Assembly (NCBI RefSeq): GCF_024138125.1
Contig: NZ_CP099993.1
Location: forward strand, 434,001 to 498,000
Reading direction: 5' to 3'
DNA: 64,000 nucleotides
Origin: Halorussus salilacus
GTDB taxonomy: Archaea; Halobacteriota; Halobacteria; Halobacteriales; Haladaptataceae
Below, piece after piece: positions 1-64,000 of the stretch. The translations under genes and the position numbers were made by a program. Numbering within the stretch: the stretch's first letter is position 1; each line of letters opens with the position of its first letter. The notes under the pieces were generated by a model. That model was given only the letters and a program-made list of their open reading frames with translations. It was not told where the DNA came from and did not search any database.

Positions 1-954
1 CCGGAGCCCCTTCGGGTCCTCGCGCCACTCGACGGCGTTCTCGTAGCCGCGGTAGTCGCTCGCCACCACGTCGGGGCGGGCGGCGAGGACGTGGGCGTAG
101 AACTCCCGCCACGCGAGCTGGCGCTGGTACTCGCCGACGGAGGCGGCCTCGCTCCCCTCCTCGTCGGGGCTCCCGTCGGCCCGGGCCATCGCGTCCTCGG
201 TCGCCCGCCAGACCTCCCGGATTCCGACGGTCCCGTACTTGAGGTGGACCGACAGCCGCGAGGTCCCCTCTCGCGCGGGGTAGTCGCGGTCCTCGGCGTA
301 CCGGAAGACCGCGTCCCCGCAGAACGCCCGGAGTCGGTCGCGGGCCGACTCGGTGCCGACCGCCGGAACCTCGGCCTCGGGCGCGTCGAATCCGAGGTCG
401 TCGAGCGTCGGGAGGTCCCCGGCGTCGGAGTCGCCCGCGGCCGGGTCCGTGACGGACCCGGCCGCGGGCGCGTCGAGGGGGTCGTCCTTCTCGCGGTCGC
501 GCCACTTCTTCCAGAAGTACGAGAACACCGAGTAGTGCTCGCCCGCGTTCGTCCGGATGGAGCCGGGTTCGTGGAGGAGTTCGTCGTGATAGACCGCCCG
601 CGAGACCCCGGCGTCGTCGAGCGCGAGGCGAACTTCGGCGTCCCGGTCGCGCGCCAGCCCCGAGTAGTCGCGGTTCCACGAGACCGCCTCCGCGCCGTAT
701 TCGTCGGCGACCCGGGGGAGTTCCTCACGGGGGTCGCCCCGGACGACCAGCAGGTCGCCGCCCAGTTCGCGGTAGTTCGCGCGGAGCGATTCGAGCGCGT
801 CGAGCAGGGCGGCCGCGCGGGGCGGCGACGCGTGGTCGAGAATCCCGGGGTCGAGGACGAAGACCGGCAGGACCGAGTCGGCCTCCCGGGCGGTCTCCGC
901 GAGACCGCGGTTGTCGGCGGCCCGGAGGTCCCGGCGGTGCCAGTGAAGATGCAT
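1..954 (-). CDS. phr: Deoxyribodipyrimidine photolyase, N-terminal part (cut by left window edge)
   Basis: Flavoprotein that repairs UV-induced pyrimidine dimers with light energy. The first 318 residues are present and the C-terminal part lies outside the window. The protein opens with MHLHWHRRDLR, typical of the N-terminal alpha/beta antenna domain (about residues 1-165). An acidic linker follows. The beginning of the FAD-binding helical domain is then visible (LSVHLKYG at 234-241, QLAWREFY at 279-286). The ATG at 954 is the only start that gives the family's usual beginning. It is divergent from the membrane-protein gene at 1068. Photolyase versus cryptochrome cannot be fully separated without the C-terminus, but the haloarchaeal CPD photolyase is the best match. 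Confidence 0.9.
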   Translation of the reverse strand, partial: MHLHWHRRDLRAADNRGLAETAREADSVLPVFVLDPGILDHASPPRAAALLDALESLRANYRELGGDLLVVRGDPREELPRVADEYGAEAVSWNRDYSGLARDRDAEVRLALDDAGVSRAVYHDELLHEPGSIRTNAGEHYSVFSYFWKKWRDREKDDPLDAPAAGSVTDPAAGDSDAGDLPTLDDLGFDAPEAEVPAVGTESARDRLRAFCGDAVFRYAEDRDYPAREGTSRLSVHLKYGTVGIREVWRATEDAMARADGSPDEEGSEAASVGEYQRQLAWREFYAHVLAARPDVVASDYRGYENAVEWREDPKGLR

Positions 955-1067
955 GCGTGGAACGTCGGACCGCCGGATTGTCAAACGCGGTGGTCCGAAC
1001 GCGGTTCCCACGGGAATGATGGGAATCCGGTAATTTTAACGCGGGGGACTGTCTCGAATCGTGTCGT

Positions 1068-1484
1068 ATGACACGAGTTCTCAAAACGTCCGGGTTCCTC
1101 GGACTCGCGGCGATGATGGTCGTCGGACTGTACCAGAACGTGTTGCTGGCGTCGGGGCAGGCCGCCCCCGCCTGGATGATCGGCGGGCACGCCCACCTCG
1201 GCGTGCTGTCCATCCTCGCGATAGTGATGGGATTCGCGGTGGACGCGCTCGGCGTCGTCGGCCGGATTCGGTCGGCGGTCACGGGCCTCTACGTCGTCGG
1301 CCAGTGGTTCCTCCCGCTGACGGTGTGGCTCGCGGGCGGGTTCGGCCTCGGATTCCTCCACCCGACCGCGTTCGTCTGGGGCCTGTGTCTCATCGTCGCG
1401 ATGCTCCTGATGGCGTACCGAACCGCCACCGCGAGCGCCGACGCGGGCGGGCAGGCGCGAGCGAGCGCGCTGGCCGACGACTGA
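1068..1484 (+). CDS. Four-TM membrane protein of unknown function
   Basis: 138 residues with four predicted membrane segments (about 7-25, 38-60, 72-95, 100-122) and a hydrophilic tail. The start is supported by a TATA-like stretch (taattttaac, 1031-1040), which fits a leaderless transcript beginning at the ATG. A GGHAHLG motif lies at the start of the second membrane segment. A conserved His in a four-helix membrane protein recalls haem-binding families such as styrene-oxide isomerase, but this resemblance is only by eye and no function is assigned. It is convergent with the transporter gene ending at 1518. Confidence 0.75.
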   Translation: MTRVLKTSGFLGLAAMMVVGLYQNVLLASGQAAPAWMIGGHAHLGVLSILAIVMGFAVDALGVVGRIRSAVTGLYVVGQWFLPLTVWLAGGFGLGFLHPTAFVWGLCLIVAMLLMAYRTATASADAGGQARASALADD

Positions 1485-1517
1485 CTCGTCCGGATTCGGT
1501 CCCGGCGAGACACCGAT

Positions 1518-2609
1518 TCACGCCGCCGACCCCCCAACTCGCGAGCGTAGCGCCGAGACCGCGATGCCCGCGAAGAACGCGAACCCAACGTTCGTGAGGA
1601 GGCCGAGGACGCCGATACCCACCGTCAGGCCCACCGAGTCGGTCCGGAGGCTCGTCCGGGCCAACTGGGCCGCCACGAGGACGAGCACCACGCCGAGCGC
1701 CGCGAGGGGGAACGCGGCGACCAGTCCGGCCGCGCCGAGCGCCGCCCCGGCGTAGAGGACGCCCAGCACGACGTTCGACCCCGCGGTCCGCGCTCCGAAG
1801 GCGTACTTCCCGGCGACCCCGCCGCTCCCGTGACACATCGGGAACGCGCCGAGCGGGACCGCGACGAGGTTCATCGCGCCCATGCTGGCCGAGAGCTCGT
1901 CGGGCGAGACCTCGGCGTCGAAGAGGTCCGACAGCAGGAGCGAGGTCGCGACCGCGGCGTTGCCCACGGTCATCGCGAGCTGTGCGGCCGTCGCTGAGAG
2001 CGCATCGGCGGTCGGCGCGACCGCGACCCCGACCCAGAGGTCGGGAACCGCGAGGCCCGGTAGCCCGGTCTCGGCCCCGGCGAGGCCGACCCCGAGCGCG
2101 AGCACCGCGAGCGCGCTCGCCCGGGGGTAGCCGACAGCGGCGACCGCGACGCCGACGGCCGCGGCCCCGAGCGCGACCGCCGGGTCGGCCGCGCCGAGTT
2201 CGACCCCGGTCCGGGCGAGGACCAGCGCGACCGCCAACTGGACGCCCCGGATGACGGCGTCGTCGATGCGGTCGGCGAGCGCGCCGAGCGCGCCGACCGC
2301 CCCGAGCGCGAGCAGGACGCCTCCCGCGAGCGTCCCCGCGAGGGCGAGTTCCGCGACCGACAGCGACCCCGCGATGACCAGCGCGGCGAGCGCCTTCATC
2401 GGCTCGACCGAGACGGGGTGGCCGTACCACAGCCCCCAGACGACCTGAAAGACGCCGAACCACAGCAGGAGCAGGGGGAGCCCGAGGTCGGTGAGCGCGG
2501 CGACCGCGACCACGACCGGGAGGACCGTGACCGAGTCGCCGACCGCGCCGGTCACCTCGTCGAGAGAGAACGCCAGTCCCCGCTCCGCGCGACCGACAGA
2601 GAGGTCCAT
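1518..2609 (-). CDS. MOT1-family molybdate/sulfate transporter
   Basis: 363-residue polytopic membrane protein of the plant/bacterial MOT1 (sulfate-transporter-like) family, expected to import molybdate and possibly sulfate. Both family signatures are visible: a Pro-containing motif SVEPMKALAALVIAG at 67-81, and CHGSGGVAGKYAFGARTAG at about 259-277. About ten hydrophobic segments fill the rest. The frame is open further upstream, but that part is Arg/Ser/Thr-rich and unlike a protein. The ATG at 2609 lies just behind a TATA-like element around 2635-2645, so it is preferred. It is divergent from the SDR gene. Molybdate as substrate is inferred from the family, not from sequence detail. Confidence 0.85.
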   Translation of the reverse strand: MDLSVGRAERGLAFSLDEVTGAVGDSVTVLPVVVAVAALTDLGLPLLLLWFGVFQVVWGLWYGHPVSVEPMKALAALVIAGSLSVAELALAGTLAGGVLLALGAVGALGALADRIDDAVIRGVQLAVALVLARTGVELGAADPAVALGAAAVGVAVAAVGYPRASALAVLALGVGLAGAETGLPGLAVPDLWVGVAVAPTADALSATAAQLAMTVGNAAVATSLLLSDLFDAEVSPDELSASMGAMNLVAVPLGAFPMCHGSGGVAGKYAFGARTAGSNVVLGVLYAGAALGAAGLVAAFPLAALGVVLVLVAAQLARTSLRTDSVGLTVGIGVLGLLTNVGFAFFAGIAVSALRSRVGGSAA

Positions 2610-2775
2610 GTCGCGCAGGAGGAACGTAATCGGTATAGATTTAACGAGAAACCGAATTCCGGTAAATAGCGGAGAAATGTAACTGATTTCGGTTCCACGA
2701 TGTCGCGGGAAACCCCGTGGAACCCACCCGCGGTTTCCCACCAGTTTTGTAGCTCGGGGTCGTCGTCGGCCCACG

Positions 2776-3561
2776 ATGACGAATCCGACCCACGACCGGT
2801 TCTCGGTCGCCGACCGGACCGCAATCGTCACGGGCGCGAGCTCGGGCATCGGGCGGGCCATCGCCGAGGAGTTCGCGGCCGACGGCGCGAACGTGGTGGT
2901 CTGCTCGCGCGAGCAGGGGAACGTCGACCCCGTCGCGGAGGGAATCCGCGAGGGCGTCGCCGACGGCGACGCCCTCGCGGTGGAGTGCGACGTGACCGAC
3001 CGCGACGCCGTCTCGGCGCTCGTCGACGCGACGGTCGAGGAGTTCGGCGGCCTCGACGTGCTGGTCAACAATGCGGGCGCGAGCTTCGTGGCGAACTTCG
3101 ATGACATCAGCCCGAACGGCTGGGCGAAGATTCTCGACATCAACCTCACCGGGACCTACAACTGCACGCAGGTCGCGGGCGAGCACCTCAAGGACGGCGG
3201 CGGGAGCGTCGTCAACCTCGCGAGCGTGGCGGGCCAGCAGGGCGCGCCCTACATGAGCCACTACGGCGCGGCCAAGGCCGCGGTCGTCAACCTCACCCGG
3301 TCGCTGGCCTTTGAATGGGCCAGCGACGGCGTCCGGGTCAACTGCATCGCGCCGGGGTTCGTCGCCACCCCCGGACTGGAGAGCCAGATGGGAATCTCGG
3401 CCGACGACGTGGCGCGCGAGGAGGTAGAGCGCCGGGTCGGCGTCAGCGAGGAGATCGCCGACGTGGCCCGGTTCCTCGCGAGTCCGGCCTCGTCGTTCGT
3501 CGTGGGTGAGACCGTGACCGCGGCGGGCGTCCCGGACGTGCTGGAGTCGCCCGAGGTGTGA
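2776..3561 (+). CDS. SDR-family NAD(P)-dependent oxidoreductase
   Basis: 261-residue Rossmann-fold dehydrogenase of the classical short-chain family. The cofactor motif TGASSGIG is at 19-26, NNAG at 99-102 and the catalytic tetrad is N124, S151, Y164 and K168. Length and motif spacing are those of classical SDRs. The C-terminal part lacks the usual DGG ending and instead has an AAGVPDVLESPEV tail, so the substrate is unclear. A TATA-like AGTTTTGTAG (2743-2752) lies 24-33 bp before the ATG. It could act on a 3-oxoacyl or sugar-alcohol substrate, and the neighbours give no decisive clue. Confidence 0.9.
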   Translation: MTNPTHDRFSVADRTAIVTGASSGIGRAIAEEFAADGANVVVCSREQGNVDPVAEGIREGVADGDALAVECDVTDRDAVSALVDATVEEFGGLDVLVNNAGASFVANFDDISPNGWAKILDINLTGTYNCTQVAGEHLKDGGGSVVNLASVAGQQGAPYMSHYGAAKAAVVNLTRSLAFEWASDGVRVNCIAPGFVATPGLESQMGISADDVAREEVERRVGVSEEIADVARFLASPASSFVVGETVTAAGVPDVLESPEV

Positions 3562-3708
3562 TCAGAGGTCCCGCGGTCGCCCGGGTGGCCGACCCGCGGA
3601 GCCTACCCCCGGCGAGCACCCGGGTTCCCAACGCCACACCGAATCAACTCCGTTCCCCATCCGCGCGGTTGGCGGGGAACTATGGTGGCGGCCTCCGTGG
3701 TCCCGGCC

Positions 3709-4713
3709 ATGACCGACCGAACCGTTCACCTGCCCGTCTCGGCACAGCCGACCGTTGCGGACATCGTCGGCTTCGCACAGCGCGCCGAAGACCGGGGCTA
3801 CCGGCGCGCGTGGCTCCCCGAGACGTGGGGTCGCGACGCCGCGACCGTCCTCTCGGCCGTCGCCGAGCGCACCGACGACATCGGCATCGGGCCGTCGATA
3901 CTCAACGTCTACTCCCGGTCTCCGGCGCTCGTGGGCCAGACCGCCGCGACCCTCCAGGAGCTCTCGGAGGGCCGCCTCCGAATCGCGCTCGGTCCCTCGG
4001 GTCCCGCGGTGATTCAGGGCTGGCACGGCGCGGAGTTCGAACGACCCCTCCGGCGGACCCGCGAGTACATCGACGTGGTCCGGGCGGTCCTCTCGGGCGA
4101 GACGGTCGACTACGACGGCGACATCTTCACCCTCGGCGGATTCCGCCTGCGATGCGACCCGCCCGAGACCCCCGTGCCAATCGACGCCGCCGGGATGGGA
4201 CCGAAGTCGGTCGAACTCGCCGGGCGGTTCGCCGACGGGTGGCACGCGCTGATGCTCACGCCCGAGGGAATCCGGGACCGACTGGACGACCTCCGGCGCG
4301 GCGCGGAACTCGGCGGTCGGGACCCCGACGACGTGCGGGTCACCCTCTCGCTGACCTGCGCAGTCTCGGAGGACGGCGAGCGCGCTCGCGAACTCGCACG
4401 CCAACACCTCTCGTTTTACGTCGGCGCGATGGGCACCTTCTACCGGGACGCGCTGGCCCGGCAGGGCTACGAGGAGACCGCCCACGAGATCGCGGCGGCG
4501 TGGGGCAACGGCGACCAAGCGGCCGCGCTGGCGGCGGTCGGCGACGACCTGCTCGACGACCTCGGCGCGGTCGGCACGCCCGAGGCGGCCCGCGAGCGGC
4601 TCGCGGCGTTCGAGCGAATCGAGGGCGTCGACCGGGTCGCGGTGTCGTTCCCGCGCGGGGCGGAGCGCGGCGAGGTCGAGGCGACCATCGACGCGCTCGC
4701 GCCCGACGCCTGA
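3709..4713 (+). CDS. Coenzyme F420-dependent LLM-class oxidoreductase
   Basis: 334-residue luciferase-like TIM-barrel enzyme that transfers hydride between F420 and an unidentified substrate. The family pattern is clear: LPETWGRDAATVLSAVAE near residue 40, IGPSILNVYSRSPA near 65, and the DAAGMGPKSVELAGRFADGW segment typical of LLM enzymes around 155-175. An in-frame ATG also exists at 3682, nine codons upstream. The internal ATG at 3709 (MTDRTVHLPV) matches the usual family beginning and is chosen. It is followed after 53 bp by a small DUF1508-type gene. Closest in character to the haloarchaeal subgroup of F420 oxidoreductases. Confidence 0.88.
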   Translation: MTDRTVHLPVSAQPTVADIVGFAQRAEDRGYRRAWLPETWGRDAATVLSAVAERTDDIGIGPSILNVYSRSPALVGQTAATLQELSEGRLRIALGPSGPAVIQGWHGAEFERPLRRTREYIDVVRAVLSGETVDYDGDIFTLGGFRLRCDPPETPVPIDAAGMGPKSVELAGRFADGWHALMLTPEGIRDRLDDLRRGAELGGRDPDDVRVTLSLTCAVSEDGERARELARQHLSFYVGAMGTFYRDALARQGYEETAHEIAAAWGNGDQAAALAAVGDDLLDDLGAVGTPEAARERLAAFERIEGVDRVAVSFPRGAERGEVEATIDALAPDA

Positions 4714-4766
4714 CCCGGCGAGGATTTTTGTCCCCCCGCTGAGCACCAACGCGTGGAGGACCAACC

Positions 4767-4952
4767 GTGAGCAAAGCGACCTTCGAACTGTACGAGGACA
4801 GGAGCGACGAGTGGCGGTGGCGACTCGTCCACGACAACGGCAACGTCATCGCCGACTCGGGCGAGGGGTACGCCTCGAAGCAGAAGGCCCGGCAGGGCAT
4901 CGAGAGCGTCAAGTCGAACGCCCCGGAGGCGGCGGTCGAGGCGCTGGAGTGA
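4767..4952 (+). CDS. Small YegP/DUF1508-type protein (HVO_2922-like)
   Basis: 61-residue single-domain protein with the DUF1508 pattern: an aromatic-rich strand (WRWRLVHDNGNVIADSGEGY) followed by a helix with repeated Lys (SKQKARQGIESVKSNA). The family forms small dimeric alpha/beta domains of unknown biochemical role and is widespread in haloarchaea. The start codon is GTG, with a purine-rich GGAGGA at 4755-4760 placed correctly as a ribosome-binding site. It ends one base before the stop of the convergent transporter gene. Confidence 0.85.
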   Translation: MSKATFELYEDRSDEWRWRLVHDNGNVIADSGEGYASKQKARQGIESVKSNAPEAAVEALE

Positions 4953-4953
4953 C

Positions 4954-5973
4954 TTACTCCACGTCGCGGTAGTAGACGTTTCCGCGGACCATCACCGTAC
5001 CGCCGCCCGACGAATACGAGTCGGGTGTCGGCCGGTCGGGGGTCGGGGTCGCCGCGCGCCGGAGGGCGTCCCACTTGACCGCGAGGAAGCCCGCGAGGAT
5101 GACCAGAAAGCCCGCGACGGTGGTCCCCTCGACGGTGCCACCGAGCGCGGCCCACTCGCCGAGCGCGGCGAACATCGGCACGGCGTAGTTGACCAGCGAC
5201 ACCTCGTTGGGTCCGACCCGCCGCATCAGGGTGAAGTACGCGAGCAGGCCGCCGACGCTCGCGGCCACCGCGAGGTAGACCAGCGCCGCGACGGTCGCGG
5301 GCGTCACGGCCGACAGCGACGCCGACTCGCCGACCGGACCGGCCGCGAGCGCGTGGAGCGCGAGCGCGCCCACGACCATCATCCACGCCTGCATCGGGAC
5401 CAGCGGGAGGTCGGCGTCCCAGCGCTCGGTCAGCACCGACCCGAGCGCGAAACTCGCGGCCGACAGCAGGAGGAGGACGACCCCCATCGCGTTCGCGCCG
5501 CCGCCACCGGGGTCGGGCCGCGCGACGACAGCGACCCCCAGCAGGCCCAAGACGATGCCGACCGCGCCGGTCCGGTCGAGGCGCTCGTCGGGCAGGAGGA
5601 CCAGCGCGAACAGGGGCATCAGCACGGGGGTCGTGCTCATCACCACGGAGGCGATGCTCCCCGAGACGTACCCCTGTCCGACGAACAGCAGAGCGAAGTG
5701 GAGGCCGACGACGAGGAGGCCGCCGACGCCGACCAGTCGCCACTCCCGGAACCCACGGGGCCGCCAGCGGTCGCCGCGCCGGAGCGCGGCGACCGCGGCG
5801 TACGCCAGCAGGAGCGCCCCCGCGAGGTCGTACCGGAGCGCCGCGAACGTCACGGGCGGGAGCGCGCGCAGACCAACGTCTATCGCGGGGTACGCGGTCC
5901 CCCACACCGCGGCGAGCGCGAGGAACAGCAGACCGTCTCGGTACTCGGAGAAGTCTTTCAAATCCAAGATCAT
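4954..5973 (-). CDS. EamA/DMT-family transporter
   Basis: 339-residue drug/metabolite-transporter protein with two EamA repeats and ten predicted membrane helices. The first repeat opens with LFLALAAVWGTAYPAIDVGL near residue 15, a hallmark of the family. Such proteins usually export amino acids or other metabolites, but the substrate cannot be read from sequence. The ATG at 5973 begins MILDLKDFSEYRDG. The frame is open upstream but switches to Arg/Pro-rich sequence that is not protein-like. The hydrophilic tail (about 310-339) is Ser/Thr-rich and probably cytoplasmic. Confidence 0.88.
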   Translation of the reverse strand: MILDLKDFSEYRDGLLFLALAAVWGTAYPAIDVGLRALPPVTFAALRYDLAGALLLAYAAVAALRRGDRWRPRGFREWRLVGVGGLLVVGLHFALLFVGQGYVSGSIASVVMSTTPVLMPLFALVLLPDERLDRTGAVGIVLGLLGVAVVARPDPGGGGANAMGVVLLLLSAASFALGSVLTERWDADLPLVPMQAWMMVVGALALHALAAGPVGESASLSAVTPATVAALVYLAVAASVGGLLAYFTLMRRVGPNEVSLVNYAVPMFAALGEWAALGGTVEGTTVAGFLVILAGFLAVKWDALRRAATPTPDRPTPDSYSSGGGTVMVRGNVYYRDVE

Positions 5974-6053
5974 CGATTTAGTTCGGATAAAAATCCCTAA
6001 TATCTCGATATTCTTGAACCTGTCTATAACACAACTGGCGTGCGACGGACTGT

Positions 6054-6740
6054 CTAGCGAGGGAATCCGCTCACGTCCAACTCCGCGCGCCGCCCGTCGA
6101 GCACCGCGAACGCCTCGCCGCGTCGGACCTCCAGCCACCGGAGGAGTCGCTCGGCCCACCGGAGCTTGCGGGCCTTCTCGGGGGTCACGTCCGGGTCGTC
6201 GAAGTCCCACCCGACGAAGACGAGTTCGGCCGCGCCGAGGTGGTCGGCGAGGAACGCCGCCCGGTCGCCGTCGGTGAAGCCCCCGAAGTTCCGGACGTGG
6301 GCGACCGGTTCGGACTGCGTGGTCGCGAGCACCCACTCGGCGTCGAACCGCGGGACCCACTCGCGGACCGCGGGGACGTTGTCGCCGTGGGCGTGGGCCG
6401 CGACCGGGGTCCCCTCGTCGGTCAGGTCGCGGGCGGTCTCGGGGTTCTTGTCGAGGTCGGTCACCATGCAGTCGACCGCGATACCCGCCTCGCGGAGGGT
6501 ATCGGCCGCGGTCGAGGCCGCGAACACCGCGTCGGCTCTCCGGGCGCGGTCGAGGTCGTCGGCGAGCGACGGTCCCGCCCCCGCAATCGCGACCCGCTTC
6601 CCGGCGGCGTCGAGTCGATTGCAGTCGAACGGCCGAGTGAGGTCGGCGAGGGCGTCTCTGGCCGCCTCGTCGCCCGACTCGTCGTACCCGAAGTCGTCCA
6701 GTATCTCCCGATAGACGGGGCTCCACGTCTCGTAGTTCAT
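6054..6740 (-). CDS. mptE: 6-hydroxymethylpterin diphosphokinase, MptE-like
   Basis: 228-residue DUF115 protein. In archaea this family supplies 6-hydroxymethyl-7,8-dihydropterin pyrophosphokinase activity for tetrahydrofolate or tetrahydromethanopterin synthesis. The nucleotide-binding GAGPSL motif is at 54-59, and DCMVTDLDKNPE (about 88-99) and GWDFDD motifs follow, as in the family. The ATG at 6740 (MNYETWSPVY) is chosen over one 12 codons upstream because it gives the family's usual beginning. It lies about 106 bp downstream of folP on the same strand. Together they provide the two consecutive steps that activate the pterin and join it to the aminobenzoyl unit. Confidence 0.88.
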   Translation of the reverse strand: MNYETWSPVYREILDDFGYDESGDEAARDALADLTRPFDCNRLDAAGKRVAIAGAGPSLADDLDRARRADAVFAASTAADTLREAGIAVDCMVTDLDKNPETARDLTDEGTPVAAHAHGDNVPAVREWVPRFDAEWVLATTQSEPVAHVRNFGGFTDGDRAAFLADHLGAAELVFVGWDFDDPDVTPEKARKLRWAERLLRWLEVRRGEAFAVLDGRRAELDVSGFPR

Positions 6741-6846
6741 GGTCAGGAATCGTCCGAGCCGGAAGTTCGCTTGCAAGTACCCCTACCCGCGAGCGCCCTT
6801 CCGGCTTCCCATCGGGAATTGTTCTCGCCTCGGTATAAGTTTTCTC

Positions 6847-7983
6847 TTAGCGTTCTCGCTCGCTGACTGCATCCAGAACCGCGTCGAGACGGGGCGAGGC
6901 GTCCGAAAACCCCGATTCGAGCCGCGCGAGTGCGGCGGGCGACCCCGCGAGCAGGCTCGCCGACTCGCCGGGCGCGAAGGCCGCCCCAGCGTCGCTCGCG
7001 GCCGACGCGAGCACTTGCCGGTCGCGTTCGTCGAGTCCGGTCAGTTCGAACGCCCGGACCGTCGCCTCCTCGGCCAGCGAGCCCTCGGCCCCGATTCGGT
7101 CGAGGTGGCGGGCCGCCTCCCGGGTCGTGGTCACGTCGAGTTCCTCGACGCCGAGTTCCTCCTCCAAGGTGCGTTCGCGGGCGAACGCCGCACCTATCTT
7201 CGCGGCGTCGGCGGTCTCGGCCACGTCGTGGGTCCGGACGACGTGCGCGCCGCGCTCGACCGCCATCGCGGTCGCCGCGAGCGAGACGGGCAGGGCCTCC
7301 TCGGTCGACCGGCCCGCGATGTCCCGGAGGAAGTTCTTGCGGTTGATGGAGACGAGGATGGGCCGACCCAGCCCCCGGAACTCCCGGAGCCTGCGGAACG
7401 TCTCGCGGTCGTCTTCGAGGGTCTTTTTCTCGGACCACCCGCCGAACGCGGGGTCCACGATGGTCTTGTCCGTCAGGCCCTCGCGCTTCAGGGCGTCGTA
7501 GATGTCGTCCGGCCGCTCTATCGCGCCGGGACGTTCGAGGTCGGGCGGACTCGCCATCTTGACCACCGCGGCGTCGTGGGCCTCACAGACCGCGGGCATC
7601 TCCGGGTCGGCGAACCCGCAGATGTCGTTGACCATGTCGAACCCCCGCGAGAGGGCTTCGTCCGCGACTTCCGCGTACCGGGTCTCGATGGAGAAGACGG
7701 CGTCGCCCGAGACGCTCTCGATGGCCGCTATCGCGGTGTCGAGCCGGTCGAGTTCCTGTTCCGCGGAGAGGACCTCGAAGCGCTTGTTCGCGGATTCGAG
7801 GCCCACGTCCACGATGTCTGCGCCCTCGTCGACGAGCTCGGAATCGACGTACTCGGCCGCCTCCCCCGGGTCGTCGTAGACGCTGGGGTCGTAGGGGGAC
7901 TCCTCGCTGACGTTCAACACCCCCATGATTCGCGGCGGGTGGTCGTCGCCGATGCCCAACCCCGCGGCGGTGACGTTCTGCAT
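6847..7983 (-). CDS. folP: Dihydropteroate synthase with C-terminal extension
   Basis: 378-residue pterin-binding TIM barrel that condenses hydroxymethylpterin diphosphate with p-aminobenzoate or a related aryl amine. The diagnostic IMGVLNVSEESPYD is at about 19-32, followed by DIVDVGLES, an NDICGF segment and a THDVAET motif near 250. Typical DHPS is about 270-280 residues, so roughly 100 C-terminal residues are additional. They are acidic and helical and could form a separate domain. A TATA element reading CTTTTTATCTC on the coding strand (8004-8014) supports a leaderless start at 7983. mptE follows downstream. Confidence 0.9.
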   Translation of the reverse strand: MQNVTAAGLGIGDDHPPRIMGVLNVSEESPYDPSVYDDPGEAAEYVDSELVDEGADIVDVGLESANKRFEVLSAEQELDRLDTAIAAIESVSGDAVFSIETRYAEVADEALSRGFDMVNDICGFADPEMPAVCEAHDAAVVKMASPPDLERPGAIERPDDIYDALKREGLTDKTIVDPAFGGWSEKKTLEDDRETFRRLREFRGLGRPILVSINRKNFLRDIAGRSTEEALPVSLAATAMAVERGAHVVRTHDVAETADAAKIGAAFARERTLEEELGVEELDVTTTREAARHLDRIGAEGSLAEEATVRAFELTGLDERDRQVLASAASDAGAAFAPGESASLLAGSPAALARLESGFSDASPRLDAVLDAVSERER

Positions 7984-8003
7984 GTGGGATAGGCGTGGAC
8001 CGA

Positions 8004-8014
8004 GAGATAAAAAG
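8004..8014 (-). promoter_or_regulatory. TATA box of folP
   Basis: On the minus strand this reads CTTTTTATCTC, centred about 26 bp before the folP ATG. That is the spacing expected of a leaderless haloarchaeal transcript. Confidence 0.55.
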
Positions 8015-8055
8015 GAAGTCGCTTCGCGTCGGTCGGCGCTCGCACCGCCTCCGCG

Positions 8056-9636
8056 CTACCGTCCGGCCCCGCCTCGACGCCGCGCCAGCGCGAGTGCAAC
8101 GATGACCGCCACGAGCGCCGCGGAACCGGTGAATCCGGGCTGTGACGCCTCGTTGCTGTCGTCGGCCTCTGCGGTCTCGTCGAAAGCCGTCGTCTCGGTG
8201 GGATTGGTCTCGGTGTCGGGTTCGGAGGTTGCGGTCTCGGTGTCGGGCTCTGAAGTTGCGGTCTCGGTGTCGGGTGACGACGTAGCTGAAGTCTTCGTCT
8301 GGGCCTCTTCCGTCGTTTCGGTCGCGGTCGTGGTCTCGGTGGTCGTGGTCGCAGTCGTAGTCGCGGTGGTCGTGGTCGCAGTCGTAGTCGCGGTGGTCGT
8401 AGTCTCGGTCGTGGTCTCGGTGGTCGTGGTCGCAGTCGTAGTCGCGGTGGTCGTGGTCTCGGTCGTCGTGGTCTCGGTCGTCGTGGTCGCAGTCGTCGTC
8501 TCGGTGGTCGTCGTCTCGGTGGTCGTCGTGGTCGGTGCGCCCTCGGTGAAGGATATCGACCAGTCCTCGGATTCGGTCCCGACGCTGTCGCTTTCGAGTT
8601 CGACGTAGAGGAAGCCGGTCTCATCGGCGGTCGCGCTCTCGGTAATCCTCTCCTGCGATTCGCCGCTCAAGGTGGTCGCCCCGCCCGGCCAGTAGATGTT
8701 CCCGACGATGTCATGGCCCTGCGCTTTCTCCAGCGCCGTGGTCACCGTGTCGCCCTTCTGGACCGGCAATCGCATGTAGTCGGTGTCGTCCCAGCTACTT
8801 ATCGCGCCCGAGTGAGTTCCCGTCCCCACCTCGGTGGCGTCCTCCTCTTTGTCGGGCCACTCGTCAACGTCCTTCGTCCGGTCCAGCGTGACCGACCAGT
8901 CCTCGGACTCGGTCTCGACGCTGTCGCTTTCGAGTTCGACGTAGAAGTAGCCTTCCTCCTCGATGGTCGCCTTCTCGGTGTCTTCGGACTTGTCCTCGCC
9001 GCTCAGAGAGGTCGCCCCGCCCGGCCAGTAGATGGATCCGGTGATGTCGTGGCCCTGTGCTTTCTCCAGCGTCGCGGTCACCGTGTCGTCCTCGTCGACG
9101 GGCATCCGCATGTAATCGGTGTCGTCCCAGCTGTTGACCGACCCCTCGTGAGTTCCCGGCCCGACTTCGATTGCGTTCTCCTCGTGGTTGGGCCACTCGT
9201 CTGCGCCCTCGTTCCGGTCGAGCGTCACCGACCAGTCCTCGGGGAAGTCTTCGTCGGACTCGCTGTGGAGTTCGACGTAAAAGTATCCGTCCTCATCGAC
9301 GGTCGCCTTCTCGGTGTCCTCGGTCTTCGCTTCGCCCTCCAGTGAAGTCGCGCCGCCCGGCCAGTAGATGCTTCCGATGACGTCGTCGCCTTGGGCTTTC
9401 TCCAAGGTCGCAGTCACCGTGTCGCCCTTCTCGACGGGCATCTTGATGTAGTCGGTGTCGTCGGAGCTATCGATGGACCCCTCGTGAGTTCCGGGGCCGA
9501 CCTCCGCCGCGTCTTCTTCGTCGTCGGGCCACTCGTCGTCGGCGGTCGCGATGCCGACGCCGAACGGAATCGCCCCGACGAGGAGCATTCCGACGACGGC
9601 CAGCACCAGAACGCTCGATTTGAATCCTCGTTCCAT
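8056..9636 (-). CDS. PGF-CTERM surface protein with three PPC-like repeats and a Thr-rich stalk
   Basis: 526-residue exported protein. A Sec signal peptide covers about residues 1-32. Three tandem repeats of 112 residues follow (about 34-145, 146-257, 258-366). Each starts DEWP and contains TDYxxxPVxxxDTVTxxLEKAQG, resembling bacterial pre-peptidase C-terminal (PPC) domains. A low-complexity stalk made almost only of Thr, Glu and Ala follows (about 367-450), then TATSEPDTE repeats. The C-terminus carries a PGF motif, a hydrophobic helix and an Arg-rich tail (SQPGFTGSAALVAVIVALAL, then RRRGG), a recognised archaeosortase A sorting signal. It is probably cleaved and lipid-anchored, with O-glycosylated Thr. 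The partner or ligand is unknown. Confidence 0.88.
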   Translation of the reverse strand: MERGFKSSVLVLAVVGMLLVGAIPFGVGIATADDEWPDDEEDAAEVGPGTHEGSIDSSDDTDYIKMPVEKGDTVTATLEKAQGDDVIGSIYWPGGATSLEGEAKTEDTEKATVDEDGYFYVELHSESDEDFPEDWSVTLDRNEGADEWPNHEENAIEVGPGTHEGSVNSWDDTDYMRMPVDEDDTVTATLEKAQGHDITGSIYWPGGATSLSGEDKSEDTEKATIEEEGYFYVELESDSVETESEDWSVTLDRTKDVDEWPDKEEDATEVGTGTHSGAISSWDDTDYMRLPVQKGDTVTTALEKAQGHDIVGNIYWPGGATTLSGESQERITESATADETGFLYVELESDSVGTESEDWSISFTEGAPTTTTTETTTTETTTATTTTETTTTETTTTATTTATTTTETTTETTTTATTTATTTTATTTATTTTETTTATETTEEAQTKTSATSSPDTETATSEPDTETATSEPDTETNPTETTAFDETAEADDSNEASQPGFTGSAALVAVIVALALARRRGGAGR

Positions 9637-9648
9637 ATCGTTGGTGAT

Positions 9649-9660
9649 ACTTATATAGTT
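9649..9660 (-). promoter_or_regulatory. TATA box of the surface-protein gene
   Basis: The minus strand reads ACTATATAAGT here, just before the ATG at 9636. A second AT-rich word (gatatatc) lies at about 9662-9669 and may be the functional box with more usual spacing. Confidence 0.45.
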
Positions 9661-9743
9661 CAGATATATCAAGTCACTGGATTCGGCAGAGTTCCGACCG
9701 CAAGCGCGCTCTTTTTCACCCCCGAAACGCTACTCCCGACCGT

Positions 9744-10364
9744 ATGGGCAAGGTCAGCATCGGGCTTCGCGGCTGGCGCTTCGAGGAGGACGAGGTGTTC
9801 GACGACGACGGGGCGTTCAAGCCGCTCGACGAGATTCCGGACGACCCGCGAAAGCGACTCCTCCGCCTCCAGACGCTGGTCGGGTCGCCGTGCGACGCCT
9901 GCTGGCTTATCCACGGCGACGAGAACCTCCGCGAGTGCAACGTCTCGGAGGTCGTCTACGGCGAACCCCTCTCGGAGGTCACCCTCTGTCGGGACCACGA
10001 GACCGACTTCCTCTACTGGTTCCTCGAAGCGGGCGGCGACCGATACAAGGGCGAGGACGAGCTTCAGGACGCGTTTCACGAGTGGTTCCTCGACGGCGGC
10101 CGCGCGCCCGAGGGGTACGGCGGCATCGAACACGTCGAGACCGACCCCGACGACATCCCGGAGCCGCCGGAGGCAGACCCCGGGGCGCACGACATCGAGC
10201 GCCCGGACCGCGAGCGCGAGCGCATCGACCTCCGGAACATGGAGGTCACCACGGTGGGCGGCGAGGACGACGAGAGCGACGGGGACGGGGACGACGAGAA
10301 CGGCCGCGAGGAACTCGACCTCGACGACGCCGACCTCGACCTGAATCAGGAGTACCCCTCGTGA
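9744..10364 (+). CDS. Conserved-looking acidic protein with a Cys/His cluster, unknown function
   Basis: 206 residues. The first 110 look folded and contain a possible metal site: CDAC near residue 52, a further Cys near 67 and a CRDHE motif near 82. The C-terminal third is a disordered acidic tail rich in Asp, Glu and Gly. No signal peptide or membrane segment is visible. It shares a 4-bp GTGA overlap with the following SpoU methyltransferase gene, so the two are almost certainly co-transcribed and translationally coupled. A role in RNA modification is possible by association only. Confidence 0.8.
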
Positions 10365-11080
10365 AACCCGCAGTCGCCGTCGTGGAGCCGAAGACGCCCG
10401 GCAACATCGGCACCATCGCCCGGGCGATGAAGAACTTCGGCATGCACGACCTCAAGCTGGTCGACCCGCCGGAGTTCGGCCGCGACAGCGAGGCCTACGG
10501 CTACGCCGGGCAGGCCCGCGAGGACGTGCTCCCCAACTACGACGAGGTCACCTTCGACGAACTCGTCGCGAACTACCACACCGTCGGCTGTACCGCCACG
10601 ACCAACGAGGACGCCCGCAAGCACCGCCGGTTCCCGTTCAAGACGCCCGCCGAACTCGCCGACAGTCTCCGGGACGTTCGGGCCGACACCGTCCTGATAT
10701 TCGGCCGCGAGGACAACGGGCTGACCAACGACGAAATGGCCCGCGTCGACGAGGTGTGCTCGATTCCCGCGAGCGCCGACTACTCCTCGCTGAATCTGGG
10801 GCAGGCCGCGACCGTGACCCTCTACGAGCTCCGCGAGCTGACCGTCGAGGAGACCCAACACCCCGACGTGGCCCGCGAGCGCGCCGACGAGGCCGAAATC
10901 GAGGGGCTCTACGACCACTTCGGGGAGTTCCTCGACGCGGTCGACCACCCGCCCGAGAAGCGCGAGAAGACCCTCCGACTCGCCCGCCGACTCGTCGGCC
11001 GCGCCCACCCGACCGGCCGGGAGGTCCGGACCCTCCGGGGGGTCCTCCGGCGCGCCATGTACCACGCCGAGGACGACTGA
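10361..11080 (+). CDS. SpoU/TrmH-superfamily RNA 2'-O-methyltransferase (TrmJ-like)
   Basis: 239-residue SPOUT-fold RNA methyltransferase. All three SpoU motifs are present: [13 protein letters not shown] near residue 14, [13 protein letters not shown] near 112, and [16 protein letters not shown] near 140. The catalytic Arg sits in motif 2. The C-terminal 90 residues form a helical extension, as in TrmJ-type enzymes that methylate tRNA position 32. The start is GTG at 10361, overlapping the upstream stop by four bases. The exact RNA target is inferred from the subgroup and could also be rRNA. Confidence 0.88.
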
Positions 11081-11109
11081 GCCCGCGGTCGGGAGGTCGG
11101 AGGCTCGGG

Positions 11110-11178
11110 GACCCGAAGACCCGAAGACCCGAAGGAAGACCGCGGTCGGGGCCCGCGGCGGGGCCGCGGGCCCCGACC
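11110..11178. repeat. 8-bp direct repeats followed by a 16-bp-stem hairpin downstream of the SpoU gene
   Basis: Three consecutive copies of ACCCGAAG (about 11110-11134) precede a hairpin whose arms are GGTCGGGGCCCGCGGC (11144-11159) and its exact complement (11163-11178) around a GGG loop. The position just after a stop codon suggests a terminator or mRNA 3'-end structure, but there is no T-tract. One of eight such palindromes in this window. Confidence 0.55.
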
Positions 11179-11242
11179 GGGTCTCCTCGCCGCCCGAACG
11201 GTTTTACCGATTCGCGGAGAATTCCCCCGCACGAGAGTCGAC

Positions 11243-12091
11243 ATGTTCCCGGTCGGAGAGTCGAGCACGGCGGTCTCCTCGCTGGCGCTGGGTGTCCAGT
11301 TCAACCTTCTAGTCGCAGTCCCGACCGTCGCCGCCCTGCTCGCGGGAAAGCGGGTGTTCATCCCGGACCAGCGACTCGGGACCCTGTTCGCGGAGTTCGT
11401 CCGGAGCGACTGGAAGTACCTCGGCGCGGCGGCCGCCGTCACACAGGTCGTGAACGCGCTCGCGTTGCACTTCCACGCCCCGCGGACGTTCACCGGCGCG
11501 GTGTACGCGGTCGAGGGCGCGACGGTCGCGGCCTTTCAGGCGGTCGCGACCCCGCCGCTGACCTACGTCGCCACCGTAATCTACCTCGTGGGGTTCCCGT
11601 TCATCGTCCTGCTCACCTACTTCGTGCTGAAGGCCCGCGCCGAGGAGGAGGCTCGCCGGTACGCGCTGGCGTACGTCCTGACGGTGGTCTCGTCGGTCCC
11701 CTTCTTCCTGTTGTTCCCGGTGAAGGTGTCGTCGCTGTACCTCTCGGGGGTCGAACCGCTGATGTACCAGCTCAGCCCGGCCATCCGGTACGGCATCTAC
11801 GGCACCGACACGCTGGTGAAGGCGTTCCCGAGCCTCCACACCGGGCTGTCGGTGCTGGCGGCGCTGTACGCCCGAAAGGCCGACGCCGGATACGCCAGGG
11901 CGATGGCGGCGCTGGCGTTCGCCATCGTCCTCTCGACGCTGTATCTGGGAATCCACTGGCTGGCAGACGCAGCGTTCGCGGGACTGCTCGTGGCGGGCGC
12001 GTACCTGGTCTCCCAGCGCGTCGCCGAGCCGCGGTGGACCGCCATCTTCCGCGAGGCGGTCGCGGGCGTGCGCCGGTACGCGTGGCCGTGA
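11243..12091 (+). CDS. PAP2-superfamily membrane phosphatase/transferase
   Basis: 282-residue membrane protein with about six to seven helices. The PAP2 phosphatase signatures are KAFPSLHTG near residue 200 (in place of PSGH) and LGIHWLADAAFAG near 240, whose two His residues serve as nucleophile and acid. The variant SLHTG motif is typical of the Aur1/inositol-phosphoceramide-synthase-like and lipid-phosphate subfamilies. The enzyme probably dephosphorylates or transfers a lipid phosphate such as archaeal phosphatidate or isoprenoid pyrophosphate at the membrane face. The ATG follows a GC-rich spacer, and no operon partner is evident. Confidence 0.85.
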   Translation: MFPVGESSTAVSSLALGVQFNLLVAVPTVAALLAGKRVFIPDQRLGTLFAEFVRSDWKYLGAAAAVTQVVNALALHFHAPRTFTGAVYAVEGATVAAFQAVATPPLTYVATVIYLVGFPFIVLLTYFVLKARAEEEARRYALAYVLTVVSSVPFFLLFPVKVSSLYLSGVEPLMYQLSPAIRYGIYGTDTLVKAFPSLHTGLSVLAALYARKADAGYARAMAALAFAIVLSTLYLGIHWLADAAFAGLLVAGAYLVSQRVAEPRWTAIFREAVAGVRRYAWP

Positions 12092-12223
12092 CGCTCCGAT
12101 GCGCGGTCGTGACGCTCCGTAGCGTAGCCGTCGCTCTGACGCGACAGCCGGACTGCCGGACCGCGGTTTTCACGGGTGATAATCTACAACGGCGTTAAGT
12201 ACGGGACGTTCGTTCTGCGAATC

Positions 12224-13717
12224 ATGGACGGCGCGGCGACGGATGGCGAATTCGCGGAGCGTATCGACGGTGAGTCGCTTCTCTCGGACCTCGACGTCGA
12301 CGAGGACGAGATCGACTGGCGAAAGGAGTTCACGAACTTCGACGAGAGCGACGCCGAGCGGCTGTCGGGACTGTCCGATCAGTTCGCGTCCGTCGCCGAC
12401 GACGCCGTCGAGGAGTTCTACGACCACCTGACCGACTACGACGAGACGAAGGCGGTGCTCGACCGCTCGACTCGAACCGTCGACCAACTCAAGCGGACGC
12501 AGGCGGAGTACCTCGTCTCGCTCGGCGACGGCGAGTACGGCCCGGAACACTTCGCGGACCGCGCCCGCATCGGCAAGATACACGACATGCTCGACATGCC
12601 GATGAAACACTATCTGGGGGCGTACATGCTCTACTACAACATCCTCGTTCCGCGGATCGCCGACCGGGCCATCGAGCGGGCCGCGAGCAGGGTCGGCGAC
12701 GACGCCGCCGAGGTCGTCCGCGAGGAGTTCGAAGACGGTATCGAGGACATCCTCTCGCTGTTGCGGATAACGAACCTCGACATGCAGATGGTCACGGACA
12801 CGTACATCCACTCGTACAGCGAGCAGATACGCGAGACCAACGCGGAGATGCAGTCGCTCCAGCGGGGCATCTCCGAGGAGGTTCACCGGGACCTCGACGA
12901 CCTCTCGTCGTCGGCCGAGGACGTCGCCGCCAGCACCGAGTCCATCCGCGACCTGACCGACGAGCAGGCGGTCGACGTGGACGAAATCGCAGCCGAGACC
13001 GAGAACATGAGCGCGACCGTCGAGGAGATCGCCGCGAGCGCCGAGGAGGTCGAGCAGACGAGTCGCCGCGCCATGGAACTCGCCGAGGACGGCCAAGAGA
13101 CCGCGAGCAACGCGATGGACGCCATGTCCGACATCGACGACGCACGGGGGGACGTGACCGACGACATGACCGACCTCCAGGAGACGGTCACCGAGATCGA
13201 CGATGTCGTCGACGTCATCGACGACATCGCCGAGCAGACCAACCTGCTCGCGCTGAACGCCTCCATCGAGGCGGCCCGCGCGGGCGAGGCGGGCGACGGC
13301 TTCGCGGTCGTCGCCGAGGAGGTCAAGGCGCTCGCCGAGCAGTCGAAACAGCAGGCCAGCGAGATAGAGGGGATGGTCGACGACATCCACGCGAGTACCG
13401 GCGACACCGTCGAGAGCCTCGAACGCACCGAGCGACGCGTCCAGCAGGGAATCGAGAACGTCGAACGCGCGATGGAGACCCTCCGGGACATCGTCACGGC
13501 GGTCGAGGAGACGGTCAACGGCATCGAGGAGGTCGCCCAGGCGACCGACGAGCAGGCCGTGACCGCCGAGCAGGTGTCGGCGATGGTCGACGAGGTCTCA
13601 CGTCACGCCAACGACATCGCCCGGGAGGTCTCGGCGGTCGCGACTGCGACCGAAGAGCAGGCCGAACACATCGGACAGATAGAGTCGTCGGTCGACAGAC
13701 TCGCCGACGGAAGCTGA
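12224..13717 (+). CDS. hemAT: HemAT-like haem-based soluble methyl-accepting chemotaxis transducer
   Basis: 497-residue cytoplasmic signal transducer. The N-terminal part (about 20-175) is a protoglobin-type sensor with the proximal haem His in RARIGKIHDM (H120) and a following MKHYLGAYMLYY helix. A long coiled coil continues into a classical MCP signalling tip (EQTNLLALNASIEAARAGE, about residues 345-365) flanked by methylation helices. There are no membrane segments, as in HemAT oxygen transducers that steer aerotaxis through CheA/CheW. An in-frame ATG exists at 12176. The one at 12224 is preferred because gcgttaagta lies about 25-30 bp before it like a TATA box. Confidence 0.88.
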   Translation: MDGAATDGEFAERIDGESLLSDLDVDEDEIDWRKEFTNFDESDAERLSGLSDQFASVADDAVEEFYDHLTDYDETKAVLDRSTRTVDQLKRTQAEYLVSLGDGEYGPEHFADRARIGKIHDMLDMPMKHYLGAYMLYYNILVPRIADRAIERAASRVGDDAAEVVREEFEDGIEDILSLLRITNLDMQMVTDTYIHSYSEQIRETNAEMQSLQRGISEEVHRDLDDLSSSAEDVAASTESIRDLTDEQAVDVDEIAAETENMSATVEEIAASAEEVEQTSRRAMELAEDGQETASNAMDAMSDIDDARGDVTDDMTDLQETVTEIDDVVDVIDDIAEQTNLLALNASIEAARAGEAGDGFAVVAEEVKALAEQSKQQASEIEGMVDDIHASTGDTVESLERTERRVQQGIENVERAMETLRDIVTAVEETVNGIEEVAQATDEQAVTAEQVSAMVDEVSRHANDIAREVSAVATATEEQAEHIGQIESSVDRLADGS

Positions 13718-13853
13718 CGCGCGACTCGGAGTTCGACGTCGGCCGCCGTCTCCTCGCCCGAGAGCGCGGCGTGGCCGTCGTCGAGGAGCGGGACGGACAC
13801 CGCGCCGCCGAGCCCGTCCGGAACCTCGAACTCGCTCCGCCCGACCAAACGCC

Positions 13854-15725
13854 TCAGGCCCGCTTCTGTATCTCCTCGCGGAGGACCTCGCTCACGAGGT
13901 CGCCGTCGGCCTTGCCGCCGAGTGCGCCCATGCACTCGCCCATCAGCGCGGAAAACGCCTGCATACCCTCCTCTTCGACCTGCTCGGCGTTTCGCTCGAC
14001 GACCTCCGCGACCGCCTCCCGGACCTCCTCGTCGCCCGCGCTCCCGAGGCCCTCGCGCTCGACGGCCTCCGCCGCGGTGAGGTCGGGGTTCTCCGCGAGG
14101 ACGGTCAGTATCTCGCCGACGTTGCCCTTCGCGGTCTCGCCAGCCGCGACCAGTTCGAGAGTGTCGAGGACGTGGTCGTCGGTGAGGTCCTCGACCGGCA
14201 CGTCGTCGCGCCGGAGTTCGGTGACGGTGCTCTCGACCGTCCCCGCCGCGAGCGTGGGATCGACGCCGAGGTCCTCGACCGCCTCCTCGAACAGCGCCAT
14301 TCGCTTGCCGTAGGCGACCTGCTCGGCGAGTCCGGAGTCGAGACCGTACTCGCTCTGGTAGCGCTCGGCCTTCTCGGTCAGGAGCTCGGGCGTCTCGACC
14401 GCGGTCGGGTCGGGGTCGACAGGCGGCACGTCGGTCTCGGGGTACATCCGGGCCGCGCCCGGGAGGGGCCGGAGGTAGCGGGTGGTGCCGTCCTCGTTCG
14501 CGCCGCGGGTCTCCTCGGGGACTCCGTCGAGCGCGGTCTCGGCGCGCTCGGCGGCCGCCTCGATGGCGAGGTCGGCGGTCTCGGGGTCGGCCGCGACGAT
14601 GGCGACCGCGTCGGTCTCGCCCGCGCCGACGGCTTCGCGGAGGTCGGTCACTTCGTCTTCGGTCACGCCGTAGGCCGGGAGTTCGTCGGTGTGGAAGATG
14701 CCGCCCGCGCCGTGGCGCTTGGCGTGGTCCGAGAGCTCGGTGCCGAGGCGGCGGTCGGGCTGGATTTCGGCACCCACGAGTCCGTCGAAGCCGTAGAGGG
14801 GGACCGCCGTCACCTTCCCGCCGGAGTCGAGCGCGCCGCGGATGACTCCCGAGTCGGTGTCGGCGAAGACCTCGGTCACGTCGGCCACCTCGCCGACCTC
14901 GGCGTCGCGCTCGCGGAGGTCGTCCCGAATTTCGAGCAGTCGGACCTGTCGGTGGACCTCGTTTCGAACGAGGTCGTCGATGTCGTCGAGGCTCTGGACG
15001 CCCTTGACCTCGACGCGCGCGCCCTCCGCGATGGAGATGTTCACGTCCTGACGGATGGTGCCGAGCCCGCGCTTGACCCGACCGGTCGAGCGCAGGAGCA
15101 TCCCGATGGTCTCGGCGGCCTCGCGGGCCTGCTCGGGCGAGCGGATGTCGGGCTTGGTGCCGATCTCCACGAGCGGGATGCCGAGCCGGTCGAGGCTGTA
15201 GAGGACGCCGTCCTCGCGCTCCTCGACGCGCTGGGCGCTCTCCTCTTCGAGCATCAGGTCCTCGATTCCCACCGACCCCTCGGAGGTGTCGATTTCGCCG
15301 TCGGTCGCCATCAGGGTCGAGCGCTGGAACCCCGAGGTGTTCGAGCCGTCGACGACGATCTTTCGCATGACGTGGGCCTGATCGACCGCGTCCATGTCGA
15401 GCAGTTGGGCGATTTCGAGGACGACCTCCTGGGCCTCCTCGTCGAGTCGGTGGGGCGGTTCGTCGTCCTCCTCGACAAGGCAGGTCGAGTCGTACGCGAG
15501 GTACTCGAACTCGCGGTCGACCTGACTCTCTTCGAGGGCGGCCTCGTCGATCTCGCCGAGTTCGCTCTTGGTCGGGTGGAGGTATCGGGTGAACCGGCGC
15601 TCCGCATCCTCGGGTTCGCGGAGTTCGGTCGGACAGCCGCAGAACAGCTTGGTCTCGGTGTCGAGCTGTTGGTGGATTTCGAGGCCAGCCACGAGGCCGA
15701 GGTCCTCGTAGTCGTGTCGGGTCAT
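13854..15725 (-). CDS. gatE: Glu-tRNA(Gln) amidotransferase subunit E
   Basis: 623-residue subunit of the archaeal GatDE complex, which converts Glu-tRNA(Gln) to Gln-tRNA(Gln). The N-terminus shows the GatB/GatE kinase-transamidase core: GLEIHQQLDTETKLFCGCP near residue 14 with metal-binding Cys, DGSNTSGFQRSTL near 125, and GIPLVEIGTKPDI. An AspRS-like insertion and a helical Yqey tail (ending EVLREEIQKRA) complete the family architecture. GatE rather than GatB is indicated by the length and the insertion. The partner gatD is not in this window. Confidence 0.95.
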   Translation of the reverse strand: MTRHDYEDLGLVAGLEIHQQLDTETKLFCGCPTELREPEDAERRFTRYLHPTKSELGEIDEAALEESQVDREFEYLAYDSTCLVEEDDEPPHRLDEEAQEVVLEIAQLLDMDAVDQAHVMRKIVVDGSNTSGFQRSTLMATDGEIDTSEGSVGIEDLMLEEESAQRVEEREDGVLYSLDRLGIPLVEIGTKPDIRSPEQAREAAETIGMLLRSTGRVKRGLGTIRQDVNISIAEGARVEVKGVQSLDDIDDLVRNEVHRQVRLLEIRDDLRERDAEVGEVADVTEVFADTDSGVIRGALDSGGKVTAVPLYGFDGLVGAEIQPDRRLGTELSDHAKRHGAGGIFHTDELPAYGVTEDEVTDLREAVGAGETDAVAIVAADPETADLAIEAAAERAETALDGVPEETRGANEDGTTRYLRPLPGAARMYPETDVPPVDPDPTAVETPELLTEKAERYQSEYGLDSGLAEQVAYGKRMALFEEAVEDLGVDPTLAAGTVESTVTELRRDDVPVEDLTDDHVLDTLELVAAGETAKGNVGEILTVLAENPDLTAAEAVEREGLGSAGDEEVREAVAEVVERNAEQVEEEGMQAFSALMGECMGALGGKADGDLVSEVLREEIQKRA

Positions 15726-15780
15726 TACCCGCCACTCCGAGCGCGAGGAGTAAAAAACCGTTCAGTCTCGTTCGGGACCG

Positions 15781-16068
15781 TTACGGTTCGAGTTCGCCGC
15801 CGCCACCGCCGCCGTCGTCGTCGTCACCGCCGCCGCCTCCGCCCGCGTCGAGTTCGAAGAAGAGCCCGCCGTCGAGACTGGGTTCGAGTTCGCCGCCGCC
15901 GCCACCGCCGTCATCGTCGTCACCGCCACCGCCGTCGAGGCATTCGCAATTGGTGCCCGCGTCGAGCGTCGTTGGATTCTGCTCCAGCGCCGAGACAGGC
16001 GACGACGCCAGTCCGACGGCGAGGAGCGCGACCGATACGACGAACAGGAGCTTGCGTGTTCGTGTCAT
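15781..16068 (-). CDS. Small secreted Gly/Asp repeat protein
   Basis: 95 residues with a Sec-type signal peptide (MTRTRKLLFVVSVALLAVGL, with likely cleavage after SALA or SPVSA near 27-30). The mature part is short and contains NCECLDGG followed by two near-identical low-complexity modules of GGGGDDDDGGGGGGELEP type, separated by a hydrophobic SLDGGLFFELDA segment. Two Cys in CEC might bind metal or anchor the peptide. No C-terminal membrane helix is seen. The duplicated Gly-Asp block suggests recent internal duplication. No function is recognised. The ATG at 16068 begins the signal peptide, and an upstream in-frame ATG adds a non-signal-like extension. Confidence 0.65.
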   Translation of the reverse strand: MTRTRKLLFVVSVALLAVGLASSPVSALEQNPTTLDAGTNCECLDGGGGDDDDGGGGGGELEPSLDGGLFFELDAGGGGGGDDDDGGGGGGELEP

Positions 16069-16242
16069 GGTGAAGCGTCCACCTCGAATCGCGATTCGAG
16101 CGTGGGGTAAGTAATCATATCTCACGGACTCATATAATTTTTGTCCAAAAGGTAGTGTTATCTATATGTCGTCGCCCGCGGAGCGCCCCTCGGCCGTTCC
16201 GGCACGCCGCGTTACCGGGCGTCATCGCGTCCGAGTCCGTCG

Positions 16243-16284
16243 CGACCACCCCGACCACCCCGACCACCCCGACCACCCCGACCG
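16243..16284. repeat. 9-bp minisatellite CGACCACCC
   Basis: Four perfect head-to-tail copies of CGACCACCC (16243-16278) plus a degenerate fifth lie in the gap between the secreted repeat protein and the small membrane protein. No coding or regulatory role is apparent. Confidence 0.8.
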
Positions 16285-16301
16285 CGCTCGGGTCCCGGCG
16301 C

Positions 16302-16544
16302 TCACTCGAAGATTTTGTCCTTCTCGCGCGACCGGGACCGACCGCCGCCCGACCCGCCACCGCCCCTGAGCTTCGAGACCGCGAGGTACGCCAGGTACAG
16401 CAGGACCCCGAGGACGAGGACCGAGACGACCGCCTCGACGAGGAACGAGACGATACCGAAGACGATGCTCAGGACCTCCAGCGCGACCACGACGCCGACG
16501 AGCAACAGCACGGCCAGACCGCCGTAGCGAAGCCACTTGTTCAT
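16302..16544 (-). CDS. Small two-TM membrane protein
   Basis: 80 residues from the ATG at 16544 (MNKWLRYGG). Two adjacent hydrophobic segments (about 7-30 and 33-55) are followed by a Gly/Ser/Arg/Lys-rich cytoplasmic tail ending KDKIFE. Alternative in-frame starts at 16568 and 16583 would add 8 or 13 residues and partly overlap the promoter of the divergent gene at 16688. The short form is chosen because the added residues are not hydrophobic. The function is unknown. Confidence 0.6.
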   Translation of the reverse strand: MNKWLRYGGLAVLLLVGVVVALEVLSIVFGIVSFLVEAVVSVLVLGVLLYLAYLAVSKLRGGGGSGGGRSRSREKDKIFE

Positions 16545-16660
16545 ACCCGGTAGTTGTGAGGCCTCCATCATGAGTGTTTGCACCTACCGAACCTCCGGCG
16601 TTCGAGACCCCGACGCCGGACGCGAGAACCGAGGTCACCACGCCGCTGTCCCCGGAATTT

Positions 16661-16671
16661 ATATCAGTCGT
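16661..16671 (+). promoter_or_regulatory. TATA box of the membrane-protein gene at 16688
   Basis: The sequence aatttatatca, about 20-27 bp ahead of the ATG, fits a leaderless promoter. It decides in favour of the start at 16688 over an in-frame ATG at 16574. Confidence 0.5.
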
Positions 16672-16687
16672 CTGTGAACGCCCGCGC

Positions 16688-17410
16688 ATGGGACCGGAGG
16701 GCGCGACCCCGGGAGCGAGCGAGCGCGTCCACGTCCGGCGGCTCGACGTGGCCGACACGCTCCGGTGGTCGTGGTACGCGCTGACCGACCGCCCCGAGCT
16801 CGCGGCGCTCACGCTCGCGGTCCAGTCGCTCTCGGTGGTGACGACGCTCGGCATCTCCGGCGAGTCGGCAACCGACGCCCCCGCGATAGCCGACTGGGTC
16901 TGGCCCGTCTCCGTGGGCTACCTCCTCGCGCTCGCGGCCGCGTGGGGGGTCTACTTCCTGACCGCCGCCGACGCGGTGGCCGAGGGGTCGCGGGCGCGCT
17001 CGCTCAGCGAGCGCGCCCGCATCGCCGCGAGACGCCTGCCCGCGCTGGCGGTCGCGGCGGTGGCGGTGTGGCTGGCGGTCTGGGTCGGTGTGGCCCTGTT
17101 CGTGGTTCCGGGCATCTATCTGTTCGTCCGACTCGTGTTGGTCTACCCGGCCTGCGTCGTCGACCGGAAGGGACCGCTCTCCGGACTGACCGCGGGCTGG
17201 CGCGCCTCGCGAGGGTCGGGCTGGAAGATATTCGGCGTCACCGCGGCGTACGTCGTCCTCACGTACGGGTCCGGCATCCTGACGGGGCTGTTCGGCGGGA
17301 CTTCGAGCGTCCTCGGTAGCGCCGTCAGCGCCGTCTTCGGGTCGGTGCTGGGGCCCGTGTACGGTCTCGCGCTCGGCCACCTCTACCTCGAAGCCAGCAG
17401 GAACACCTGA
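16688..17410 (+). CDS. Polytopic membrane protein, DUF7847/GPDPase-membrane-domain-like
   Basis: 240 residues with about five to six membrane helices. The segment LFVVPGIYLFVRLVLVYPAC, followed by a charged SGLTAGWRASRGSGWKIFG loop near residues 165-185, resembles the membrane domain shared by YciC-like proteins and glycerophosphodiester phosphodiesterase membrane domains. These are common in haloarchaea and of unknown function. The TATA box at 16661 supports this start. It is convergent with the PH-domain gene that ends at 17417. Confidence 0.75.
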   Translation: MGPEGATPGASERVHVRRLDVADTLRWSWYALTDRPELAALTLAVQSLSVVTTLGISGESATDAPAIADWVWPVSVGYLLALAAAWGVYFLTAADAVAEGSRARSLSERARIAARRLPALAVAAVAVWLAVWVGVALFVVPGIYLFVRLVLVYPACVVDRKGPLSGLTAGWRASRGSGWKIFGVTAAYVVLTYGSGILTGLFGGTSSVLGSAVSAVFGSVLGPVYGLALGHLYLEASRNT

Positions 17411-17416
17411 TCCGAA

Positions 17417-18982
17417 TCACTCGCGCTCGGTGGGTTCACCGTCTTCGTCTTGGTCGTCCTCCTTCGCTCCCTTCGCACGACGACCCCTCGCCCGTCGGTC
17501 GGCCCGACGCGCGGCGAGCCGGTCCTGTAATCGCTGGCCCACCAGCTCGCGGAGCGCCGCGGCGTCGTCGGCGTCCAGATCGACCGCGGTGGCGTCCCGA
17601 CCGCCGAACCCGGCGGAACTCGCGGTGTCCACCACGACGCTCGCGAGGTCCCTGCGGCGCTGGAACGGCGACTGGGACTGGATGACGGTCTGGACCCGGT
17701 CGTACGCCACTATCGTGGTCGACCTGCGCCAGAAGCCGTTGCGGGTCACGACGTACCGGTCGCCAGCGTCGTACCCCCGATTGACCCACGTCAGGTGGGC
17801 CGCGACCGGCGTGAGGGGGACGAGCGCGAGCGCGAGGTACCACTGGTCGGGCCACCCGACGACCGCCCGCGCCCCGAACAGGACCCCCGCGAGCGCTGCC
17901 AGCGCGATGGCGTACCGGGCGACGTACCGGGTTCTCGCGCGCTCGGGCGGTCGAGAGAACTCCGGCGGGTCGAAGGGTTCGACCTCCCGGGCGAGGTCGA
18001 ACACGCGCTCGCGGGTCGCCAGCGGAATCGCGGCCTCCGACCCGCCCGAGGGCGACTGGCCGGGCGCGTAGCCCGCGGTCTCGACCGAGAGCGCGGCGTA
18101 GCCGAACCGCCGCATCGGGAGGTTCTCCGAGACGGTGAGCGCCTGCACCTTCTCCAATGGAATCGAGCCGTCGTAGCGCTGGAGGAGCCCGCGCTCGTAC
18201 CGGAGTTCGTCGCCGATTCGGGTCAGCCGGAAGCCGTAGTAGCGCGCGAACGCCACGGCCGCACCGATGGCCCACAGCGCGACCGCGAGCATCCCCACCA
18301 GCATCACGCCGCCGACCACCGCGAGGTCGGCGAGACCGGGTACCGCCGGAAGCGCGACCGGGCCGAACGCCAGCAGCGAGAGGTATCGCAGGTCGAACGA
18401 GAGGGCGCTCAGAATCGCCAACTCGGTCGCCGAGAGTTCGAACAGGAGTTCCTCGCGGTCGGCGAGGCGGCCCTCGCCGACCGCGCTCTCGCCCTCGCCC
18501 TCGGCGTCGTCCCCGACCTCGCGGTCGGACCGGGTTGCGTCGCGTTTCAGGCGCTGTATCTCGCGCTGGAGGCGCTTTGCCTCGTCGTAGCCCACGTATC
18601 GGAGGCTGGCCTCGGTCTCGCCGCCCCCGGCCGTTTCGAGGTCGAGCGCCGCGAGACCGAGCGCGCGCTGGACCACGTTCCGCGAGATGTCGACGTTCTG
18701 GACCCGCCGGAGCGGAATCTCGCGGTGGCGACGCGACACCACGCCCGACGCGATGTCGAGGCCCTCGTCGGTGAGCTCGTACTCGAACCGCCGGTAGTAG
18801 GCGACCTGCCACGCCACGGTGGCGGCCACGCCAGCGAGCGCGGCCCCGACGAGGAACGGTCCGGTCAACTCGGGGACCGCGCCGGTCCCCGACAGCGTCA
18901 GTCCGAGGAAGACGAAGGTCGAAGCGACGCTGAGCCCGCGCGAGACCGCCCTGTACGGGACCGAGAGGGGATGGAGCTTCAT
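17417..18982 (-). CDS. Membrane protein with bacterial PH (bPH2) domains, YdbT-like
   Basis: 521-residue membrane protein with three predicted pairs of transmembrane helices, each followed by a bPH2 (DUF304) domain. Domain starts are marked by YELTDEGLDIASGVVSRRHREIPLRR-type sequence, and equivalents recur in the second (LTRIGDELRYERGLLQRYDG) and third (VVTRNGFWRRSTTIVAYDRV) domains. The VQ(N/A/T) strand after the Arg-rich loop recurs in all three. A charged tail rich in Lys, Glu and Asp ends the protein. YdbT homologues pair with YdbS, and here the two genes overlap by four bases (ATGA). The biological role of the pair is unknown, and membrane-stress or envelope functions have been proposed in bacteria. 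Confidence 0.85.
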   Translation of the reverse strand: MKLHPLSVPYRAVSRGLSVASTFVFLGLTLSGTGAVPELTGPFLVGAALAGVAATVAWQVAYYRRFEYELTDEGLDIASGVVSRRHREIPLRRVQNVDISRNVVQRALGLAALDLETAGGGETEASLRYVGYDEAKRLQREIQRLKRDATRSDREVGDDAEGEGESAVGEGRLADREELLFELSATELAILSALSFDLRYLSLLAFGPVALPAVPGLADLAVVGGVMLVGMLAVALWAIGAAVAFARYYGFRLTRIGDELRYERGLLQRYDGSIPLEKVQALTVSENLPMRRFGYAALSVETAGYAPGQSPSGGSEAAIPLATRERVFDLAREVEPFDPPEFSRPPERARTRYVARYAIALAALAGVLFGARAVVGWPDQWYLALALVPLTPVAAHLTWVNRGYDAGDRYVVTRNGFWRRSTTIVAYDRVQTVIQSQSPFQRRRDLASVVVDTASSAGFGGRDATAVDLDADDAAALRELVGQRLQDRLAARRADRRARGRRAKGAKEDDQDEDGEPTERE

Positions 18983-19443
18983 ACCGCGTCGAAGTCGCCT
19001 TCGCTCTCGATAGCGAGGCTCCGCAACTGTTCCTGCAACGCGTCGGCGCGCTCGGGCGTCAGCCCCGGAATCGAGACGTCCGCGCCCCGCGACCCGGCGG
19101 TGTAGACCACCACGCTCGACAGCCCCACCGCGCGCTCGACGGGACCCCGCTGGGTGTCGACGTGCTGGACCCGGACGAACGGGACGACCGTGTTCACCCT
19201 GGTCAGGACGCCGCGTTCGAGGTAGAGGTCGTCGTCGCGCACCTCGAACCGCCAGATTCTGTACCTGAAGACGGCGTGAACAACGCCGAGGGCGAAAACG
19301 ACCGCGCCGACCGCGATTCCGACCCAGTCGGGGAACTCGAAGACGAGTCGACCGGCGACGACCACGACGACCCCGAGCAACGTCGCCGACACGAGTCGGC
19401 CGACCACCCAGACCAGGCGGACGCGAGGGTTCAGCACTTCCAT
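18979..19443 (-). CDS. bPH2-domain membrane protein, YdbS-like
   Basis: 154 residues with two transmembrane helices (about 10-30 and 35-57), followed by one bacterial PH domain. The domain shows IWRFEVRDDDLYLERGVLTR, a VVPFVRVQHVDTQRGPVERA strand and the closing VVYTAG segment. The ATG at 19443 gives a compact membrane start, and the upstream frame is Arg-rich. The stop overlaps the start of the YdbT-like gene (ATGA), so this is the first gene of a two-gene operon. Confidence 0.85.
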   Translation of the reverse strand: MEVLNPRVRLVWVVGRLVSATLLGVVVVVAGRLVFEFPDWVGIAVGAVVFALGVVHAVFRYRIWRFEVRDDDLYLERGVLTRVNTVVPFVRVQHVDTQRGPVERAVGLSSVVVYTAGSRGADVSIPGLTPERADALQEQLRSLAIESEGDFDAV

Positions 19444-19514
19444 GCGGGAAGGAAGTATCCGAACCCCGAAAAGTTCTCGGTCGCGGGCGCGCTCGTTCGC
19501 CAGTCGGGTCGGTC

Positions 19515-19901
19515 CTAGAACGCGTCGGCGATTCGGCGACGCACGCTCTCGGCGGTCCCGGCGTTCTCCTTCGACTCGTCGCGCTCGAAGCGCGCGAGCG
19601 CGTCGGTGACGACATCGACCTCCGCGCGGGACAACGCTATCTCCTCGGTGTCGTCCGGGTCGTCGTCGCCGAAGACGGCGTCGTCGTCGATCCAACCCCC
19701 TTCGTCTCCGGCCGCGGTCTCGTCGGTCCCCGTCTCGCGGTACTGGTCGAAACCGAACTCGGACGCGAGGCGGTCCTGGACGTTCTGGAGGCGCTCCCCT
19801 CGGTCGGGGGAGGCGGTCATCTCCTCGTCGGACAGCGCGGCGACGACCACGCGGGCTTCGTTCCTCGTCATGCGGAAGTTCGCAGTGTTTCGGTCGGCCA
19901 T
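19515..19901 (-). CDS. Acidic hypothetical protein
   Basis: 128 residues, no signal or membrane segment. An N-terminal helix (MTRNEARVVVAALSDEE) and a C-terminal one (LSRAEVDVVTDALARFERDE) resemble each other and flank an acidic linker. This suggests two copies of a small helical domain, a pattern common in haloarchaeal proteins. A second in-frame Met at residue 11 is an alternative start. It is upstream of, and on the same strand as, the PH-domain operon, with a 71-bp gap. The function is unknown. Confidence 0.7.
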   Translation of the reverse strand: MADRNTANFRMTRNEARVVVAALSDEEMTASPDRGERLQNVQDRLASEFGFDQYRETGTDETAAGDEGGWIDDDAVFGDDDPDDTEEIALSRAEVDVVTDALARFERDESKENAGTAESVRRRIADAF

Positions 19902-20004
19902 ACCCTAGAGAGACGGTGCTCTCCCTGAAACGCGTGACGGGCGTTTCGAAAGCCAGTATTTAGATTCGGAATCAAACGCAGGGACGAATCTACACCCTCG
20001 ACCC

Positions 20005-20113
20005 GGCGCGCGCGAGGAACGCGCGCGAGGGACGAGTAACGCAGCGAAGCGAGTAACGCAGGAGGCTGGGGAGGACGAGGTGCGGTTTCCTATGTACCGG
20101 GAGTAGCTAGCTC
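20005..20113 (+). repeat. Family B dispersed element, copy 1
   Basis: Starts with a GCGCGCG/CGCGCGC hairpin, then GAGGGACGAGTAACGCAG, a GCGAAGCGAGT motif, a GGCTGGGGAGG core and a TGCGGT word. It ends with the conserved GTACCGGGAGTAGCTAGCTC (20093-20112). Four other copies with the same order of motifs occur at 28690-28830, 30047-30215 (minus), 61160-61413 and 61440-61602 (minus). There is no coding potential. Confidence 0.75.
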
Positions 20114-20160
20114 TTCTGACTTTCCGTTGATTGAGAACGGTTCTTTGTAGAAATCCCTCG

Positions 20161-20554
20161 CTCGCTACGAACCGTCTCACGAGACGGAACGACGAACACC
20201 CAGAAAGCCCCCGCCCGCTCGCTACGAACCGTCTGCGAAGACCCCACGACGAACACCCAGAAAGCCCCGCCCGCTCGCTACGAATCGTCTCACGAGACGG
20301 AACGACGAACACCCAGAAAGCCCCGCCCGCTCGCTACGAACCGTCTGCGAAGACCCCACGACGAACACCCAGAAAGCCCCGCCCGCTCGCTACGAATCGT
20401 CTCACGAGACGGAACGACGAACACCCAGAAAGCCCCGCCCGCTCGCTACGAATCGTCTCACGAGACGGAACGACGAACACCCAGAAAGCCCCACCCGCTC
20501 GCTACGAACCGTCTGCGAAGACCCCACGACGAACACCCAGAAAGCCCCCGCCCG
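20161..20554 (+). repeat. Tandem array of seven 56-57 bp units upstream of family A copy 1
   Basis: Units begin at 20161, 20218, 20274, 20330, 20386, 20442 and 20498. Each contains CTCGCTACGAA, a small inverted repeat, ACGACGAACACCCA and GAAAGCCCCGCCCG. Two variants occur in the order B A B A B B A. Variant B carries CGTCTCACGAGACG and variant A carries CGTCTGCGAAGAC, so the GTCT/AGAC stem is kept while the loop differs. The last part of each unit, GAAAGCCCCGCCCGCTCGC, equals the left arm of the hairpin that follows at 20540. Units are contiguous, without unique spacers, so this is not a CRISPR. Confidence 0.9.
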
Positions 20555-20655
20555 CTCGCGGTCGCTGTGCGGGATATCCGGGCCTCTCAGCAACGCCCGG
20601 CCCGGATAGTTGCCCGCACAGACGACCACGTAAACGCGAGCGGGCGGCCCCTTTC
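20540..20655 (+). repeat. Family A structured element, copy 1 (possible ncRNA)
   Basis: One long interrupted hairpin. GAAAG (20540-20544) pairs with CTTTC (20651-20655), and CCGCCCGCTCGCG (20548-20560) with CGCGAGCGGGCGG (20635-20647), separated by a CCC/CCC internal loop. Inside these, GTCG pairs with CGAC, TGTGCGGG (20566-20573) with CCCGCACA (20613-20620), and ATCCGGGCC (20576-20584) with GGCCCGGAT (20599-20607). A conserved AGTCCCACCCC follows. Three other copies in the window keep the fold with different stem sequences (28095, 31910, 44324). Confidence 0.85.
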
Positions 20656-20669
20656 AGTCCCACCCCGTG

Positions 20670-20816
20670 GTCTGCGTCACCGGGCGATTCACGGTGGTCT
20701 GCGTCACCGAGCGATTCCCGCCGGATGTGTCACCGAGCGATTCCCGCCGGATGTGTCACCGAGCGATTCCCGCCGGATGCGTCACCGGGCGATTCACGGT
20801 GGTCTGCGTCACCGAG
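20670..20816 (+). repeat. Six 26-27 bp direct repeats after family A copy 1
   Basis: GTCACCGAGCGATTCCCGCC-type units start at 20676, 20703, 20729, 20755, 20781 and 20808. The outer copies read GTCACCGGGCGATTCACGG. The word CCGGGCG(C/A)TTC(G/A)CGGTGG also follows family A copy 2 (28227-28250), so this tail belongs to the same composite element. There is no open reading frame of note. Confidence 0.85.
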
Positions 20817-20878
20817 CGCGATTCCGCCAACCGCGACTGTCTCGGTGCGGGCGGAAAAACGAAGCGACCGACGCGATT

Positions 20879-22288
20879 TCAGTCGTCGCTACCCAGAATC
20901 CCGCGGTGGGTCATCGCCTCGGGGTCGATGACCTCCTCGGCCTCCTCCTCGCTGAGGTAGCCCTTCTCGACCACGACCTCCCGGACGGTCTTGCCCTCCT
21001 TCAGGGCGGCCTTCGCGGCCTTGCTCGCCTTGTCGTAGCCGATGTGGGGGTTCAGGGCGGTCGCGAGCGCCATGCTCTGTTCGACCTGCGCCTCGCAGTG
21101 GTCCTCGTTGGCCTCCAGCTTGGCGACGAACTTCTCGGCGAACACCTCCGCCGAGTTGGCGAGGAGTTCGGCCGACTGGAGGAAGTTGTGGGCGAGGACG
21201 GGCTTGTAGAGGTTGAGGTCGATTTGCCCCTCCGCCGCGCCCGCGCTCACGGCGGCGTCGTTGCCCACGACCTGCTTGTGGACCTGATTGACCGCCTCGG
21301 CGACCACGGGGTTGATCTTGCCGGGCATGATGGAGCTCCCGGGCTGGTTCTCGGGCTGTTCGATCTCGCCGAGGCCGTTGCGCGGACCCGACGCGAGCAG
21401 GCGGAGGTCGTTTGCGATTTTGTTGAGCGACCCCGCGACGGTGCGGAGCGCGCCGTGGGCCTCCGACATGGCGTCGTGGGCGGCCTGGGCCTCGAAGTGG
21501 TCGTCGGCCTCGCGGAACGAGACGCCGGTCTCCTCGGAGATGTACTCTGCGGCCTTCTCCGGGAACTCGGGATGGGTGTTCAGACCCGTCCCCACGGCGG
21601 TCCCGCCCAGCGCGAGCTCCGAGAGGTGGTCGCGGACGTAGTCGAGGCGCGCCAGTCCCTTCTCGACCTGCGTCCGGTAGCCGCCGAACTCCTGTCCGAG
21701 GCGCACGGGCGTGGCGTCCTGCAGGTGGGTCCGGCCGGTCTTGACCACGCCGTCGAACTCCTCGGCCTTCTCGTCGAGCGCCTCACGGAGCGTGTCGAGC
21801 GCGGGCAGGAGGTCCTTCTCGACGGCTTCGAGGCTCGCGACGTGCATCGCGGTCGGAATCACGTCGTTGCTGGACTGGCCGAAGTTGACGTGGTCGTTAG
21901 GGTGGATTTCGCGCGTGCCGAGTTCGCCGCCGTATATCTCGGTCGCGCGGTTGGCGATGACCTCGTTGGCGTTCATGTTCGAGGAGGTCCCCGACCCGGT
22001 CTGGAACACGTCGACGGGGAACTGGTCGTCGTGGTCGCCCGCGATGACCTCGTCGGCGGCCTCGACGATGGCGTCGGCCTTCTCGTCGGGGACCAGTCCG
22101 AGGTCGCGGTTGGCCTGCGCGGCGGCCTTCTTGACGACCCCGAGCGCGCGCACGAACCGCCGCCCGAACGTGATGCCCGAGATGGGGAAGTTCTCGACCG
22201 CGCGCTGGGTCTGTGCGCCCCAGTAGGCGTCAGCGGGCACTTGCATCTCACCGAGACTGTCCTCCTCCGTTCGGAACTCGTCGGACAT
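20879..22288 (-). CDS. fumC: Class II fumarate hydratase
   Basis: 469-residue cytoplasmic TCA-cycle enzyme interconverting fumarate and malate. The superfamily signature GSSIMPGKINP lies near residue 318. GSGTSSNMNANEVIANRA is near 98, and the TGRTHLQDATP catalytic region is near 185. Length and all three conserved regions are normal. An AT-rich promoter region shared with the divergent secreted-peptide gene lies upstream. The repeat-rich kilobase 19902-20878 lies immediately downstream. Confidence 0.95.
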   Translation of the reverse strand: MSDEFRTEEDSLGEMQVPADAYWGAQTQRAVENFPISGITFGRRFVRALGVVKKAAAQANRDLGLVPDEKADAIVEAADEVIAGDHDDQFPVDVFQTGSGTSSNMNANEVIANRATEIYGGELGTREIHPNDHVNFGQSSNDVIPTAMHVASLEAVEKDLLPALDTLREALDEKAEEFDGVVKTGRTHLQDATPVRLGQEFGGYRTQVEKGLARLDYVRDHLSELALGGTAVGTGLNTHPEFPEKAAEYISEETGVSFREADDHFEAQAAHDAMSEAHGALRTVAGSLNKIANDLRLLASGPRNGLGEIEQPENQPGSSIMPGKINPVVAEAVNQVHKQVVGNDAAVSAGAAEGQIDLNLYKPVLAHNFLQSAELLANSAEVFAEKFVAKLEANEDHCEAQVEQSMALATALNPHIGYDKASKAAKAALKEGKTVREVVVEKGYLSEEEAEEVIDPEAMTHRGILGSDD

Positions 22289-22332
22289 GCCCGGAACTCG
22301 ACGCTCGCGGAAAGTAAACCCCGCGGAAGGCC

Positions 22333-22357
22333 GGTCGCCGACGGTCCGTCGGCGACC
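22333..22357. repeat. 12-bp inverted repeat between divergent genes
   Basis: GGTCGCCGACGG (22333-22344) and its complement (22346-22357) flank a single T. It lies between the fumC start and the promoter of the gene at 22421. It could be an operator or a 5' structure. Confidence 0.5.
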
Positions 22358-22363
22358 AAGGAG

Positions 22364-22410
22364 ATTAATTCATATTATCTAGATAAAATTTAAACATCTA
22401 TAGGGGTTAC
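22364..22410 (+). promoter_or_regulatory. AT-rich promoter of the cysteine-rich peptide gene
   Basis: A 47-bp stretch with attaattcatattatctaga followed by aaaatttaaacatctata, the most AT-rich segment of the neighbourhood. It is placed just before the ATG at 22421. It contains at least two plausible TATA boxes and suggests a strongly or specially regulated promoter. Confidence 0.6.
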
Positions 22411-22420
22411 AAAACCATGC

Positions 22421-23050
22421 ATGTCAGAAGAGAACACGCTCAATCGGCGAAACGTCCTCAAGCAACTCGGCGGCGCGGCCGCGGGGAGCCTCGCCATCGC
22501 GTCGTCGGGCGTCGCGTCGGCCGAGAAACCGGACCTCGAAGAACGGTACGCCGGTCGGGCGAGCCTCCGCGAGGCGTTCCGCGACCACGCCGCCGACCTG
22601 CCCGCCGCCCTCGCCGACGCAGGCGTGGTGTCCGAGGAGTTCGACTTCGAGCAGGTCGACTTCGCGGTGGACCCGGACGCGACCAAGGTCCGGCCGACCG
22701 ACGCCGACGGCCGCGCGGGCGTGACCGTCGTGGCGGCCTCGGGCCCTCGGTCGGCGCTCGGGATGATATCGACCAGCACCGACGACCACGACATCTCGCT
22801 GTACGTCCAGCCCCAGCGCGAGGAGAGTTACGCGTTCGTCGAACCGAAAGACGACGGTGACCGCTTCGTCGTGACCGACGACGGCGACGAGGTCACGACT
22901 CTCGAATGCACGTACAAGAGTTGTTCGTGCGAACGGTGTTACAACCCCGACGGCGTCATGTACTACTACGAGGAAGAGTACCGATGTAACACCGACTGTA
23001 CGGACTGCTTCGTCGAGGGGACCGAGTGTATCTGCACCTCGTGCTCGTAG
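22421..23050 (+). CDS. Tat-exported precursor with a ten-cysteine C-terminal peptide, halocin-like
   Basis: 209-residue precursor. A twin-arginine signal (RR at 9-10, RRNVLKQLGGAAAG) ends near GVASA at about 34. A cysteine-free acidic middle region (35-160) follows. The last 47 residues contain ten Cys (163, 168, 170, 173, 189, 193, 196, 203, 205, 208), enough for five disulfides, and the chain ends SCS. The order Tat signal, spacer domain, Cys-rich C-terminal peptide matches the layout of halocin C8 precursors, whose spacer acts as immunity protein. The Cys spacing here is not clearly that of HalC8, so an antimicrobial role is an inference. No immunity or protease gene is adjacent. The next gene is an ABC binding protein. 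Confidence 0.8.
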   Translation: MSEENTLNRRNVLKQLGGAAAGSLAIASSGVASAEKPDLEERYAGRASLREAFRDHAADLPAALADAGVVSEEFDFEQVDFAVDPDATKVRPTDADGRAGVTVVAASGPRSALGMISTSTDDHDISLYVQPQREESYAFVEPKDDGDRFVVTDDGDEVTTLECTYKSCSCERCYNPDGVMYYYEEEYRCNTDCTDCFVEGTECICTSCS

Positions 23051-23196
23051 CGAGGACGGCGACTCCTCGAACGACCTTCGCGACTCGCGACCGTCCCTTC
23101 GTTCGAGGGACGACACTGGCGACCGAGCGCCGACCGACTATATCATAGAAAACCATTAAGTAACAGGTCGTTGAGTGTCGGACGAGGGTTCGAAAA

Positions 23197-24480
23197 ATGA
23201 CGGGAGGGGGGAGCTTCGACGGTATCGACAGGCGAACGTACATCAAGTGTGCTGCGCTCTTGGGGGGCGCTGGCGCGGCGTCGCTCTCGGGCTACACTCA
23301 GCAGGAGTGGGAGAACACGCTCGAACTGATGCACGGGTGGACCGGCGGCGACGGGGCCGAGGCGGTCGACGCGCTCGAATCGGCGTTCGAGGAGGAGTAT
23401 CCCGACATGGACACCGACTTCCGGGCCATCGGCGGGACCGGAAACGTGAACCTCGACCAAGCGGTCGCACAGCGACTCCGGGACGGGGAACCGCCGAGCC
23501 TGTTCGCGGGGTGGCCGGGACCGAACCTCCAGCAGTACGAGGGCGTGCTGGGGGACATCGAGGCCGACGTGTGGGACGAGGCCGGACTCAAGGACGCCCA
23601 CGCCGGGGAGGTGGTCGAGGCCTGCCAGTTCGGCGACGGCTTCTCGGCCGTCCCCATCGGCTCCCACCGGATGAACGACCTCTTCTACAACGTCGAGGTC
23701 GTCGAGGAGGCGGGGGTCGACCCACAGGACATCGACAGCTTCGACGCGTGGGTCGACGCGCTCGACGCGGTCGCCAGCGAGACCGACGCGGTGCCGTACG
23801 CCAACTCGCTGTCGACGTGGACCGTCCTCCAGTTCTGGGCGGTCAACATGCTGGGGACTCAGGGCTTCGACGCCTACATGAACTTCATCGAGGGCGAGGG
23901 CGACGAGGAGGCCGTCCGGGCGGCCTTCGAGAACGCCGAGACGGTCCTCTCGGAGTACCTCAACGACGACGCCCCGGAGATCGACTTCACCGAGGCCAAC
24001 CAGCGCATCATGTCGGGGGACGCCGCGTTCATCCACCAGGGCAACTGGGCGGCCGGGGCGTACGTGACCGAGGACCTGACCTTCGGCGAGGACTGGGACC
24101 GAATCCAGTACCCCGGCACCGAGGAGATGTACGGCTTTCATCTCGACTCGTTCATCTACCCCGGCAACCAGCTCGACAATCCGAGTCCCGAGGAGTCGAA
24201 GGCGTTCCTCCGGTTCGCCGGGGGGCAAGACGCGCAGGTGGCGTTCAATCAGTACAAGGGGTCGATTCCGACCCGCGAGGTGCCGACCGACGCGTTCAGC
24301 CCGTACCTGACCGAGACCATCGAGGACTTCGCGGAGGCCGAACAGCGACCGCCCACGCTAGCTCACGGGCTCGCGGTGACCCAGGACGTACAGTCGGACC
24401 TCGAAGACGCGCTCGCCGACACCTTCGTCGACCCGTACGACGTGGACGCCGCCACGCAACGGTTCATGGAGATCGTGTAG
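23197..24480 (+). CDS. Sugar-type ABC transporter substrate-binding protein (Tat signal, lipobox Cys missing)
   Basis: 427-residue extracellular binding protein of the carbohydrate type (family 1, MalE/UgpB-like), first gene of an ABC importer operon. A Tat motif (DRRTYIKCAALLGG, residues 11-24) precedes ASLSGYTQQ. Haloarchaeal homologues normally have a lipobox Cys after Gly, but here residue 33 is Tyr (codon TAC at 23293-23295), one transition away from TGC. The protein may therefore be released or held differently. The mature part shows typical alternation (WTGGDGAEAVDALESAFEEE, FAGWPGPNLQQYEG). The substrate is not readable, though glycerol-phosphate or an oligosaccharide is plausible. 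Confidence 0.88.
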   Translation: MTGGGSFDGIDRRTYIKCAALLGGAGAASLSGYTQQEWENTLELMHGWTGGDGAEAVDALESAFEEEYPDMDTDFRAIGGTGNVNLDQAVAQRLRDGEPPSLFAGWPGPNLQQYEGVLGDIEADVWDEAGLKDAHAGEVVEACQFGDGFSAVPIGSHRMNDLFYNVEVVEEAGVDPQDIDSFDAWVDALDAVASETDAVPYANSLSTWTVLQFWAVNMLGTQGFDAYMNFIEGEGDEEAVRAAFENAETVLSEYLNDDAPEIDFTEANQRIMSGDAAFIHQGNWAAGAYVTEDLTFGEDWDRIQYPGTEEMYGFHLDSFIYPGNQLDNPSPEESKAFLRFAGGQDAQVAFNQYKGSIPTREVPTDAFSPYLTETIEDFAEAEQRPPTLAHGLAVTQDVQSDLEDALADTFVDPYDVDAATQRFMEIV

Positions 24481-24511
24481 CCGGTCCATCCGCCTTCGCT
24501 TTCGACAGGCC

Positions 24512-25474
24512 ATGAGCGACGAACTGGAGTCGACGGTCGACCGCCGCCGCGAGCGAGACGTCGAGAGCGACGTCGCCACCGAGCGGTCGGCTCTGCGGCG
24601 CGTTCTGGACCGCGACGTGGTTCAGTCGGCACCGTTCTGGCTCCCGCCGTTCCTGCTGATGGGCTTCTTCATCTACGCCGCCATCGGCTGGAACTTCGTC
24701 ATCTCGCTCACCGACTACTCAGGGTTCGGGGCCATCGAGTACCGGCCCATGAACTTCGAGAACTACCGGGCGATGCTCGACGACCCGGCGATGTGGACGG
24801 CGACCCGCAACACCTTCGCGCTGTTGGTCGGGTTCACGCTGATCTGTCTGGTCGTGGGTCTCGCGCTCGCGGTCCTGCTCGACCGCGAGGTGCGGTTCGG
24901 GCGGGCGTTCCGGACCATCTACCTCCTGCCGATGAGCCTGTCGTTCATCGTGACCGCGCAGTTCTGGATGTGGATGTACAACTTCGACTTCGGCATCGTG
25001 AACCGGGTGGTGGGGCTGGTCGGACTGGGTCCCTACAGTTGGCTCGGGAGCCCGCGGCTGGTGCTGGGGTCGGTGATATTCGCGCTCGTCTGGCAGTTCA
25101 GCGGCTACACGATGGTCGTCTACCTCGCCGCCCTGCGGGCGATTCCACGCGACCAGTACGAGGCCGCGAGGGTCGACGGCGCGAGCACGCTCCGGATGTA
25201 CTGGCGCGTGATACTCCCGCAACTCAAGCCCGCGATGGTGAGCGCGTCGGTCGTGCTGGTGCTGTTCGCGCTCAAGGCGTTCGACTTCCTCTACGCCATC
25301 TGGGGGTATCGCCCGCGGCGCGGGGCCGACATCCTCGCGACCAAGATGGTGCGGGAGGCATTCAACAAGCAGGACTGGTCGTACGCCGCCGCCATCGCCA
25401 TCCTGCTGTTCGCGCTGTCGCTTTCGGTCATCGCGCCGTACCTCTACCAACAGCACAAACAGGGGAACCTATGA
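24512..25474 (+). CDS. ABC sugar permease, MalF/UgpA-like
   Basis: 320-residue inner-membrane permease with six helices. The cytoplasmic EAA loop that docks the ATPase is EAARVDGASTLRMYWRVILP near residue 222. A charged N-terminus of about 38 residues precedes the first helix. It starts 31 bp after the binding-protein gene and overlaps the next permease by four bases (ATGA), so the genes are translationally coupled. Confidence 0.92.
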   Translation: MSDELESTVDRRRERDVESDVATERSALRRVLDRDVVQSAPFWLPPFLLMGFFIYAAIGWNFVISLTDYSGFGAIEYRPMNFENYRAMLDDPAMWTATRNTFALLVGFTLICLVVGLALAVLLDREVRFGRAFRTIYLLPMSLSFIVTAQFWMWMYNFDFGIVNRVVGLVGLGPYSWLGSPRLVLGSVIFALVWQFSGYTMVVYLAALRAIPRDQYEAARVDGASTLRMYWRVILPQLKPAMVSASVVLVLFALKAFDFLYAIWGYRPRRGADILATKMVREAFNKQDWSYAAAIAILLFALSLSVIAPYLYQQHKQGNL

Positions 25475-26391
25475 GCGGGGAATCGGAGGAAAGTGGCCGG
25501 TCGATACGGCACCTCGCGACGGACGCACGCGTCCGTCGCGTCGCGCTGTACGCGACCACGCTGGCGCTGGTCGCGTTCTACCTGACGCCCATCGAGACCG
25601 GCGTCGTGACCTCGCTCAAGACCAGCGAGGCGGTCCGGAACACCCAACCGTTCCTCCCGCCCGGCCCCGGCGGCTTCACGCTGGGGAAGTGGGCGTTCGC
25701 GTTCGACGCGCTCTCTCACGGGATGGTCAACAGCATGCTGTTCACGATTCCCTCGACGCTCCTCTGTGCGGTCTTCGGGAGCATGGCGGCCTACGGGCTC
25801 ACCCTCGTGGACTGGCGGGGGCAGGTGGCGGTGCTGGCGCTGTTCATCGCGGGCATCTTCATCCCGTATCAGGCGGTCATCATCCCGCTGTCGGAGTTCT
25901 GGTCGATATGGGTCGACCTCGACGAGCGACTCGCGTTCCTGTGGGCGCTACCCCTGCTCGAACCCCACTACGCGACGCTACTCGAACTCGTAATCACTCA
26001 CACCGCCTACGGCATCCCCATCTGCACGGTCCTGTTCCGGGCCCAGTACCAGACGATGTCGTGGGAGATGATAGAGGCCGCCCGCCTCGACGGGGCGTCG
26101 CTGTGGCGGGTGTACCGGCGCATCGTCCTGCCGCTGTCGGTGCCGATGTTCGCGGTCGTGTTCATCTTCCAGTTCACCCAGATATGGAACGAGTTCCTGT
26201 TCTCGCTCACCATCATCCGGAGCGTCAGCGACCCCGCCGCGTCGGTCACGCTGATACTCTCGGGGCTGGGCGAGGCCCTCGAAGGGGTCGACTTCCCCCT
26301 CCGGATGGCGGGCGCGTTCGTCTCGGCGCTGCCCACGCTCGTCGTCTACGTCCTGTTCAGCGACCAGTTCGCGGAGGGGGTGAGGGTGTGA
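25471..26391 (+). CDS. ABC sugar permease, MalG/UgpE-like
   Basis: 306-residue second permease of the importer. Six helices and the EAA loop EAARLDGASLWRVYRRIVLP (about residue 205) are present. The C-terminal signature (LFSDQFAEGVRV) resembles the MalG-type ending, in which the tail reaches into the ATPase dimer. The start overlaps the upstream stop (ATGA). It forms the heterodimeric channel with the preceding gene product. Confidence 0.92.
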   Translation: MSGESEESGRSIRHLATDARVRRVALYATTLALVAFYLTPIETGVVTSLKTSEAVRNTQPFLPPGPGGFTLGKWAFAFDALSHGMVNSMLFTIPSTLLCAVFGSMAAYGLTLVDWRGQVAVLALFIAGIFIPYQAVIIPLSEFWSIWVDLDERLAFLWALPLLEPHYATLLELVITHTAYGIPICTVLFRAQYQTMSWEMIEAARLDGASLWRVYRRIVLPLSVPMFAVVFIFQFTQIWNEFLFSLTIIRSVSDPAASVTLILSGLGEALEGVDFPLRMAGAFVSALPTLVVYVLFSDQFAEGVRV

Positions 26392-26438
26392 CCCGCCCGC
26401 GAGCGCTCTCAATCGTCCAGATCGACCCGAGGTAACAC

Positions 26439-27632
26439 ATGGCAAAGACAGAACTCGACCACGTAACGAAGGTGTACACGGAGACTGACGGCTCGGAGGT
26501 CGTCGCGGTCGACGACCTGTCGCTCGCCATCGACGACGGCGAGTTCCTCGTCCTCGTCGGGCCGTCGGGGTGCGGAAAGTCGACGACACTGCGGATGATC
26601 GCCGGACTCGAATCGGTCACCGACGGCGAGATTCGGCTCGGCGGCCGGGTGATAAACGACGTTCCGGCGAGGGACCGCGACATCGCGATGGTGTTCCAGT
26701 CGTACGCGCTCTACCCCCACATGACGGTGCGGGAGAATATGGCGTTCGGACTGGAGGAGTCGACCGAGCTCCCCGACGACGAGATAGCCGACCGCGTCGA
26801 GCGGACCGCCGAGATGATGAACATCGCCGACCTGCTCGACCGGACTCCAGGCGACCTCTCGGGCGGCCAGCAACAGCGGGTCGCGCTCGGGCGGGCCATC
26901 GTCCGGGACCCCGCGGTCTTCCTGCTCGACGAACCCCTCTCGAATCTCGACGCAAAGCTCCGCGCCCAGATGCGGACCGAACTCCAGCGCCTCCAGGAGG
27001 ACCTCGACACCACGACCATCTACGTCACCCACGACCAGACCGAGGCGATGACGATGGGCGACCGCATCGCCATCCTCGACGGCGGGGTCCTCCAGCAGGT
27101 CGGCACGCCACTGGAGTGCTACCACGAGCCCGCGAACCTGTTCGTGGCGGGGTTCGTCGGCGAACCGTCGATGAACTTCTTCGACGTGGACCTGCGCGAT
27201 GGGACCCTCGTCGGCGAGCACTTCGAGTACCCCCTCTCGGAGGCGGTCCGGGCCGACGTGGCGGGCCACGACCGACTCGTCCTCGGGATTCGTCCGGAGG
27301 ACGTGGAACTCCTCGGGGACGCCGAGACAGCCCACGACTTCCCGGCGACCGTCGACGTGGTCGAACCGATGGGCGACGAGAATCAGGTCCACCTCGCCCT
27401 CCGCGGCGGGGTCGAGACGGGAGCGGAGGCGGGAGACGAGTCCGCGCAGGTGACCGACTCCGAGCAGGCGTCGCTCGTGGCGACCGTCTCGGGGATGCGT
27501 CGGGTCGCGGCCGGGCGGGACGCCGTCGTCCGGATTCCTGAGGACGCGGTCCACCTCTTCGACCGCGAGACGGGCGAGGCGCTCCGCAACCGGGAACTGG
27601 AGAGCGTCGAGGCGGCGAGTCCGAACCTCTAG
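26439..27632 (+). CDS. ABC transporter ATPase, UgpC/MsmX type
   Basis: 397-residue ATP-binding subunit. Walker A GPSGCGKST is at 41-49, the Q-loop in VFQSYALYPHMTV follows, the signature LSGGQQQR is near 137, Walker B VFLLDEP near 157 and the switch His in VTHDQ. The C-terminal regulatory OB domain (about 240-385) is present, with an acidic insertion around 330-345 typical of haloarchaea. A GAGGT purine stretch lies 5-6 bp before the ATG. The stop overlaps the stop of the convergent bolA gene by four bases. Confidence 0.93.
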   Translation: MAKTELDHVTKVYTETDGSEVVAVDDLSLAIDDGEFLVLVGPSGCGKSTTLRMIAGLESVTDGEIRLGGRVINDVPARDRDIAMVFQSYALYPHMTVRENMAFGLEESTELPDDEIADRVERTAEMMNIADLLDRTPGDLSGGQQQRVALGRAIVRDPAVFLLDEPLSNLDAKLRAQMRTELQRLQEDLDTTTIYVTHDQTEAMTMGDRIAILDGGVLQQVGTPLECYHEPANLFVAGFVGEPSMNFFDVDLRDGTLVGEHFEYPLSEAVRADVAGHDRLVLGIRPEDVELLGDAETAHDFPATVDVVEPMGDENQVHLALRGGVETGAEAGDESAQVTDSEQASLVATVSGMRRVAAGRDAVVRIPEDAVHLFDRETGEALRNRELESVEAASPNL

Positions 27633-27883
27633 GCGTCGGTCCCGGCGTGCTCCTCGGGCGTGTAGGTCTTCAGCTCCAGCGCGTGGATGTCGGTCGTCAT
27701 GTGCTCGCCCAGCGCGTCGTACACCAGCTCGTGCTGGGCGACGAGGGGTTCGCCCTCGAACGCTGGCGAGACCACGGTGGCCGCGAGGTGGTCCTCGTCG
27801 TCGACCCCCCGCGGGTGGGTGACCGTGGCTTCGGCGTCGTCGAGATTCTCCTCGATGAGTCGCTTCACGTCGTCGGCGTTCAT
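27629..27883 (-). CDS. BolA-family protein
   Basis: 84-residue single-domain protein with the BolA class-II KH-like pattern (HELVYDALGEHMTTDIHALELKTYTPEE at the C-terminus, including the conserved invariant His). BolA proteins bind monothiol glutaredoxins and Fe-S clusters or act as DNA-binding stress regulators. The N-terminus (MNADDVKRLIEENLDDAEATV) is normal for the family. Its promoter side is occupied by the family A composite element at 27975-28250. Confidence 0.88.
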   Translation of the reverse strand: MNADDVKRLIEENLDDAEATVTHPRGVDDEDHLAATVVSPAFEGEPLVAQHELVYDALGEHMTTDIHALELKTYTPEEHAGTDA

Positions 27884-27974
27884 GGTTCTACGTACTGGTA
27901 GGGAGTCCGGGATGAAATGGGTATGGATGCCGGTGGGCGAATACAGCAGACTTCGGGAGAGTAGTGGTGACTTC

Positions 27975-28053
27975 GAAAGCCCCCGCCCGCTCGCTACGAA
28001 CCGTCTGCGAAGACTCCACGACGAACGCCCCGAAAGCCCCCACCCGCTCGCTC
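27975..28053 (+). repeat. Two upstream copies of the family A left arm
   Basis: GAAAGCCCCCGCCCGCTCGC at 27975-27994 and GAAAGCCCCCACCCGCTCGC at 28034-28053 repeat the left arm of the hairpin at 28095. The first is followed by TACGAACCGTCTGCGAAGAC, the type A unit of the array at 20161. This is a shortened version of that array. Confidence 0.75.
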
Positions 28054-28094
28054 TACGTCCGGACCACGAACGCATTCGGACCGGTGAAGACTTC

Positions 28095-28201
28095 GGAAGC
28101 CCCCGCCCGCTCGCGGTCGCTGGCCGACATATCCGCGCAAACCGCGCGCGGATAGGGGTCGGCCAGACGACCAAGCGATGCGCGAGCGGGCGGCCCCTTT
28201 C
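28095..28201 (+). repeat. Family A structured element, copy 2 (possible ncRNA)
   Basis: The same fold as copy 1 with different stem sequence. GGAAG (28095-28099) pairs with CTTTC (28197-28201) through one G-T wobble, CCGCCCGCTCGCG (28103-28115) with its complement at 28181-28193, and the CCC/CCC internal loop is kept. TGGCCGAC (28121-28128) pairs with GTCGGCCA (28158-28165), and ATCCGCGC (28131-28138) with GCGCGGAT (28146-28153). It lies between bolA and a small hypothetical gene, both on the minus strand. Together with its flanks it fills the gap 27884-28270. Confidence 0.85.
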
Positions 28202-28270
28202 AGTCCCACCCCGTCGAACGGTCCACCGGGCGCTTCGCGGTGGACTGCGGAAATCCGAGAAATTGCGTCG

Positions 28271-28555
28271 TCAGGTTCCTGTTCGCGTAATCCCGTCGAG
28301 TCGCCCCACCGTCTCGGCGTCGGGGTCTTCGTCGCCCTCGACGCGCTCGACCGGCGGGTCGCGGTAGTCGGTGTAGACGTTCAGCGCGAAGTCGTCGGTC
28401 TGGACCGTGAACTGCTCGACGTCGCCGTCCGGTCGCCAGACGCGCGTCACCTCGCCCTCCGCGCGCTTTCCGGTTCCGGGGCTTCCCTTCGGCGACCATT
28501 CGAGTTCGACCCTCGTTCCCTCTTCGAGGTCGTTCGGCTGGAGTTGGTCGGCCAT
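28271..28555 (-). CDS. Small hypothetical protein, SH3-like beta domain
   Basis: 94 residues, soluble and acidic. The pattern of short strands (RVELEWSPKG, AEGEVTRVWRPDGDVEQFTV, FALNVYTDYRDPPVERV) suggests a small beta-barrel. The C-terminal 25 residues are charged and probably disordered. A GTG lies directly before the ATG at 28555, and the ATG is taken as start. The function is unknown. Confidence 0.7.
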   Translation of the reverse strand: MADQLQPNDLEEGTRVELEWSPKGSPGTGKRAEGEVTRVWRPDGDVEQFTVQTDDFALNVYTDYRDPPVERVEGDEDPDAETVGRLDGITRTGT

Positions 28556-28649
28556 CACGCGTGAGAAGTGGGTCCGCGAACGTGAGGGTGGCGGCCGTCT
28601 CTGTCGAGGCTTCCGATTTCACTAATCGGCGCGCTGGGGCGACGCCGTG

Positions 28650-28674
28650 GTCACGCGAGCGAAGCGAGTGTGAC
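28650..28674. repeat. Short hairpin with GCGAGCGAAGCGAGT core
   Basis: GTCAC (28650-28654) and GTGAC (28670-28674) flank GCGAGCGAAGCGAGT. The same core with other arms occurs at 32041-32063 (TCCC/GGGA). Related cores occur at 20044 and 28742-28767. Confidence 0.7.
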
Positions 28675-28689
28675 CTCGGAAGACGCGGT

Positions 28690-28830
28690 TTGTCTTCCGG
28701 TGGTTTGGCGTCGCGCCCATGCGCGCGAGGGATGAGTATCGCAGGGCACGAACGGAGTGAGTGCCTGAGAAACGCAGTCGGTTGGGGAGGCGTGAGGCCC
28801 GCGGTGCTGTCGCGGTGGGGTCGGCTCGGA
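28690..28830 (+). repeat. Family B dispersed element, copy 2 (lacks the GGTACCGGGAG end)
   Basis: Contains GCGCGCGAGGGATGAGTATC, a GGCAC/GTGCC hairpin around GAACGGAGTGA, GAGAAACGCAG, a CGGTTGGGGAGG core (about 28780-28791) and GCGGTGCTGTCGCGGTGGGG. Together with the hairpins on both sides it fills the 380-bp gene-free gap 28556-28935. Confidence 0.7.
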
Positions 28831-28832
28831 CC

Positions 28833-28866
28833 GAAAGCCCTCGACCGCGAGCGGTCGAGGGCTTTC
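28833..28866. repeat. 16-bp-stem hairpin starting GAAAGCCC
   Basis: GAAAGCCCTCGACCGC (28833-28848) and its exact complement (28851-28866) flank a two-base loop. The outer GAAAGCCC/GGGCTTTC resembles the base of family A, so this may be a minimal relative. It lies 70 bp downstream of the fen stop on the opposite side. Confidence 0.7.
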
Positions 28867-28935
28867 GATGGCTTTCGAGGACAACACTGCGCTACCAACT
28901 GGGGCTCCGAATCCGAGGAGGTTCCGCCACCACCG

Positions 28936-29919
28936 TCAGGTCCACTGGTCGAGTCCGGTCTGAACCACCGACTCCTCGATGCGCTCGAACCCGCGCTCGA
29001 CCTCCGACTCGTGGACGCTCCACTCGCCGACCACGTACTCGCGGGCGGCCTCGATGTCGGGGTCCATCTCGGCGTCGAACTCGACCTCGTCGCTGACGGT
29101 GGGATTCAAGAAGAGGTCTCGAATCACGTCCACGTCCTTCTCGATGCTCGCGCCCCGCGATTCGAGGACGCCCCAGATGTCGCCGTGCTCTTTGACCTCC
29201 TTCAGGGCGGTCTTCGGGCCGACTCCGGGGACGCCTTCGTTGAAGTCGGTGCCACAGAGGATGCCGATATCGACCAACTGCTCCCACGTCACGCCGTGCT
29301 CGTCGAGGGTGGCCTCGAAGTCCATGAGTTCGGGGTCGCCCTTGCTCGTGAGCTGGCGCAGCGTCAGGGGTGCCCCGAGCAGGAGGGCGTCGTAGTCCTC
29401 GGTCCCGCAGTAGTCGACCGCGCCGGTGCGGTTCATGTGGGCGGCCTGGGCCTCGCCCTCCGCGGGGGCCTCGATGGTGGGCACGTCGAGCAGGTCGAGC
29501 AGCTCGCGGGTCGTCCGCTGGATGGTGTCGGTGAGCCGCTGGGTGTGGGCTTCGAGGCGCGCGATCTCGATGGCGTCGCCCTCCTCGCGGGCTTCTTCGA
29601 GCTTTTCCTCGCGCTTCTCGCGCTCCTCGCGGCGCTGTTCGAGCTCGGCGGCCTTGTGGTCGGTGACCGCGCCGTCGAACACGAACACGGGCGTGAGGTC
29701 GTTCTCGAAGAACTTCGGCAGGCCCTGCACGATGCCGACGAGGTTGGCGACCTCGGTGCCGTCGTCGGTGGTGTATATCTCGTCGCTGGTCCACTTGACG
29801 GTCGTCGTGAGGTACTTGTAGAGCCAGTTGTGGGCGTCTACCGCGACGGTGTCGCCGTCGAGTTCGTCGAAGGCGACCTCCGAGATGACCGCGAGTTGGC
29901 GCAGGTCGGTGTTTCCCAT
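28936..29919 (-). CDS. fen: Flap endonuclease 1
   Basis: 327-residue structure-specific nuclease that removes 5' flaps during Okazaki-fragment maturation and repair. The XPG N-domain is near residue 25 ([13 protein letters not shown]) and the I-domain metal ligands are in [17 protein letters not shown] (about 151). The helix-hairpin-helix [14 protein letters not shown] is near 228. The C-terminus ends QTGLDQWT, a PCNA-interacting (PIP) motif. The charged clamp helix (about 92-130) is rich in Glu and Arg as in other haloarchaea. The start at 29919 gives the expected MGNTDLRQL. Confidence 0.95.
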
Positions 29920-30046
29920 TGCGTGGGAGTAGGGGGCGTGAGGGTTTGAAAGCTACTGGTCTCGGGTGAAGCAGGATTTCTAAGTATCGTAACGGACGGA
30001 GAACGGCCCTTTCGCGTGACGCCGAGCTGTCGATTCGAGCAGGAGC

Positions 30047-30215
30047 TAGCGACTCCCGGTACCGATGAGGACCGCACAGCACCGCAACCGCGACCGCAGG
30101 CCACACCCTCCCCAGCCGACTCCTTCGTTCGCGCCTTCGGCGCTTCACTCAGTCATCCCTCGCGCGCTGAAGGCGCGGCCTCAAACAGCGAGGCCGCGCC
30201 AGCGCGCGCCGGTCG
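30047..30215 (-). repeat. Family B dispersed element, copy 3
   Basis: Read on the minus strand it starts with a GCGCGCT hairpin that carries the inner stem GGCGCGGCCTC/GAGGCCGCGCC. It continues with GCGCGCGAGGGATGA and a GCGCCGAAGGCGC hairpin, then the GGCTGGGGAGGG core and GCGGT repeats. It ends with CGGTACCGGGAGTCGCTAGC (one base different from the others). It occupies most of the gene-free gap 29920-30245 between fen and the Rieske oxidoreductase gene. Confidence 0.75.
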
Positions 30216-30245
30216 TCGGAAGTCGAATTGGCGAAATCCGTCGCC

Positions 30246-31793
30246 TCACTCCCCGCGCTTCGAAAGGTCCTCGACCGCCGGGCCGTCCAGCACCTCGCCG
30301 TCCACCGAAAATCGAGAGCCGTGGCAGGGGCAGTCCCACGACTCCTCGCCGTCGTTCCACCGGACGAGACACTTCATGTGGGTGCAGACCGCCGAGACGG
30401 CGTGAATCTCGCCCTCGTCGTCCCGGGAGACCGCGAGCGGCTTGCCGCCGCGCCGGACCACCTTCCCCTCGCCGGGCGCGAGGTCGCCCGCGTCGCCGCC
30501 AGCGAGCGCGGCCGCGCCCCAGTCGCGGGCGAACTGCGCCCCGGCGTCGACGTTCTCGGCGACGAGGTCCTTGCCCGACGCGCCGGGGTCGAGACGCTCG
30601 GGGTCGAATGTCTCGGCCCACGGCGTCGACCCGCCGCGAGCGAGCGCCGCGAGCAGGGTCCCCGCGGCGGTGCCGTTGGTCATTCCCCACCCGCCGAACC
30701 CGGTGGCTCCGTAGACGTTCTCGTAGCCGGGACCGAGTCGCCCGACGAACGGAACCTTGTCGGCCGAGACGTAGTCCTGCGTGGACCACCGGTACTCGAC
30801 CGACTCCACGTCGAAGCGCTCGCGGGCCTGCGATTCGAGTTTCCGATAACGCTCGGCGGTCGAACCGCCCTGTCCGGTCTTGTGGTTCTGGCCGCCGACG
30901 AGCGTCAGGGTGCCGTCGTCGGTCGGATGCGGTCGGACCGAGAAGTAGGGTTCGGCGTCCCGGTAGAACATCCCCCGGGGCGGCTCCTCGGCGAGCCGGA
31001 CCGCGAGCACGTACGACCGCTTGGGGTGCTGGCGCGCGAAGTAGAACGCGGGGTCCTCGATGGGGAAGTGGGTCGCCACGAGGACGTTCTCGGCGGTCAC
31101 GGTCCCGCGCTCGGTCTCGACCTCGCAGGGCGATTCACTCCCCCTCACGCCCGAGTCGCCGTCCTCGACGCCCGTGACCCTCGTCTCCTCGAAGACGTGC
31201 GAGCCCGCCTCGGGAATCGCCTCGACGAGGTCCAGCAGGTACTTCCGAGGGTGGAACTGAGCCTGGTCGTCGAACCGCACCGCGCACGGCGACTCCGCGG
31301 GGAACGGCGGGTCCTCGACGTACGACGCCGGGAGGTCGAGCGCCTCCGCGGCGGCGGTCTCGCGCTTTATCGCCCGGCGCTGGTCCTCGTCGGCGGCGTA
31401 GGTGTAGGCCGGAAGTCGCTCGAAGTCGCAGTCGATGTCGTACTCCTCGACCCTGCGCGCGACCGTCTCGACGGCCGCCGAGTTGGCCTCGGCGTACCCC
31501 CGCGCTCGTTCGCGGCCGTGCTTGCGAAGCAGTTCGTCGTACACGAGCCCGTGCTGGGCGGTGATTTTCGCGGTCGTCTTGCCCGTCACGCCCTCGACCA
31601 CCCGGTCGGCTTCGAGGAGCGCGACCTCCCGTCCCGCTTCCGCGCAATCGAGCGCCGCGGTCACCCCCACGATGCCGCCCCCGACCACCGCGGTGTCTAC
31701 CCGAAGGTCGCCGTCCAGCGCCGGGAAGTCGGTCCGCGGCGTGGTGTCGGTCCACAGCGATTCGTGTCGGCCCGGTAGCTCCCCTTGGCTCAT
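30246..31793 (-). CDS. FAD-dependent oxidoreductase fused to a C-terminal Rieske domain
   Basis: 515 residues. The N-terminal DAO-type flavoprotein has the dinucleotide motif VVGGGIVGVTAALDCAEAG (36-54), a GKTTAKITAQHG motif near residue 90 and a GATGFGGWGMTNGTAAG FAD-closing motif near 385. The last 95 residues form a Rieske [2Fe-2S] domain with ligands in CTHMKC and CPCHGSRF. The architecture matches the YhfW-type family, in which electrons pass between flavin and iron-sulfur centre, but the substrate is unknown. The ATG at 31793 (MSQGELPGRHESLW) gives the family's normal N-terminus. Confidence 0.9.
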   Translation of the reverse strand: MSQGELPGRHESLWTDTTPRTDFPALDGDLRVDTAVVGGGIVGVTAALDCAEAGREVALLEADRVVEGVTGKTTAKITAQHGLVYDELLRKHGRERARGYAEANSAAVETVARRVEEYDIDCDFERLPAYTYAADEDQRRAIKRETAAAEALDLPASYVEDPPFPAESPCAVRFDDQAQFHPRKYLLDLVEAIPEAGSHVFEETRVTGVEDGDSGVRGSESPCEVETERGTVTAENVLVATHFPIEDPAFYFARQHPKRSYVLAVRLAEEPPRGMFYRDAEPYFSVRPHPTDDGTLTLVGGQNHKTGQGGSTAERYRKLESQARERFDVESVEYRWSTQDYVSADKVPFVGRLGPGYENVYGATGFGGWGMTNGTAAGTLLAALARGGSTPWAETFDPERLDPGASGKDLVAENVDAGAQFARDWGAAALAGGDAGDLAPGEGKVVRRGGKPLAVSRDDEGEIHAVSAVCTHMKCLVRWNDGEESWDCPCHGSRFSVDGEVLDGPAVEDLSKRGE

Positions 31794-31909
31794 TTCAGAA
31801 ACCCCCAGAATCTGGATTCGGTTCGACCGGACCGGCCTTATTGGCACCGGCCGCGATGTGGAGATAGCTCGACTTCGGACTGCGGAAACGGTGTCGATAG
31901 TCCGGATTC

Positions 31910-32038
31910 GAAAGCCCCGGCACGCTCGCGGTCGCTCTGCGGGATATTCGCGCCTCACCGCAACGCACCGCATCGGCGCGAATAGTCGCCCGCAGAGACG
32001 ACCACGGGCCGAAGGCCCGCGAGCGCGCCGCCCCTTTC
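31910..32038 (+). repeat. Family A structured element, copy 3 (possible ncRNA)
   Basis: GAAAG (31910-31914) pairs with CTTTC (32034-32038), and CGGCACGCTCGCG (31918-31930) with CGCGAGCGCGCCG (32018-32030) with one mismatch. The CCC/CCC internal loop is conserved. TCTGCGGG (31936-31943) pairs with CCCGCAGA (31989-31996), and ATTCGCGCC (31946-31954) with GGCGCGAAT (31975-31983). An additional small GGGCC-GAA-GGCCC hairpin is inserted at about 32005-32017. It lies between two minus-strand genes in the gap 31794-32135. Confidence 0.85.
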
Positions 32039-32040
32039 AT

Positions 32041-32063
32041 TCCCGCGAGCGAAGCGAGTGGGA
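32041..32063. repeat. Short hairpin with GCGAGCGAAGCGAGT core
   Basis: TCCC and GGGA flank GCGAGCGAAGCGAGT immediately after family A copy 3, replacing its usual CCCACCCC tail. Same core as at 28650. Confidence 0.65.
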
Positions 32064-32135
32064 AGTCGAAAGACAAGCGAAGCGCAGTTTTTCGGGAGTC
32101 CCGCCCGCGTGGACGGGTCGGTTCGGACTCGTGGA

Positions 32136-32690
32136 TTACTCCGGCACAGAAATCACGTCCGGCGGTCCCTCGCCCGCCTTCGCCTCCAGAAATTCCCGCT
32201 CCTCGGGAGCGAGGTCGTCGCGCTCGCGGTAGGCGTCGAGTCCCGCTTGATACGACTCGCGCGCCCGGTCGCCCGGGCGCGCGAGGACCAACTCCGCGAG
32301 GCCGGTCCGCTCGCCGGTGTAGCCGAACCCGGCCTTGTGGAGCGCGTGGTACGCGAAGGGGTTGTTGACCGCGATCTGCACGCGGTCGTAGCCCCGGGCT
32401 TCGAGGCGGTCGCTGGCGAACGCCGCGAGTCGCGCGCCGACGCCCTCGCCGCGGCGGTCGTCGCGGACGGTGACGTACCGCAACCACGCCGTCCCGGGGT
32501 CGGTCCGGTCCTCGTTGAACGCGACGGCGGCGACGAGGTCGTCGCCGCCGTCGCGACCCGGTCCCGCGTCGTTCCGGGCCACCGCCTTCCCGGTGTTCGA
32601 CATCACGAACTTCCCGGCGTAGCTGAATTCCCGGTGGTCGAGTCGGAGTTGGGGCCCCTCGTCGGGCCACCCGACCAGCGCGTACTCCAT
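32136..32690 (-). CDS. GNAT-family N-acetyltransferase
   Basis: 184-residue acetyl-CoA-dependent transferase. Motif A reads RYVTVRDDRRGEGVGARLAA (about residues 71-90) with the R/Q-x-x-G-x-G/A CoA loop. Motif B is YHALHKAGFGYTGE near 115. The last 50 residues form a helical extension. The acceptor cannot be predicted. The ATG at 32690 begins MEYALVGWPDEG. The gene is divergent from the methyltransferase at 32776, with short promoters between. Confidence 0.85.
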   Translation of the reverse strand: MEYALVGWPDEGPQLRLDHREFSYAGKFVMSNTGKAVARNDAGPGRDGGDDLVAAVAFNEDRTDPGTAWLRYVTVRDDRRGEGVGARLAAFASDRLEARGYDRVQIAVNNPFAYHALHKAGFGYTGERTGLAELVLARPGDRARESYQAGLDAYRERDDLAPEEREFLEAKAGEGPPDVISVPE

Positions 32691-32775
32691 GCGTCGGCTT
32701 GGGGCCGCCGCGACAACTGTGCTTCGCCGTGGACCGGCCTGCGCCTTTTTGGAGGTCCGGGTCGTCACTCATCGC

Positions 32776-33360
32776 ATGACCCACGCCGTGGGCGACACCG
32801 CCTTCTTCGACCGCCTCGCGCGGCGCTACGACTGGTTCGTGCCGACGCCCGACGCCGCCGAGATTCGGGCGGGACTCGACCTCGCCGACCGCGAAATCGA
32901 GCGGGTGCTGGACGTCGGCGGCGGCACCGGCAGGGGCGCGGGCGCGGTCGAGGACGCCGAGCGAATCGTGGTCGACGCCGCGCCGGGGATGGCCCGCGAG
33001 GCCCGCCGGAAGGGGTTCGAGGCCGTGCTGGCCGACGCCGCCCGCCTGCCCTTCGACGCCGACAGCGTCGATGCCGTCCTCGTCGTCGACGCGCTCCACC
33101 ACTTCGGCGACCCCGAGTCGGCCCTGCGGGAGGCGGCCCGCGTCCTCCGACCCGGCGGCGTGCTGGTGGTCCGCGAAATCGACCCGACAACCCTCGTGGG
33201 CCGCCTGATCGCGGGCGGCGAGCACCTCTGGGGGTTCGACTCGCGCTTCTTCGCGCCCGACGACCTCGCCGAGCGCGTCGGCGAGGCGGGCCTCGAAGCG
33301 CGGTACCGCACGCAGGGGTTCCAGTACACCGTCGCCGGGCGCGCACCGCGGGAATCATAA
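32776..33360 (+). CDS. Class I SAM-dependent methyltransferase
   Basis: 194 residues with the Methyltransf_11 pattern: motif I VLDVGGGTGRGAGAV near residue 39, an Asp ending strand 2 (VVDAAPGM), motif II DSVDAVLVVDALHHF near 97, and EAARVLRPGGVLVVREID. It resembles UbiE/quinone-type or small-molecule methyltransferases, but the substrate is unknown. The ATG at 32776 is preferred to one 29 codons upstream, which falls in the divergent gene. It is followed after 23 bp by a DUF3054 gene. Confidence 0.87.
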   Translation: MTHAVGDTAFFDRLARRYDWFVPTPDAAEIRAGLDLADREIERVLDVGGGTGRGAGAVEDAERIVVDAAPGMAREARRKGFEAVLADAARLPFDADSVDAVLVVDALHHFGDPESALREAARVLRPGGVLVVREIDPTTLVGRLIAGGEHLWGFDSRFFAPDDLAERVGEAGLEARYRTQGFQYTVAGRAPRES

Positions 33361-33383
33361 CGACCCGACCCCAAGCCCGAGAC

Positions 33384-33803
33384 ATGAGCAACGCCGTCGG
33401 AACGCTGGTCCGCCCGCAACTCGACCGCTCGACGGGGACCCTCGGTCTCGCGCTCGGCGACCTGGTGGTGCTGGCCGGGTTCCTCACGCTCGGGTCGATG
33501 AATCACGGTGTCGACCCCGCCACGATGACGGGCCGAGTCGCCGGGACCGTCGCACCGTTCCTGATCGGGTGGGTCGTCGCCGCGCCGCTGGTGGGGGCGT
33601 ACGCGCCCGACGCGACTCGGACGGTCGGGACCGCGGCCGTGCGGGCGTCGCTCGCGTGGATTCCGGCCGCGGCCATCGGTCTCGCGCTCCGCTCGACCGA
33701 CTTCTTCCACGGGGGTTCGCCGTGGACGTTCGCGCTCGTCGTGACCGGCGTCGGACTGGCGTCGTTCGTGGCGTGGCGGGCCGCGGCCGCGGTCCTCCGG
33801 TGA
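33384..33803 (+). CDS. DUF3054-type membrane protein
   Basis: 139 residues with four predicted membrane helices. It matches the DUF3054 pattern found in actinobacteria and haloarchaea (LALGDLVVLAGFLTLGSMNH near the first helix, then GTVAPFLIGWVVAAPLVGAY). The function is unknown. Same strand as, and close behind, the methyltransferase gene, so the two may be co-transcribed. Confidence 0.8.
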   Translation: MSNAVGTLVRPQLDRSTGTLGLALGDLVVLAGFLTLGSMNHGVDPATMTGRVAGTVAPFLIGWVVAAPLVGAYAPDATRTVGTAAVRASLAWIPAAAIGLALRSTDFFHGGSPWTFALVVTGVGLASFVAWRAAAAVLR

Positions 33804-34277
33804 GCCGACCCGGGCTACGTCGGGTCGCGACCGTCCACCGGCCCGCCATCCCGACTGCATCTCGGGAGCGGCGAGCGCGCTCGCCGCTCCCGAGAGCGCC
33901 GCGAGCGTGAGACAGGACGAGGGCAGGTCGTTGGGCTCCGCGTTCGCGGCCGATGGCGTGGGACCGACCAGTGGATGGCGCGATTCTGGGACCGCCCCGA
34001 CCTGATAGCTCGTCGCATAGTCGTCGATAGCTGACCGGAAGCCGGGGCGAGGAGCCTCCCGAACGACCCCGGATTCGGAATAACTGGCGAGAATACTAAA
34101 ACGCGTCTGAGACGCCCGGGAGCACTAATTACCGCGGTTGTACCTCTGGAAATAGTTCGGTGGCATATCCATAAGTTATGAGAATCCAACGGAGCACGTA
34201 CTATTCGCCTATCGAAAACTCCCATCTCAGGTATGGGGAAGAATTATATACCCATGCCGCATAGAATGTAATGGATT
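33804..34277. other. Gene-free 474-bp gap with one perfect palindrome
   Basis: No convincing gene is seen on either strand. The only notable structure is a perfect 34-bp palindrome at 33861-33894 (each half CTCGGGAGCGGCGAGCG plus one complementary base pair), 58 bp after the DUF3054 stop. The base composition falls towards AT near 34220-34260, where the promoter of the next gene lies. Confidence 0.6.
34241..34253 (+). promoter_or_regulatory. TATA box of the small membrane protein gene
   Basis: gaattatatac lies about 27-37 bp before the ATG at 34278 and is the clearest TATA box in this part of the window. Confidence 0.6.
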
Positions 34278-34511
34278 ATGACTGGGTACTACGACATCAT
34301 CCTTGGCCTCATTCCGCTTTCGCTGATAGGTATCACCGCCGTGCTGAGCGCAGCCGGTATCTCGCTGACCGCGGCAGTTCCCTTCGCTGCGACGGTACCG
34401 GTCGCGCTCATCGGGCACGCGCTGTTCGTCAACGGTCCGGTCGACGACATCACCTCGACCCAGTCCACTCAGTCGTCGGCCGACTCGCCTTCCTTCGAAC
34501 CCGCCGACTGA
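34278..34511 (+). CDS. Small two-TM membrane protein
   Basis: 77 residues. Two hydrophobic segments (about 7-30 and 33-53) are followed by a Ser/Thr/Gln-rich tail (TSTQSTQSSADSPSFEPAD). It starts right behind a strong TATA box and looks leaderless. No family is recognised by function. Similar short two-helix proteins are common in haloarchaea. Confidence 0.7.
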   Translation: MTGYYDIILGLIPLSLIGITAVLSAAGISLTAAVPFAATVPVALIGHALFVNGPVDDITSTQSTQSSADSPSFEPAD

Positions 34512-34619
34512 ACGGGTTTCCTCTGCGCTCTCTCCGCCGCTTTCTCCACCCCGCTTTCTCCACCCCACTTTCTCTCCGCCGCCTCAACGGTTTTGAGGCT
34601 GGACTGTGTTGTCCCGCCC

Positions 34620-35618
34620 ATGACCGACACCCTGTTCCTGACGAGCGAGGAGGTTTCCGGACTCGCGACGCCCGCCGAGTACGTCGAGGCGGTCAATGAG
34701 GGCTACCGCCAGCGCGGCGAGGGCGCGCCCGCCCACCCCCGGACGAAGCTCACGAACTCCGAGCCGCCGGGAATGCTGACGGGCTACTCGGCCGTGCTCC
34801 CCGAGACCGGCGCGATGGGCGGCTACATGTACTCCGCGGGATTCGGCGCGGAGGACGCGTGGTTCGTGACGCCGGTCTTCGACGCCGAGACCGGCGAACC
34901 CCTCGCGCTGTTGGACGGCGCGAGCATGAACCCCTTCAAGACCGGGGCAGCGGGCGCGGTCGGCGTCGACGCCCTCGCGCGCGAGGACTCCAGGACGCTC
35001 GGTCTCGTCGGGAGCGGGTCGCAGGCCCGCGGGCAACTCCGCGCCGCGGCGACCGTCCGGGACTTCGAGAGCGTCTGGGTGTACTCCCCGACCAAGGAGT
35101 CCCGCGAGTCGTTCGCCGCCGAGATGAACGAGCAGTTGGACGCCTCGGTCGCGGCGGTCGCGTCCAGCGCGGCCGCGGTCGAGGAGGCCGACGTGGTGAT
35201 CACCGCCACGACCGCGAGCGAACCGGTCTTCGACGGCGACCTGCTCGCGGAGGGCACCCACGTCACCGCGATGGGCCAGTACCACCCCAACAAGCGCGAA
35301 CTCGACGCGACCACCATCGAGCGCGCCACGTACGTCCCGGACCTCCGCGAGCGCGTCACGCAGGACGCCGGAGCCTTCATCGCGGCGGTCGAGGAGGGCG
35401 TCGTCTCCGAGGACCACGTCCACGCCGAACTCGGCGATGTGGTCGCCGGAAACGCGCCGGGCAGGGAGTCCGAGGAGGACATCACGGTGTTCGACTCGGG
35501 CGGGACCGCCATCGAGACGGTCGCCGCCGCCCACATGCTCTACGAGAAGGCCCGCGAGGAGGGCCTCGGTTCCGAAATCTCGTTCGCACCAGCGAGCGAG
35601 GCGCTCACGGGGCGATAA
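34620..35618 (+). CDS. Ornithine cyclodeaminase/mu-crystallin family protein
   Basis: 332-residue NAD(P)-dependent enzyme of the OCD family. The substrate half carries RTKLTNSEPPGMLTGYSAVL, with a conserved Lys near residue 117 (SMNPFKTGAAGAVG). The Rossmann motif is GLVGSGSQARGQLRAAA near 130, and TASEPVFDGDLLAEGTHVTA follows. Members act as ornithine cyclodeaminase, alanine dehydrogenase or ketimine reductase. The archaeal alanine dehydrogenase branch is likely but not proven. The ATG at 34620 is chosen over 34593 because it gives the family-typical start. Confidence 0.87.
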   Translation: MTDTLFLTSEEVSGLATPAEYVEAVNEGYRQRGEGAPAHPRTKLTNSEPPGMLTGYSAVLPETGAMGGYMYSAGFGAEDAWFVTPVFDAETGEPLALLDGASMNPFKTGAAGAVGVDALAREDSRTLGLVGSGSQARGQLRAAATVRDFESVWVYSPTKESRESFAAEMNEQLDASVAAVASSAAAVEEADVVITATTASEPVFDGDLLAEGTHVTAMGQYHPNKRELDATTIERATYVPDLRERVTQDAGAFIAAVEEGVVSEDHVHAELGDVVAGNAPGRESEEDITVFDSGGTAIETVAAAHMLYEKAREEGLGSEISFAPASEALTGR

Positions 35619-35634
35619 GTCGGCCGTAGGTCGC

Positions 35635-35669
35635 GCGCCGACGAGCGCCGCTGGCGCTCGTCGGCGCGA
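35635..35669. repeat. 16-bp-stem hairpin after the OCD gene
   Basis: CGCGCCGACGAGCGCC (35635-35650) and its exact complement (35654-35669) surround GCT. It starts 17 bp after the stop codon and is a possible transcript-end structure. The rest of the 303-bp gap 35619-35921 holds only the small ORF described next and its AT-rich upstream region. Confidence 0.6.
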
Positions 35670-35702
35670 GAACGGTGGAGAAACGAGTGGTTCGGAACCG
35701 AT

Positions 35703-35786
35703 TCAGGCGGCGAGCAACATCGCGGCGATGAAGTTCGAACTGGTTCCGGCCTTGGTTTCGTTCTGCTTTCGCTCTACGTCGGTCAT
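35703..35786 (-). CDS. Possible 27-residue small protein
   Basis: A short ORF reading MTDVERKQNETKAGTSSNFI, then AAMLLAA. It stands alone behind an AT-rich stretch (about 35810-35832 on the minus strand, containing aaatatttagtatagg) that resembles a TATA promoter about 30-45 bp upstream. The C-terminal third is hydrophobic. There is no direct evidence of translation, and it is reported because the promoter-like sequence has no other gene to serve. Confidence 0.35.
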   Translation of the reverse strand: MTDVERKQNETKAGTSSNFIAAMLLAA

Positions 35787-35921
35787 GTTTCGGGGGTGCT
35801 CCCAGTTCACACCTATACTAAATATTTACTCGGACTTGAGTATGTTGGTTCGGTAACGGATTGCGAGAGGCTCGCAAATCAGTCGTGATGGCATATCACG
35901 GGGGTTCGCCGGAGAACCGGG

Positions 35922-36329
35922 CTACGCCGACGCGGTATCGGTCTCGGCCGAATCCGAGGAGACCGGAATCTCGACCTCGATGTCGTCGAACTCCACGACG
36001 GGTCGCTTCGAGCGACCCGTCTCCTCGAACCGAATGACGTCGAGGTCGGCGAGTTCGGTGAGGTTCCGGTGGACCTCTTTGTAATCGAGGTCCACCATGT
36101 CGGCGACCTCGCGCATGCTCTGGGGGTCGCGTCGGGCGATAGTCCGGAGCAGTTCGAGAGTGGTCGGACGCACGATTCTGGCGAGGTCGGCCTCGTTGTG
36201 GAGGTTGAGGACGAGCATCTCGTCTGGCGATTCGCCTCGTTCGAGCGCGCGAACTCGCTCGCGCAGGTCGGCACGGGTCTCTTCGGTGGAGGCGATACGG
36301 ACGTGAAGTGTGCGGTTTCGGTCGGACAT
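35922..36329 (-). CDS. TumA-like antitoxin, winged-helix regulator (HVO_A0114-like)
   Basis: 135-residue DNA-binding protein, second gene of a toxin-antitoxin pair. The winged helix lies at about residues 50-110 (PTTLELLRTIARRDPQSMRE, then VADMVDLDYKEVHRNLTELADLDVIRFEE). The acidic C-terminal tail probably contacts the toxin. The family is the partner of TumE-type toxins in many haloarchaea. It starts 9 bp after the toxin stop on the same strand, so the toxin gene is promoter-proximal, the reverse of the classical order. It probably represses its own operon through the inverted repeat near 36673. Confidence 0.85.
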   Translation of the reverse strand: MSDRNRTLHVRIASTEETRADLRERVRALERGESPDEMLVLNLHNEADLARIVRPTTLELLRTIARRDPQSMREVADMVDLDYKEVHRNLTELADLDVIRFEETGRSKRPVVEFDDIEVEIPVSSDSAETDTASA

Positions 36330-36338
36330 GGTGTTGTG

Positions 36339-36635
36339 TCACCGGCGTTCTTCGACTTCCCGGACGAAGCGCTCCAACAGCGCGTCCATGCCGGGAAAGT
36401 CGATTTCTTCGGTTCGTTCGGTCTCGCCGTCTCCGACGTGTCGTTCGTGTCCCTTCGTCAGTTCGTGAGAGTTGTCGTACCGGAGTATCGTCTCTCCATC
36501 GGTCGTCCCGAAGTGAAGGCGGTACTTCCATCCGCAGGGGTACGTCTCGTCGTCGGTCTGCCGAACCGTCACCGACTCGACCGTTCCGTCGGGTCGCTTG
36601 TCGGTGTAGGTCAGCAGAACGTCTTCGCCTGCCAT
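36339..36635 (-). CDS. TumE-family (DUF6516) toxin
   Basis: 98 residues with the DUF6516/TumE pattern: GWKYRLHFGTTDGETILRYD followed by NSHELTKGHERHVGD, and a C-terminal helix MDALLERFVREVEER. These small alpha/beta proteins are the toxin component of type II systems. The precise biochemical activity is not evident from sequence. It is followed immediately by the TumA-like regulator gene. Confidence 0.82.
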   Translation of the reverse strand: MAGEDVLLTYTDKRPDGTVESVTVRQTDDETYPCGWKYRLHFGTTDGETILRYDNSHELTKGHERHVGDGETERTEEIDFPGMDALLERFVREVEERR

Positions 36636-36660
36636 CCCACGAACGGATGGTCCCGCTCTG

Positions 36661-36688
36661 TCGTATAAACCTATGGGACTGGACCCAT
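36661..36688 (-). promoter_or_regulatory. Promoter and possible operator of the tumE-tumA operon
   Basis: On the minus strand a GTTTATACG TATA box (36661-36670) lies 26-35 bp before the toxin ATG. Directly upstream, ATGGG and CCCAT (36673-36688) form a hyphenated inverted repeat where a dimeric winged-helix repressor could bind. Confidence 0.45.
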
Positions 36689-36714
36689 CAAAAAGCTACC
36701 GACGAGTCGGCTCC

Positions 36715-37713
36715 TCACAACCCCACCGCCTGCATCAGCGTCATCCCGCTCGCCAGCGCCCCCACGAGGTACCCGCCGATTGCGCCGCCGTTGAGCAGGG
36801 GAAGCCCCGCGTGCGCCCGGCCCTTCATCACCATCCAGATGAGCACGAGCAGTCCCGCGAGCGTGCCGACCATCGCGGTCAGCGCGGGGAGATTGAGCGC
36901 GATGCCCGACACGAGGGGGTCGGCGGGCGCGAAGAAGGCGGCGCTGGCGACCATCACCGAGGGCATCACCGCGTCGCCCAGACCGATGAAGAAGGCGTCG
37001 CGGTCGGTTATCTCGGGGCGCTCGGCCTCGGGGTGGGCGTCGTCGGCCGACTCGTCGGGCTCGTCGCCCTCGCTCTCGGCGCGTTCGTCGTCCTCTTCGT
37101 CGAGGAAGGAGAACGAGAGGGTCAGCGGGACCACGAGGATGACCGGAATCTTGAGGTCCATCACGCCGGACGCCAGCGTCAGCATGTGCTCGGTGCCGTA
37201 GACGCTGATGGCGTCGTAGACGGCGAGTACGCCGAGCAGGAGAATGGCCGGGAGCAGACCGAAGCTGATGCCGAACAGCCCGGCCGCGCCAGCCCCGATT
37301 ATCACCCCCGCGCCGTCGATGACGTACCACTCGGGGTGGACCAGCAGGGCGAGCGAGACGGCCCCGGCGGCCCCGACCGCGAGGAGGTTGACGGGCGCAC
37401 CCCCGACCGGGACGACCACCCACGGCGGCACGAGGACCGAGAAGACGTACCACGAGAGCAGGCCGCTGGTGAGGATGATGGCCGCTCGGAGCAACCACTG
37501 AACGTCGAGTTTGATTATCGCGAGCATCGCGGCTGTCAGCACCAGCACCGCGCCCACGTAGACGACGCTGTTCGTCGGGTCCGAGGGGTTCTCGACCTGC
37601 TGGTAGCCCGCTCGCTGGAAGGGTTCGACCAGCGCGAGCGCGCCGAGTTGGACCAGCAGGAACAGCGCGACGGTGAACCCGGCCGCCGCGAACACGCGCG
37701 TTCTGTCTTCCAT
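36715..37713 (-). CDS. Presenilin-like A22-family intramembrane aspartyl protease
   Basis: 332-residue polytopic membrane protein with about nine helices. The two catalytic Asp are D167 in AVYDAISVYGTEHM and D247 in FFIGLGDAVMPS (the GxGD signature). The PAL-type motif near the C-terminus is replaced by LPLLNGG (304-310), as in archaeal members. A long acidic cytoplasmic loop (about 204-238) separates the two halves. It is expected to cleave membrane-embedded substrates, perhaps remnant signal peptides. The physiological substrate is unknown. The nearest genes, a toxin-antitoxin pair and a surface protein, are not obviously linked. Confidence 0.88.
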   Translation of the reverse strand: MEDRTRVFAAAGFTVALFLLVQLGALALVEPFQRAGYQQVENPSDPTNSVVYVGAVLVLTAAMLAIIKLDVQWLLRAAIILTSGLLSWYVFSVLVPPWVVVPVGGAPVNLLAVGAAGAVSLALLVHPEWYVIDGAGVIIGAGAAGLFGISFGLLPAILLLGVLAVYDAISVYGTEHMLTLASGVMDLKIPVILVVPLTLSFSFLDEEDDERAESEGDEPDESADDAHPEAERPEITDRDAFFIGLGDAVMPSVMVASAAFFAPADPLVSGIALNLPALTAMVGTLAGLLVLIWMVMKGRAHAGLPLLNGGAIGGYLVGALASGMTLMQAVGL

Positions 37714-37904
37714 GCCCGGAGCCTCACAGTCCTCGGCCTTTGGGGTTGCGGATTCGGCCGTCGGAGACGTGCATGCCCACTGGTAACGAGCGTTATGGGT
37801 CGGTAGTGGCGGGTGGAATCCGGGATATGCACGCCCTAACCCCGAGAACGGAATCAACCGTTCTCGGGGTTGAAAGTCCGGGGCGATGTGGTGAGGCCGA
37901 GACC

Positions 37905-40900
37905 ATGCAATCGACCGGACACGTCGTGACCGTCGTTCTCGTCGCCGCCCTGCTCGTCGCGTCGGGCGCGGCCGCCGGAGTCGGTCCCCAGCAGGCCAGC
38001 GCCGACGGCTCCGACGCCGACCGCCGGACCGCCGAGACCGGGGCGACCGACGCACCGCAACTACTCGCTCCGACCGAACTCGGCGAGACCGACGCCGACG
38101 AGAGTCTCGGCACCGACCTCGCCGTCCAAGACGACCCGCCGACGCCGAACGAGCGACTGCAGGCCGCGGTCGCGGGCGTGCGCGAAGGCGCACGCCTCGC
38201 GGAGGACCAGGGCGCGACCGTCACGCCCGACGAGCGCCGCGCCGCGATTCGCGGCGCGGCGGCGGCCGCGGTCCAGTCCCAGACCGCCAGCGTGACCCAG
38301 ATACAGCGGGCCGCTCGCGGGGCGGCCCACGGCTCGCTGGTCCAGTCTCAGGAGGCGAACGTGAGCCAGATTCAGGCCGCGACGCAGGGAGCGACCGCGG
38401 GGACGACCCGACAGGTCCAGGCCGTGAGCGTCGCCCAGATACAGGGCGCGTCGTACGGCGCGGCCCACGGGTCGGTCGCCCAACACCAGCGAGCCAGCGT
38501 GACCCAGATACAGCGGGTCGCGGAGGGGGCGTCCCGCGGCGCGGCCCGCTCGGCGGGTGCCCGCGAGGTGAGCGCGGTCGGCAAGATCCAGGAGGCCGCG
38601 CAGGGCGCGGCCTACGGGTCGCTCGGGACGTTCGGGCAGGTGGACCAGACACAGCGCGTCCGGGTCGAACAGCGACAGGCGGCCGCGCGGGGCGCGTCCA
38701 GCGGCGCGCTGGTCCAGTCCCAGCGCGCCGACGTCAAGCAAGTGCAGGTCGCCGCGCTCGGCGCGGCCACGGGCGGGGTCAAAGAGCGCAAGCGAGCGCC
38801 GCCGCGGCGCGTCGCGGCGGCCTGCCGGGGCGCGGCCATCGGGGGCATCAGCCAGTCCCAGCGGGTGACGGTCGAGCAGATTCAGCTCGCGGCCGAGGGG
38901 GCGTCCATCGGAGCCATCGTCCAGCAACAGGAGGCGAACGTCCGACAGGTCCAGTCGGCCGCGCAGGGGGCGGCCCGCGGCGTGCTGGTCCAGATCTCGG
39001 TGGTCCAGATTCAGGTCGTCAACGTCGTCCAGATACAGGTCGCCGCGCGGGGCGCGGCCGACGGCGCGGTCCGGTCGGCGGTCCAGAATCAGGTCGTGAA
39101 CGTCCGGCAGGTCCAGTCGGCGGCGTTCGGCGCGGCCCGGGGCGGAGCGACCGTCGTCCAGACCCAGACGGTCAACGTCCAGCAGATTCAGGCGGCGACG
39201 AGCGGCGGGGCCTACGGCTCGCTGGTCCAGTCCCAGGACGCGAGCGTGACCCAGATTCAGGCGGCCTCGCGGGGCGCGGCGACCGGCGCGATACGGTCTG
39301 CGTCCCAGTCGCAGGTCGTGACCGTCGAGCAGGTGCAGGCCGCCGCGCAGGGCGCGGCGACCGGCGGCATCTCCCAGAGCCAGACCGCGACCGTCGTCCA
39401 GATCCAGAGCGCCTCGCAGGGCGCGGCGTCGGGCGCGGTGGTCCAGACCGACGCGCTCGACGCCGTGACGGTCGAGCAGGTGCTCGCGGTCTCGCAGGGC
39501 GCGGCCACCGGGGCCGCATCGAGCGCCGCCGAGGAGGGCATCGTGACCGCCCAGCAGATTCGCGCGACCGCTCAGGAGGGCGCGGCCGAGGCGAGTACCG
39601 TGGTCGCCGAGAGCCCCGAAATCGACCCGGCGGAGCTACAGGAGGCCGCCAGCTCCGCCGCCGCGACCGCGGCGGCGGAGCTTCCCGACGAGACGCCGGA
39701 CGAGACCGCGACCACGGAAGCGACGACCGAGACGCCTGAGGTGACACCCACCACGACGACCGAGGGAACGACCGAAGAAACGGCGACGACCACGATAGGA
39801 ACGACGACCGAGGGAACGACCGAAGCCACGACCACCACGATAGGAACGACGACCGAAGCCACGACCACCACGGAACCGACGACCACCGAAGAGACGACCA
39901 CAGAGGCCACGACCACAGAGGCCACGACTACCGAAGAGACGACCACAGAACCCACGACGCAAGAGACTACGACCGAAGAACCAACGACGACCCCCGAGAC
40001 CACCACCGAAGCAACGACGACCGAAGTCGAAGGGGTCGCCAGCGTGACCTTCGAGGACCAGACCGCCGACGACGAGGTCGAGGTCGAGTCGGCCGTCCTC
40101 CCCGAGGGCGGGTTCGTCGCGGTCTACGACCGGAACGGCGAGTTCGCGGGGGTCTCGGAGTACCTCGACCCCGGCGAGTACGAGGCGGTCGCGGTCGGAC
40201 TCGACCGCGACTTCTCGGACCGGCAGGTGATGATCGCGGTCCCCCACCGCGACACCGACGGCGACGAAGAGTTCGGATTCGTCGACGACGCGGAACTCGA
40301 CGACCCGTATCTGAACGAGACCGACGACCTCGTCTTCGACGGTGCCGTGGTGGACTTCGGCGGCGAGGCGGCCGCGACGACCACCGCCGACCTCCCGACG
40401 ACCGAGGTTCCGGCGGAACCGGACGAGACCACGACGGCCGAGGAGACCACGGACACGCCGACACTTGAGGAGACCAGGGAAACCACGACGACCGAAGCGG
40501 TCACGGAGACGACCGACCTCCCGGAGGAGACGACCACCGAGGAAATAACGGAAACCACGACGACCGAGGAGACTACCACCGAAGAAATAACGGAAACCAC
40601 GACGACCGAGGACACGACCACCGAAGAGACGACGACAACGCAGGCGACCCCGACCACCGAAGAGACGACGACAACGCAGGCGACCACGACCACCGAGGAG
40701 ACCCCCGAACTGACGCCGACGCCCCAGGAGACGCCCACCGAGGCCCCGCCCGAGGACGAGGTCTTCGCCAACGTCACCTTCGAGAACCAGACCGCAGACG
40801 ACGAGGTCGAAGTCGAGTCCGCAGTCGTTCCGGACGGCGGATTCGTCGCGGTCTACGACCCGTTCGGCGAGTTCGCGGGCGTCTCGGAGTACCTCGAACC

Positions 40901-41267
40901 CGGCGAGTACGAGGAGGTCGCGGTCGAACTCGACCGCGACCTCTCGGGCCAGCAGGCGATGATAGCGGTGGTCCACAACGACACCGACCGCGACGAGGAG
41001 TTCGACTACGTCGACACCGACGGCGCGGAGGACCTGCCGTACCTCAACGAGACGGACGAACTCGCGTTCGACGGTGCGGTCGTGGACTTCGGCGGCGAGG
41101 AAGTCGCGACGACCACCGCCGACCTCCCGGCGACCGTCGAACCCGGGACGGCGGCCGCGGCGGAGTCGAGGAGTTCGCCGACCGCGCCCGCCGAACCCGG
41201 CGCGCTCCTCGGTGTCGTCGGGTTCGCCGGGGCCGCCGTGCTGTTCGCGCGGTCGGCGAGGAGGTAG
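37905..41267 (+). CDS. Large secreted surface protein with about 18 QxQ repeats and two DUF7282-type domains
   Basis: 1120 residues from the ATG at 37905, which begins a Sec signal (STGHVVTVVLVAALLVASGA). Residues about 110-570 hold about 18 repeats of 23-28 residues with consensus VxQIQxAAxGAAxGxxxQSQ. Thr/Glu-rich linkers follow. Two copies of a roughly 110-residue domain follow, each opening VTFE(D/N)QTADDEVEVESAV and ending FDGAVVDFGGE, like haloarchaeal DUF7282. The C-terminus has a hydrophobic helix and a short Arg-rich tail (LGVVGFAGAAVLFARSARR) without a clear PGF motif. The repeats predict a regular solenoid or helical rod projecting from the cell. Adhesion or S-layer association is plausible but unproven. 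Confidence 0.85.
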   Translation: MQSTGHVVTVVLVAALLVASGAAAGVGPQQASADGSDADRRTAETGATDAPQLLAPTELGETDADESLGTDLAVQDDPPTPNERLQAAVAGVREGARLAEDQGATVTPDERRAAIRGAAAAAVQSQTASVTQIQRAARGAAHGSLVQSQEANVSQIQAATQGATAGTTRQVQAVSVAQIQGASYGAAHGSVAQHQRASVTQIQRVAEGASRGAARSAGAREVSAVGKIQEAAQGAAYGSLGTFGQVDQTQRVRVEQRQAAARGASSGALVQSQRADVKQVQVAALGAATGGVKERKRAPPRRVAAACRGAAIGGISQSQRVTVEQIQLAAEGASIGAIVQQQEANVRQVQSAAQGAARGVLVQISVVQIQVVNVVQIQVAARGAADGAVRSAVQNQVVNVRQVQSAAFGAARGGATVVQTQTVNVQQIQAATSGGAYGSLVQSQDASVTQIQAASRGAATGAIRSASQSQVVTVEQVQAAAQGAATGGISQSQTATVVQIQSASQGAASGAVVQTDALDAVTVEQVLAVSQGAATGAASSAAEEGIVTAQQIRATAQEGAAEASTVVAESPEIDPAELQEAASSAAATAAAELPDETPDETATTEATTETPEVTPTTTTEGTTEETATTTIGTTTEGTTEATTTTIGTTTEATTTTEPTTTEETTTEATTTEATTTEETTTEPTTQETTTEEPTTTPETTTEATTTEVEGVASVTFEDQTADDEVEVESAVLPEGGFVAVYDRNGEFAGVSEYLDPGEYEAVAVGLDRDFSDRQVMIAVPHRDTDGDEEFGFVDDAELDDPYLNETDDLVFDGAVVDFGGEAAATTTADLPTTEVPAEPDETTTAEETTDTPTLEETRETTTTEAVTETTDLPEETTTEEITETTTTEETTTEEITETTTTEDTTTEETTTTQATPTTEETTTTQATTTTEETPELTPTPQETPTEAPPEDEVFANVTFENQTADDEVEVESAVVPDGGFVAVYDPFGEFAGVSEYLEPGEYEEVAVELDRDLSGQQAMIAVVHNDTDRDEEFDYVDTDGAEDLPYLNETDELAFDGAVVDFGGEEVATTTADLPATVEPGTAAAAESRSSPTAPAEPGALLGVVGFAGAAVLFARSARR

Positions 41268-41276
41268 GGAGTCGGA

Positions 41277-41312
41277 AGCCCGGCGGTCGGCCCGCGGGCC
41301 GACCGCCGGGCT
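41277..41312. repeat. Perfect 36-bp palindrome between convergent genes
   Basis: AGCCCGGCGGTCGGCCCG (41277-41294) followed directly by its exact complement (41295-41312), no loop. It starts 10 bp after the surface-protein stop and ends 22 bp before the gar1 stop, so it could serve as a bidirectional terminator. Confidence 0.65.
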
Positions 41313-41333
41313 CGTGGCGGATGCACCGGAATT

Positions 41334-41561
41334 TCACCGCGCGTAGAGCTTCTCGCCGAGCAGGGTCGGGAGCGCGACGCCCGCGTCGGGCGAGACGGCC
41401 ACGTAGGGGCGAGCGACGGGGCCGAACACGTCGACGACCCGACCGACGCTGGTGAGCTGCTCGTCGACCGCCTCGGTCCCGATGTCCGGGTGGTCCTCGC
41501 CCGGACACCGCACGATTGCGAGTCCCTGCGCGGTCCGGACGACTTCGCCGAGTCGCTGCAT
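41334..41561 (-). CDS. gar1: H/ACA ribonucleoprotein subunit Gar1
   Basis: 75-residue subunit of box H/ACA particles that direct RNA pseudouridylation together with Cbf5, Nop10 and L7Ae. The small beta-barrel pattern is clear (VVDVFGPVARPYVAVSP near residue 43). The gene overlaps the srp19 stop by one base (TGATG), an arrangement often seen in haloarchaea. The ATG at 41561 begins [13 protein letters not shown]. Confidence 0.88.
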   Translation of the reverse strand: MQRLGEVVRTAQGLAIVRCPGEDHPDIGTEAVDEQLTSVGRVVDVFGPVARPYVAVSPDAGVALPTLLGEKLYAR

Positions 41562-41842
41562 CAGTCCCTCAGGGCGGTGACGTAGGCGGCGACCGCCTGT
41601 ATCAGGTCGTTCTTCGAGGAGTCGTCGGCGTTCTTCACCAGCACCCGACCCCGCTCGGTCCAGTTCTCCCGGGAGTAGGCCTTGTCGCGCTCGATTATCG
41701 CGTCGTAGCCCACCTGCTGGACCGCCTTGGCTATCTCGTCGACCGTCGGCTCCTCGACGGCCATCTCCACAGCGACCCGGCGGCCCTCGTTCCGGCTCTT
41801 CTCCGCGTCGAAGTACGCGGGCCAGAGGACTTTCTCGACCAT
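41561..41842 (-). CDS. srp19: Signal recognition particle subunit SRP19
   Basis: 93-residue RNA-binding protein that helps assemble SRP RNA with SRP54 for membrane targeting. The family motif [19 protein letters not shown] is near residue 6, and [20 protein letters not shown] is near 64. Its size is normal for archaea. It is the first gene of a two-gene unit with gar1. Confidence 0.92.
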
Positions 41843-41912
41843 GTTCGATGGGTCGCACCGGCCCGTTAAACACCTTTCCCGTTGGGTACGAACGGGGAGA
41901 AATCGAGGGGGT

Positions 41913-43076
41913 TCAGTACCGACGTGCGAGCAGGACTGCGCCCGCGAGCGCGGCGAGCGCCGCGGGGACCCCGAAGCCGGGCACGTCGCTCGACGAGTCG
42001 CTCGACGCGCCGGTCGTGGTGTCGGTCTCCTCGGCCATCGCGCCCTCGTCGGTCGTCGCTTCGGTGGTGGTCGGTTCGTCAGTCGTCGCGTCGGTCGTGG
42101 TCGGTTCGTCTGTGGTCGTCGCTTCGGTGGTGGTGGTCGTCTCCGCGGTCGCGTTCGCCTCCTCGTACGCCTCGGGGTGGAACGCCTGAGCCATCTGGAC
42201 GATGGCGTTGACCACCCGGGGCGCGGGCTGGCTGATGTTCTCGTTGGTGACCGTCGTGACTTGGTCGTTCTGCACGGCGGTGGTGGCGTTGTAGGCGTCG
42301 GTCTGCGGGTACACGCCGTACGCGCCGAGCTGGACTATCCACTCGGGGTCCTGCTCGACGATGACCTCCTCGCTGATCTGCTTGTAGCCCGAGACGTTGG
42401 CCTCGACCGCGATGTTGGTGCCGCCAGCGACCTCGACCATGTTGCTCACGAAGGTGCCCTGCCCGGCGGTGTAGCCGCCGCCGACCGACACGAACACGCG
42501 CGGCGACTCGGAGTTCTCGACCGCCTCCTCGACGGTCTCGACGCGGTCGCGCATCGACGCCACGGTCTCGTCGGCGGCCTCGCAGTTGCCGGTGAGTTCG
42601 CCGATGCGCTCGGTCTTCGCGTAGATGTCGTCGAGCGAGGTGGCGAACCGGGTCTTGTAGACGGTCAGGCCCGCGTCCCGGAGGCGCTCGACCGTCTCGT
42701 TCGGGATGACGTTCGGCGCGAGCACGAGGTCGGGGTCGGTCGAGACGACCTTCTCGACGCTGACGGTCTGGTTGCCCGCGGCCGAGACGTTGGTGCGCGA
42801 GTCAGCGCCGTCGAGGTACAGCGCGTACTGGGTCAGTCCGACGACCTGCTCTTCAGCGCCGAGTTCCCACATCGTCTGGGCCGCGCTCGGCGAGAGCGTG
42901 GTGACCCGCTCGGGGGACTCCTCGACCGTCACTTCGGTTCCCGTCGCGTCGGTGTGGGTCGCGGGGAACGAACACTCCGCCTGCGTCGCGCTGGTGCCGG
43001 ACGCGGCCGCGACCGGAGCCACACCGGCCGTCAACAGCATCAGCACCGCGAGTACGCTCGTGACCTTCGTCTTCAT
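41913..43076 (-). CDS. btuF: Cobalamin-type ABC substrate-binding protein with PGF-CTERM anchor
   Basis: 387-residue exported binding protein of the BtuF/FhuD (cluster A-II) class. A Sec signal peptide covers about 1-25. The two lobes ([20 protein letters not shown] near 55, and [20 protein letters not shown] near 205) are joined by a long helix. A Thr/Glu/Asp-rich stalk (about 310-355) leads to [20 protein letters not shown], then RRY. This PGF-CTERM sorting signal replaces the usual lipobox. It is divergent from btuC across a 67-bp shared promoter. Cobalamin as ligand is inferred from family and operon, and a siderophore cannot be excluded. Confidence 0.87.
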
Positions 43077-43143
43077 GCGTCCCGAACTCCGACCGTATCC
43101 AATAAGTATTTACCTAAAGCAAGCTGGCTTTCAGACACGAACC
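43077..43143. promoter_or_regulatory. Divergent btuF/btuC promoter
   Basis: A 67-bp intergenic region with an AT-rich centre (ccaataagtatttacctaaa, 43099-43118) that can serve as TATA box in both directions. Co-regulation of binding protein and permease is likely. Confidence 0.5.
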
Positions 43144-44244
43144 ATGCGATGGGGTCCGCGCGCCGCGAGCTGGTCGGCAGGATTGGTCGCCGCGCTAGCG
43201 GTCGTGGTGGTCGCGAGCGCGGCGCTCGGCCCCGTCAAGCTCGACTACGTCGTGGTCGGGAAGGTCCTGCTGAACTCGCTCTCGGTCCCCGCGGGGCTCG
43301 CGGTCGGCGAGCGCACGCTCCGGGTCGCGGGACTCGCGCTCTCGGTCCCCGCGCCCGCGGTCGAGTTCGCGCCCCTGTTTCGCTTCGCGGTCCCCGACAC
43401 CGCCACCACCATCGTCACGACCCTCCGACTCCCGCGCATCGCGCTCGGCGCGGTCGTGGGGTTCGCGCTCGCCACCGCGGGCGTCGTGATGCAGGGGTTC
43501 TTCCGGAACCCGATGGCCGACCCCTCCATCATCGGCGTGTCGTCGGGCGCGGCGGTCGGCGCGGTCGCGACCATCGCGGTCCCGGTCGCGGTGCCGGTCC
43601 CGCTCCCCGTCGCGGCCTTCCTCGGCGCGATACTCGCCGCGTTCGGAGTGTATCTGCTCGCGACCGAGGACGGCCGGACCCCGGTCGCCACCCTCCTGCT
43701 CGCGGGCGTCGCGGTCCAGACCCTCCTCGGGGCGGTGGTCTCGTACCTCATGCTTCAGAGCGGCCGGGGCCTCCGCCGGGCGGTGTACTGGCTGATGGGC
43801 CACCTCCACCTCGCCTCGTGGGACGACGTGACGCTGGTCGCCCCGGTCGCCCTCCTCGGATTCCTCGTGCTGTTCGCCTACGCCCGGGACCTCAACGTCC
43901 TCCTGCTCGGCGAGGAGGACGCCCACGCGCTCGGCGTCGAGGTCGAGCGCACCAAGCGCCTCCTGCTCGCGGTCGCCAGCGTCGTGACGGGCGCGGCGGT
44001 CGCGGTCTCGGGTGTCATCGGCTTCGTCGGCCTCGTGGTCCCCCACGTAATGCGCCTGCTCGTCGGCCCCGACCACCGGGTCCTCTTGCCGACCTCCGCC
44101 TTGGCGGGCGCGACCTTCCTCGTCGCGACCGACACGGTCGCCCGGTCGGGCGCGGGCGAACTCCCGGTCGGCATCGTCACCGCGTTCCTCGGCGCGCCCT
44201 TCTTCCTCTATCTCCTGCGAACCCGGGAGGTGCACGCGCTGTGA
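43144..44244 (+). CDS. btuC: FecCD/BtuC-type ABC permease
   Basis: 366-residue permease with about ten helices. It shows the FecCD hallmarks: [20 protein letters not shown], then [20 protein letters not shown] near 115, [10 protein letters not shown], and [20 protein letters not shown] near 280, the loop that contacts the ATPase. A 315-bp gap containing a family A element on the opposite strand separates it from btuD. Confidence 0.9.
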
Positions 44245-44323
44245 GGGGGATTCCCGGCAATATCGCGCCCAACTACGCATCCGCCAGTATCGCCCGGCAA
44301 CACAGTCCACCGAGGGCGGGACT

Positions 44324-44433
44324 GAAAGGGGCCGCCCGCTCGCGCACCGCTTGGTCGTCTCCGCGGGCAACTATTCGGCGCGCGGTTTGCGCCGAATATC
44401 CCGCGGAGCGACCGCGAGCGGGCGGGGGCTTTC
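44324..44433 (-). repeat. Family A structured element, copy 4, between btuC and btuD
   Basis: Read on the minus strand, GAAAG pairs with CTTTC, and CCGCCCGCTCGCG with its complement (plus-strand positions 44332-44344 and 44413-44425). The GGG/GGG (CCC/CCC) internal loop is conserved. TCCGCGGG pairs with CCCGCGGA, and ATTCGGCGC with GCGCCGAAT. A further left-arm copy (GCGAGCGGGCGGGGGCTTTC on plus, 44471-44490) lies at the btuD side. These fill the gap 44245-44560. Confidence 0.85.
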
Positions 44434-44560
44434 TGGCCGTTCGTCGTCCAATCTGTTCGAACGTTTCGTGGCGAGCGGGCGGGGGCTTTCGGGGACGAAA
44501 CCGCCGTAGTCCCCTTGACACCGACCGATCAAAACACGACTCTGAGGAGGTCGACAGACG

Positions 44561-45850
44561 ATGATAGAGATAGACGACGTCGCGGTCGAACTCGGCGGAA
44601 ACCGAATTCTCGACGGCGTGACCACCACCGTCGACGACGGCCGGTTCGTCGGTCTCGTCGGGCCGAACGGCGCGGGCAAGACCACCCTCCTCAGAACCAT
44701 CACCGGAGCCCTCACCCCGGACGCGGGCGAGGTCCGTCTCGGCGGCGACCCAGTGAGCGCCCTCTCCTCGAAGGCCGCCAGCCGCCGGGTCGCGGTCGTC
44801 CCGCAGGACACCTCCCTCTCGTTCGACTTCCCGGTCGAGGAGGTAGTGGCGATGGGGCGCAACCCCTACAAGTCGCGGTTCTCGACCGGGAGCGCGCGCG
44901 GTGGTGACGGAGACGCCACGACCGACCGCGAACTGGTCGCGGCCGCGATGGCCCGCACCGAGGTCGCCCACCTCGCAGATCGGCCCATCACCGCGGTGTC
45001 GGGCGGCGAGCGCCAGCGCGTCCTGCTCGCGCGGGCGCTCGCGCAGGACGCCCCGGCGCTGCTACTCGACGAGCCGACCGCGAGCCTCGACATCAACCAT
45101 CAGGTCCGGACGCTGGAGTTGGTCCGCGAACTGGTCGACGACGACGGCAAGACCGTGGTCGCGGCCATCCACGACCTCAACCTCGCGGCCCACTACTGTG
45201 ACGAACTCCTCCTGCTCGCCGACGGGGTGATTCGGGCGAGCGGCGACCCCGCGGCGGTCCTCTCGGAGGGCAACCTCGAAGCCGCGTTCGACACCCGCGC
45301 GGTGGTCTCCAGCCACCCGGTCACCGGGTCGACGTACGTCACCGCGCTCCCCGAGCGTCCGCCCGAGGACGAGTCGGCTGGCCGGGTCCACGTCGTCGGC
45401 GGGGGCGGCACCGTCTCGCGGTTGCTCTACCTCCTGTCGGCGGCGGGCTACGAGGTCTCGGTCGGCGCGCTCAACGAGGGTGATTCGGACCTCGAAACCG
45501 CCCGGTCGCTCGGTCTGGACGCCGTCGCCGACGAACCGTTCGCGCCGGTCGGCGACGCCGCCCGGCGCGAGGTCGAGTCCCGCATTCGCAACGCGGACGC
45601 GACGGTCGTCGGGGACGTGGAGGTCGGCGCGGGCAACCTCGACAACCTCCGGGCGGTCCGGGAGGCCGAGTCGGTCGTCGTGGTCGAGGAGCGCCCCTTC
45701 GAGCAGCGCAACTACGCCGGGAGCGAGGCCGCCGCGCTCTACCGGGAACTCAGCGAGCGCGGGCGCGTCGTCGGCCCGGACGAACTGCTGTCGGCGGTCG
45801 CCGACGCGGTGAGTTCGGGGGTCGAATCGGTGAGCGCCGATTCCGAGTGA
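44561..45850 (+). CDS. btuD: Cobalamin-type ABC ATPase with a C-terminal extension
   Basis: 429 residues. The first 250 are a standard ATPase: Walker A GPNGAGKTT at 34-42, Q-loop VVPQDTSLSFDFPVEEVVAM, signature VSGGERQR near 146, Walker B ALLLDEPTASLD near 165 and switch His HDLNLAAHYCDE. Residues about 270-429 form an extra domain starting RVHVVGGGGTVSRLLYLLSA with a Rossmann-like glycine motif, ending in an acidic tail. A comparable extension is known in other haloarchaeal BtuD proteins, and its role is unclear. It is downstream of btuC with a long structured spacer. Confidence 0.88.
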   Translation: MIEIDDVAVELGGNRILDGVTTTVDDGRFVGLVGPNGAGKTTLLRTITGALTPDAGEVRLGGDPVSALSSKAASRRVAVVPQDTSLSFDFPVEEVVAMGRNPYKSRFSTGSARGGDGDATTDRELVAAAMARTEVAHLADRPITAVSGGERQRVLLARALAQDAPALLLDEPTASLDINHQVRTLELVRELVDDDGKTVVAAIHDLNLAAHYCDELLLLADGVIRASGDPAAVLSEGNLEAAFDTRAVVSSHPVTGSTYVTALPERPPEDESAGRVHVVGGGGTVSRLLYLLSAAGYEVSVGALNEGDSDLETARSLGLDAVADEPFAPVGDAARREVESRIRNADATVVGDVEVGAGNLDNLRAVREAESVVVVEERPFEQRNYAGSEAAALYRELSERGRVVGPDELLSAVADAVSSGVESVSADSE

Positions 45851-45859
45851 GTCTCGGAC

Positions 45860-46168
45860 TCACGCACCAATCCGGGAGCGTTGCTGGAACAACTCGAACA
45901 GCAGAAGCGAGGCGAACGTGCTCGCGGCGAGCAACACCATTGCGGCGACCCCGAACTCGACCGTCGGCGCGGCGATGCTCACGCTCCCGAGGACGACGCC
46001 CGAGACCGCGGCGAGCGCACCGCCGACCGGATTCGGGAGGTCGTCGAACCGCTGGGCGACCGTGGGGTCCAGCCCCACGATTCGAGTCCAGACCACGTAG
46101 AGAACCGACACGAACAGGAACGCCAGCAGGCCGACGCCGAGCAACAGCGCGAACTTCGCCGGATTCAT
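45860..46168 (-). CDS. Small three-TM membrane protein
   Basis: 102 residues with three hydrophobic segments (about 6-28, 48-68, 72-93). It is convergent with btuD, 9 bp apart. The promoter region upstream is AT-rich (aaacctaatcgtttaaatat, 46180-46200). No family is recognised. Confidence 0.7.
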   Translation of the reverse strand: MNPAKFALLLGVGLLAFLFVSVLYVVWTRIVGLDPTVAQRFDDLPNPVGGALAAVSGVVLGSVSIAAPTVEFGVAAMVLLAASTFASLLLFELFQQRSRIGA

Positions 46169-46279
46169 TTCCCGTTCCGAAAACCTAATCGTTTAAATAT
46201 AAACGTATCGGTCGGGCGTCCATTCGCGCGCGCCGCTATCCTCACTCGTTTTATGTGACTCGCGCACTCAGAACCCGGT

Positions 46280-47761
46280 ATGGAACTCTCGGACAGGTCT
46301 GTCGCGGTCGTTGGGAGCGGTTTCGGCGGCCTCTCGACGGCGTGTTACCTCGCCGACACGGGCGCGGACGTGACTGTGCTGGAGAAGAACGAGCAGCTCG
46401 GCGGACGGGCGAGCACCCTCGAACGTGACGGATTCCGGTTCGACATGGGACCGTCGTGGTACCTGATGCCCGACGTGTTCGAGCGCTTCTTCGGGCACTT
46501 CGACCGCAGTCCCGGCGAGTACTACGAACTGGAGCATCTGGACCCCCACTACCGGATATTCTTCAAGGACGGCGACCGGATCACCGTCACCGCCGACCGC
46601 GAGGAGACCAAGCGAACGTTCGAGGAGTACGAGGACGGAGCGGCCGACGCGCTCGACGACTACCTCGCGGAGGCCGAGAACACCTACGAGATCGGGATGG
46701 AACATTTCGTCTACACCGACCGGCCGCGGTTCCGGGACTACGTCGACTGGGACGTGGTCCGCCACGCCCGCGGCCTCTCGTTCCTCGGGTCGATGGACGA
46801 GCACGTCGCCGACTACTTCGACCACCCGAAGCTGCGACAGATAATGCAGTACACCCTCGTCTTCCTCGGCGGGTCGCCGACGACCACGCCCGCGCTCTAC
46901 AATCTGATGAGCCACGTCGACTTCAACCTCGGCGTCTACTACCCCGAGGGCGGGATGGCGGGCGTCGTCGACGGCATCGCCGAGTTGGGCCGGGAACTCG
47001 GCGTCGAGTATCGGACCGACGCCGAGGTCGAGGCGATTCGGGGGTCGGCGGGCGATTTCCGCGTGGAAACCGCCGACGGCTTCCACCGCGCCGACTTCGT
47101 GGTCAGCGACGCCGACTACGCCCACACCGAGCAGGAACTCCTGACCCCCGACGAGCGCCAGTACGACGAGGACTACTGGGACTCGCGGACCTACGCGCCC
47201 TCGGCGTTCCTCCTCTATCTGGGCGTCGAGGGCGACGTCGAACCGCTCGCACACCACTCGCTGGTCCTGCCGACCGACTGGGACCCTCACTTCGAGCGGA
47301 CCTTCGAGGACCCCGGCTGGCCCGAGGACCCCGCCTACTACCTCTGCGTGCCCAGCGAGACCGACGACTCGGTCGCCCCCGAGGGCCACAGCAACCTCTT
47401 CGCGCTCGTCCCCATCGCGCCCGGTCTCGACGACGACGAGGAGACCCGCCAGCGCTACCGGGACTTCGTGCTCGACGACGTCGCCGAGAACACCGGCGTC
47501 GACCTCCGGGACCGAATCGTGGTCGAGGAGCGCTTCTCCGTCTCGGAGTTCGCAGACAGATACAACAGCCGCGAGGGAACCGCGTTGGGGCTCGCTCACA
47601 CCCTCCGACAGACCGGGCCGCTCCGGCCGGGCCACCGCTCCTCCGAACTTGACGGCCTCTACTTCACCGGGTCGTACACCACGCCGGGCATCGGGGTGCC
47701 GATGTGTCTCATCAGCGGCGAGCACACTGCCGACGCCCTGCTGGAGGACTACGGCGGGTAG
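46280..47761 (+). CDS. crtI: Phytoene desaturase (CrtI family)
   Basis: 493-residue FAD-dependent carotenoid desaturase that converts phytoene towards lycopene. The dinucleotide motif VVGSGFGGLSTACYLADTG is at 10-28, followed by EKNEQLGGRAS. The carotenoid-oxidoreductase signature at the C-terminus reads GLYFTGSYTTPGIGVPMCLI. It is first in a tight operon with lyeJ (1 bp gap) and cruF, consistent with bacterioruberin synthesis. Haloarchaea often carry several CrtI paralogues, and one may act later as the bisanhydrobacterioruberin 3,4-desaturase (CrtD), so the exact step is inferred. Confidence 0.88.
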   Translation: MELSDRSVAVVGSGFGGLSTACYLADTGADVTVLEKNEQLGGRASTLERDGFRFDMGPSWYLMPDVFERFFGHFDRSPGEYYELEHLDPHYRIFFKDGDRITVTADREETKRTFEEYEDGAADALDDYLAEAENTYEIGMEHFVYTDRPRFRDYVDWDVVRHARGLSFLGSMDEHVADYFDHPKLRQIMQYTLVFLGGSPTTTPALYNLMSHVDFNLGVYYPEGGMAGVVDGIAELGRELGVEYRTDAEVEAIRGSAGDFRVETADGFHRADFVVSDADYAHTEQELLTPDERQYDEDYWDSRTYAPSAFLLYLGVEGDVEPLAHHSLVLPTDWDPHFERTFEDPGWPEDPAYYLCVPSETDDSVAPEGHSNLFALVPIAPGLDDDEETRQRYRDFVLDDVAENTGVDLRDRIVVEERFSVSEFADRYNSREGTALGLAHTLRQTGPLRPGHRSSELDGLYFTGSYTTPGIGVPMCLISGEHTADALLEDYGG

Positions 47762-47762
47762 C

Positions 47763-48590
47763 ATGCTCCGGTACCTCCTCGTCCTCTCTCGGCCCCGGTT
47801 CTGGCTCTATCTCGCCGGGCCGGTCCTCGTCGGGGTCGCCTACGGCGCGTCCGGGGCGTCGGACCTCCTCGCCTCCGAAGCGGTCGCGCTGTTCGCGTAC
47901 TTCCTCGTGCCCGCGAACGTCTACCTCTACGGCGTCAACGACGTGTTCGACGCCGACATCGACGCCGAGAACCCCAAGAAAGAGGGCAGGGAAGCCCGGT
48001 ACCGCGGCGACCGAGCGGTCGCCGCGGTCGTCGTCGCGTGCGGCCTCGCGGGACTGGCGCTCGCCGCCCTGCTGCCCCTCGGTGGCGCGGTCTGGGTCGT
48101 CGGCTTCCTCGCACTGGGGTACGCCTACAGCGCCCCGCCGTTCCGGCTCAAGACGACGCCGCCGCTCGATTCGGTGTCGAACGGCCTGTACGTGCTGCCG
48201 GGGGCGGCGGCCTACGCCGCCCTCTCGGGGAGCCACCCGCCCGCGCTCGCGCTGGCGGGCGGGTGGCTCTGGGCCATGGCGATGCACACCTTCTCGGCGG
48301 TGCCCGACATCGACCCCGACCGACGGGCCGGGATTCGGACCACCGCGACCGTCCTCGGCGAGCGCGCGACCCTCGCGTACTGCGCGATTTGCTGGCTGCT
48401 CGCCGCGGGTGCGTTCGGCCTGCTCGACCCCCGGGCAGGGGCGCTCCTGCTGGTCTACCCCCTGCTCGCGGTCGCCATCTCCGAGACCGACGTGTCGGTC
48501 TCGCGGGCCTACTGGTGGTACCCCGCGATAAACGGGGTCGTCGGGATGGTCCTGACGCTCGGCGGCCTCTGGGGGGTCGTCCGTGGATAG
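47763..48590 (+). CDS. lyeJ: Lycopene elongase/hydratase, UbiA family
   Basis: 275-residue membrane prenyltransferase that adds C5 units to lycopene on the way to C50 bacterioruberin. The two Asp-rich motifs are NDVFDADID near residue 60 and DIDPDRR near 181, within about eight helices. It starts one base after the crtI stop, and its end overlaps the cruF start by eight bases. Confidence 0.9.
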   Translation: MLRYLLVLSRPRFWLYLAGPVLVGVAYGASGASDLLASEAVALFAYFLVPANVYLYGVNDVFDADIDAENPKKEGREARYRGDRAVAAVVVACGLAGLALAALLPLGGAVWVVGFLALGYAYSAPPFRLKTTPPLDSVSNGLYVLPGAAAYAALSGSHPPALALAGGWLWAMAMHTFSAVPDIDPDRRAGIRTTATVLGERATLAYCAICWLLAAGAFGLLDPRAGALLLVYPLLAVAISETDVSVSRAYWWYPAINGVVGMVLTLGGLWGVVRG

Positions 48591-49440
48591 CTCCACATCG
48601 TCGCTCGCGGGCGGTTTCGACCGCACCGCGGTCGAAACCGCCCTCTCGGAACTGGTCCACGACAATCGGTTCACCATCGCGGTGGTCTTCCCGGCGGTCG
48701 GCGCGGTCCTGTTCGTCGCCAGCCACCGGGGGCTGCTCCCCGACTGGCTCGCGATGCACCCCGCGCTCGTGCTGTTCGGGACGCTCGTGATGCGGACGCC
48801 CCTCGTCGCGGGCCTCGCGCCGCTCGTGGACCGCCGGGCGCTAGCCGGACTCGCGGCGGTCACCGCCTACAGCTACGCCATCGAGTTCGTGGGCGTGACG
48901 ACCGGCCTCCCCTACGGCGAGTTCCACTACCAGACCGAACTCGGGCCGATGGTCGCGGGCGTGCCGGTCGGCCTGCCGGTCTTCTTCCTCCCGCTGGTGG
49001 TCAACAGCTACCTGCTCGTCCTCCTGCTGTTCCCGAACCTCCCCCGGACCCGGCGGGTCCTCGTCTCGCTCGGGGTCGTGCTGGTCGTGGACCTCGTCCT
49101 CGACCCCGCAGCGGTCGCGCTGGGGTTCTGGGCGTACGCCGGAGGGGGCCCCTACTACGGCGTCCCGCTCTCGAACTACGCGGGGTGGGTCGTAAGTGGC
49201 CTCGTGGCGGTCACGGCGGTCGAGTACTCGTTCGACCGCGAGCGACTCGCCGCCCGACTCGCCGACTGCGAGTTCATGCTCGACGACCTCGTGAGCTTCG
49301 TCCTGCTGTGGGGCGCGGTCAACGCCTACTTCGGCAACTGGGTCGCGGTCGCGCTGGCGGGCGCGCTCGCGGGGGGTCTCGTCCGGGCCGAGCGCTTCGA
49401 CTTCGCGGTGTTCGACCCGGCGAGTCCGCGCGAGACGTGA
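48583..49440 (+). CDS. cruF: Bisanhydrobacterioruberin hydratase
   Basis: 285-residue membrane protein with about seven to eight helices, matching the carotenoid 1,2-hydratase CruF that adds water to the ends of bisanhydrobacterioruberin. Characteristic segments are EFVGVTTGLPYGEFHYQTEL (about 101-120) and the AVALGFWAYAGGGPYYGVPL region near 180. The start is GTG at 48583, inside the end of lyeJ. Third gene of the crtI-lyeJ-cruF unit. Confidence 0.9.
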   Translation: MDSSTSSLAGGFDRTAVETALSELVHDNRFTIAVVFPAVGAVLFVASHRGLLPDWLAMHPALVLFGTLVMRTPLVAGLAPLVDRRALAGLAAVTAYSYAIEFVGVTTGLPYGEFHYQTELGPMVAGVPVGLPVFFLPLVVNSYLLVLLLFPNLPRTRRVLVSLGVVLVVDLVLDPAAVALGFWAYAGGGPYYGVPLSNYAGWVVSGLVAVTAVEYSFDRERLAARLADCEFMLDDLVSFVLLWGAVNAYFGNWVAVALAGALAGGLVRAERFDFAVFDPASPRET

Positions 49441-49489
49441 GTCGGCGGGCCGAACGCCGCGAGTCGGGCGGAGGTCCACCCACGACCCG

Positions 49490-49524
49490 GGCGGGCGTCC
49501 GGCCCCCGGGGCCGGACGCCCGCC
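49490..49524. repeat. 17-bp-stem hairpin after cruF
   Basis: GGCGGGCGTCCGGCCCC (49490-49506) and its exact complement (49508-49524) surround a single C. It lies 50 bp downstream of the cruF stop, at the end of the carotenoid operon. Confidence 0.6.
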
Positions 49525-49565
49525 AACGACGTGAGAGTTAACTGTCGGGGGACGAACCTGTCGGC

Positions 49566-50957
49566 ATGAACTGCCGATTCGTCCACTACTCGGACGTGGA
49601 GAACGCCTACGACGACCCCGAGCGAATCGGGCGACTCGCTGGCCTGATACGGCAACTCCGCGACGACGCGACGTTCGTCTGCGGGACCGGCGACACCACC
49701 GCGCCCGGCCTGCTCGCGACGGAGACCGGCGGCAGCCACGTCCACCCGTTCTTCGAGGAGATAGCGCCGGACTTCGCCACCTTCGGCAACCACGACTTCG
49801 ACAACGGTCGCGACGCGCTCCGGGAGGTGGTGGCGGCCGCGCCCCAGACGTGGCTGTCGGCGAACGTCCGGACCGACGCTGGCGACCCGTTCGCGGCCGA
49901 CGCGGGTGTCCGGACGACCGCGCTCGCCTCGGTCGGCGGCACGCGGGTCGGGTTCGTGGGCGTCACCGACCCCGAGACGCTCGGGGTCCATCCCTGCGCG
50001 GCGGACCTGACGGTCGCCGACCCGGTCCCGGCGACCGAGCGAGCGGCCGCCGACCTCCGGGACTCGGGCGCCGACCTCGTGGTCGTCCTCTCGCACGCGG
50101 GCGACCGCGACGACGACCTCGCCGGACTCGACGGCGTGGACCTCGTCCTCGGCGGCCACGTCCACGACGTTCGGGCCGACTCCGTGGACGGGACGCCGGT
50201 CGTCCACCCGGGCCAGCGCGGCGAACTCGTCTCGGCGGTGACGGTGACTCGCCGGGGCGTCGACGCGACCCTCCACGACGTGACCGAGGCACCCGTCGCC
50301 GAGGACGTGGCCGAAATCTACCGCGAGACGTACGTCGACCTCGGACTGGACGAGACGGTGGCGACCACGGAGGCGACCCTGCCCCGCGACCGCGCGGCGT
50401 GCTACCCCGAGAGCGCCATCGGGAACACGGTCGCCGACGCCCTCCGGTGGGCGGGCGACGCCGACCTCGGGGTGTTCCACGCGCTCCAGCTCCGGACCGG
50501 CCCGCCGCTGTCGGGGGAGGTGACCGTCGGCGACCTCCGGTCTGCGGTTCCGTTCGACAACGAGATACACGCGACCCGGCTGACCGGCGGGGAGGTCGCC
50601 GAACTGCTCGGGAACCTCGCGACGCCGGGCCCCGACCGCGAGGTGTTCGGCCACGTCAGCGGGGCGACCCTCGACTGGCGGCGGTCCGAGACCGACCTCG
50701 CGCTCGCGTCGGCGACGGTCGGCGGCGAGACCCCCGACGAGTCGGCCGAGTACACGGTCGCGGCCCCGGCCTACGCGTTCGAGCACGGGCTGTTCGCGCC
50801 GCTGGGTCCCGACCGTATCGAGGGGACCCACGGCTGGAGTCAGTCAGTGCTCGTCGAGTACGTCCGTCACCACGGACTGTCGGCCGGACCCGAGGGGCGG
50901 ATGAACGCGGTCGCCGACGCCGGTCGGGAGTCGTCGGGCTCGCTACGCTCGCTGTGA
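49566..50957 (+). CDS. Metallophosphatase/5'-nucleotidase family protein
   Basis: 463 residues. The N-terminal calcineurin-like phosphoesterase domain carries the dimetal motifs VHYSDVENAY (6-15), GTGDT near 40, GNHDFDNG near 74, VLSHAG near 177 and GGHVHD near 198. The C-terminal 5'-nucleotidase domain (about 250-430) binds the substrate. It looks like UshA-type enzymes that release phosphate from nucleotides, but no signal peptide is present, so it is probably cytoplasmic. It lies between cruF and crtB without obvious link to carotenoids. Confidence 0.87.
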   Translation: MNCRFVHYSDVENAYDDPERIGRLAGLIRQLRDDATFVCGTGDTTAPGLLATETGGSHVHPFFEEIAPDFATFGNHDFDNGRDALREVVAAAPQTWLSANVRTDAGDPFAADAGVRTTALASVGGTRVGFVGVTDPETLGVHPCAADLTVADPVPATERAAADLRDSGADLVVVLSHAGDRDDDLAGLDGVDLVLGGHVHDVRADSVDGTPVVHPGQRGELVSAVTVTRRGVDATLHDVTEAPVAEDVAEIYRETYVDLGLDETVATTEATLPRDRAACYPESAIGNTVADALRWAGDADLGVFHALQLRTGPPLSGEVTVGDLRSAVPFDNEIHATRLTGGEVAELLGNLATPGPDREVFGHVSGATLDWRRSETDLALASATVGGETPDESAEYTVAAPAYAFEHGLFAPLGPDRIEGTHGWSQSVLVEYVRHHGLSAGPEGRMNAVADAGRESSGSLRSL

Positions 50958-50971
50958 CGGGCCGAGTCTCC

Positions 50972-51007
50972 CGCCCGCCGACCGGTCGCGCGACCGGTCG
51001 GCGGGCG
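50972..51007. repeat. Perfect 36-bp palindrome between convergent genes
   Basis: CGCCCGCCGACCGGTCGC (50972-50989) and its exact complement (50990-51007), no loop. It is centred in the 91-bp gap between the nucleotidase and crtB stops, where a bidirectional terminator would be expected. Confidence 0.65.
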
Positions 51008-51048
51008 TGGGCGATGGCGAGGACGAGGGCGATGGTACGAGCGAGAGG

Positions 51049-52005
51049 CTACTCCATCTGTGGCGTCCCGCCCGGAATCTCGGCGCTCTCGGGGGGCTCG
51101 TCGCCCTCCGGAACCGCGCTGACCTCGCGGAACACCGTCTCGGGGTCGTTCGACCACTGCCAGTGCCACCGTGTCCTGACCCACAGCCACCCGGACCGGA
51201 CCGCGCTCAGTTCGGGCGGCGAGGTCAACACGTCGTAGTCGCGCGCCCGGATGAGCCGGTGGTACTCGGCGTACAGCACCGCGGCGTACAGCACCGCGAA
51301 CTGACAGTCCTCGGGGAGGTACTGGATGCCCGCGACGCCCTCGCGGTACTTTCGCTCGGCGCGACGCAACTCCTCGGCCATCGCGGCTCGGAAGCCCTCG
51401 GTGGGTTCACACCGCCGAATCTCGGCCTCCGTGACGCCGTGGCGCTCGCGGGTCGTCCCCGGGAGGTAGATGCGGTCGTGGTCGCGGATGTCCTCGCGGA
51501 CGTCCCGCAGGAAGTTGGTGAGCTGGAACGCCTCTCCGAGCGCGACCGCGTGCGGTCGCGCTCGGTCGGGGTCCTCGACGCCCATGACCGCCTGCATCAT
51601 CACCCCGACCGCGGCCGCAGAGCCCCGGACGTACGACTCCAGTTCGTCGTAGGAGTCGTACCGGCTCTTGTCGATGTCGGTCGCCATCGCGTCGAGGAAC
51701 GTCTCGATCTCGTCGGGGGGAATGGCGTGAGACTCGCGCATCTCGTCGAACGCCGCGAGTATCGGGTCGTCGGTCTCGCTGTGACCGAGCGCCTCTGCGC
51801 GGAGTCGCTCCAGGCGCTCGCGCTGGTCCTCGGGGGGAAGGTCGTCTGCGCCGTCCACCACCTCGTCGGCCACGCGGAAGAACGCGTAGAGGACGTAGGT
51901 CGAATGACGCACCCGCTCGGGGAGGAGGCGCGTCGCGAAGTGGAAGGTTCTGCCGGTCTGCTGCTGTATCGCCTTGCTCCGTCGGAGTTGTCTGTCGGTG
52001 ACCAT
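51049..52005 (-). CDS. crtB: Phytoene synthase
   Basis: 318-residue prenyl-condensing enzyme that joins two geranylgeranyl diphosphates to phytoene, the first committed carotenoid step. Both Asp-rich metal sites are visible: FFRVADEVVD (about 42-51) and LRDVREDIRDHDRIYLP near 165. It is separated from crtI-lyeJ-cruF by the nucleotidase gene and lies on the other strand, so it is transcribed independently. Confidence 0.93.
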   Translation of the reverse strand: MVTDRQLRRSKAIQQQTGRTFHFATRLLPERVRHSTYVLYAFFRVADEVVDGADDLPPEDQRERLERLRAEALGHSETDDPILAAFDEMRESHAIPPDEIETFLDAMATDIDKSRYDSYDELESYVRGSAAAVGVMMQAVMGVEDPDRARPHAVALGEAFQLTNFLRDVREDIRDHDRIYLPGTTRERHGVTEAEIRRCEPTEGFRAAMAEELRRAERKYREGVAGIQYLPEDCQFAVLYAAVLYAEYHRLIRARDYDVLTSPPELSAVRSGWLWVRTRWHWQWSNDPETVFREVSAVPEGDEPPESAEIPGGTPQME

Positions 52006-52207
52006 TCGATGTCTCCCGTAATCGTGCAGTGTCCGGCCGTGAGACCGATAGGGGTGCCGCGATGTGGAAGCTACGGCCGCCCCGGAGTTAATTGTTGGTG
52101 TCGGTGAACTCCCGGAGCGGAGACACGCCCGTCGGACAGCTTTTTGACGGCTGAGGACGTTACGTGCTACCGAGTGTCAGCTAGACGGGAAGCTCCCGGA
52201 ATCCGAT

Positions 52208-52489
52208 ATGACTACCGACCAGAACGACTCGGCCGACGGAACCGCCCGGTCAGACGACGCGCCCCCGACCACCGACCGAATCGACGCGCTCGAACGCGCG
52301 GTCGAAGCGCTGGCCGAGGAGGTGTCGGACCTCGAACGAACCGTCGCGTGGATGGCCCGCCAGCAGGCCCGCGAGACGGGCAACGGTGCGTGCCCGCGGT
52401 GTCACACCGGCGGGGCGTTGCGCGTCGAGCGCACGCCCGCCGGAAAGAAGCGGGTCACCTGCTCGAACTGCGAGGGGCGGTTCGACTAA
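52208..52489 (+). CDS. Small coiled-coil plus zinc-ribbon protein
   Basis: 93 residues. A disordered acidic N-terminus is followed by a helix (TDRIDALERAVEALAEEVSD) with heptad spacing, and then a zinc ribbon with CPRCHTGGALRVE and TCSNCEGRF (two CxxC pairs). Probably a nucleic-acid- or protein-binding adaptor. The function is unknown. Confidence 0.72.
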   Translation: MTTDQNDSADGTARSDDAPPTTDRIDALERAVEALAEEVSDLERTVAWMARQQARETGNGACPRCHTGGALRVERTPAGKKRVTCSNCEGRFD

Positions 52490-52748
52490 CCGGAGGGTCG
52501 TCGACCGCGACCGACCGGCGTCGGTCGGGTCGGCGTGCCAGCCTGCGCAGCGACGGTCCGGCCAGCGCGCCGACGCCGGTGCCGAGCAGACCGGCGGCGA
52601 CGACGGCCGGGTGCGAGAGGGCGAACAGCGCCAGCGGGACCAGCGCGGCGGAGCAGACGTACAGGGCGATTCCGGCCCACGTTCGGGGCGGGCGGTTCGG
52701 GCGGCGATGCGGCGGCGTCGATGCGTGGGGTCGTGGATTCGAAGTCAT
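52455..52748 (-). CDS. Possible small two-TM membrane protein
   Basis: 97 residues beginning MTSNPRPHASTPPHRRPN. A basic N-terminal tail precedes two hydrophobic segments (WAGIALYVCSAALVPLALFA and HPAVVAAGLLGTGVGALAG), and an Arg-rich tail follows. The 3' end overlaps the convergent zinc-ribbon gene by 35 bp. The hydrophobic pattern is protein-like, but the Arg/Pro-rich ends are also what an antisense frame gives in GC-rich DNA, so the call is tentative. Confidence 0.4.
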   Translation of the reverse strand: MTSNPRPHASTPPHRRPNRPPRTWAGIALYVCSAALVPLALFALSHPAVVAAGLLGTGVGALAGPSLRRLARRPDRRRSVAVDDPPVSRTAPRSSSR

Positions 52749-52957
52749 TGGCGGGGTGAAGCGGTCGGCGGTCGGCGTACGGCACACCTGAGTCGAGAGC
52801 CCCGCCACGGTCGTACGCGGTGTACTTCCCTGACTGGGGCGTCGTCAAGGGGCGTCGTGGAGCACCATGGGATTACACTCTACAGATGTATCCGTATTAA
52901 CAATTTTTAACATGGGGCAACACATGACGCGGTAGCGTGTATCGTGATGGAAGTGTC

Positions 52958-52994
52958 GCGCGCGCTCGACGCCCGCCGGGCGTCGAGCGCGCGC
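52958..52994. repeat. 18-bp-stem hairpin upstream of the aminotransferase gene
   Basis: GCGCGCGCTCGACGCCCG (52958-52975) and its exact complement (52977-52994) surround one C. It lies 48 bp before the ATG at 53042, so this copy is at a 5' end, unlike most of the others. Confidence 0.6.
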
Positions 52995-53041
52995 CCGGGA
53001 ACTTCGCCCACCTTTAGGACGGTGACGGCCCAAGCCGTGGC

Positions 53042-54124
53042 ATGGACGAACGCGACGACCTCCTGATGACGCCCGGACCGACCGCGCTCGCTCCCGAGGT
53101 GCGCGAGGCGATGAGCCGCCCCCTCGTGAACCCAGACGTAGAAGCCGAGTTCGCCGAGTTCTACCGGTCGCTGTGCGACGATTTGGCGGCGGTCTACGGC
53201 ACCGACGACGACGTGCGAATCCTGGCGGGCGAGGGCATCCTCGGACTCGAAGCCGCGGTCGCGTCGCTGGTCGACCCCGGCGACGAGGTGCTGTGTCTGG
53301 CCAACGGCATCTACGGCGAGGGGTTCGCCGACTTCGTCGAGACCCACGGCGGCGACCCGACGGTCCACCGCGCCGACTTCGACGCGGGATTCGACCCCGA
53401 GGCGGTGAAGGCGGCGGTCGAGTCGGGCGACTTCGCCGCGGCGACGCTGGTCCACTGCGAGACGCCGACCGGCCTGCTCAACGACTTCGAGGAGGTGCTG
53501 GGCGTCCTGCAGGACGCGGGCGTGCTCACCGTGGTCGACGCGGTGTCGTCGCTCGGCGGTGCGCCCGTTCCGGTCGAGCGCATCGACGTGTGTCTCGGGG
53601 CGTCCCAGAAGTGCTTCAGCTCGCCGCCCGGCCTGACCACGCTCTCGGTCAGCGACCGGGCGTGGGAGGCGGTCGAGGCGACCGACCAGGACACCTTCTA
53701 CACCAGCCTCGGACCCTGGCGCGAGGCCGACTTCTCGGGCGAGGCGTTCGAGATGCTCCCCTACACCCACGCGGTGTCGAACCTCTACGCGCTGGAGGCG
53801 TCGCTCGACCTGCTCCTCGACGAGGGCCTGACGAACGTCCACGACCGCCACGAGCGGGCGGCCGAGCGGTGTCGCGAGCGCGGGCGCGACCTCGGCGTCG
53901 ACCCGTTCGCCGCCGAGGGCTACCGGTCGCCGACCGTGACCGCGTTCGAGGTCGAGGGTCGCGCGACCGACCTCCAGCGCCGACTCGACGAGCGCGGCGT
54001 GGTGGTCGCTACCGGCCTCGGCGACTACGAGGACGACCTCCTCCGAATCGGCCACATGGGATACAACGCCGAGGTCGAGCGCGTCGACCGGACGATGGAC
54101 GCGCTCGCGTCGGTCCTCGACTGA
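53042..54124 (+). CDS. Class V aminotransferase (serine-pyruvate/alanine-glyoxylate type)
   Basis: 360-residue PLP enzyme of fold type I. MTPGPTALAPEV opens the protein, as in serine-glyoxylate and alanine-glyoxylate aminotransferases. D166 in VVDAVSSLGG holds the pyridine nitrogen, and K190 in GASQKCFSSPPGL is the Schiff-base lysine. The small C-terminal domain ends with LRIGHMGYN, another family mark. It probably moves amino groups among alanine, serine, glyoxylate or pyruvate. A phosphonate-pathway role is less likely. Confidence 0.9.
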   Translation: MDERDDLLMTPGPTALAPEVREAMSRPLVNPDVEAEFAEFYRSLCDDLAAVYGTDDDVRILAGEGILGLEAAVASLVDPGDEVLCLANGIYGEGFADFVETHGGDPTVHRADFDAGFDPEAVKAAVESGDFAAATLVHCETPTGLLNDFEEVLGVLQDAGVLTVVDAVSSLGGAPVPVERIDVCLGASQKCFSSPPGLTTLSVSDRAWEAVEATDQDTFYTSLGPWREADFSGEAFEMLPYTHAVSNLYALEASLDLLLDEGLTNVHDRHERAAERCRERGRDLGVDPFAAEGYRSPTVTAFEVEGRATDLQRRLDERGVVVATGLGDYEDDLLRIGHMGYNAEVERVDRTMDALASVLD

Positions 54125-54172
54125 CGACTCGCGGGTCTCGACTCACACTACTCGGTCCTCGACCGACGACTC

Positions 54173-54201
54173 GCGGGCCGCCCGCTCTGCGGGCGGCCCG
54201 C
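54173..54201. repeat. 13-bp-stem hairpin after the aminotransferase gene
   Basis: GCGGGCCGCCCGC (54173-54185) and its exact complement (54189-54201) surround TCT, about 50 bp after the stop. Two near-identical words (CTCGACTCACACTACTCGGT and a related one) precede it. Confidence 0.5.
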
Positions 54202-54278
54202 TAGCTCTCGCCACCGTCTTCCGCACGTCATACGGATATTTTAAGTGATTCGCCGTCTTCTCCGAAATATACTAGACG

Positions 54279-54386
54279 ATGTCTCTCACGTCGACCGCGC
54301 GCGAACGGGGCCTGTTCATCGGGTGGGCCGCGAGCGTGTTGGCGCTGTGTCTGCTCCTCGGCTATCTGTACGGGGTCGGCTACTGA
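54279..54386 (+). CDS. 35-residue single-TM small protein
   Basis: MSLTSTARERGLFIGWAASV continues with LALCLLLGYLYGVGY and a TGA stop. One transmembrane helix (about 11-31) and a tiny cytoplasmic N-terminus are seen. An AT-rich acggatattttaag (about 54231-54245) lies about 35-45 bp upstream. Proteins of this size are often accessory subunits of membrane complexes, but no partner is visible nearby. It is too short for usual gene-calling limits. Confidence 0.6.
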   Translation: MSLTSTARERGLFIGWAASVLALCLLLGYLYGVGY

Positions 54387-54591
54387 GGGTCTCGACCCTC
54401 CGCGCTCCGCGACCCTCGGCCTGCTCCTCCGCTCGTCGTCGTTCGCTCCGCGTTCCTCCGCTCGGATGCCGACCCTCCCGCCGCCCTGCAACGGTTGCAA
54501 CGGTCGGGACCGAAGCGGGTGTTTAGGAGGGCCGCCTCGCAAGCCGGTAGTAACGCGAGGGCGACGCCCTCGCCGCGACGACTACGCAACC

Positions 54592-54918
54592 ATGGACACC
54601 GAAACAACGTTCGACATCCTGAACGACCCGGTCCGACGAAACGTCATCGCCATCCTCCACGACTCGGGCCCGATCACGCGGGCGCAACTGGCCGCGGAGC
54701 TCTCCGAGGCGATGGACGACGCGGCGGGCCCGGAGACGGCCCGAGGGGCCGGCCCTCGACAGCTCCGGATCTCGCTCCATCACAACCACCTGCCGCGACT
54801 CGCCGACGCTGGCGTCGTCGAGTACGACGGCGACGGCGTGGCTGCCACGTCGGCGCTCGACCGACTCGCAGGGGCGCTCGCCCCCTCGGATATCGAAGCG
54901 TCCTCGGCGCTCGTCTGA
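54592..54918 (+). CDS. Winged-helix regulator, DUF7344-like
   Basis: 108 residues. The N-terminal FDILNDPVRRNVIAILHDSG and ITRAQLAAELSE form a typical haloarchaeal winged helix. LRISLHHNHLPRLADAGVVE is the recognition helix and wing. There is no ligand domain. The ATG at 54592 is chosen because the upstream frame is Pro/Arg-rich. It is followed after 3 bp by a zinc-ribbon gene, so the two probably form an operon. Confidence 0.82.
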   Translation: MDTETTFDILNDPVRRNVIAILHDSGPITRAQLAAELSEAMDDAAGPETARGAGPRQLRISLHHNHLPRLADAGVVEYDGDGVAATSALDRLAGALAPSDIEASSALV

Positions 54919-54921
54919 ACC

Positions 54922-55086
54922 ATGGTCATCCACACGCTCCAGTGCGCCGAGTGCCGGGAGACCCGGCCCGGACGGGACACCGACGAGGGCATCGAACCCA
55001 TCCGGACGGCGTGCCCGAACTGCGGGGCGACCGAGTACGCCCGATTCACCGGGAGCGAGAGCGGTTCGCGCGGCGCGAGCGATTAG
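54922..55086 (+). CDS. 54-residue zinc-ribbon protein
   Basis: MVIHTLQCAECRETRP, then ACPNCGATEYARFTG: two CxxC pairs about 22 residues apart form a zinc ribbon, followed by a short Ser/Gly tail. It begins 3 bp after the winged-helix gene and is probably co-expressed. Such ribbons can be DNA-binding or act as adaptor modules. The function is unknown. Confidence 0.65.
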   Translation: MVIHTLQCAECRETRPGRDTDEGIEPIRTACPNCGATEYARFTGSESGSRGASD

Positions 55087-55278
55087 TGTCTGTCGGTCGT
55101 TGCGGGTCGTGCGGTTGGAAGCGGATTTTTCGTCTTTCTTGGGAGTGTTCTCTCGCACGTATCCAAACAGCACTCAGGGAGTGATTCACCGCCCTCATTG
55201 GTGTGTCAGCTCCAAATGCAACGGAGGATTGCACTCCATGAGTGGATTTTAAGAAGCTCGTCTCTAAACGGGAGTGTA

Positions 55279-58200
55279 ATGCCGGATACGTTCCTTGCTG
55301 ATCTTCATTACGCCTTCCAGAGAATCGGAGATGAGATTCGTTCAGAAGGGAGCGAATTCGACTTCAGGTACAGTCTGGTCGACCATCTCTTCACCGATGC
55401 GCTCGGCTGGTCACGTACAGAGGGAGAGGGACACGTCAACTTCGAGGACGACAGGAAAGACGTCCTCTGTTATGACGATAGTCATCCGCCGTTTCCCGTC
55501 ATCGCCTGCGAGACGAAGCGCCCGTCTCACGACCTCGAACTCGGCGATGTCGAGCAGTTGCAGACGTACATGGTGGGAATCGGGAGTGCGGGATACGGGA
55601 TTTTGACCAACGGGCACGAGTTCCGCGTCTACGAATATTCGTCTACAGACAGATCGCTGTCAGCCATCGATGACTTCCACATCGGCGAGGTGGCCGAGGC
55701 AGAATCTGTCGACGATCTCGACCCGTCGCAGAAGTCCGCACTGGAGGAACTGGAGTACTTCCGTCGTGATCGGTTCACGAACGTTGGTGATGCCGATTAC
55801 TTCCAGAACAGGGCGAGAGAGGTTCCCATTCAGTACCAGCCGGGGACGGACGACGAGGGATATGACCTGTTCCTTGAGGCGGTGAAGGAGTCGCTGGACG
55901 AACTATCCAGCGTTATGCACCGGTTCTTCGATGACTACATGGCGCGACCGGAGAACTCCTATCCTCGGAAGTTCTTAGAGACAACCTTCCCCGACTGGAA
56001 GGACTGGCGTGAATACACGGGAAAGAGCGACGACGCGAAACAGACGTTCTGCCGCGAGACGGCCTACATCTTGATGAACCGGGCGCTCTTTGCCCGTATC
56101 GCAGAGGACAAAGAGATCGTCGGCAACACTCGTCTGTCGGGGCGGGGGATGGCAGACGGCCTCGAACAGGGAGACGAGCGACCGTACCTCGATGCCCTGA
56201 TGGACACCTACGACAGAATCGATGACCACTACGCAGACCTGTACGAGCTGGGCATCTTCGACTGGTGGTGGGTGTCGAGGGACAAGCGTCAACGCTTCGA
56301 CTCCGACGAGGAGAGCCGTCAGGAGAGCCTCGAAGATGATCTGGACTACCGGCTCGGCGAGGTTTTCAAGCGTTTGAACCGGTTCGACTTCGAGTACGTC
56401 AACCGGGACATCCTCGGACACGTATACGAAGACTATCTCCCACAGGACGAACGGAAAGAACTCGGTGAGTACTACACTCCAATCGAGGTAATCCGGTACA
56501 TGTTGGATGAGACCGGGTACAAGGCGACCGAGGGCATCGGTCGCCGGAAGATTCTGGACCCGGCATGTGGGAGCGGTGGCTTCCTAACCGAGGCGACGGA
56601 ACGTCTCATTCAGCATTTCATCCGCAAGTTCGGCAAGGAGAGCATTCACTACCTCGACGCCGAGGAGGCGCGCACGATTCTGGAGCGCGTCGAGGAGAAC
56701 GTCTACGGTATCGACATCAATCCGTTCGCGGTTCACATCACGCAAATCAACCTTCTGTTTCGCACCGTCGATCTATACGACAAGGTGACCGAACAAGACC
56801 CGTCGTACACGATGGACGGATTCGAGATTCACGTCGCCGACACGCTGACGCCGACCGTGCTGGAGCAACAGGAGGGTAGCACCGCCGATGAGGGCCAACA
56901 GGCACAGATCACCCAGTTCGCCCAGTACAACGGTCGGGCGCAGTCGTTTATCGACGACAGAGACGCGGTTGACCGCATCAAGGACGAGATGGAGTTCGAC
57001 GTGGTGATTGCGAACCCGCCGTACGTCCGTGTTCAGAACATCAGCGGTCCAAAGCAGGACTACGTCGCCCGGTACTCGTCCGTCGAAAGCAATTTCGACC
57101 TCTACGTTCCCTTCATCGAGCGTGGACTCGACTGGCTGACGGACGACGGAAATCTCTCGTACATTTGCCCAAATCGGCTTCTCACCCACGAGTACAGCGA
57201 GTCGATTCGTGATCAGCTCGCCGATGAGCCCCTTACCAACATTGTCGACTTCAAGGACGTTGAGGTGTTCGACGCTGCGACCCCGTACCCGTGCATCTTC
57301 ACCGTCGACAGAGACCGCTCCCCCGAGGAGGATGTCCTGTGCGCGAGGTTCGCCGAGGAGCGAGAGAACGTACTAGACGAGATTCACCATCTCGACGAGT
57401 GGGTCACTCCAGACGGAGTCGACGAGTACAGTCTGTACACCTACGAGAAGGAGGAGATGCGGGAGGACAACGAAGACGACTATCTGCCGAGCTGGAAACC
57501 GATGCCGGACAGCGAGCGGCGACTCTTCGATACAATCGAGGAGCGTGGTGACATGCGCGTCGGCGAGATTTCGGCAGAGGTATTCGTCGGGACGCAGACG
57601 AGCGCGAACACCGTCTACCTCGGTGAAATCGCCGGGCAGACCGACGAGGATGGGGTCGTTGAGTTCAAGCCGAGCGGCGAAGACGAGACGTACCCAATCG
57701 AGGAAGAGATTCTGACTCGCGTGCTGAAGGGCAGAGAGATCGACCGCTGGGGCGTCGACTGGGAGGGTCTGTGGATGATTCTCCCCTACGAGGTTTCCGG
57801 CGACGAGTTCGACGTGATTTCACAGTCCGTCTTGGAAGAGGACATGCCGCATGCGTGGGATTTCTTCCTCGCCCACGAGGAGAAGCTGAAGGACCGCGAG
57901 TCCGGAAAGTTGCGTGATGAGGACGACTGGTACGCCTACATCTACCCGAAGAATCTCACCAAGTTCGACCCGGACAAAATCATGACAAACATCCTGAGTA
58001 GCTACAACCGGTTCGTCGCGGATACGGAGGGCGAGTACTACTTCGTCGGCGGCGGTAATGCCGGTGGGTATGGAATCCAGTTGCGCGACGAGTACGCGCC
58101 TACATCGGAGGATCACCTGTACTACGTCGCCCTTCTGAATTCATCCATACTGGAGTTCTATCACAAGCATACCGCTCCAATTTTCGGCGGAAAGTACTAC

Positions 58201-58791
58201 TCCTACAACAAGCGGTACTTAGAGCCACACCCCATCGTTCTCCCCGACGATGTACCGGAGGAGACGGTTACAAAGTACGCCGAAGACATCCAGAATATCC
58301 GGGCGAAATGGACGGACTTGGAGTACAAGACCAGCGACGTACGGAACTACCTCCCCGACTACGAACGGGACGGCTCTATCCTCGACCTTGCACAGACGAT
58401 CAACCTCGGTGGGGACGACTACCGGCAGGGGCCGATTCGGAAGGACGTGAAGACGAACGTGGACACCGGAGAGAGAGCCTATCAAGTGGTGATGAAACGG
58501 GGCCACGACCTGCAGTTTGACGACCAGCGTGTGCGTGACTTCGTCTTCGAACTGTTGACCGCACAAGATCGGCGACTCTCCCGGTCAGAAGTCCTTCACA
58601 TGGATACCCCGACTCGTGACTCAGTCATCGAGCTTATGAAAGAGTATCTCAGCGACGTTGAGCGAATTGAGGAGCTACGAGAGGAGTTCGACCGATTGTG
58701 CGACGAGCTCGACGAGGTCGTCCTCCGAGACGTGTACGGACTAAGTGACACGGACGAGAACACCGTCGAGGAGTTCCTTGAGGTCTGGTAA
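55279..58791 (+). CDS. Type IIG-like restriction-modification enzyme (Eco57I-type methylase with fused nuclease)
   Basis: 1170-residue single-chain restriction-modification protein. The N-terminal domain has a PD-(D/E)xK-like pattern ending VIACETKRPSHD (about 73-84). The N6-adenine methyltransferase core has motif I LDPACGSGGFL near 424 and motif IV VIANPPYVRV near 577. The region after about 760 resembles target-recognition domains and ends in a coiled coil. No separate S, R or helicase gene is adjacent. Its codons are visibly less GC-biased than those of neighbours, and it sits at the 3' side of tRNA-Thr, both signs of horizontal transfer. The ATG at 55279 (MPDTFLADLHYAF) is preferred to one 27 codons upstream. 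Confidence 0.9.
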   Translation: MPDTFLADLHYAFQRIGDEIRSEGSEFDFRYSLVDHLFTDALGWSRTEGEGHVNFEDDRKDVLCYDDSHPPFPVIACETKRPSHDLELGDVEQLQTYMVGIGSAGYGILTNGHEFRVYEYSSTDRSLSAIDDFHIGEVAEAESVDDLDPSQKSALEELEYFRRDRFTNVGDADYFQNRAREVPIQYQPGTDDEGYDLFLEAVKESLDELSSVMHRFFDDYMARPENSYPRKFLETTFPDWKDWREYTGKSDDAKQTFCRETAYILMNRALFARIAEDKEIVGNTRLSGRGMADGLEQGDERPYLDALMDTYDRIDDHYADLYELGIFDWWWVSRDKRQRFDSDEESRQESLEDDLDYRLGEVFKRLNRFDFEYVNRDILGHVYEDYLPQDERKELGEYYTPIEVIRYMLDETGYKATEGIGRRKILDPACGSGGFLTEATERLIQHFIRKFGKESIHYLDAEEARTILERVEENVYGIDINPFAVHITQINLLFRTVDLYDKVTEQDPSYTMDGFEIHVADTLTPTVLEQQEGSTADEGQQAQITQFAQYNGRAQSFIDDRDAVDRIKDEMEFDVVIANPPYVRVQNISGPKQDYVARYSSVESNFDLYVPFIERGLDWLTDDGNLSYICPNRLLTHEYSESIRDQLADEPLTNIVDFKDVEVFDAATPYPCIFTVDRDRSPEEDVLCARFAEERENVLDEIHHLDEWVTPDGVDEYSLYTYEKEEMREDNEDDYLPSWKPMPDSERRLFDTIEERGDMRVGEISAEVFVGTQTSANTVYLGEIAGQTDEDGVVEFKPSGEDETYPIEEEILTRVLKGREIDRWGVDWEGLWMILPYEVSGDEFDVISQSVLEEDMPHAWDFFLAHEEKLKDRESGKLRDEDDWYAYIYPKNLTKFDPDKIMTNILSSYNRFVADTEGEYYFVGGGNAGGYGIQLRDEYAPTSEDHLYYVALLNSSILEFYHKHTAPIFGGKYYSYNKRYLEPHPIVLPDDVPEETVTKYAEDIQNIRAKWTDLEYKTSDVRNYLPDYERDGSILDLAQTINLGGDDYRQGPIRKDVKTNVDTGERAYQVVMKRGHDLQFDDQRVRDFVFELLTAQDRRLSRSEVLHMDTPTRDSVIELMKEYLSDVERIEELREEFDRLCDELDEVVLRDVYGLSDTDENTVEEFLEVW

Positions 58792-58954
58792 TTCCGAACC
58801 TTTTCGTCGCGATTTCCACGTCTCTTTTACACCGAACCGAGAGAGACGCCGATCTATGAGCAGATAGAGCGTTGTTCAGGATATCGACCCATCAGTTCCC
58901 GGCTGGGGAAGCGATTTTGATACGATGTTCTCAAGGACTCAAATCGGGGTAAGA

Positions 58955-59029
58955 AGCCGGTGGAGGGATTTGAACCCTCGGCCTATTCCTTACGAAGGAA
59001 TCGCTCTAGCCAGTCTGAGCTACACCGGC
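58955..59029 (-). tRNA. tRNA-Thr (anticodon CGU)
   Basis: 75 nt on the minus strand. The acceptor stem is GCCGGTG/CACCGGC with discriminator T. The D arm is GCTC...GAGC, the anticodon stem ATTCC/GGAAT carries loop TTCGTAA (anticodon CGU, reads ACG), and the T arm is GAGGG-TTCAAAT-CCCTC. No CCA is encoded and no intron is seen. Its 3' end faces the restriction-modification gene. Confidence 0.95.
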
Positions 59030-59096
59030 ACGAGGTGCCTTCTACACTCAAACATAGCCGCCAGCATGTGCTTAAGCGTTCCGAAATCGCACGCCG

Positions 59097-60239
59097 TCAG
59101 CGAGTCAGTCGCACGTCGAGACAGACGTTGAGTTCGTGTGGCGCGTACGACCGGACCGGGTGGCGGGTCTCGACCGCGACCTCGTACTCCGGTTCGGCCG
59201 CCGCCCGAATCGCGGCCTCGCCCGGCCCGAAGGGGTCGCCCTCGTGCTGGATGTCGTAGTAGTGGAGGACGCAGTCGTCGCCCGCGAGCGCGACCGCGGC
59301 GTCGAGGAACTCGTCGGCGCTGTGGGGGAGGTTCATCACGATGCGGTCGGCCCAATCGCGGTAGTCCTCGACTACGTCTCGGACGCCGTCACTTCGCTCC
59401 GCTCGCGACGAGCCCGCGACTACGTCGCGGACGTCCCCCTGTATCGCGGTCACGCGGTCCTCGACGCCGTTGCGGCGGGCGTTCTCCCGGAGGTACTCGA
59501 CCGCGCGCTCGTTCAGGTCCACGCCGACGACCTCCGCGCCGCGCTTCGCGAAGGGTATCGCGAAGGGGCCGACCCCGGCGAACATGTCGAAGGCGCGTTC
59601 GCAGGGGGCTCGCGGGCCCTGCCCGCTCACGGCTTCGCCGTTCGCTTCGCCGAGGCCCTCGCTTCGTTCGCGCCTCGCACCGCTCGCGTTTTCCGAGGGC
59701 CGTCTCCCCTCGCACACCTGCTCGGCGACGCGATGGCGCTCGGTCGCGAGTCGGGGCGAGAAGTACACCTCGGCCACGTCGAGTGCGAACTCGCAACCGT
59801 ACTCGCGGTGGACGGTCTCCGTTCCGGAGGACGCGTCCCCGGCCAGCACCTCCCAGTCGCGGACCCGGAGTTCGCCCTTGACCTTCGAGGCGCGGTCGAT
59901 GACCGTCCGCACGGGCAGGTCCGAGGCCATCACCGCGTCGGCGATCTCGCGGGCGCGCTCGGGGTCGTCCTCGTCCAGAATGGCGATGTCGCCGAGTCGC
60001 TCGTAACTGGGTTCGAAGCCCAGCAGGTCGGCGGGGGTGTCCTGCGTGTCGCGCTCGGGGACCTCGCGCTCGACGACCCGGAGGTCCTCGGGCACCGCCT
60101 CGGGGTCGGCGACCGGGACGTACAGCCAGCCCTCTTCGACCTCGATCTCGAACTCGTCGGCGAGCAGTCCGGCGTCGGCGAGCCGCCTTCGGGTCTCCTC
60201 GCCTCGCTCGCGCTCGACGCGCACGCACGGCACTTCCAT
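59097..60239 (-). CDS. trm5: tRNA (guanine37-N1)-methyltransferase, Trm5-like, with in-frame repeat insertions
   Basis: 380-residue SAM-dependent enzyme that methylates G37 next to the anticodon. The core motifs are FDMFAGVGPFAIPFAKRGAE, DLNERAVEYLRENARRNGV and MNLPHSADEFLDAA. Two stretches look foreign to the family. About 35 residues (GARRERSEGLGEANGEAVSG in the middle) sit just before the SAM motif. A 16-residue stretch AGSSRAERSDGVRDVV sits after GDVRDVV, flanked by a 15-bp near-exact duplication (59370-59384 and 59418-59432). Both encode ERSxG from the GAGCGAAGCGAG motif. The ATG at 60239 (MEVPCVRV) is chosen over one 19 codons upstream. Confidence 0.9.
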   Translation of the reverse strand: MEVPCVRVERERGEETRRRLADAGLLADEFEIEVEEGWLYVPVADPEAVPEDLRVVEREVPERDTQDTPADLLGFEPSYERLGDIAILDEDDPERAREIADAVMASDLPVRTVIDRASKVKGELRVRDWEVLAGDASSGTETVHREYGCEFALDVAEVYFSPRLATERHRVAEQVCEGRRPSENASGARRERSEGLGEANGEAVSGQGPRAPCERAFDMFAGVGPFAIPFAKRGAEVVGVDLNERAVEYLRENARRNGVEDRVTAIQGDVRDVVAGSSRAERSDGVRDVVEDYRDWADRIVMNLPHSADEFLDAAVALAGDDCVLHYYDIQHEGDPFGPGEAAIRAAAEPEYEVAVETRHPVRSYAPHELNVCLDVRLTR

Positions 60240-60351
60240 GCCTATCGGTTCTCCCCGGGACCGGTAAGCGTGACGCTTCCCGGGGCGCGCTCGCACGCTT
60301 CCCGAGTCGCACTCGAAAGGCTATAGCAACCTCGGACGCCTACACTCGGCC

Positions 60352-61125
60352 ATGCTCACCTTCGTCGGACTCGGACTCTACGACGAGCGCTCGGTCACGG
60401 TCGAGGGCAGAGACGCCCTCCGGGACGCCGATTCGGTCTTCGCGGAGTTCTACACCAGCAAACTCCTCGGCGCGAGCGTCGCCGACCTCGAAGCCTACCA
60501 CGGCGTCGACATCGAGGTCCGGGACCGCGCGGGCGTCGAGCGCGACCCCGAGGCCATCTTGCGCGCCGCCGAGGGCGGCGAGGCGGTCTTCCTCACCGCG
60601 GGCGACACCATGATCTCGACCACCCACGTCGACCTGCGCCTGCGCGCCGAGGAGCGGGGCGTCGACACCCGCGTGGTCCACGCGCCGACCGCCGAGTCGG
60701 CAGCCAGCGGCCTGACGGGCCTCCAGAACTACCGGTTCGGCAAGGCGACCACGCTCCCGTTCGACTACGCCCACGGCGCGGAGGGCGTCCCCGCCAGCGT
60801 GACGGAGGCCATCGACGAGAACCGCGAGCGCGGCCTCCACACTCTCGTGTATCTGGACATCAAAGCAGAGCGCGAGGAGTACATGACCGCCGACCACGCT
60901 GCCGACCTCCTCGCCGACGACTACGGGGACGTGCTGGCGGTCGTGGTCGCCCGGGCCGGAAGCCCCGACCCGCTGGTGGCCGCCGACCGGCTCTCGGCGC
61001 TCGCCGACCGCTCGTTCGGCGACCCGCTCCACCTGCTCGTGGTTCCGGGCGACCTCCACCACATCGAGGCCGACGCGCTCGCCGAACTCGCCGACGCGCC
61101 CCCCGAACTGCTCGACGTGGAGTAG
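60352..61125 (+). CDS. dph5: Diphthine synthase
   Basis: 257-residue SAM-dependent methyltransferase of the tetrapyrrole-methylase fold, acting in diphthamide synthesis on translation factor aEF2. The N-terminal strand LTFVGLGLYDERSVTVEGRD, the TAGDTMISTTHVDLRLRA loop (about 82-100) and PLHLLVVPGDLHHIEADAL near the end are as in archaeal Dph5/DphB. Normal length. It is divergent from trm5, with the family B pair downstream. Confidence 0.93.
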   Translation: MLTFVGLGLYDERSVTVEGRDALRDADSVFAEFYTSKLLGASVADLEAYHGVDIEVRDRAGVERDPEAILRAAEGGEAVFLTAGDTMISTTHVDLRLRAEERGVDTRVVHAPTAESAASGLTGLQNYRFGKATTLPFDYAHGAEGVPASVTEAIDENRERGLHTLVYLDIKAEREEYMTADHAADLLADDYGDVLAVVVARAGSPDPLVAADRLSALADRSFGDPLHLLVVPGDLHHIEADALAELADAPPELLDVE

Positions 61126-61159
61126 CTCCGACTCTGCGTCAAAAAGACCGTCCCCCGAA

Positions 61160-61413
61160 ACGCGTCCGACACCCTCTACTCGGCGCGTGCTGGTGCGGCC
61201 CCGCAGTTTGGGGCCGCACCGACACGCGCGAGGGCTGAGGACCACAGACTGCGAGTGGAACGAGCAGTCGAGGACCGCAGGCGGTTGGGGAGGGCCGTGG
61301 CCTGCGGCGGCGGTTGCTGTGCGGTGCTGTGCGGTGCGGTGCTGTGCGGTGCGGTGCTGTGCGGTGCGGTGCGGTGCTGTGCGGTCTTCATAGGTACCGG
61401 GAGTAGCTAGCTC
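61160..61413 (+). repeat. Family B dispersed element, copy 4, with an expanded GCGGTGCTGT tract
   Basis: A basal hairpin GCGCGTG/CACGCGC with inner stem GGTGCGGCCCC/GGGGCCGCACC is followed by GCGCGAGGGCTGAG and a CTGC/GCAG hairpin around GAGTGGAACGA. The CGGTTGGGGAGGG core and a microsatellite of GCGGTGCTGT words (61313-61384) come next. The element ends with TAGGTACCGGGAGTAGCTAG (61392-61411). It lies in sense behind dph5. Confidence 0.78.
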
Positions 61414-61465
61414 TGGCATCTCCGAGACGAACGCGACAGCTCGAAGCTAGCTACTCCCGGTACCT
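61392..61465. repeat. Inverted pair of family B ends
   Basis: TAGGTACCGGGAGTAGCTAG and onward CT at the left, and the exact complement at the right (about 61444-61465), are separated by about 30 bp. Two family B copies meet here tail to tail, midway between the convergent genes dph5 and artA. Confidence 0.85.
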
Positions 61466-61602
61466 AGGAGAACCGCACCGCCACCGCAGACCTCGACCCT
61501 CCCCAGCCTCCTGCGTTTCTCGGTCGTTCCCTTCGGTCACTCCCTGCGATACTCGTCCCTCGCGCGCGTTGCTCGCGCGCGCCGGGTATCAAAATCCGGT
61601 AG
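61440..61602 (-). repeat. Family B dispersed element, copy 5
   Basis: Read on the minus strand: GGCGCGCGCGAGCAACGCGC hairpin, GCGAGGGACGAGTATCGCAG, GAGAAACGCAG, AGGCTGGGGAGGG, GCGGTGGCGGTGCGGT and the GGTACCGGGAGTAGCTAGCT end. It lies in sense behind artA. Copies 4 and 5 with their flanks fill the gene-free gap 61126-61648. Confidence 0.78.
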
Positions 61603-61648
61603 CGCTGGTAGTTCTGGTAGCGGAGCGCCCCCTCGCGACTCGGTTGCC

Positions 61649-62623
61649 CTACTCGCCTTCGCCATCCGCGCGGAGTTGCCGGTCGCTACCCACCGCGTCG
61701 TGGAGGTCGTAGTCGTCGCCGGTGGCGATGTACAGCACGTCCTCGGCGACCGTGAGGAGTTCGGGAACCTCGCGGGCGACCGCCCACGCGATGCCCACCA
61801 GCGCGACGACCGAGAGGCTCTGGGCGATGACCCGGTCGGAGAGGAAGTACGACGCCCGCACGCCGTAGGCGGGGTCGCCGCCGTAGAAGAACTCGACGAG
61901 CGGGTCGACGACGAACTGGAACTGGAACCACTGCTGGCTGAAGGCGAGCGTGATGAACACCACGCGGGCGAGGTTGAGCACCCAGATGACCGGGATGGCT
62001 ATCGCGAGCGCCCGGAGCTTCCGGCGGAGGGGCGCGCGGACCGCCGCGATGAGGCCGCCGAAGATGGCCATGCTGCCCAGTCCCGTACACGCCAGCAGGA
62101 CGTTGATTCGGAACCGACCGGCCTCGGGGTTGTGGAAGACGTACCGTCCCCGAACGTCCTCCTCGACCGACTCGCCGAACAGGGGGGTCTCCAGGGTCCG
62201 GGTGGCGACCTCGAACTCGTAGCCCAGCGCCCGGAGCACGAACTCCCCCTGTGCGGTGACGAGTTCGATGAGCCCCTGCTTGGCGGGCGGGATCATCGTG
62301 AACGGCATGTAGATGAGACCCATGAACGCCACGGCGCGCGAGAGCAGGAAGAGGGTCGCGCGGCCCTGCACGAGCAGGTACGCGGCGTACAGGCACGCGG
62401 GGAAGGCGGCGAGGCTCAGCGCGCCCTCGATGAAGCTGTGCTGTTCGAACGCGAAGTGGGGGAACAACACCAGCCAGAAGACGCCGAAGACGACCCACGC
62501 GCCCCCGGCGATGTAGCGGGCGCGGCCCTCCCCGCGGTCGCCGTCGTGCCAGTCGAGCGCGATGGCGACCACGAACAGGCCGATGGTGAGCCACGCGAGT
62601 CCGTCTGTGAGCGCGGAGGTCAC
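61649..62623 (-). CDS. artA: Archaeosortase A
   Basis: 324-residue membrane transpeptidase-like protease with about eight helices. It processes PGF-CTERM proteins and is needed for their lipid anchoring at the cell surface. The active-site Cys is C179 in LLACTGLGSMAIFGG, and R220 in NLARVVFI lies 41 residues later, the same spacing as in the characterised Haloferax enzyme. A further conserved Arg is in SDRVIAQS (264). The start is taken as GTG at 62623, since no ATG fits the first helix and a CTTTATTCC TATA-like word lies about 30 bp before it. Likely substrates encoded here are the proteins at 8056 and 41913. Confidence 0.9.
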   Translation of the reverse strand: MTSALTDGLAWLTIGLFVVAIALDWHDGDRGEGRARYIAGGAWVVFGVFWLVLFPHFAFEQHSFIEGALSLAAFPACLYAAYLLVQGRATLFLLSRAVAFMGLIYMPFTMIPPAKQGLIELVTAQGEFVLRALGYEFEVATRTLETPLFGESVEEDVRGRYVFHNPEAGRFRINVLLACTGLGSMAIFGGLIAAVRAPLRRKLRALAIAIPVIWVLNLARVVFITLAFSQQWFQFQFVVDPLVEFFYGGDPAYGVRASYFLSDRVIAQSLSVVALVGIAWAVAREVPELLTVAEDVLYIATGDDYDLHDAVGSDRQLRADGEGE

Positions 62624-62777
62624 GGTTAGGAGGTAGCAAGCCCGCCGGGAATAAAGAGTTGACGGCTTCGGGTGGCGGTCGGGTAAGGTCTCGTTGAGTC
62701 GTCGGAAACGTCGCGTTTCGCTGCGGTGGCAGTGTGGGTGCGAGCCAACCGATCCCCGTGTCGGAGCACGAGCCAAA

Positions 62778-62809
62778 AACTGATAACCTCGTATATCCAA
62801 ATATACACC
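62778..62809 (+). promoter_or_regulatory. Promoter and palindromic operator of vapBC 1
   Basis: actgataacc (about 62779-62788) is in TATA position. GTATAT-CCAA-ATATAC (62791-62806) is a perfect hyphenated palindrome ending three bases before the ATG. A VapB dimer or VapBC complex bound there would cover the transcription start, which suits autorepression. Confidence 0.5.
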
Positions 62810-63046
62810 ATGACCAAGACGATTCGCGTTTCGGAGGACTTCCACGAGGTGGTGAAAGCCCACAAGCGAAACGACGAGACGATGGAGGAAACCCTGCGGC
62901 GACTGATGGGCGGTCCATCCCCGGATGCTCTCGCGGAAGTCGTCGGACGCGACGACGAGACGGCCGCGGAGATGCGAGAAGCGATAGAACGCAAGCGCGA
63001 CAGCGGCCGCGAACGACGTGCCGAACTCCGGGAGCGGTTCGAATGA
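62810..63046 (+). CDS. vapB: VapB-type antitoxin
   Basis: 78 residues. An N-terminal ribbon-helix-helix-like segment (MTKTIRVSEDFHEVVKAHKR) is followed by a charged helical tail (TAAEMREAIERKRDSGRERR) that would wrap the toxin. It resembles the short archaeal VapB/DUF7557-type antitoxins. It overlaps the toxin gene by four bases (ATGA). Confidence 0.82.
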   Translation: MTKTIRVSEDFHEVVKAHKRNDETMEETLRRLMGGPSPDALAEVVGRDDETAAEMREAIERKRDSGRERRAELRERFE

Positions 63047-63441
63047 TTCTGGACACGTCATTTCTTCTAGATCTGAAGGACGGAAAGCAAGACGCGTTCG
63101 AGAAGGCGACCGAACTGTACGATTCGGGCGTCGTCCAGCGCGTGGCGATTCCATCGGTGATGGAACTGCAGTACGTGGCGTCCATCGTCCAGTCCGACGA
63201 CGAGCAACGTCGGGTGAGGAATCTCCTCCAGATGTACCCCCTCGTCCCCGTCGACAAACGCACGGCACTTCGGGCAGGCGCGTTGTTGGCCGAGGCCGAC
63301 CGCCGCTACGGAGGGACTAGCGGCGTCGACAACCCCGACGCCCTCATCGGTGCGGTCGCCGAGCGGTTCGGCGAACCCGTCCTCACCGACAACGTCGACG
63401 ACTTCGCGAGGTTGCCCGGCATCGAGGTCGAGACGTACTGA
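63043..63441 (+). CDS. vapC: VapC-type PIN-domain ribonuclease toxin
   Basis: 132-residue PIN nuclease. The acidic site is D4 (MILDTSFLLDL), E41 (IPSVMELQY), D99 (VDNPDALIGA) and D116 with nearby D119-D120. It is expected to cut RNA, in related systems tRNA or rRNA, when the antitoxin is lost. The start overlaps the antitoxin stop. Confidence 0.88.
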   Translation: MILDTSFLLDLKDGKQDAFEKATELYDSGVVQRVAIPSVMELQYVASIVQSDDEQRRVRNLLQMYPLVPVDKRTALRAGALLAEADRRYGGTSGVDNPDALIGAVAERFGEPVLTDNVDDFARLPGIEVETY

Positions 63442-63468
63442 GTCCGATTCTCGGCTGTCGTGGCGAAT

Positions 63469-63499
63469 CCCTCATGAGGGTGCTCATGAACTTTATTAC
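63469..63499 (+). promoter_or_regulatory. Promoter and possible operator of vapBC 2
   Basis: CCCTCATGAGGG (63469-63480) is a perfect 12-bp palindrome. gctcatgaac follows with a partial copy, and ctttattac (63491-63499) is a TATA box about 26-34 bp before the ATG at 63525. The layout suits autoregulation by the AbrB-type antitoxin. Confidence 0.5.
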
Positions 63500-63524
63500 T
63501 CCGGAGGCCGTATCCTCGGCCACG

Positions 63525-63821
63525 ATGGCTACCAACGGCGAGCGGACCACGGTCAACGACCACTACTCGGTGACCGTTCCCGCCGCAATTCGGAATCGAC
63601 TCGACATCCAGCCGGGAGACAAACTCGACTGGAAGGTGACCGACGACGGCCAACTCGCGGTCGAAGTGGTGCAACAGCGGTACGGGGCGTTCGACGACTT
63701 CGAAGCCGTCGACATGGGGGCGACGAACGCGGCCGAGGACCACGACGCAATCGCCGTCGACGCCGGAGCCGACGATCCGACCGCCGACGAGCGTGGAGAC
63801 GATGGATGGCCGTCGCGATAA
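63525..63821 (+). CDS. AbrB/SpoVT-type antitoxin
   Basis: 98 residues. The N-terminal swapped-hairpin DNA-binding domain reads TTVNDHYSVTVPAAIRNRLD, then IQPGDKLDWKV. The acidic tail (after about residue 55) would bind the toxin. An in-frame ATG at 63474 would add 17 residues, but the TATA box at 63491 favours 63525. It overlaps the following PIN gene by 16 bp. Confidence 0.85.
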   Translation: MATNGERTTVNDHYSVTVPAAIRNRLDIQPGDKLDWKVTDDGQLAVEVVQQRYGAFDDFEAVDMGATNAAEDHDAIAVDAGADDPTADERGDDGWPSR

Positions 63822-64000
63822 TCGACACGAACGTCCTCGTCGCCCGGGCGAGTCGCAGAGACCAGAATCACGAGGCGGCCCGCGCCGTCGTCGACGGTAT
63901 CGACCGCGGTGACTTACCGAGCGTCAGGGTGACGAACTACGTGGTGACCGAGACGCTGAACTACATCCACGAGCGCCAGCACCACGCCCTCGCGGTCGAC
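63806..64000 (+). CDS. VapC-type PIN-domain toxin, N-terminal part (cut by right window edge)
   Basis: The first 65 residues are present. MAVAIIDTNVLVARASRRDQ gives the first active-site Asp (D7), and VTNYVVTETLNYIHER holds the conserved Glu (E49). The downstream acidic residues lie outside the window. It is paired with the AbrB-type antitoxin gene it overlaps. It is the second PIN toxin within 800 bp, with little sequence similarity to the first, so tandem duplication is not indicated. Confidence 0.85.
   Translation, partial: MAVAIIDTNVLVARASRRDQNHEAARAVVDGIDRGDLPSVRVTNYVVTETLNYIHERQHHALAVD

What the first reader, a model, noticed from the sequence alone, without database searches (positions are those of the whole stretch)
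20540..20655. Family A: a structured element with compensatory stem changes, four copies in 64 kb
Copies at 20540-20655, 28095-28201, 31910-32038 and 44324-44433 (minus) share one fold. The stems are GAAAG/CTTTC, a C3/C3 internal loop, a 13-bp stem on CCGCCCGCTCGCG, GTCG/CGAC, an 8-bp stem and a terminal 8-9 bp stem. The 8-bp stem is TGTGCGGG/CCCGCACA, TGGCCGAC/GTCGGCCA, TCTGCGGG/CCCGCAGA and TCCGCGGG/CCCGCGGA. The terminal stem is ATCCGGGCC, ATCCGCGC, ATTCGCGCC and ATTCGGCGC, each with its complement. Unpaired words (the C3/C3 loop, AGACGACCA, ATAG and the TCCC tail) are conserved. Both-sided changes with constant loops are what selection on a folded RNA or a structure-recognising protein would leave. 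I do not recognise it as a named RNA family.
Basis: seen in the sequence. Interest (0 to 1): 0.85.

Follow-up and report, generated by a model that had tools for sequence, protein, structure and literature searches.

The report
Repeated DNA hairpins in salt-loving archaea

Summary
The four window copies belong to a family of ~82 strong plus ~20 partial copies in this genome, abundant in Halorussus, patchy in Haladaptatus, and also in Halosimplex. In 131 copies, 97-99% of stem cells pair, with 24-27 of 41 pairs changed on both sides. No Rfam family matches.
The RNA reading is not supported on the given strand. Wobble pairs are nearly absent (0.25% against 5.7% in this genome's tRNAs) and A.C outnumbers G.U. 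Copies lie between genes.
At the copy-4 site, 14 of 16 other Halorussus keep an element in the same place and orientation; the two without it are the two that have lost the family. Inner sequences follow other copies, not orthologues.
Best reading: a strand-asymmetric hairpin-forming DNA repeat, REP/ERIC-like in kind, maintained by copying between copies and between arms, probably recognised by an unidentified protein. It lacks the GTAG tag and RAYT transposase of REPs, an RT and any TnpB correlation.

The parts
20540..20661 (+). copy 1 (c1): complete hairpin element
   Evidence: 141 bits, best in genome
28095..28207 (+). copy 2 (c2): complete element
31910..32044 (+). copy 3 (c3): complete element
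44318..44433 (-). copy 4 (c4): complete element; site shared by 14 of 16 other Halorussus genomes examined
20159..20539 (+). tandem array (period 56) of upstream half-units: left arm GAAAGCCCC(C)GCCCGCTCGC + 37-nt locus-specific spacer
20673..20818 (+). downstream tandem array, 26-bp unit TGCGTCACCGAGCGATTCCCGCCGGA; single or repeated versions follow many other copies
27975..27994 (+). left-arm half-unit upstream of c2
   Evidence: sequence
28032..28051 (+). second left-arm half-unit upstream of c2 (43-nt spacer to the element)
   Evidence: sequence
44471..44490 (-). left-arm half-unit upstream of c4 (37-nt spacer)
   Evidence: sequence

Best explanation
A family of interspersed, intergenic, strand-asymmetric hairpin DNA repeats of Halorussus and some other haloarchaea. 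Shown: about 120 bp; outer stem GAAAG-[CCC]-12 bp, inner stem GGTCG, a fast-changing 8-9 bp stem, ATAT/ATAG stem and variable tip; unpaired bases conserved; fixed place and orientation at some sites over the genus; interiors replaced between copies; near-complete loss in two separate species. Inferred: one strand extrudes as a hairpin when the duplex opens (replication, transcription or repair); most likely the bottom strand, because mismatches there are G.T and its side loop is C-GNA-G, a loop that is very stable in DNA. An unidentified protein recognises the stem with its unpaired bases, so imperfections are kept. Stem arms stay complementary because one arm templates the repair of the other, and copies are homogenised by conversion or by renewed copying into the same sites. 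Replication pausing at the hairpin would explain the tandem half-units upstream and the 25-bp units downstream. In kind it works like REP/ERIC repeats: probably spread by a factor supplied in trans, now mostly resident.
For: Copy number and specificity; taxon range. Coupled stem changes. DNA-type rather than RNA-type coupling: G.U 0.25% vs 5.7% in tRNA; A.C on the top strand exceeds G.U, 28 vs 11 events. Imperfections kept: left CCC in essentially all of 131 copies, right CCC in 123 of 131, the unpaired A in every copy scored; Halosimplex has a different loop sequence that is also unpaired (by eye). 44 of 45 own copies and all 64 scored copies of other genomes lie outside predicted genes, and start codons facing the element are at least 63 bp away. 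Same site and orientation: c4 in 14 of 16 other genomes, c2 in 5 genomes including this one, c1 in 5, c3 in 2 plus a degenerate one. Interiors resemble copies elsewhere more than orthologues except in sister species G004/G014. Mass loss: G008 (0 copies) groups with G000/G001/G003, G013 (1 copy) with G009/G007.
Against: No protein partner was found, and no binding, extrusion or transposition was measured. Conserved position could be neutral persistence or a shared hot spot. Low wobble could partly reflect high G+C and recent exchange. Bottom-strand preference rests on 39 mismatch events. The TNCG form of the side loop (61 of 64) is also the classic stable RNA tetraloop on the top strand.
Confidence: 0.6

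Rival explanations
1. Purely selfish non-autonomous transposable repeat (MITE or REPIN-like) with no host role, moved by an unidentified transposase; its features are only what the transposase needs.
For: High, patchy copy number (0 to about 90 within one genus); nested forms and exchanged interiors; sites lacking it in relatives; two mass losses.
Against: No Y1 transposase in six copy-rich genomes; of the 96 right ends in this genome, those not explained by the model were inspected and are small elements or solo ends, with no gene-bearing parent; c4 kept in the same place and orientation in 14 of 16 other genomes.
Confidence: 0.35
2. RNA element of the bottom strand: a hairpin in the untranslated part of mRNAs of the neighbouring genes, acting on termination or stability.
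For: Tandem neighbours mostly run with the bottom strand (21 vs 6, 18 vs 7); G.T tolerated on the bottom strand (28 vs 11 events); bottom strand folds more stably with RNA parameters.
Against: Many copies lie between divergent genes (13 of 44, 12 of 50), where no bottom-strand gene runs into them; even on that strand wobble is about 0.7% of cells against 5.7% in tRNA; orientation bias is weak outside this genome (30 vs 20 for the left neighbour, p 0.2).
Confidence: 0.2
3. Free-standing structured RNA of the top strand.
For: Covariation, conserved unpaired bases, UNCG-type side loops.
Against: G.U nearly absent and A.C more frequent; mostly antisense to neighbours in tandem contexts; no Rfam match.
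Confidence: 0.08
4. Coupled stem changes are a mutational by-product only: template switching between arms keeps the palindrome, with no selection.
For: Almost all changes are Watson-Crick on both sides with few intermediates.
Against: It should also erase the CCC/CCC loop and bulges, yet these persist in nearly all copies, and an unpaired loop persists in another family.
Confidence: 0.15

Closest known systems
REP/REPIN repeats with RAYT (TnpA-REP)
   Same: Short palindromic, intergenic, high-copy, stems with subfamily-specific paired changes (PMC3733652)
   Different: REPs are 20-40 bp with a GTAG or CGTC tag; this is ~120 bp with a CCC/CCC loop and CTTTCA(G/T)TCC tail; no Y1/RAYT gene in six copy-rich genomes
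ERIC/IRU (127-bp enterobacterial imperfect palindrome; recalled, not compared here)
   Same: Size, long imperfect palindrome, intergenic, no known transposase, can carry internal inserts
   Different: Found only in haloarchaea here; tandem half-units upstream and a fixed asymmetric loop pattern
Haloarchaeal MITEs
   Same: Inverted ends, many copies, non-coding
   Different: No gene-bearing parent with these ends found in the genome; site duplications not established
Integron attC sites (recalled)
   Same: Works-like only: strand-asymmetric ssDNA hairpin with unpaired bases and variable tip
   Different: No cassette array context; IntI not searched; sequence unrelated as far as recalled
STAXI motif (PMC2864571)
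   Same: Covarying motif for which the authors considered single-stranded DNA instead of RNA
   Different: STAXI is a repeated pseudoknot; this is one long hairpin

Membership tests
REP/REPIN | 20-40 bp palindrome tagged GTAG or CGTC | tested here: not met
   about 120 bp, ends GAAAGCCC / CCCCTTTCA(G/T)TCC; definition from PMC3733652
REP/REPIN | RAYT (Y1, PF01797) in trans | tested here: not met
   none in G001, G002, G003, G009, G010, G016, which carry 30 to 45 or more copies
REP/REPIN | many intergenic copies | tested here: met
MITE | terminal inverted repeats | tested here: met
   17 of 20 outer bases inverted, with the conserved CCC/CCC mismatch
MITE | autonomous parent with the same ends | tested here: not met
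   right ends not explained by the model were inspected: small elements or solo ends only, own genome
MITE | target-site duplication and clean empty sites | tested here: inconclusive
   sites lacking the element exist, but flanks are too diverged to align
Structured RNA (Rfam sense) | match to a described family | tested here: not met
Structured RNA (Rfam sense) | covarying stems | tested here: met
   with the caveat of exchanged interiors
Structured RNA (Rfam sense) | wobble tolerance on the transcribed strand | tested here: not met
Structured RNA (Rfam sense) | transcription | not testable with these tools
   no RNA-seq
TnpB/IS605 guide RNA derivative | presence follows TnpB | tested here: not met
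   TnpB in all 18 genomes, 7 matches each in the two without the repeat
Retron or DGR RNA | reverse transcriptase | tested here: not met
   no PF00078 in 18 genomes
ERIC/IRU | ERIC consensus sequence | not tested
   recalled only
attC | integron integrase and cassette context | not tested
   no search for IntI was made

The most novel reading that the evidence does not exclude
A genome-wide set of strand-specific single-stranded-DNA hairpins read by a dedicated haloarchaeal protein, whose loss leads to loss of all copies: a resident hairpin system that keeps place and orientation while exchanging interiors, with a 3-base phased upstream zone as part of the recognised complex.
Probability: 0.25. 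Interest if true: 0.8.

Novelty: new variant of a known kind. Interest (0 to 1): 0.6.

Why it matters
It is a large palindromic repeat family in archaea that I did not find described in the searches made. It is a clean test case for telling DNA-level from RNA-level covariation: strong both-sided changes that a covariance search would call RNA, yet with a wobble pattern unlike RNA. Closely related species with and without the whole family make a search for the partner protein by gene content directly possible.

Tried and rejected
Known RNA family: Rfam at gathering and permissive thresholds, nothing. IS200/RAYT: PF01797 missing from copy-rich genomes. TnpB: no correlation. Reverse transcriptase: none. 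Virus or phage origin: no match in phages or viral contigs. Gene-bearing parent element: right ends lacking a model match were inspected, none found. Coding reading of the upstream 3-base periodicity: third-position G+C is too low for this genome and array periods are often not multiples of three; left unexplained. A short-gene tree from the c4 flanks was unresolved and was replaced by rpoB. Literature searches found no description; the library holds open-licence papers only.

Full report
The four copies are real. They lie at 20540-20661, 28095-28207 and 31910-32044 on the plus strand and 44318-44433 on the minus strand, and each folds into one long imperfect hairpin much more stable than shuffled sequence. 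Anatomy from the 5' side: GAAAG; CCC unpaired; a 12-bp stem ending GCTCGC; GGTCG; an 8-9 bp stem that changes freely; an unpaired A; TAT + variable tip + ATA; an unpaired G(T/G)(T/G)G; the return stem; a bulged base in AG(A)CGACC; a small side hairpin; the outer stem; CCC unpaired; CTTTC; then A(G/T)TCCCACC.

The family is much larger. A loose core pattern gives 31 hits in the window's own 3.6-Mb genome against 1 in the reversed control. A covariance model from 25 copies gives about 82 strong and some 20 weak or partial copies. The right-end word GSCCCTTTCANTCC occurs 96 times against 0 reversed. Relatives: many copies in most of the genus, some in another genus of the family, weak matches elsewhere in the order. 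By name the copies are in Halorussus and Haladaptatus plasmids and, in a scan of 84,980 species, in Halorussus, Halosimplex and one Halobacteriales MAG and nowhere else; that pattern is strict, so the range is a lower bound. None in phage or viral collections.

Structure. In 25 complete copies of this genome 21 of 41 pairs have both-sided changes and 97.8% of cells pair, far above shuffles and slid controls. In 66 own and 65 foreign copies the figures are 98.9% and 97.1%, 24 and 27 pairs; these alignments were fitted to the model. Unpaired positions are as conserved as paired ones: left CCC in essentially all 131, right CCC in 123 of 131, the A opposite the 3-4-base loop in every scored copy. 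In Halosimplex the outer loop has another sequence and is also unpaired (read by eye).

RNA or DNA. tRNAs of this genome have 5.7% G.U and no A.C in 741 pairs. In the 34 pairs outside the tip and outside the junction pair, the 131 copies have 11 G.U or U.G and 31 A.C or C.A among about 4,400 cells; grouped into events, 11 against 28, p 0.009. Helices kept as RNA on this strand should show the opposite. The junction pair (G with C or T) was left out because about a third of copies carry T there as a subfamily trait. The bottom strand, where A.C reads as G.T, folds slightly better with either parameter set. The side loop is C-TNC-G in 61 of 64 cases (T, G, A or C at N) against 3 inverted (loci overlap, so some copies may be counted twice): on the top strand a UNCG RNA tetraloop, on the bottom strand a C-GNA-G loop, known (own knowledge) as exceptionally stable in DNA. 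This feature alone cannot decide.

Context. 44 of 45 own copies and all 64 scored copies from named genomes lie outside predicted genes (simple gene caller of my own, trained on the window). Distances to facing start codons are never under 63 bp, while gene ends can be within 28-48 bp. In tandem contexts the element reads against both genes 21 vs 6 (p 0.006) and 18 vs 7 (p 0.04). All four window copies do so.

History. At the c4 site the element is present in the same place and orientation in 14 of 16 other Halorussus genomes with a match; it is missing only in G008 and G013, which have 0 and 1 copies in all. At c2 it is shared by G000, G002, G010, G012 and G015; at c1 by G000, G002, G011, G012 and G015; at c3 by G000 and G002, with a reduced hairpin lacking the core in G010. 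An rpoB-region tree puts G008 with G000, G001 and G003, and G013 with G009 and G007, all copy-rich (the first grouping has 91/94 support, the second 98/98), so the family was lost nearly completely at least twice. Counts above 45 were capped. Interiors do not follow the site: nearest neighbours are usually copies at other sites, often in the same genome (63 of 147 against 30 expected); only the sister pair G004/G014 clearly keeps orthologues together. Copies L009 and L012 have a left arm GCTCGC with a right arm GCGACC, as a partial exchange would leave.

Modules. The outer frame also exists almost empty (24 nt), as a simple hairpin, with another core (family B), or with inserted double hairpins. 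Upstream, left arms are repeated in tandem with a locus-specific spacer; downstream ~25-bp units are repeated, also locus by locus. I read these as local duplications from replication pausing at the hairpin; this is inference.

Unexplained. Purines recur every third base at -8, -11 ... -35 before the element (0.73 against 0.44 and 0.56; 0.79 against 0.47 and 0.55 in a second, partly overlapping set), and spacers from the last half-unit are 34, 37, 40, 43, 46 or 55 in 31 of 35 copies, all 1 modulo 3.

Partner. IS200/RAYT, TnpB and reverse transcriptase were tested by presence across 18 genomes and do not fit.

Verdict. Observation confirmed and extended. The top-strand RNA interpretation is not supported; the structure-recognising-protein alternative stays open. 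Best filed as a new variant of REP/ERIC-like hairpin repeats without the defining features of REPs, with mechanism inferred and partner unknown.

Noticed in passing
copies in L005-L202, 35 bases before the element: Purine every third base in phase with the element, and spacers to the last upstream half-unit are 1 modulo 3 in 31 of 35 copies.
   Followed up: partly
L110, L114, L116, L121, L103: Same outer frame holding a different core (CCGGGACTCGTTGCGC...GCGGTGCTTACGTCGTCCGGG), a second hairpin family.
   Followed up: no
L013, L015, L106, L109, L112, L120, L300: Double-hairpin inserts of ~50 bp (such as CGGGAGAC..GTCTCCCGAGGTCAC..GTGAC) nested inside the elements.
   Followed up: partly
window 30041-30212: Another dispersed repeat (ACCGCACAGCACCGC...CCACACCCTCCCCAGCCGACT...CATCCCTCGCGCG), also following some elements, with copies elsewhere in G000 and G010.
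   Followed up: no
G000 contig C1, 1,521,940-1,890,153: About 370 kb with no copy, although some ten would be expected and tRNA genes lie there.
   Followed up: no
L130, L308, L062, upstream of elements: Long GTC/GTT/GCG triplet arrays directly before elements.
   Followed up: no
L315: Two complete elements in opposite orientation in one intergenic region of G015.
   Followed up: no
window 8557-9537: 336-bp tandem repeat, 2.9 copies, largely inside a predicted minus-strand gene.
   Followed up: no
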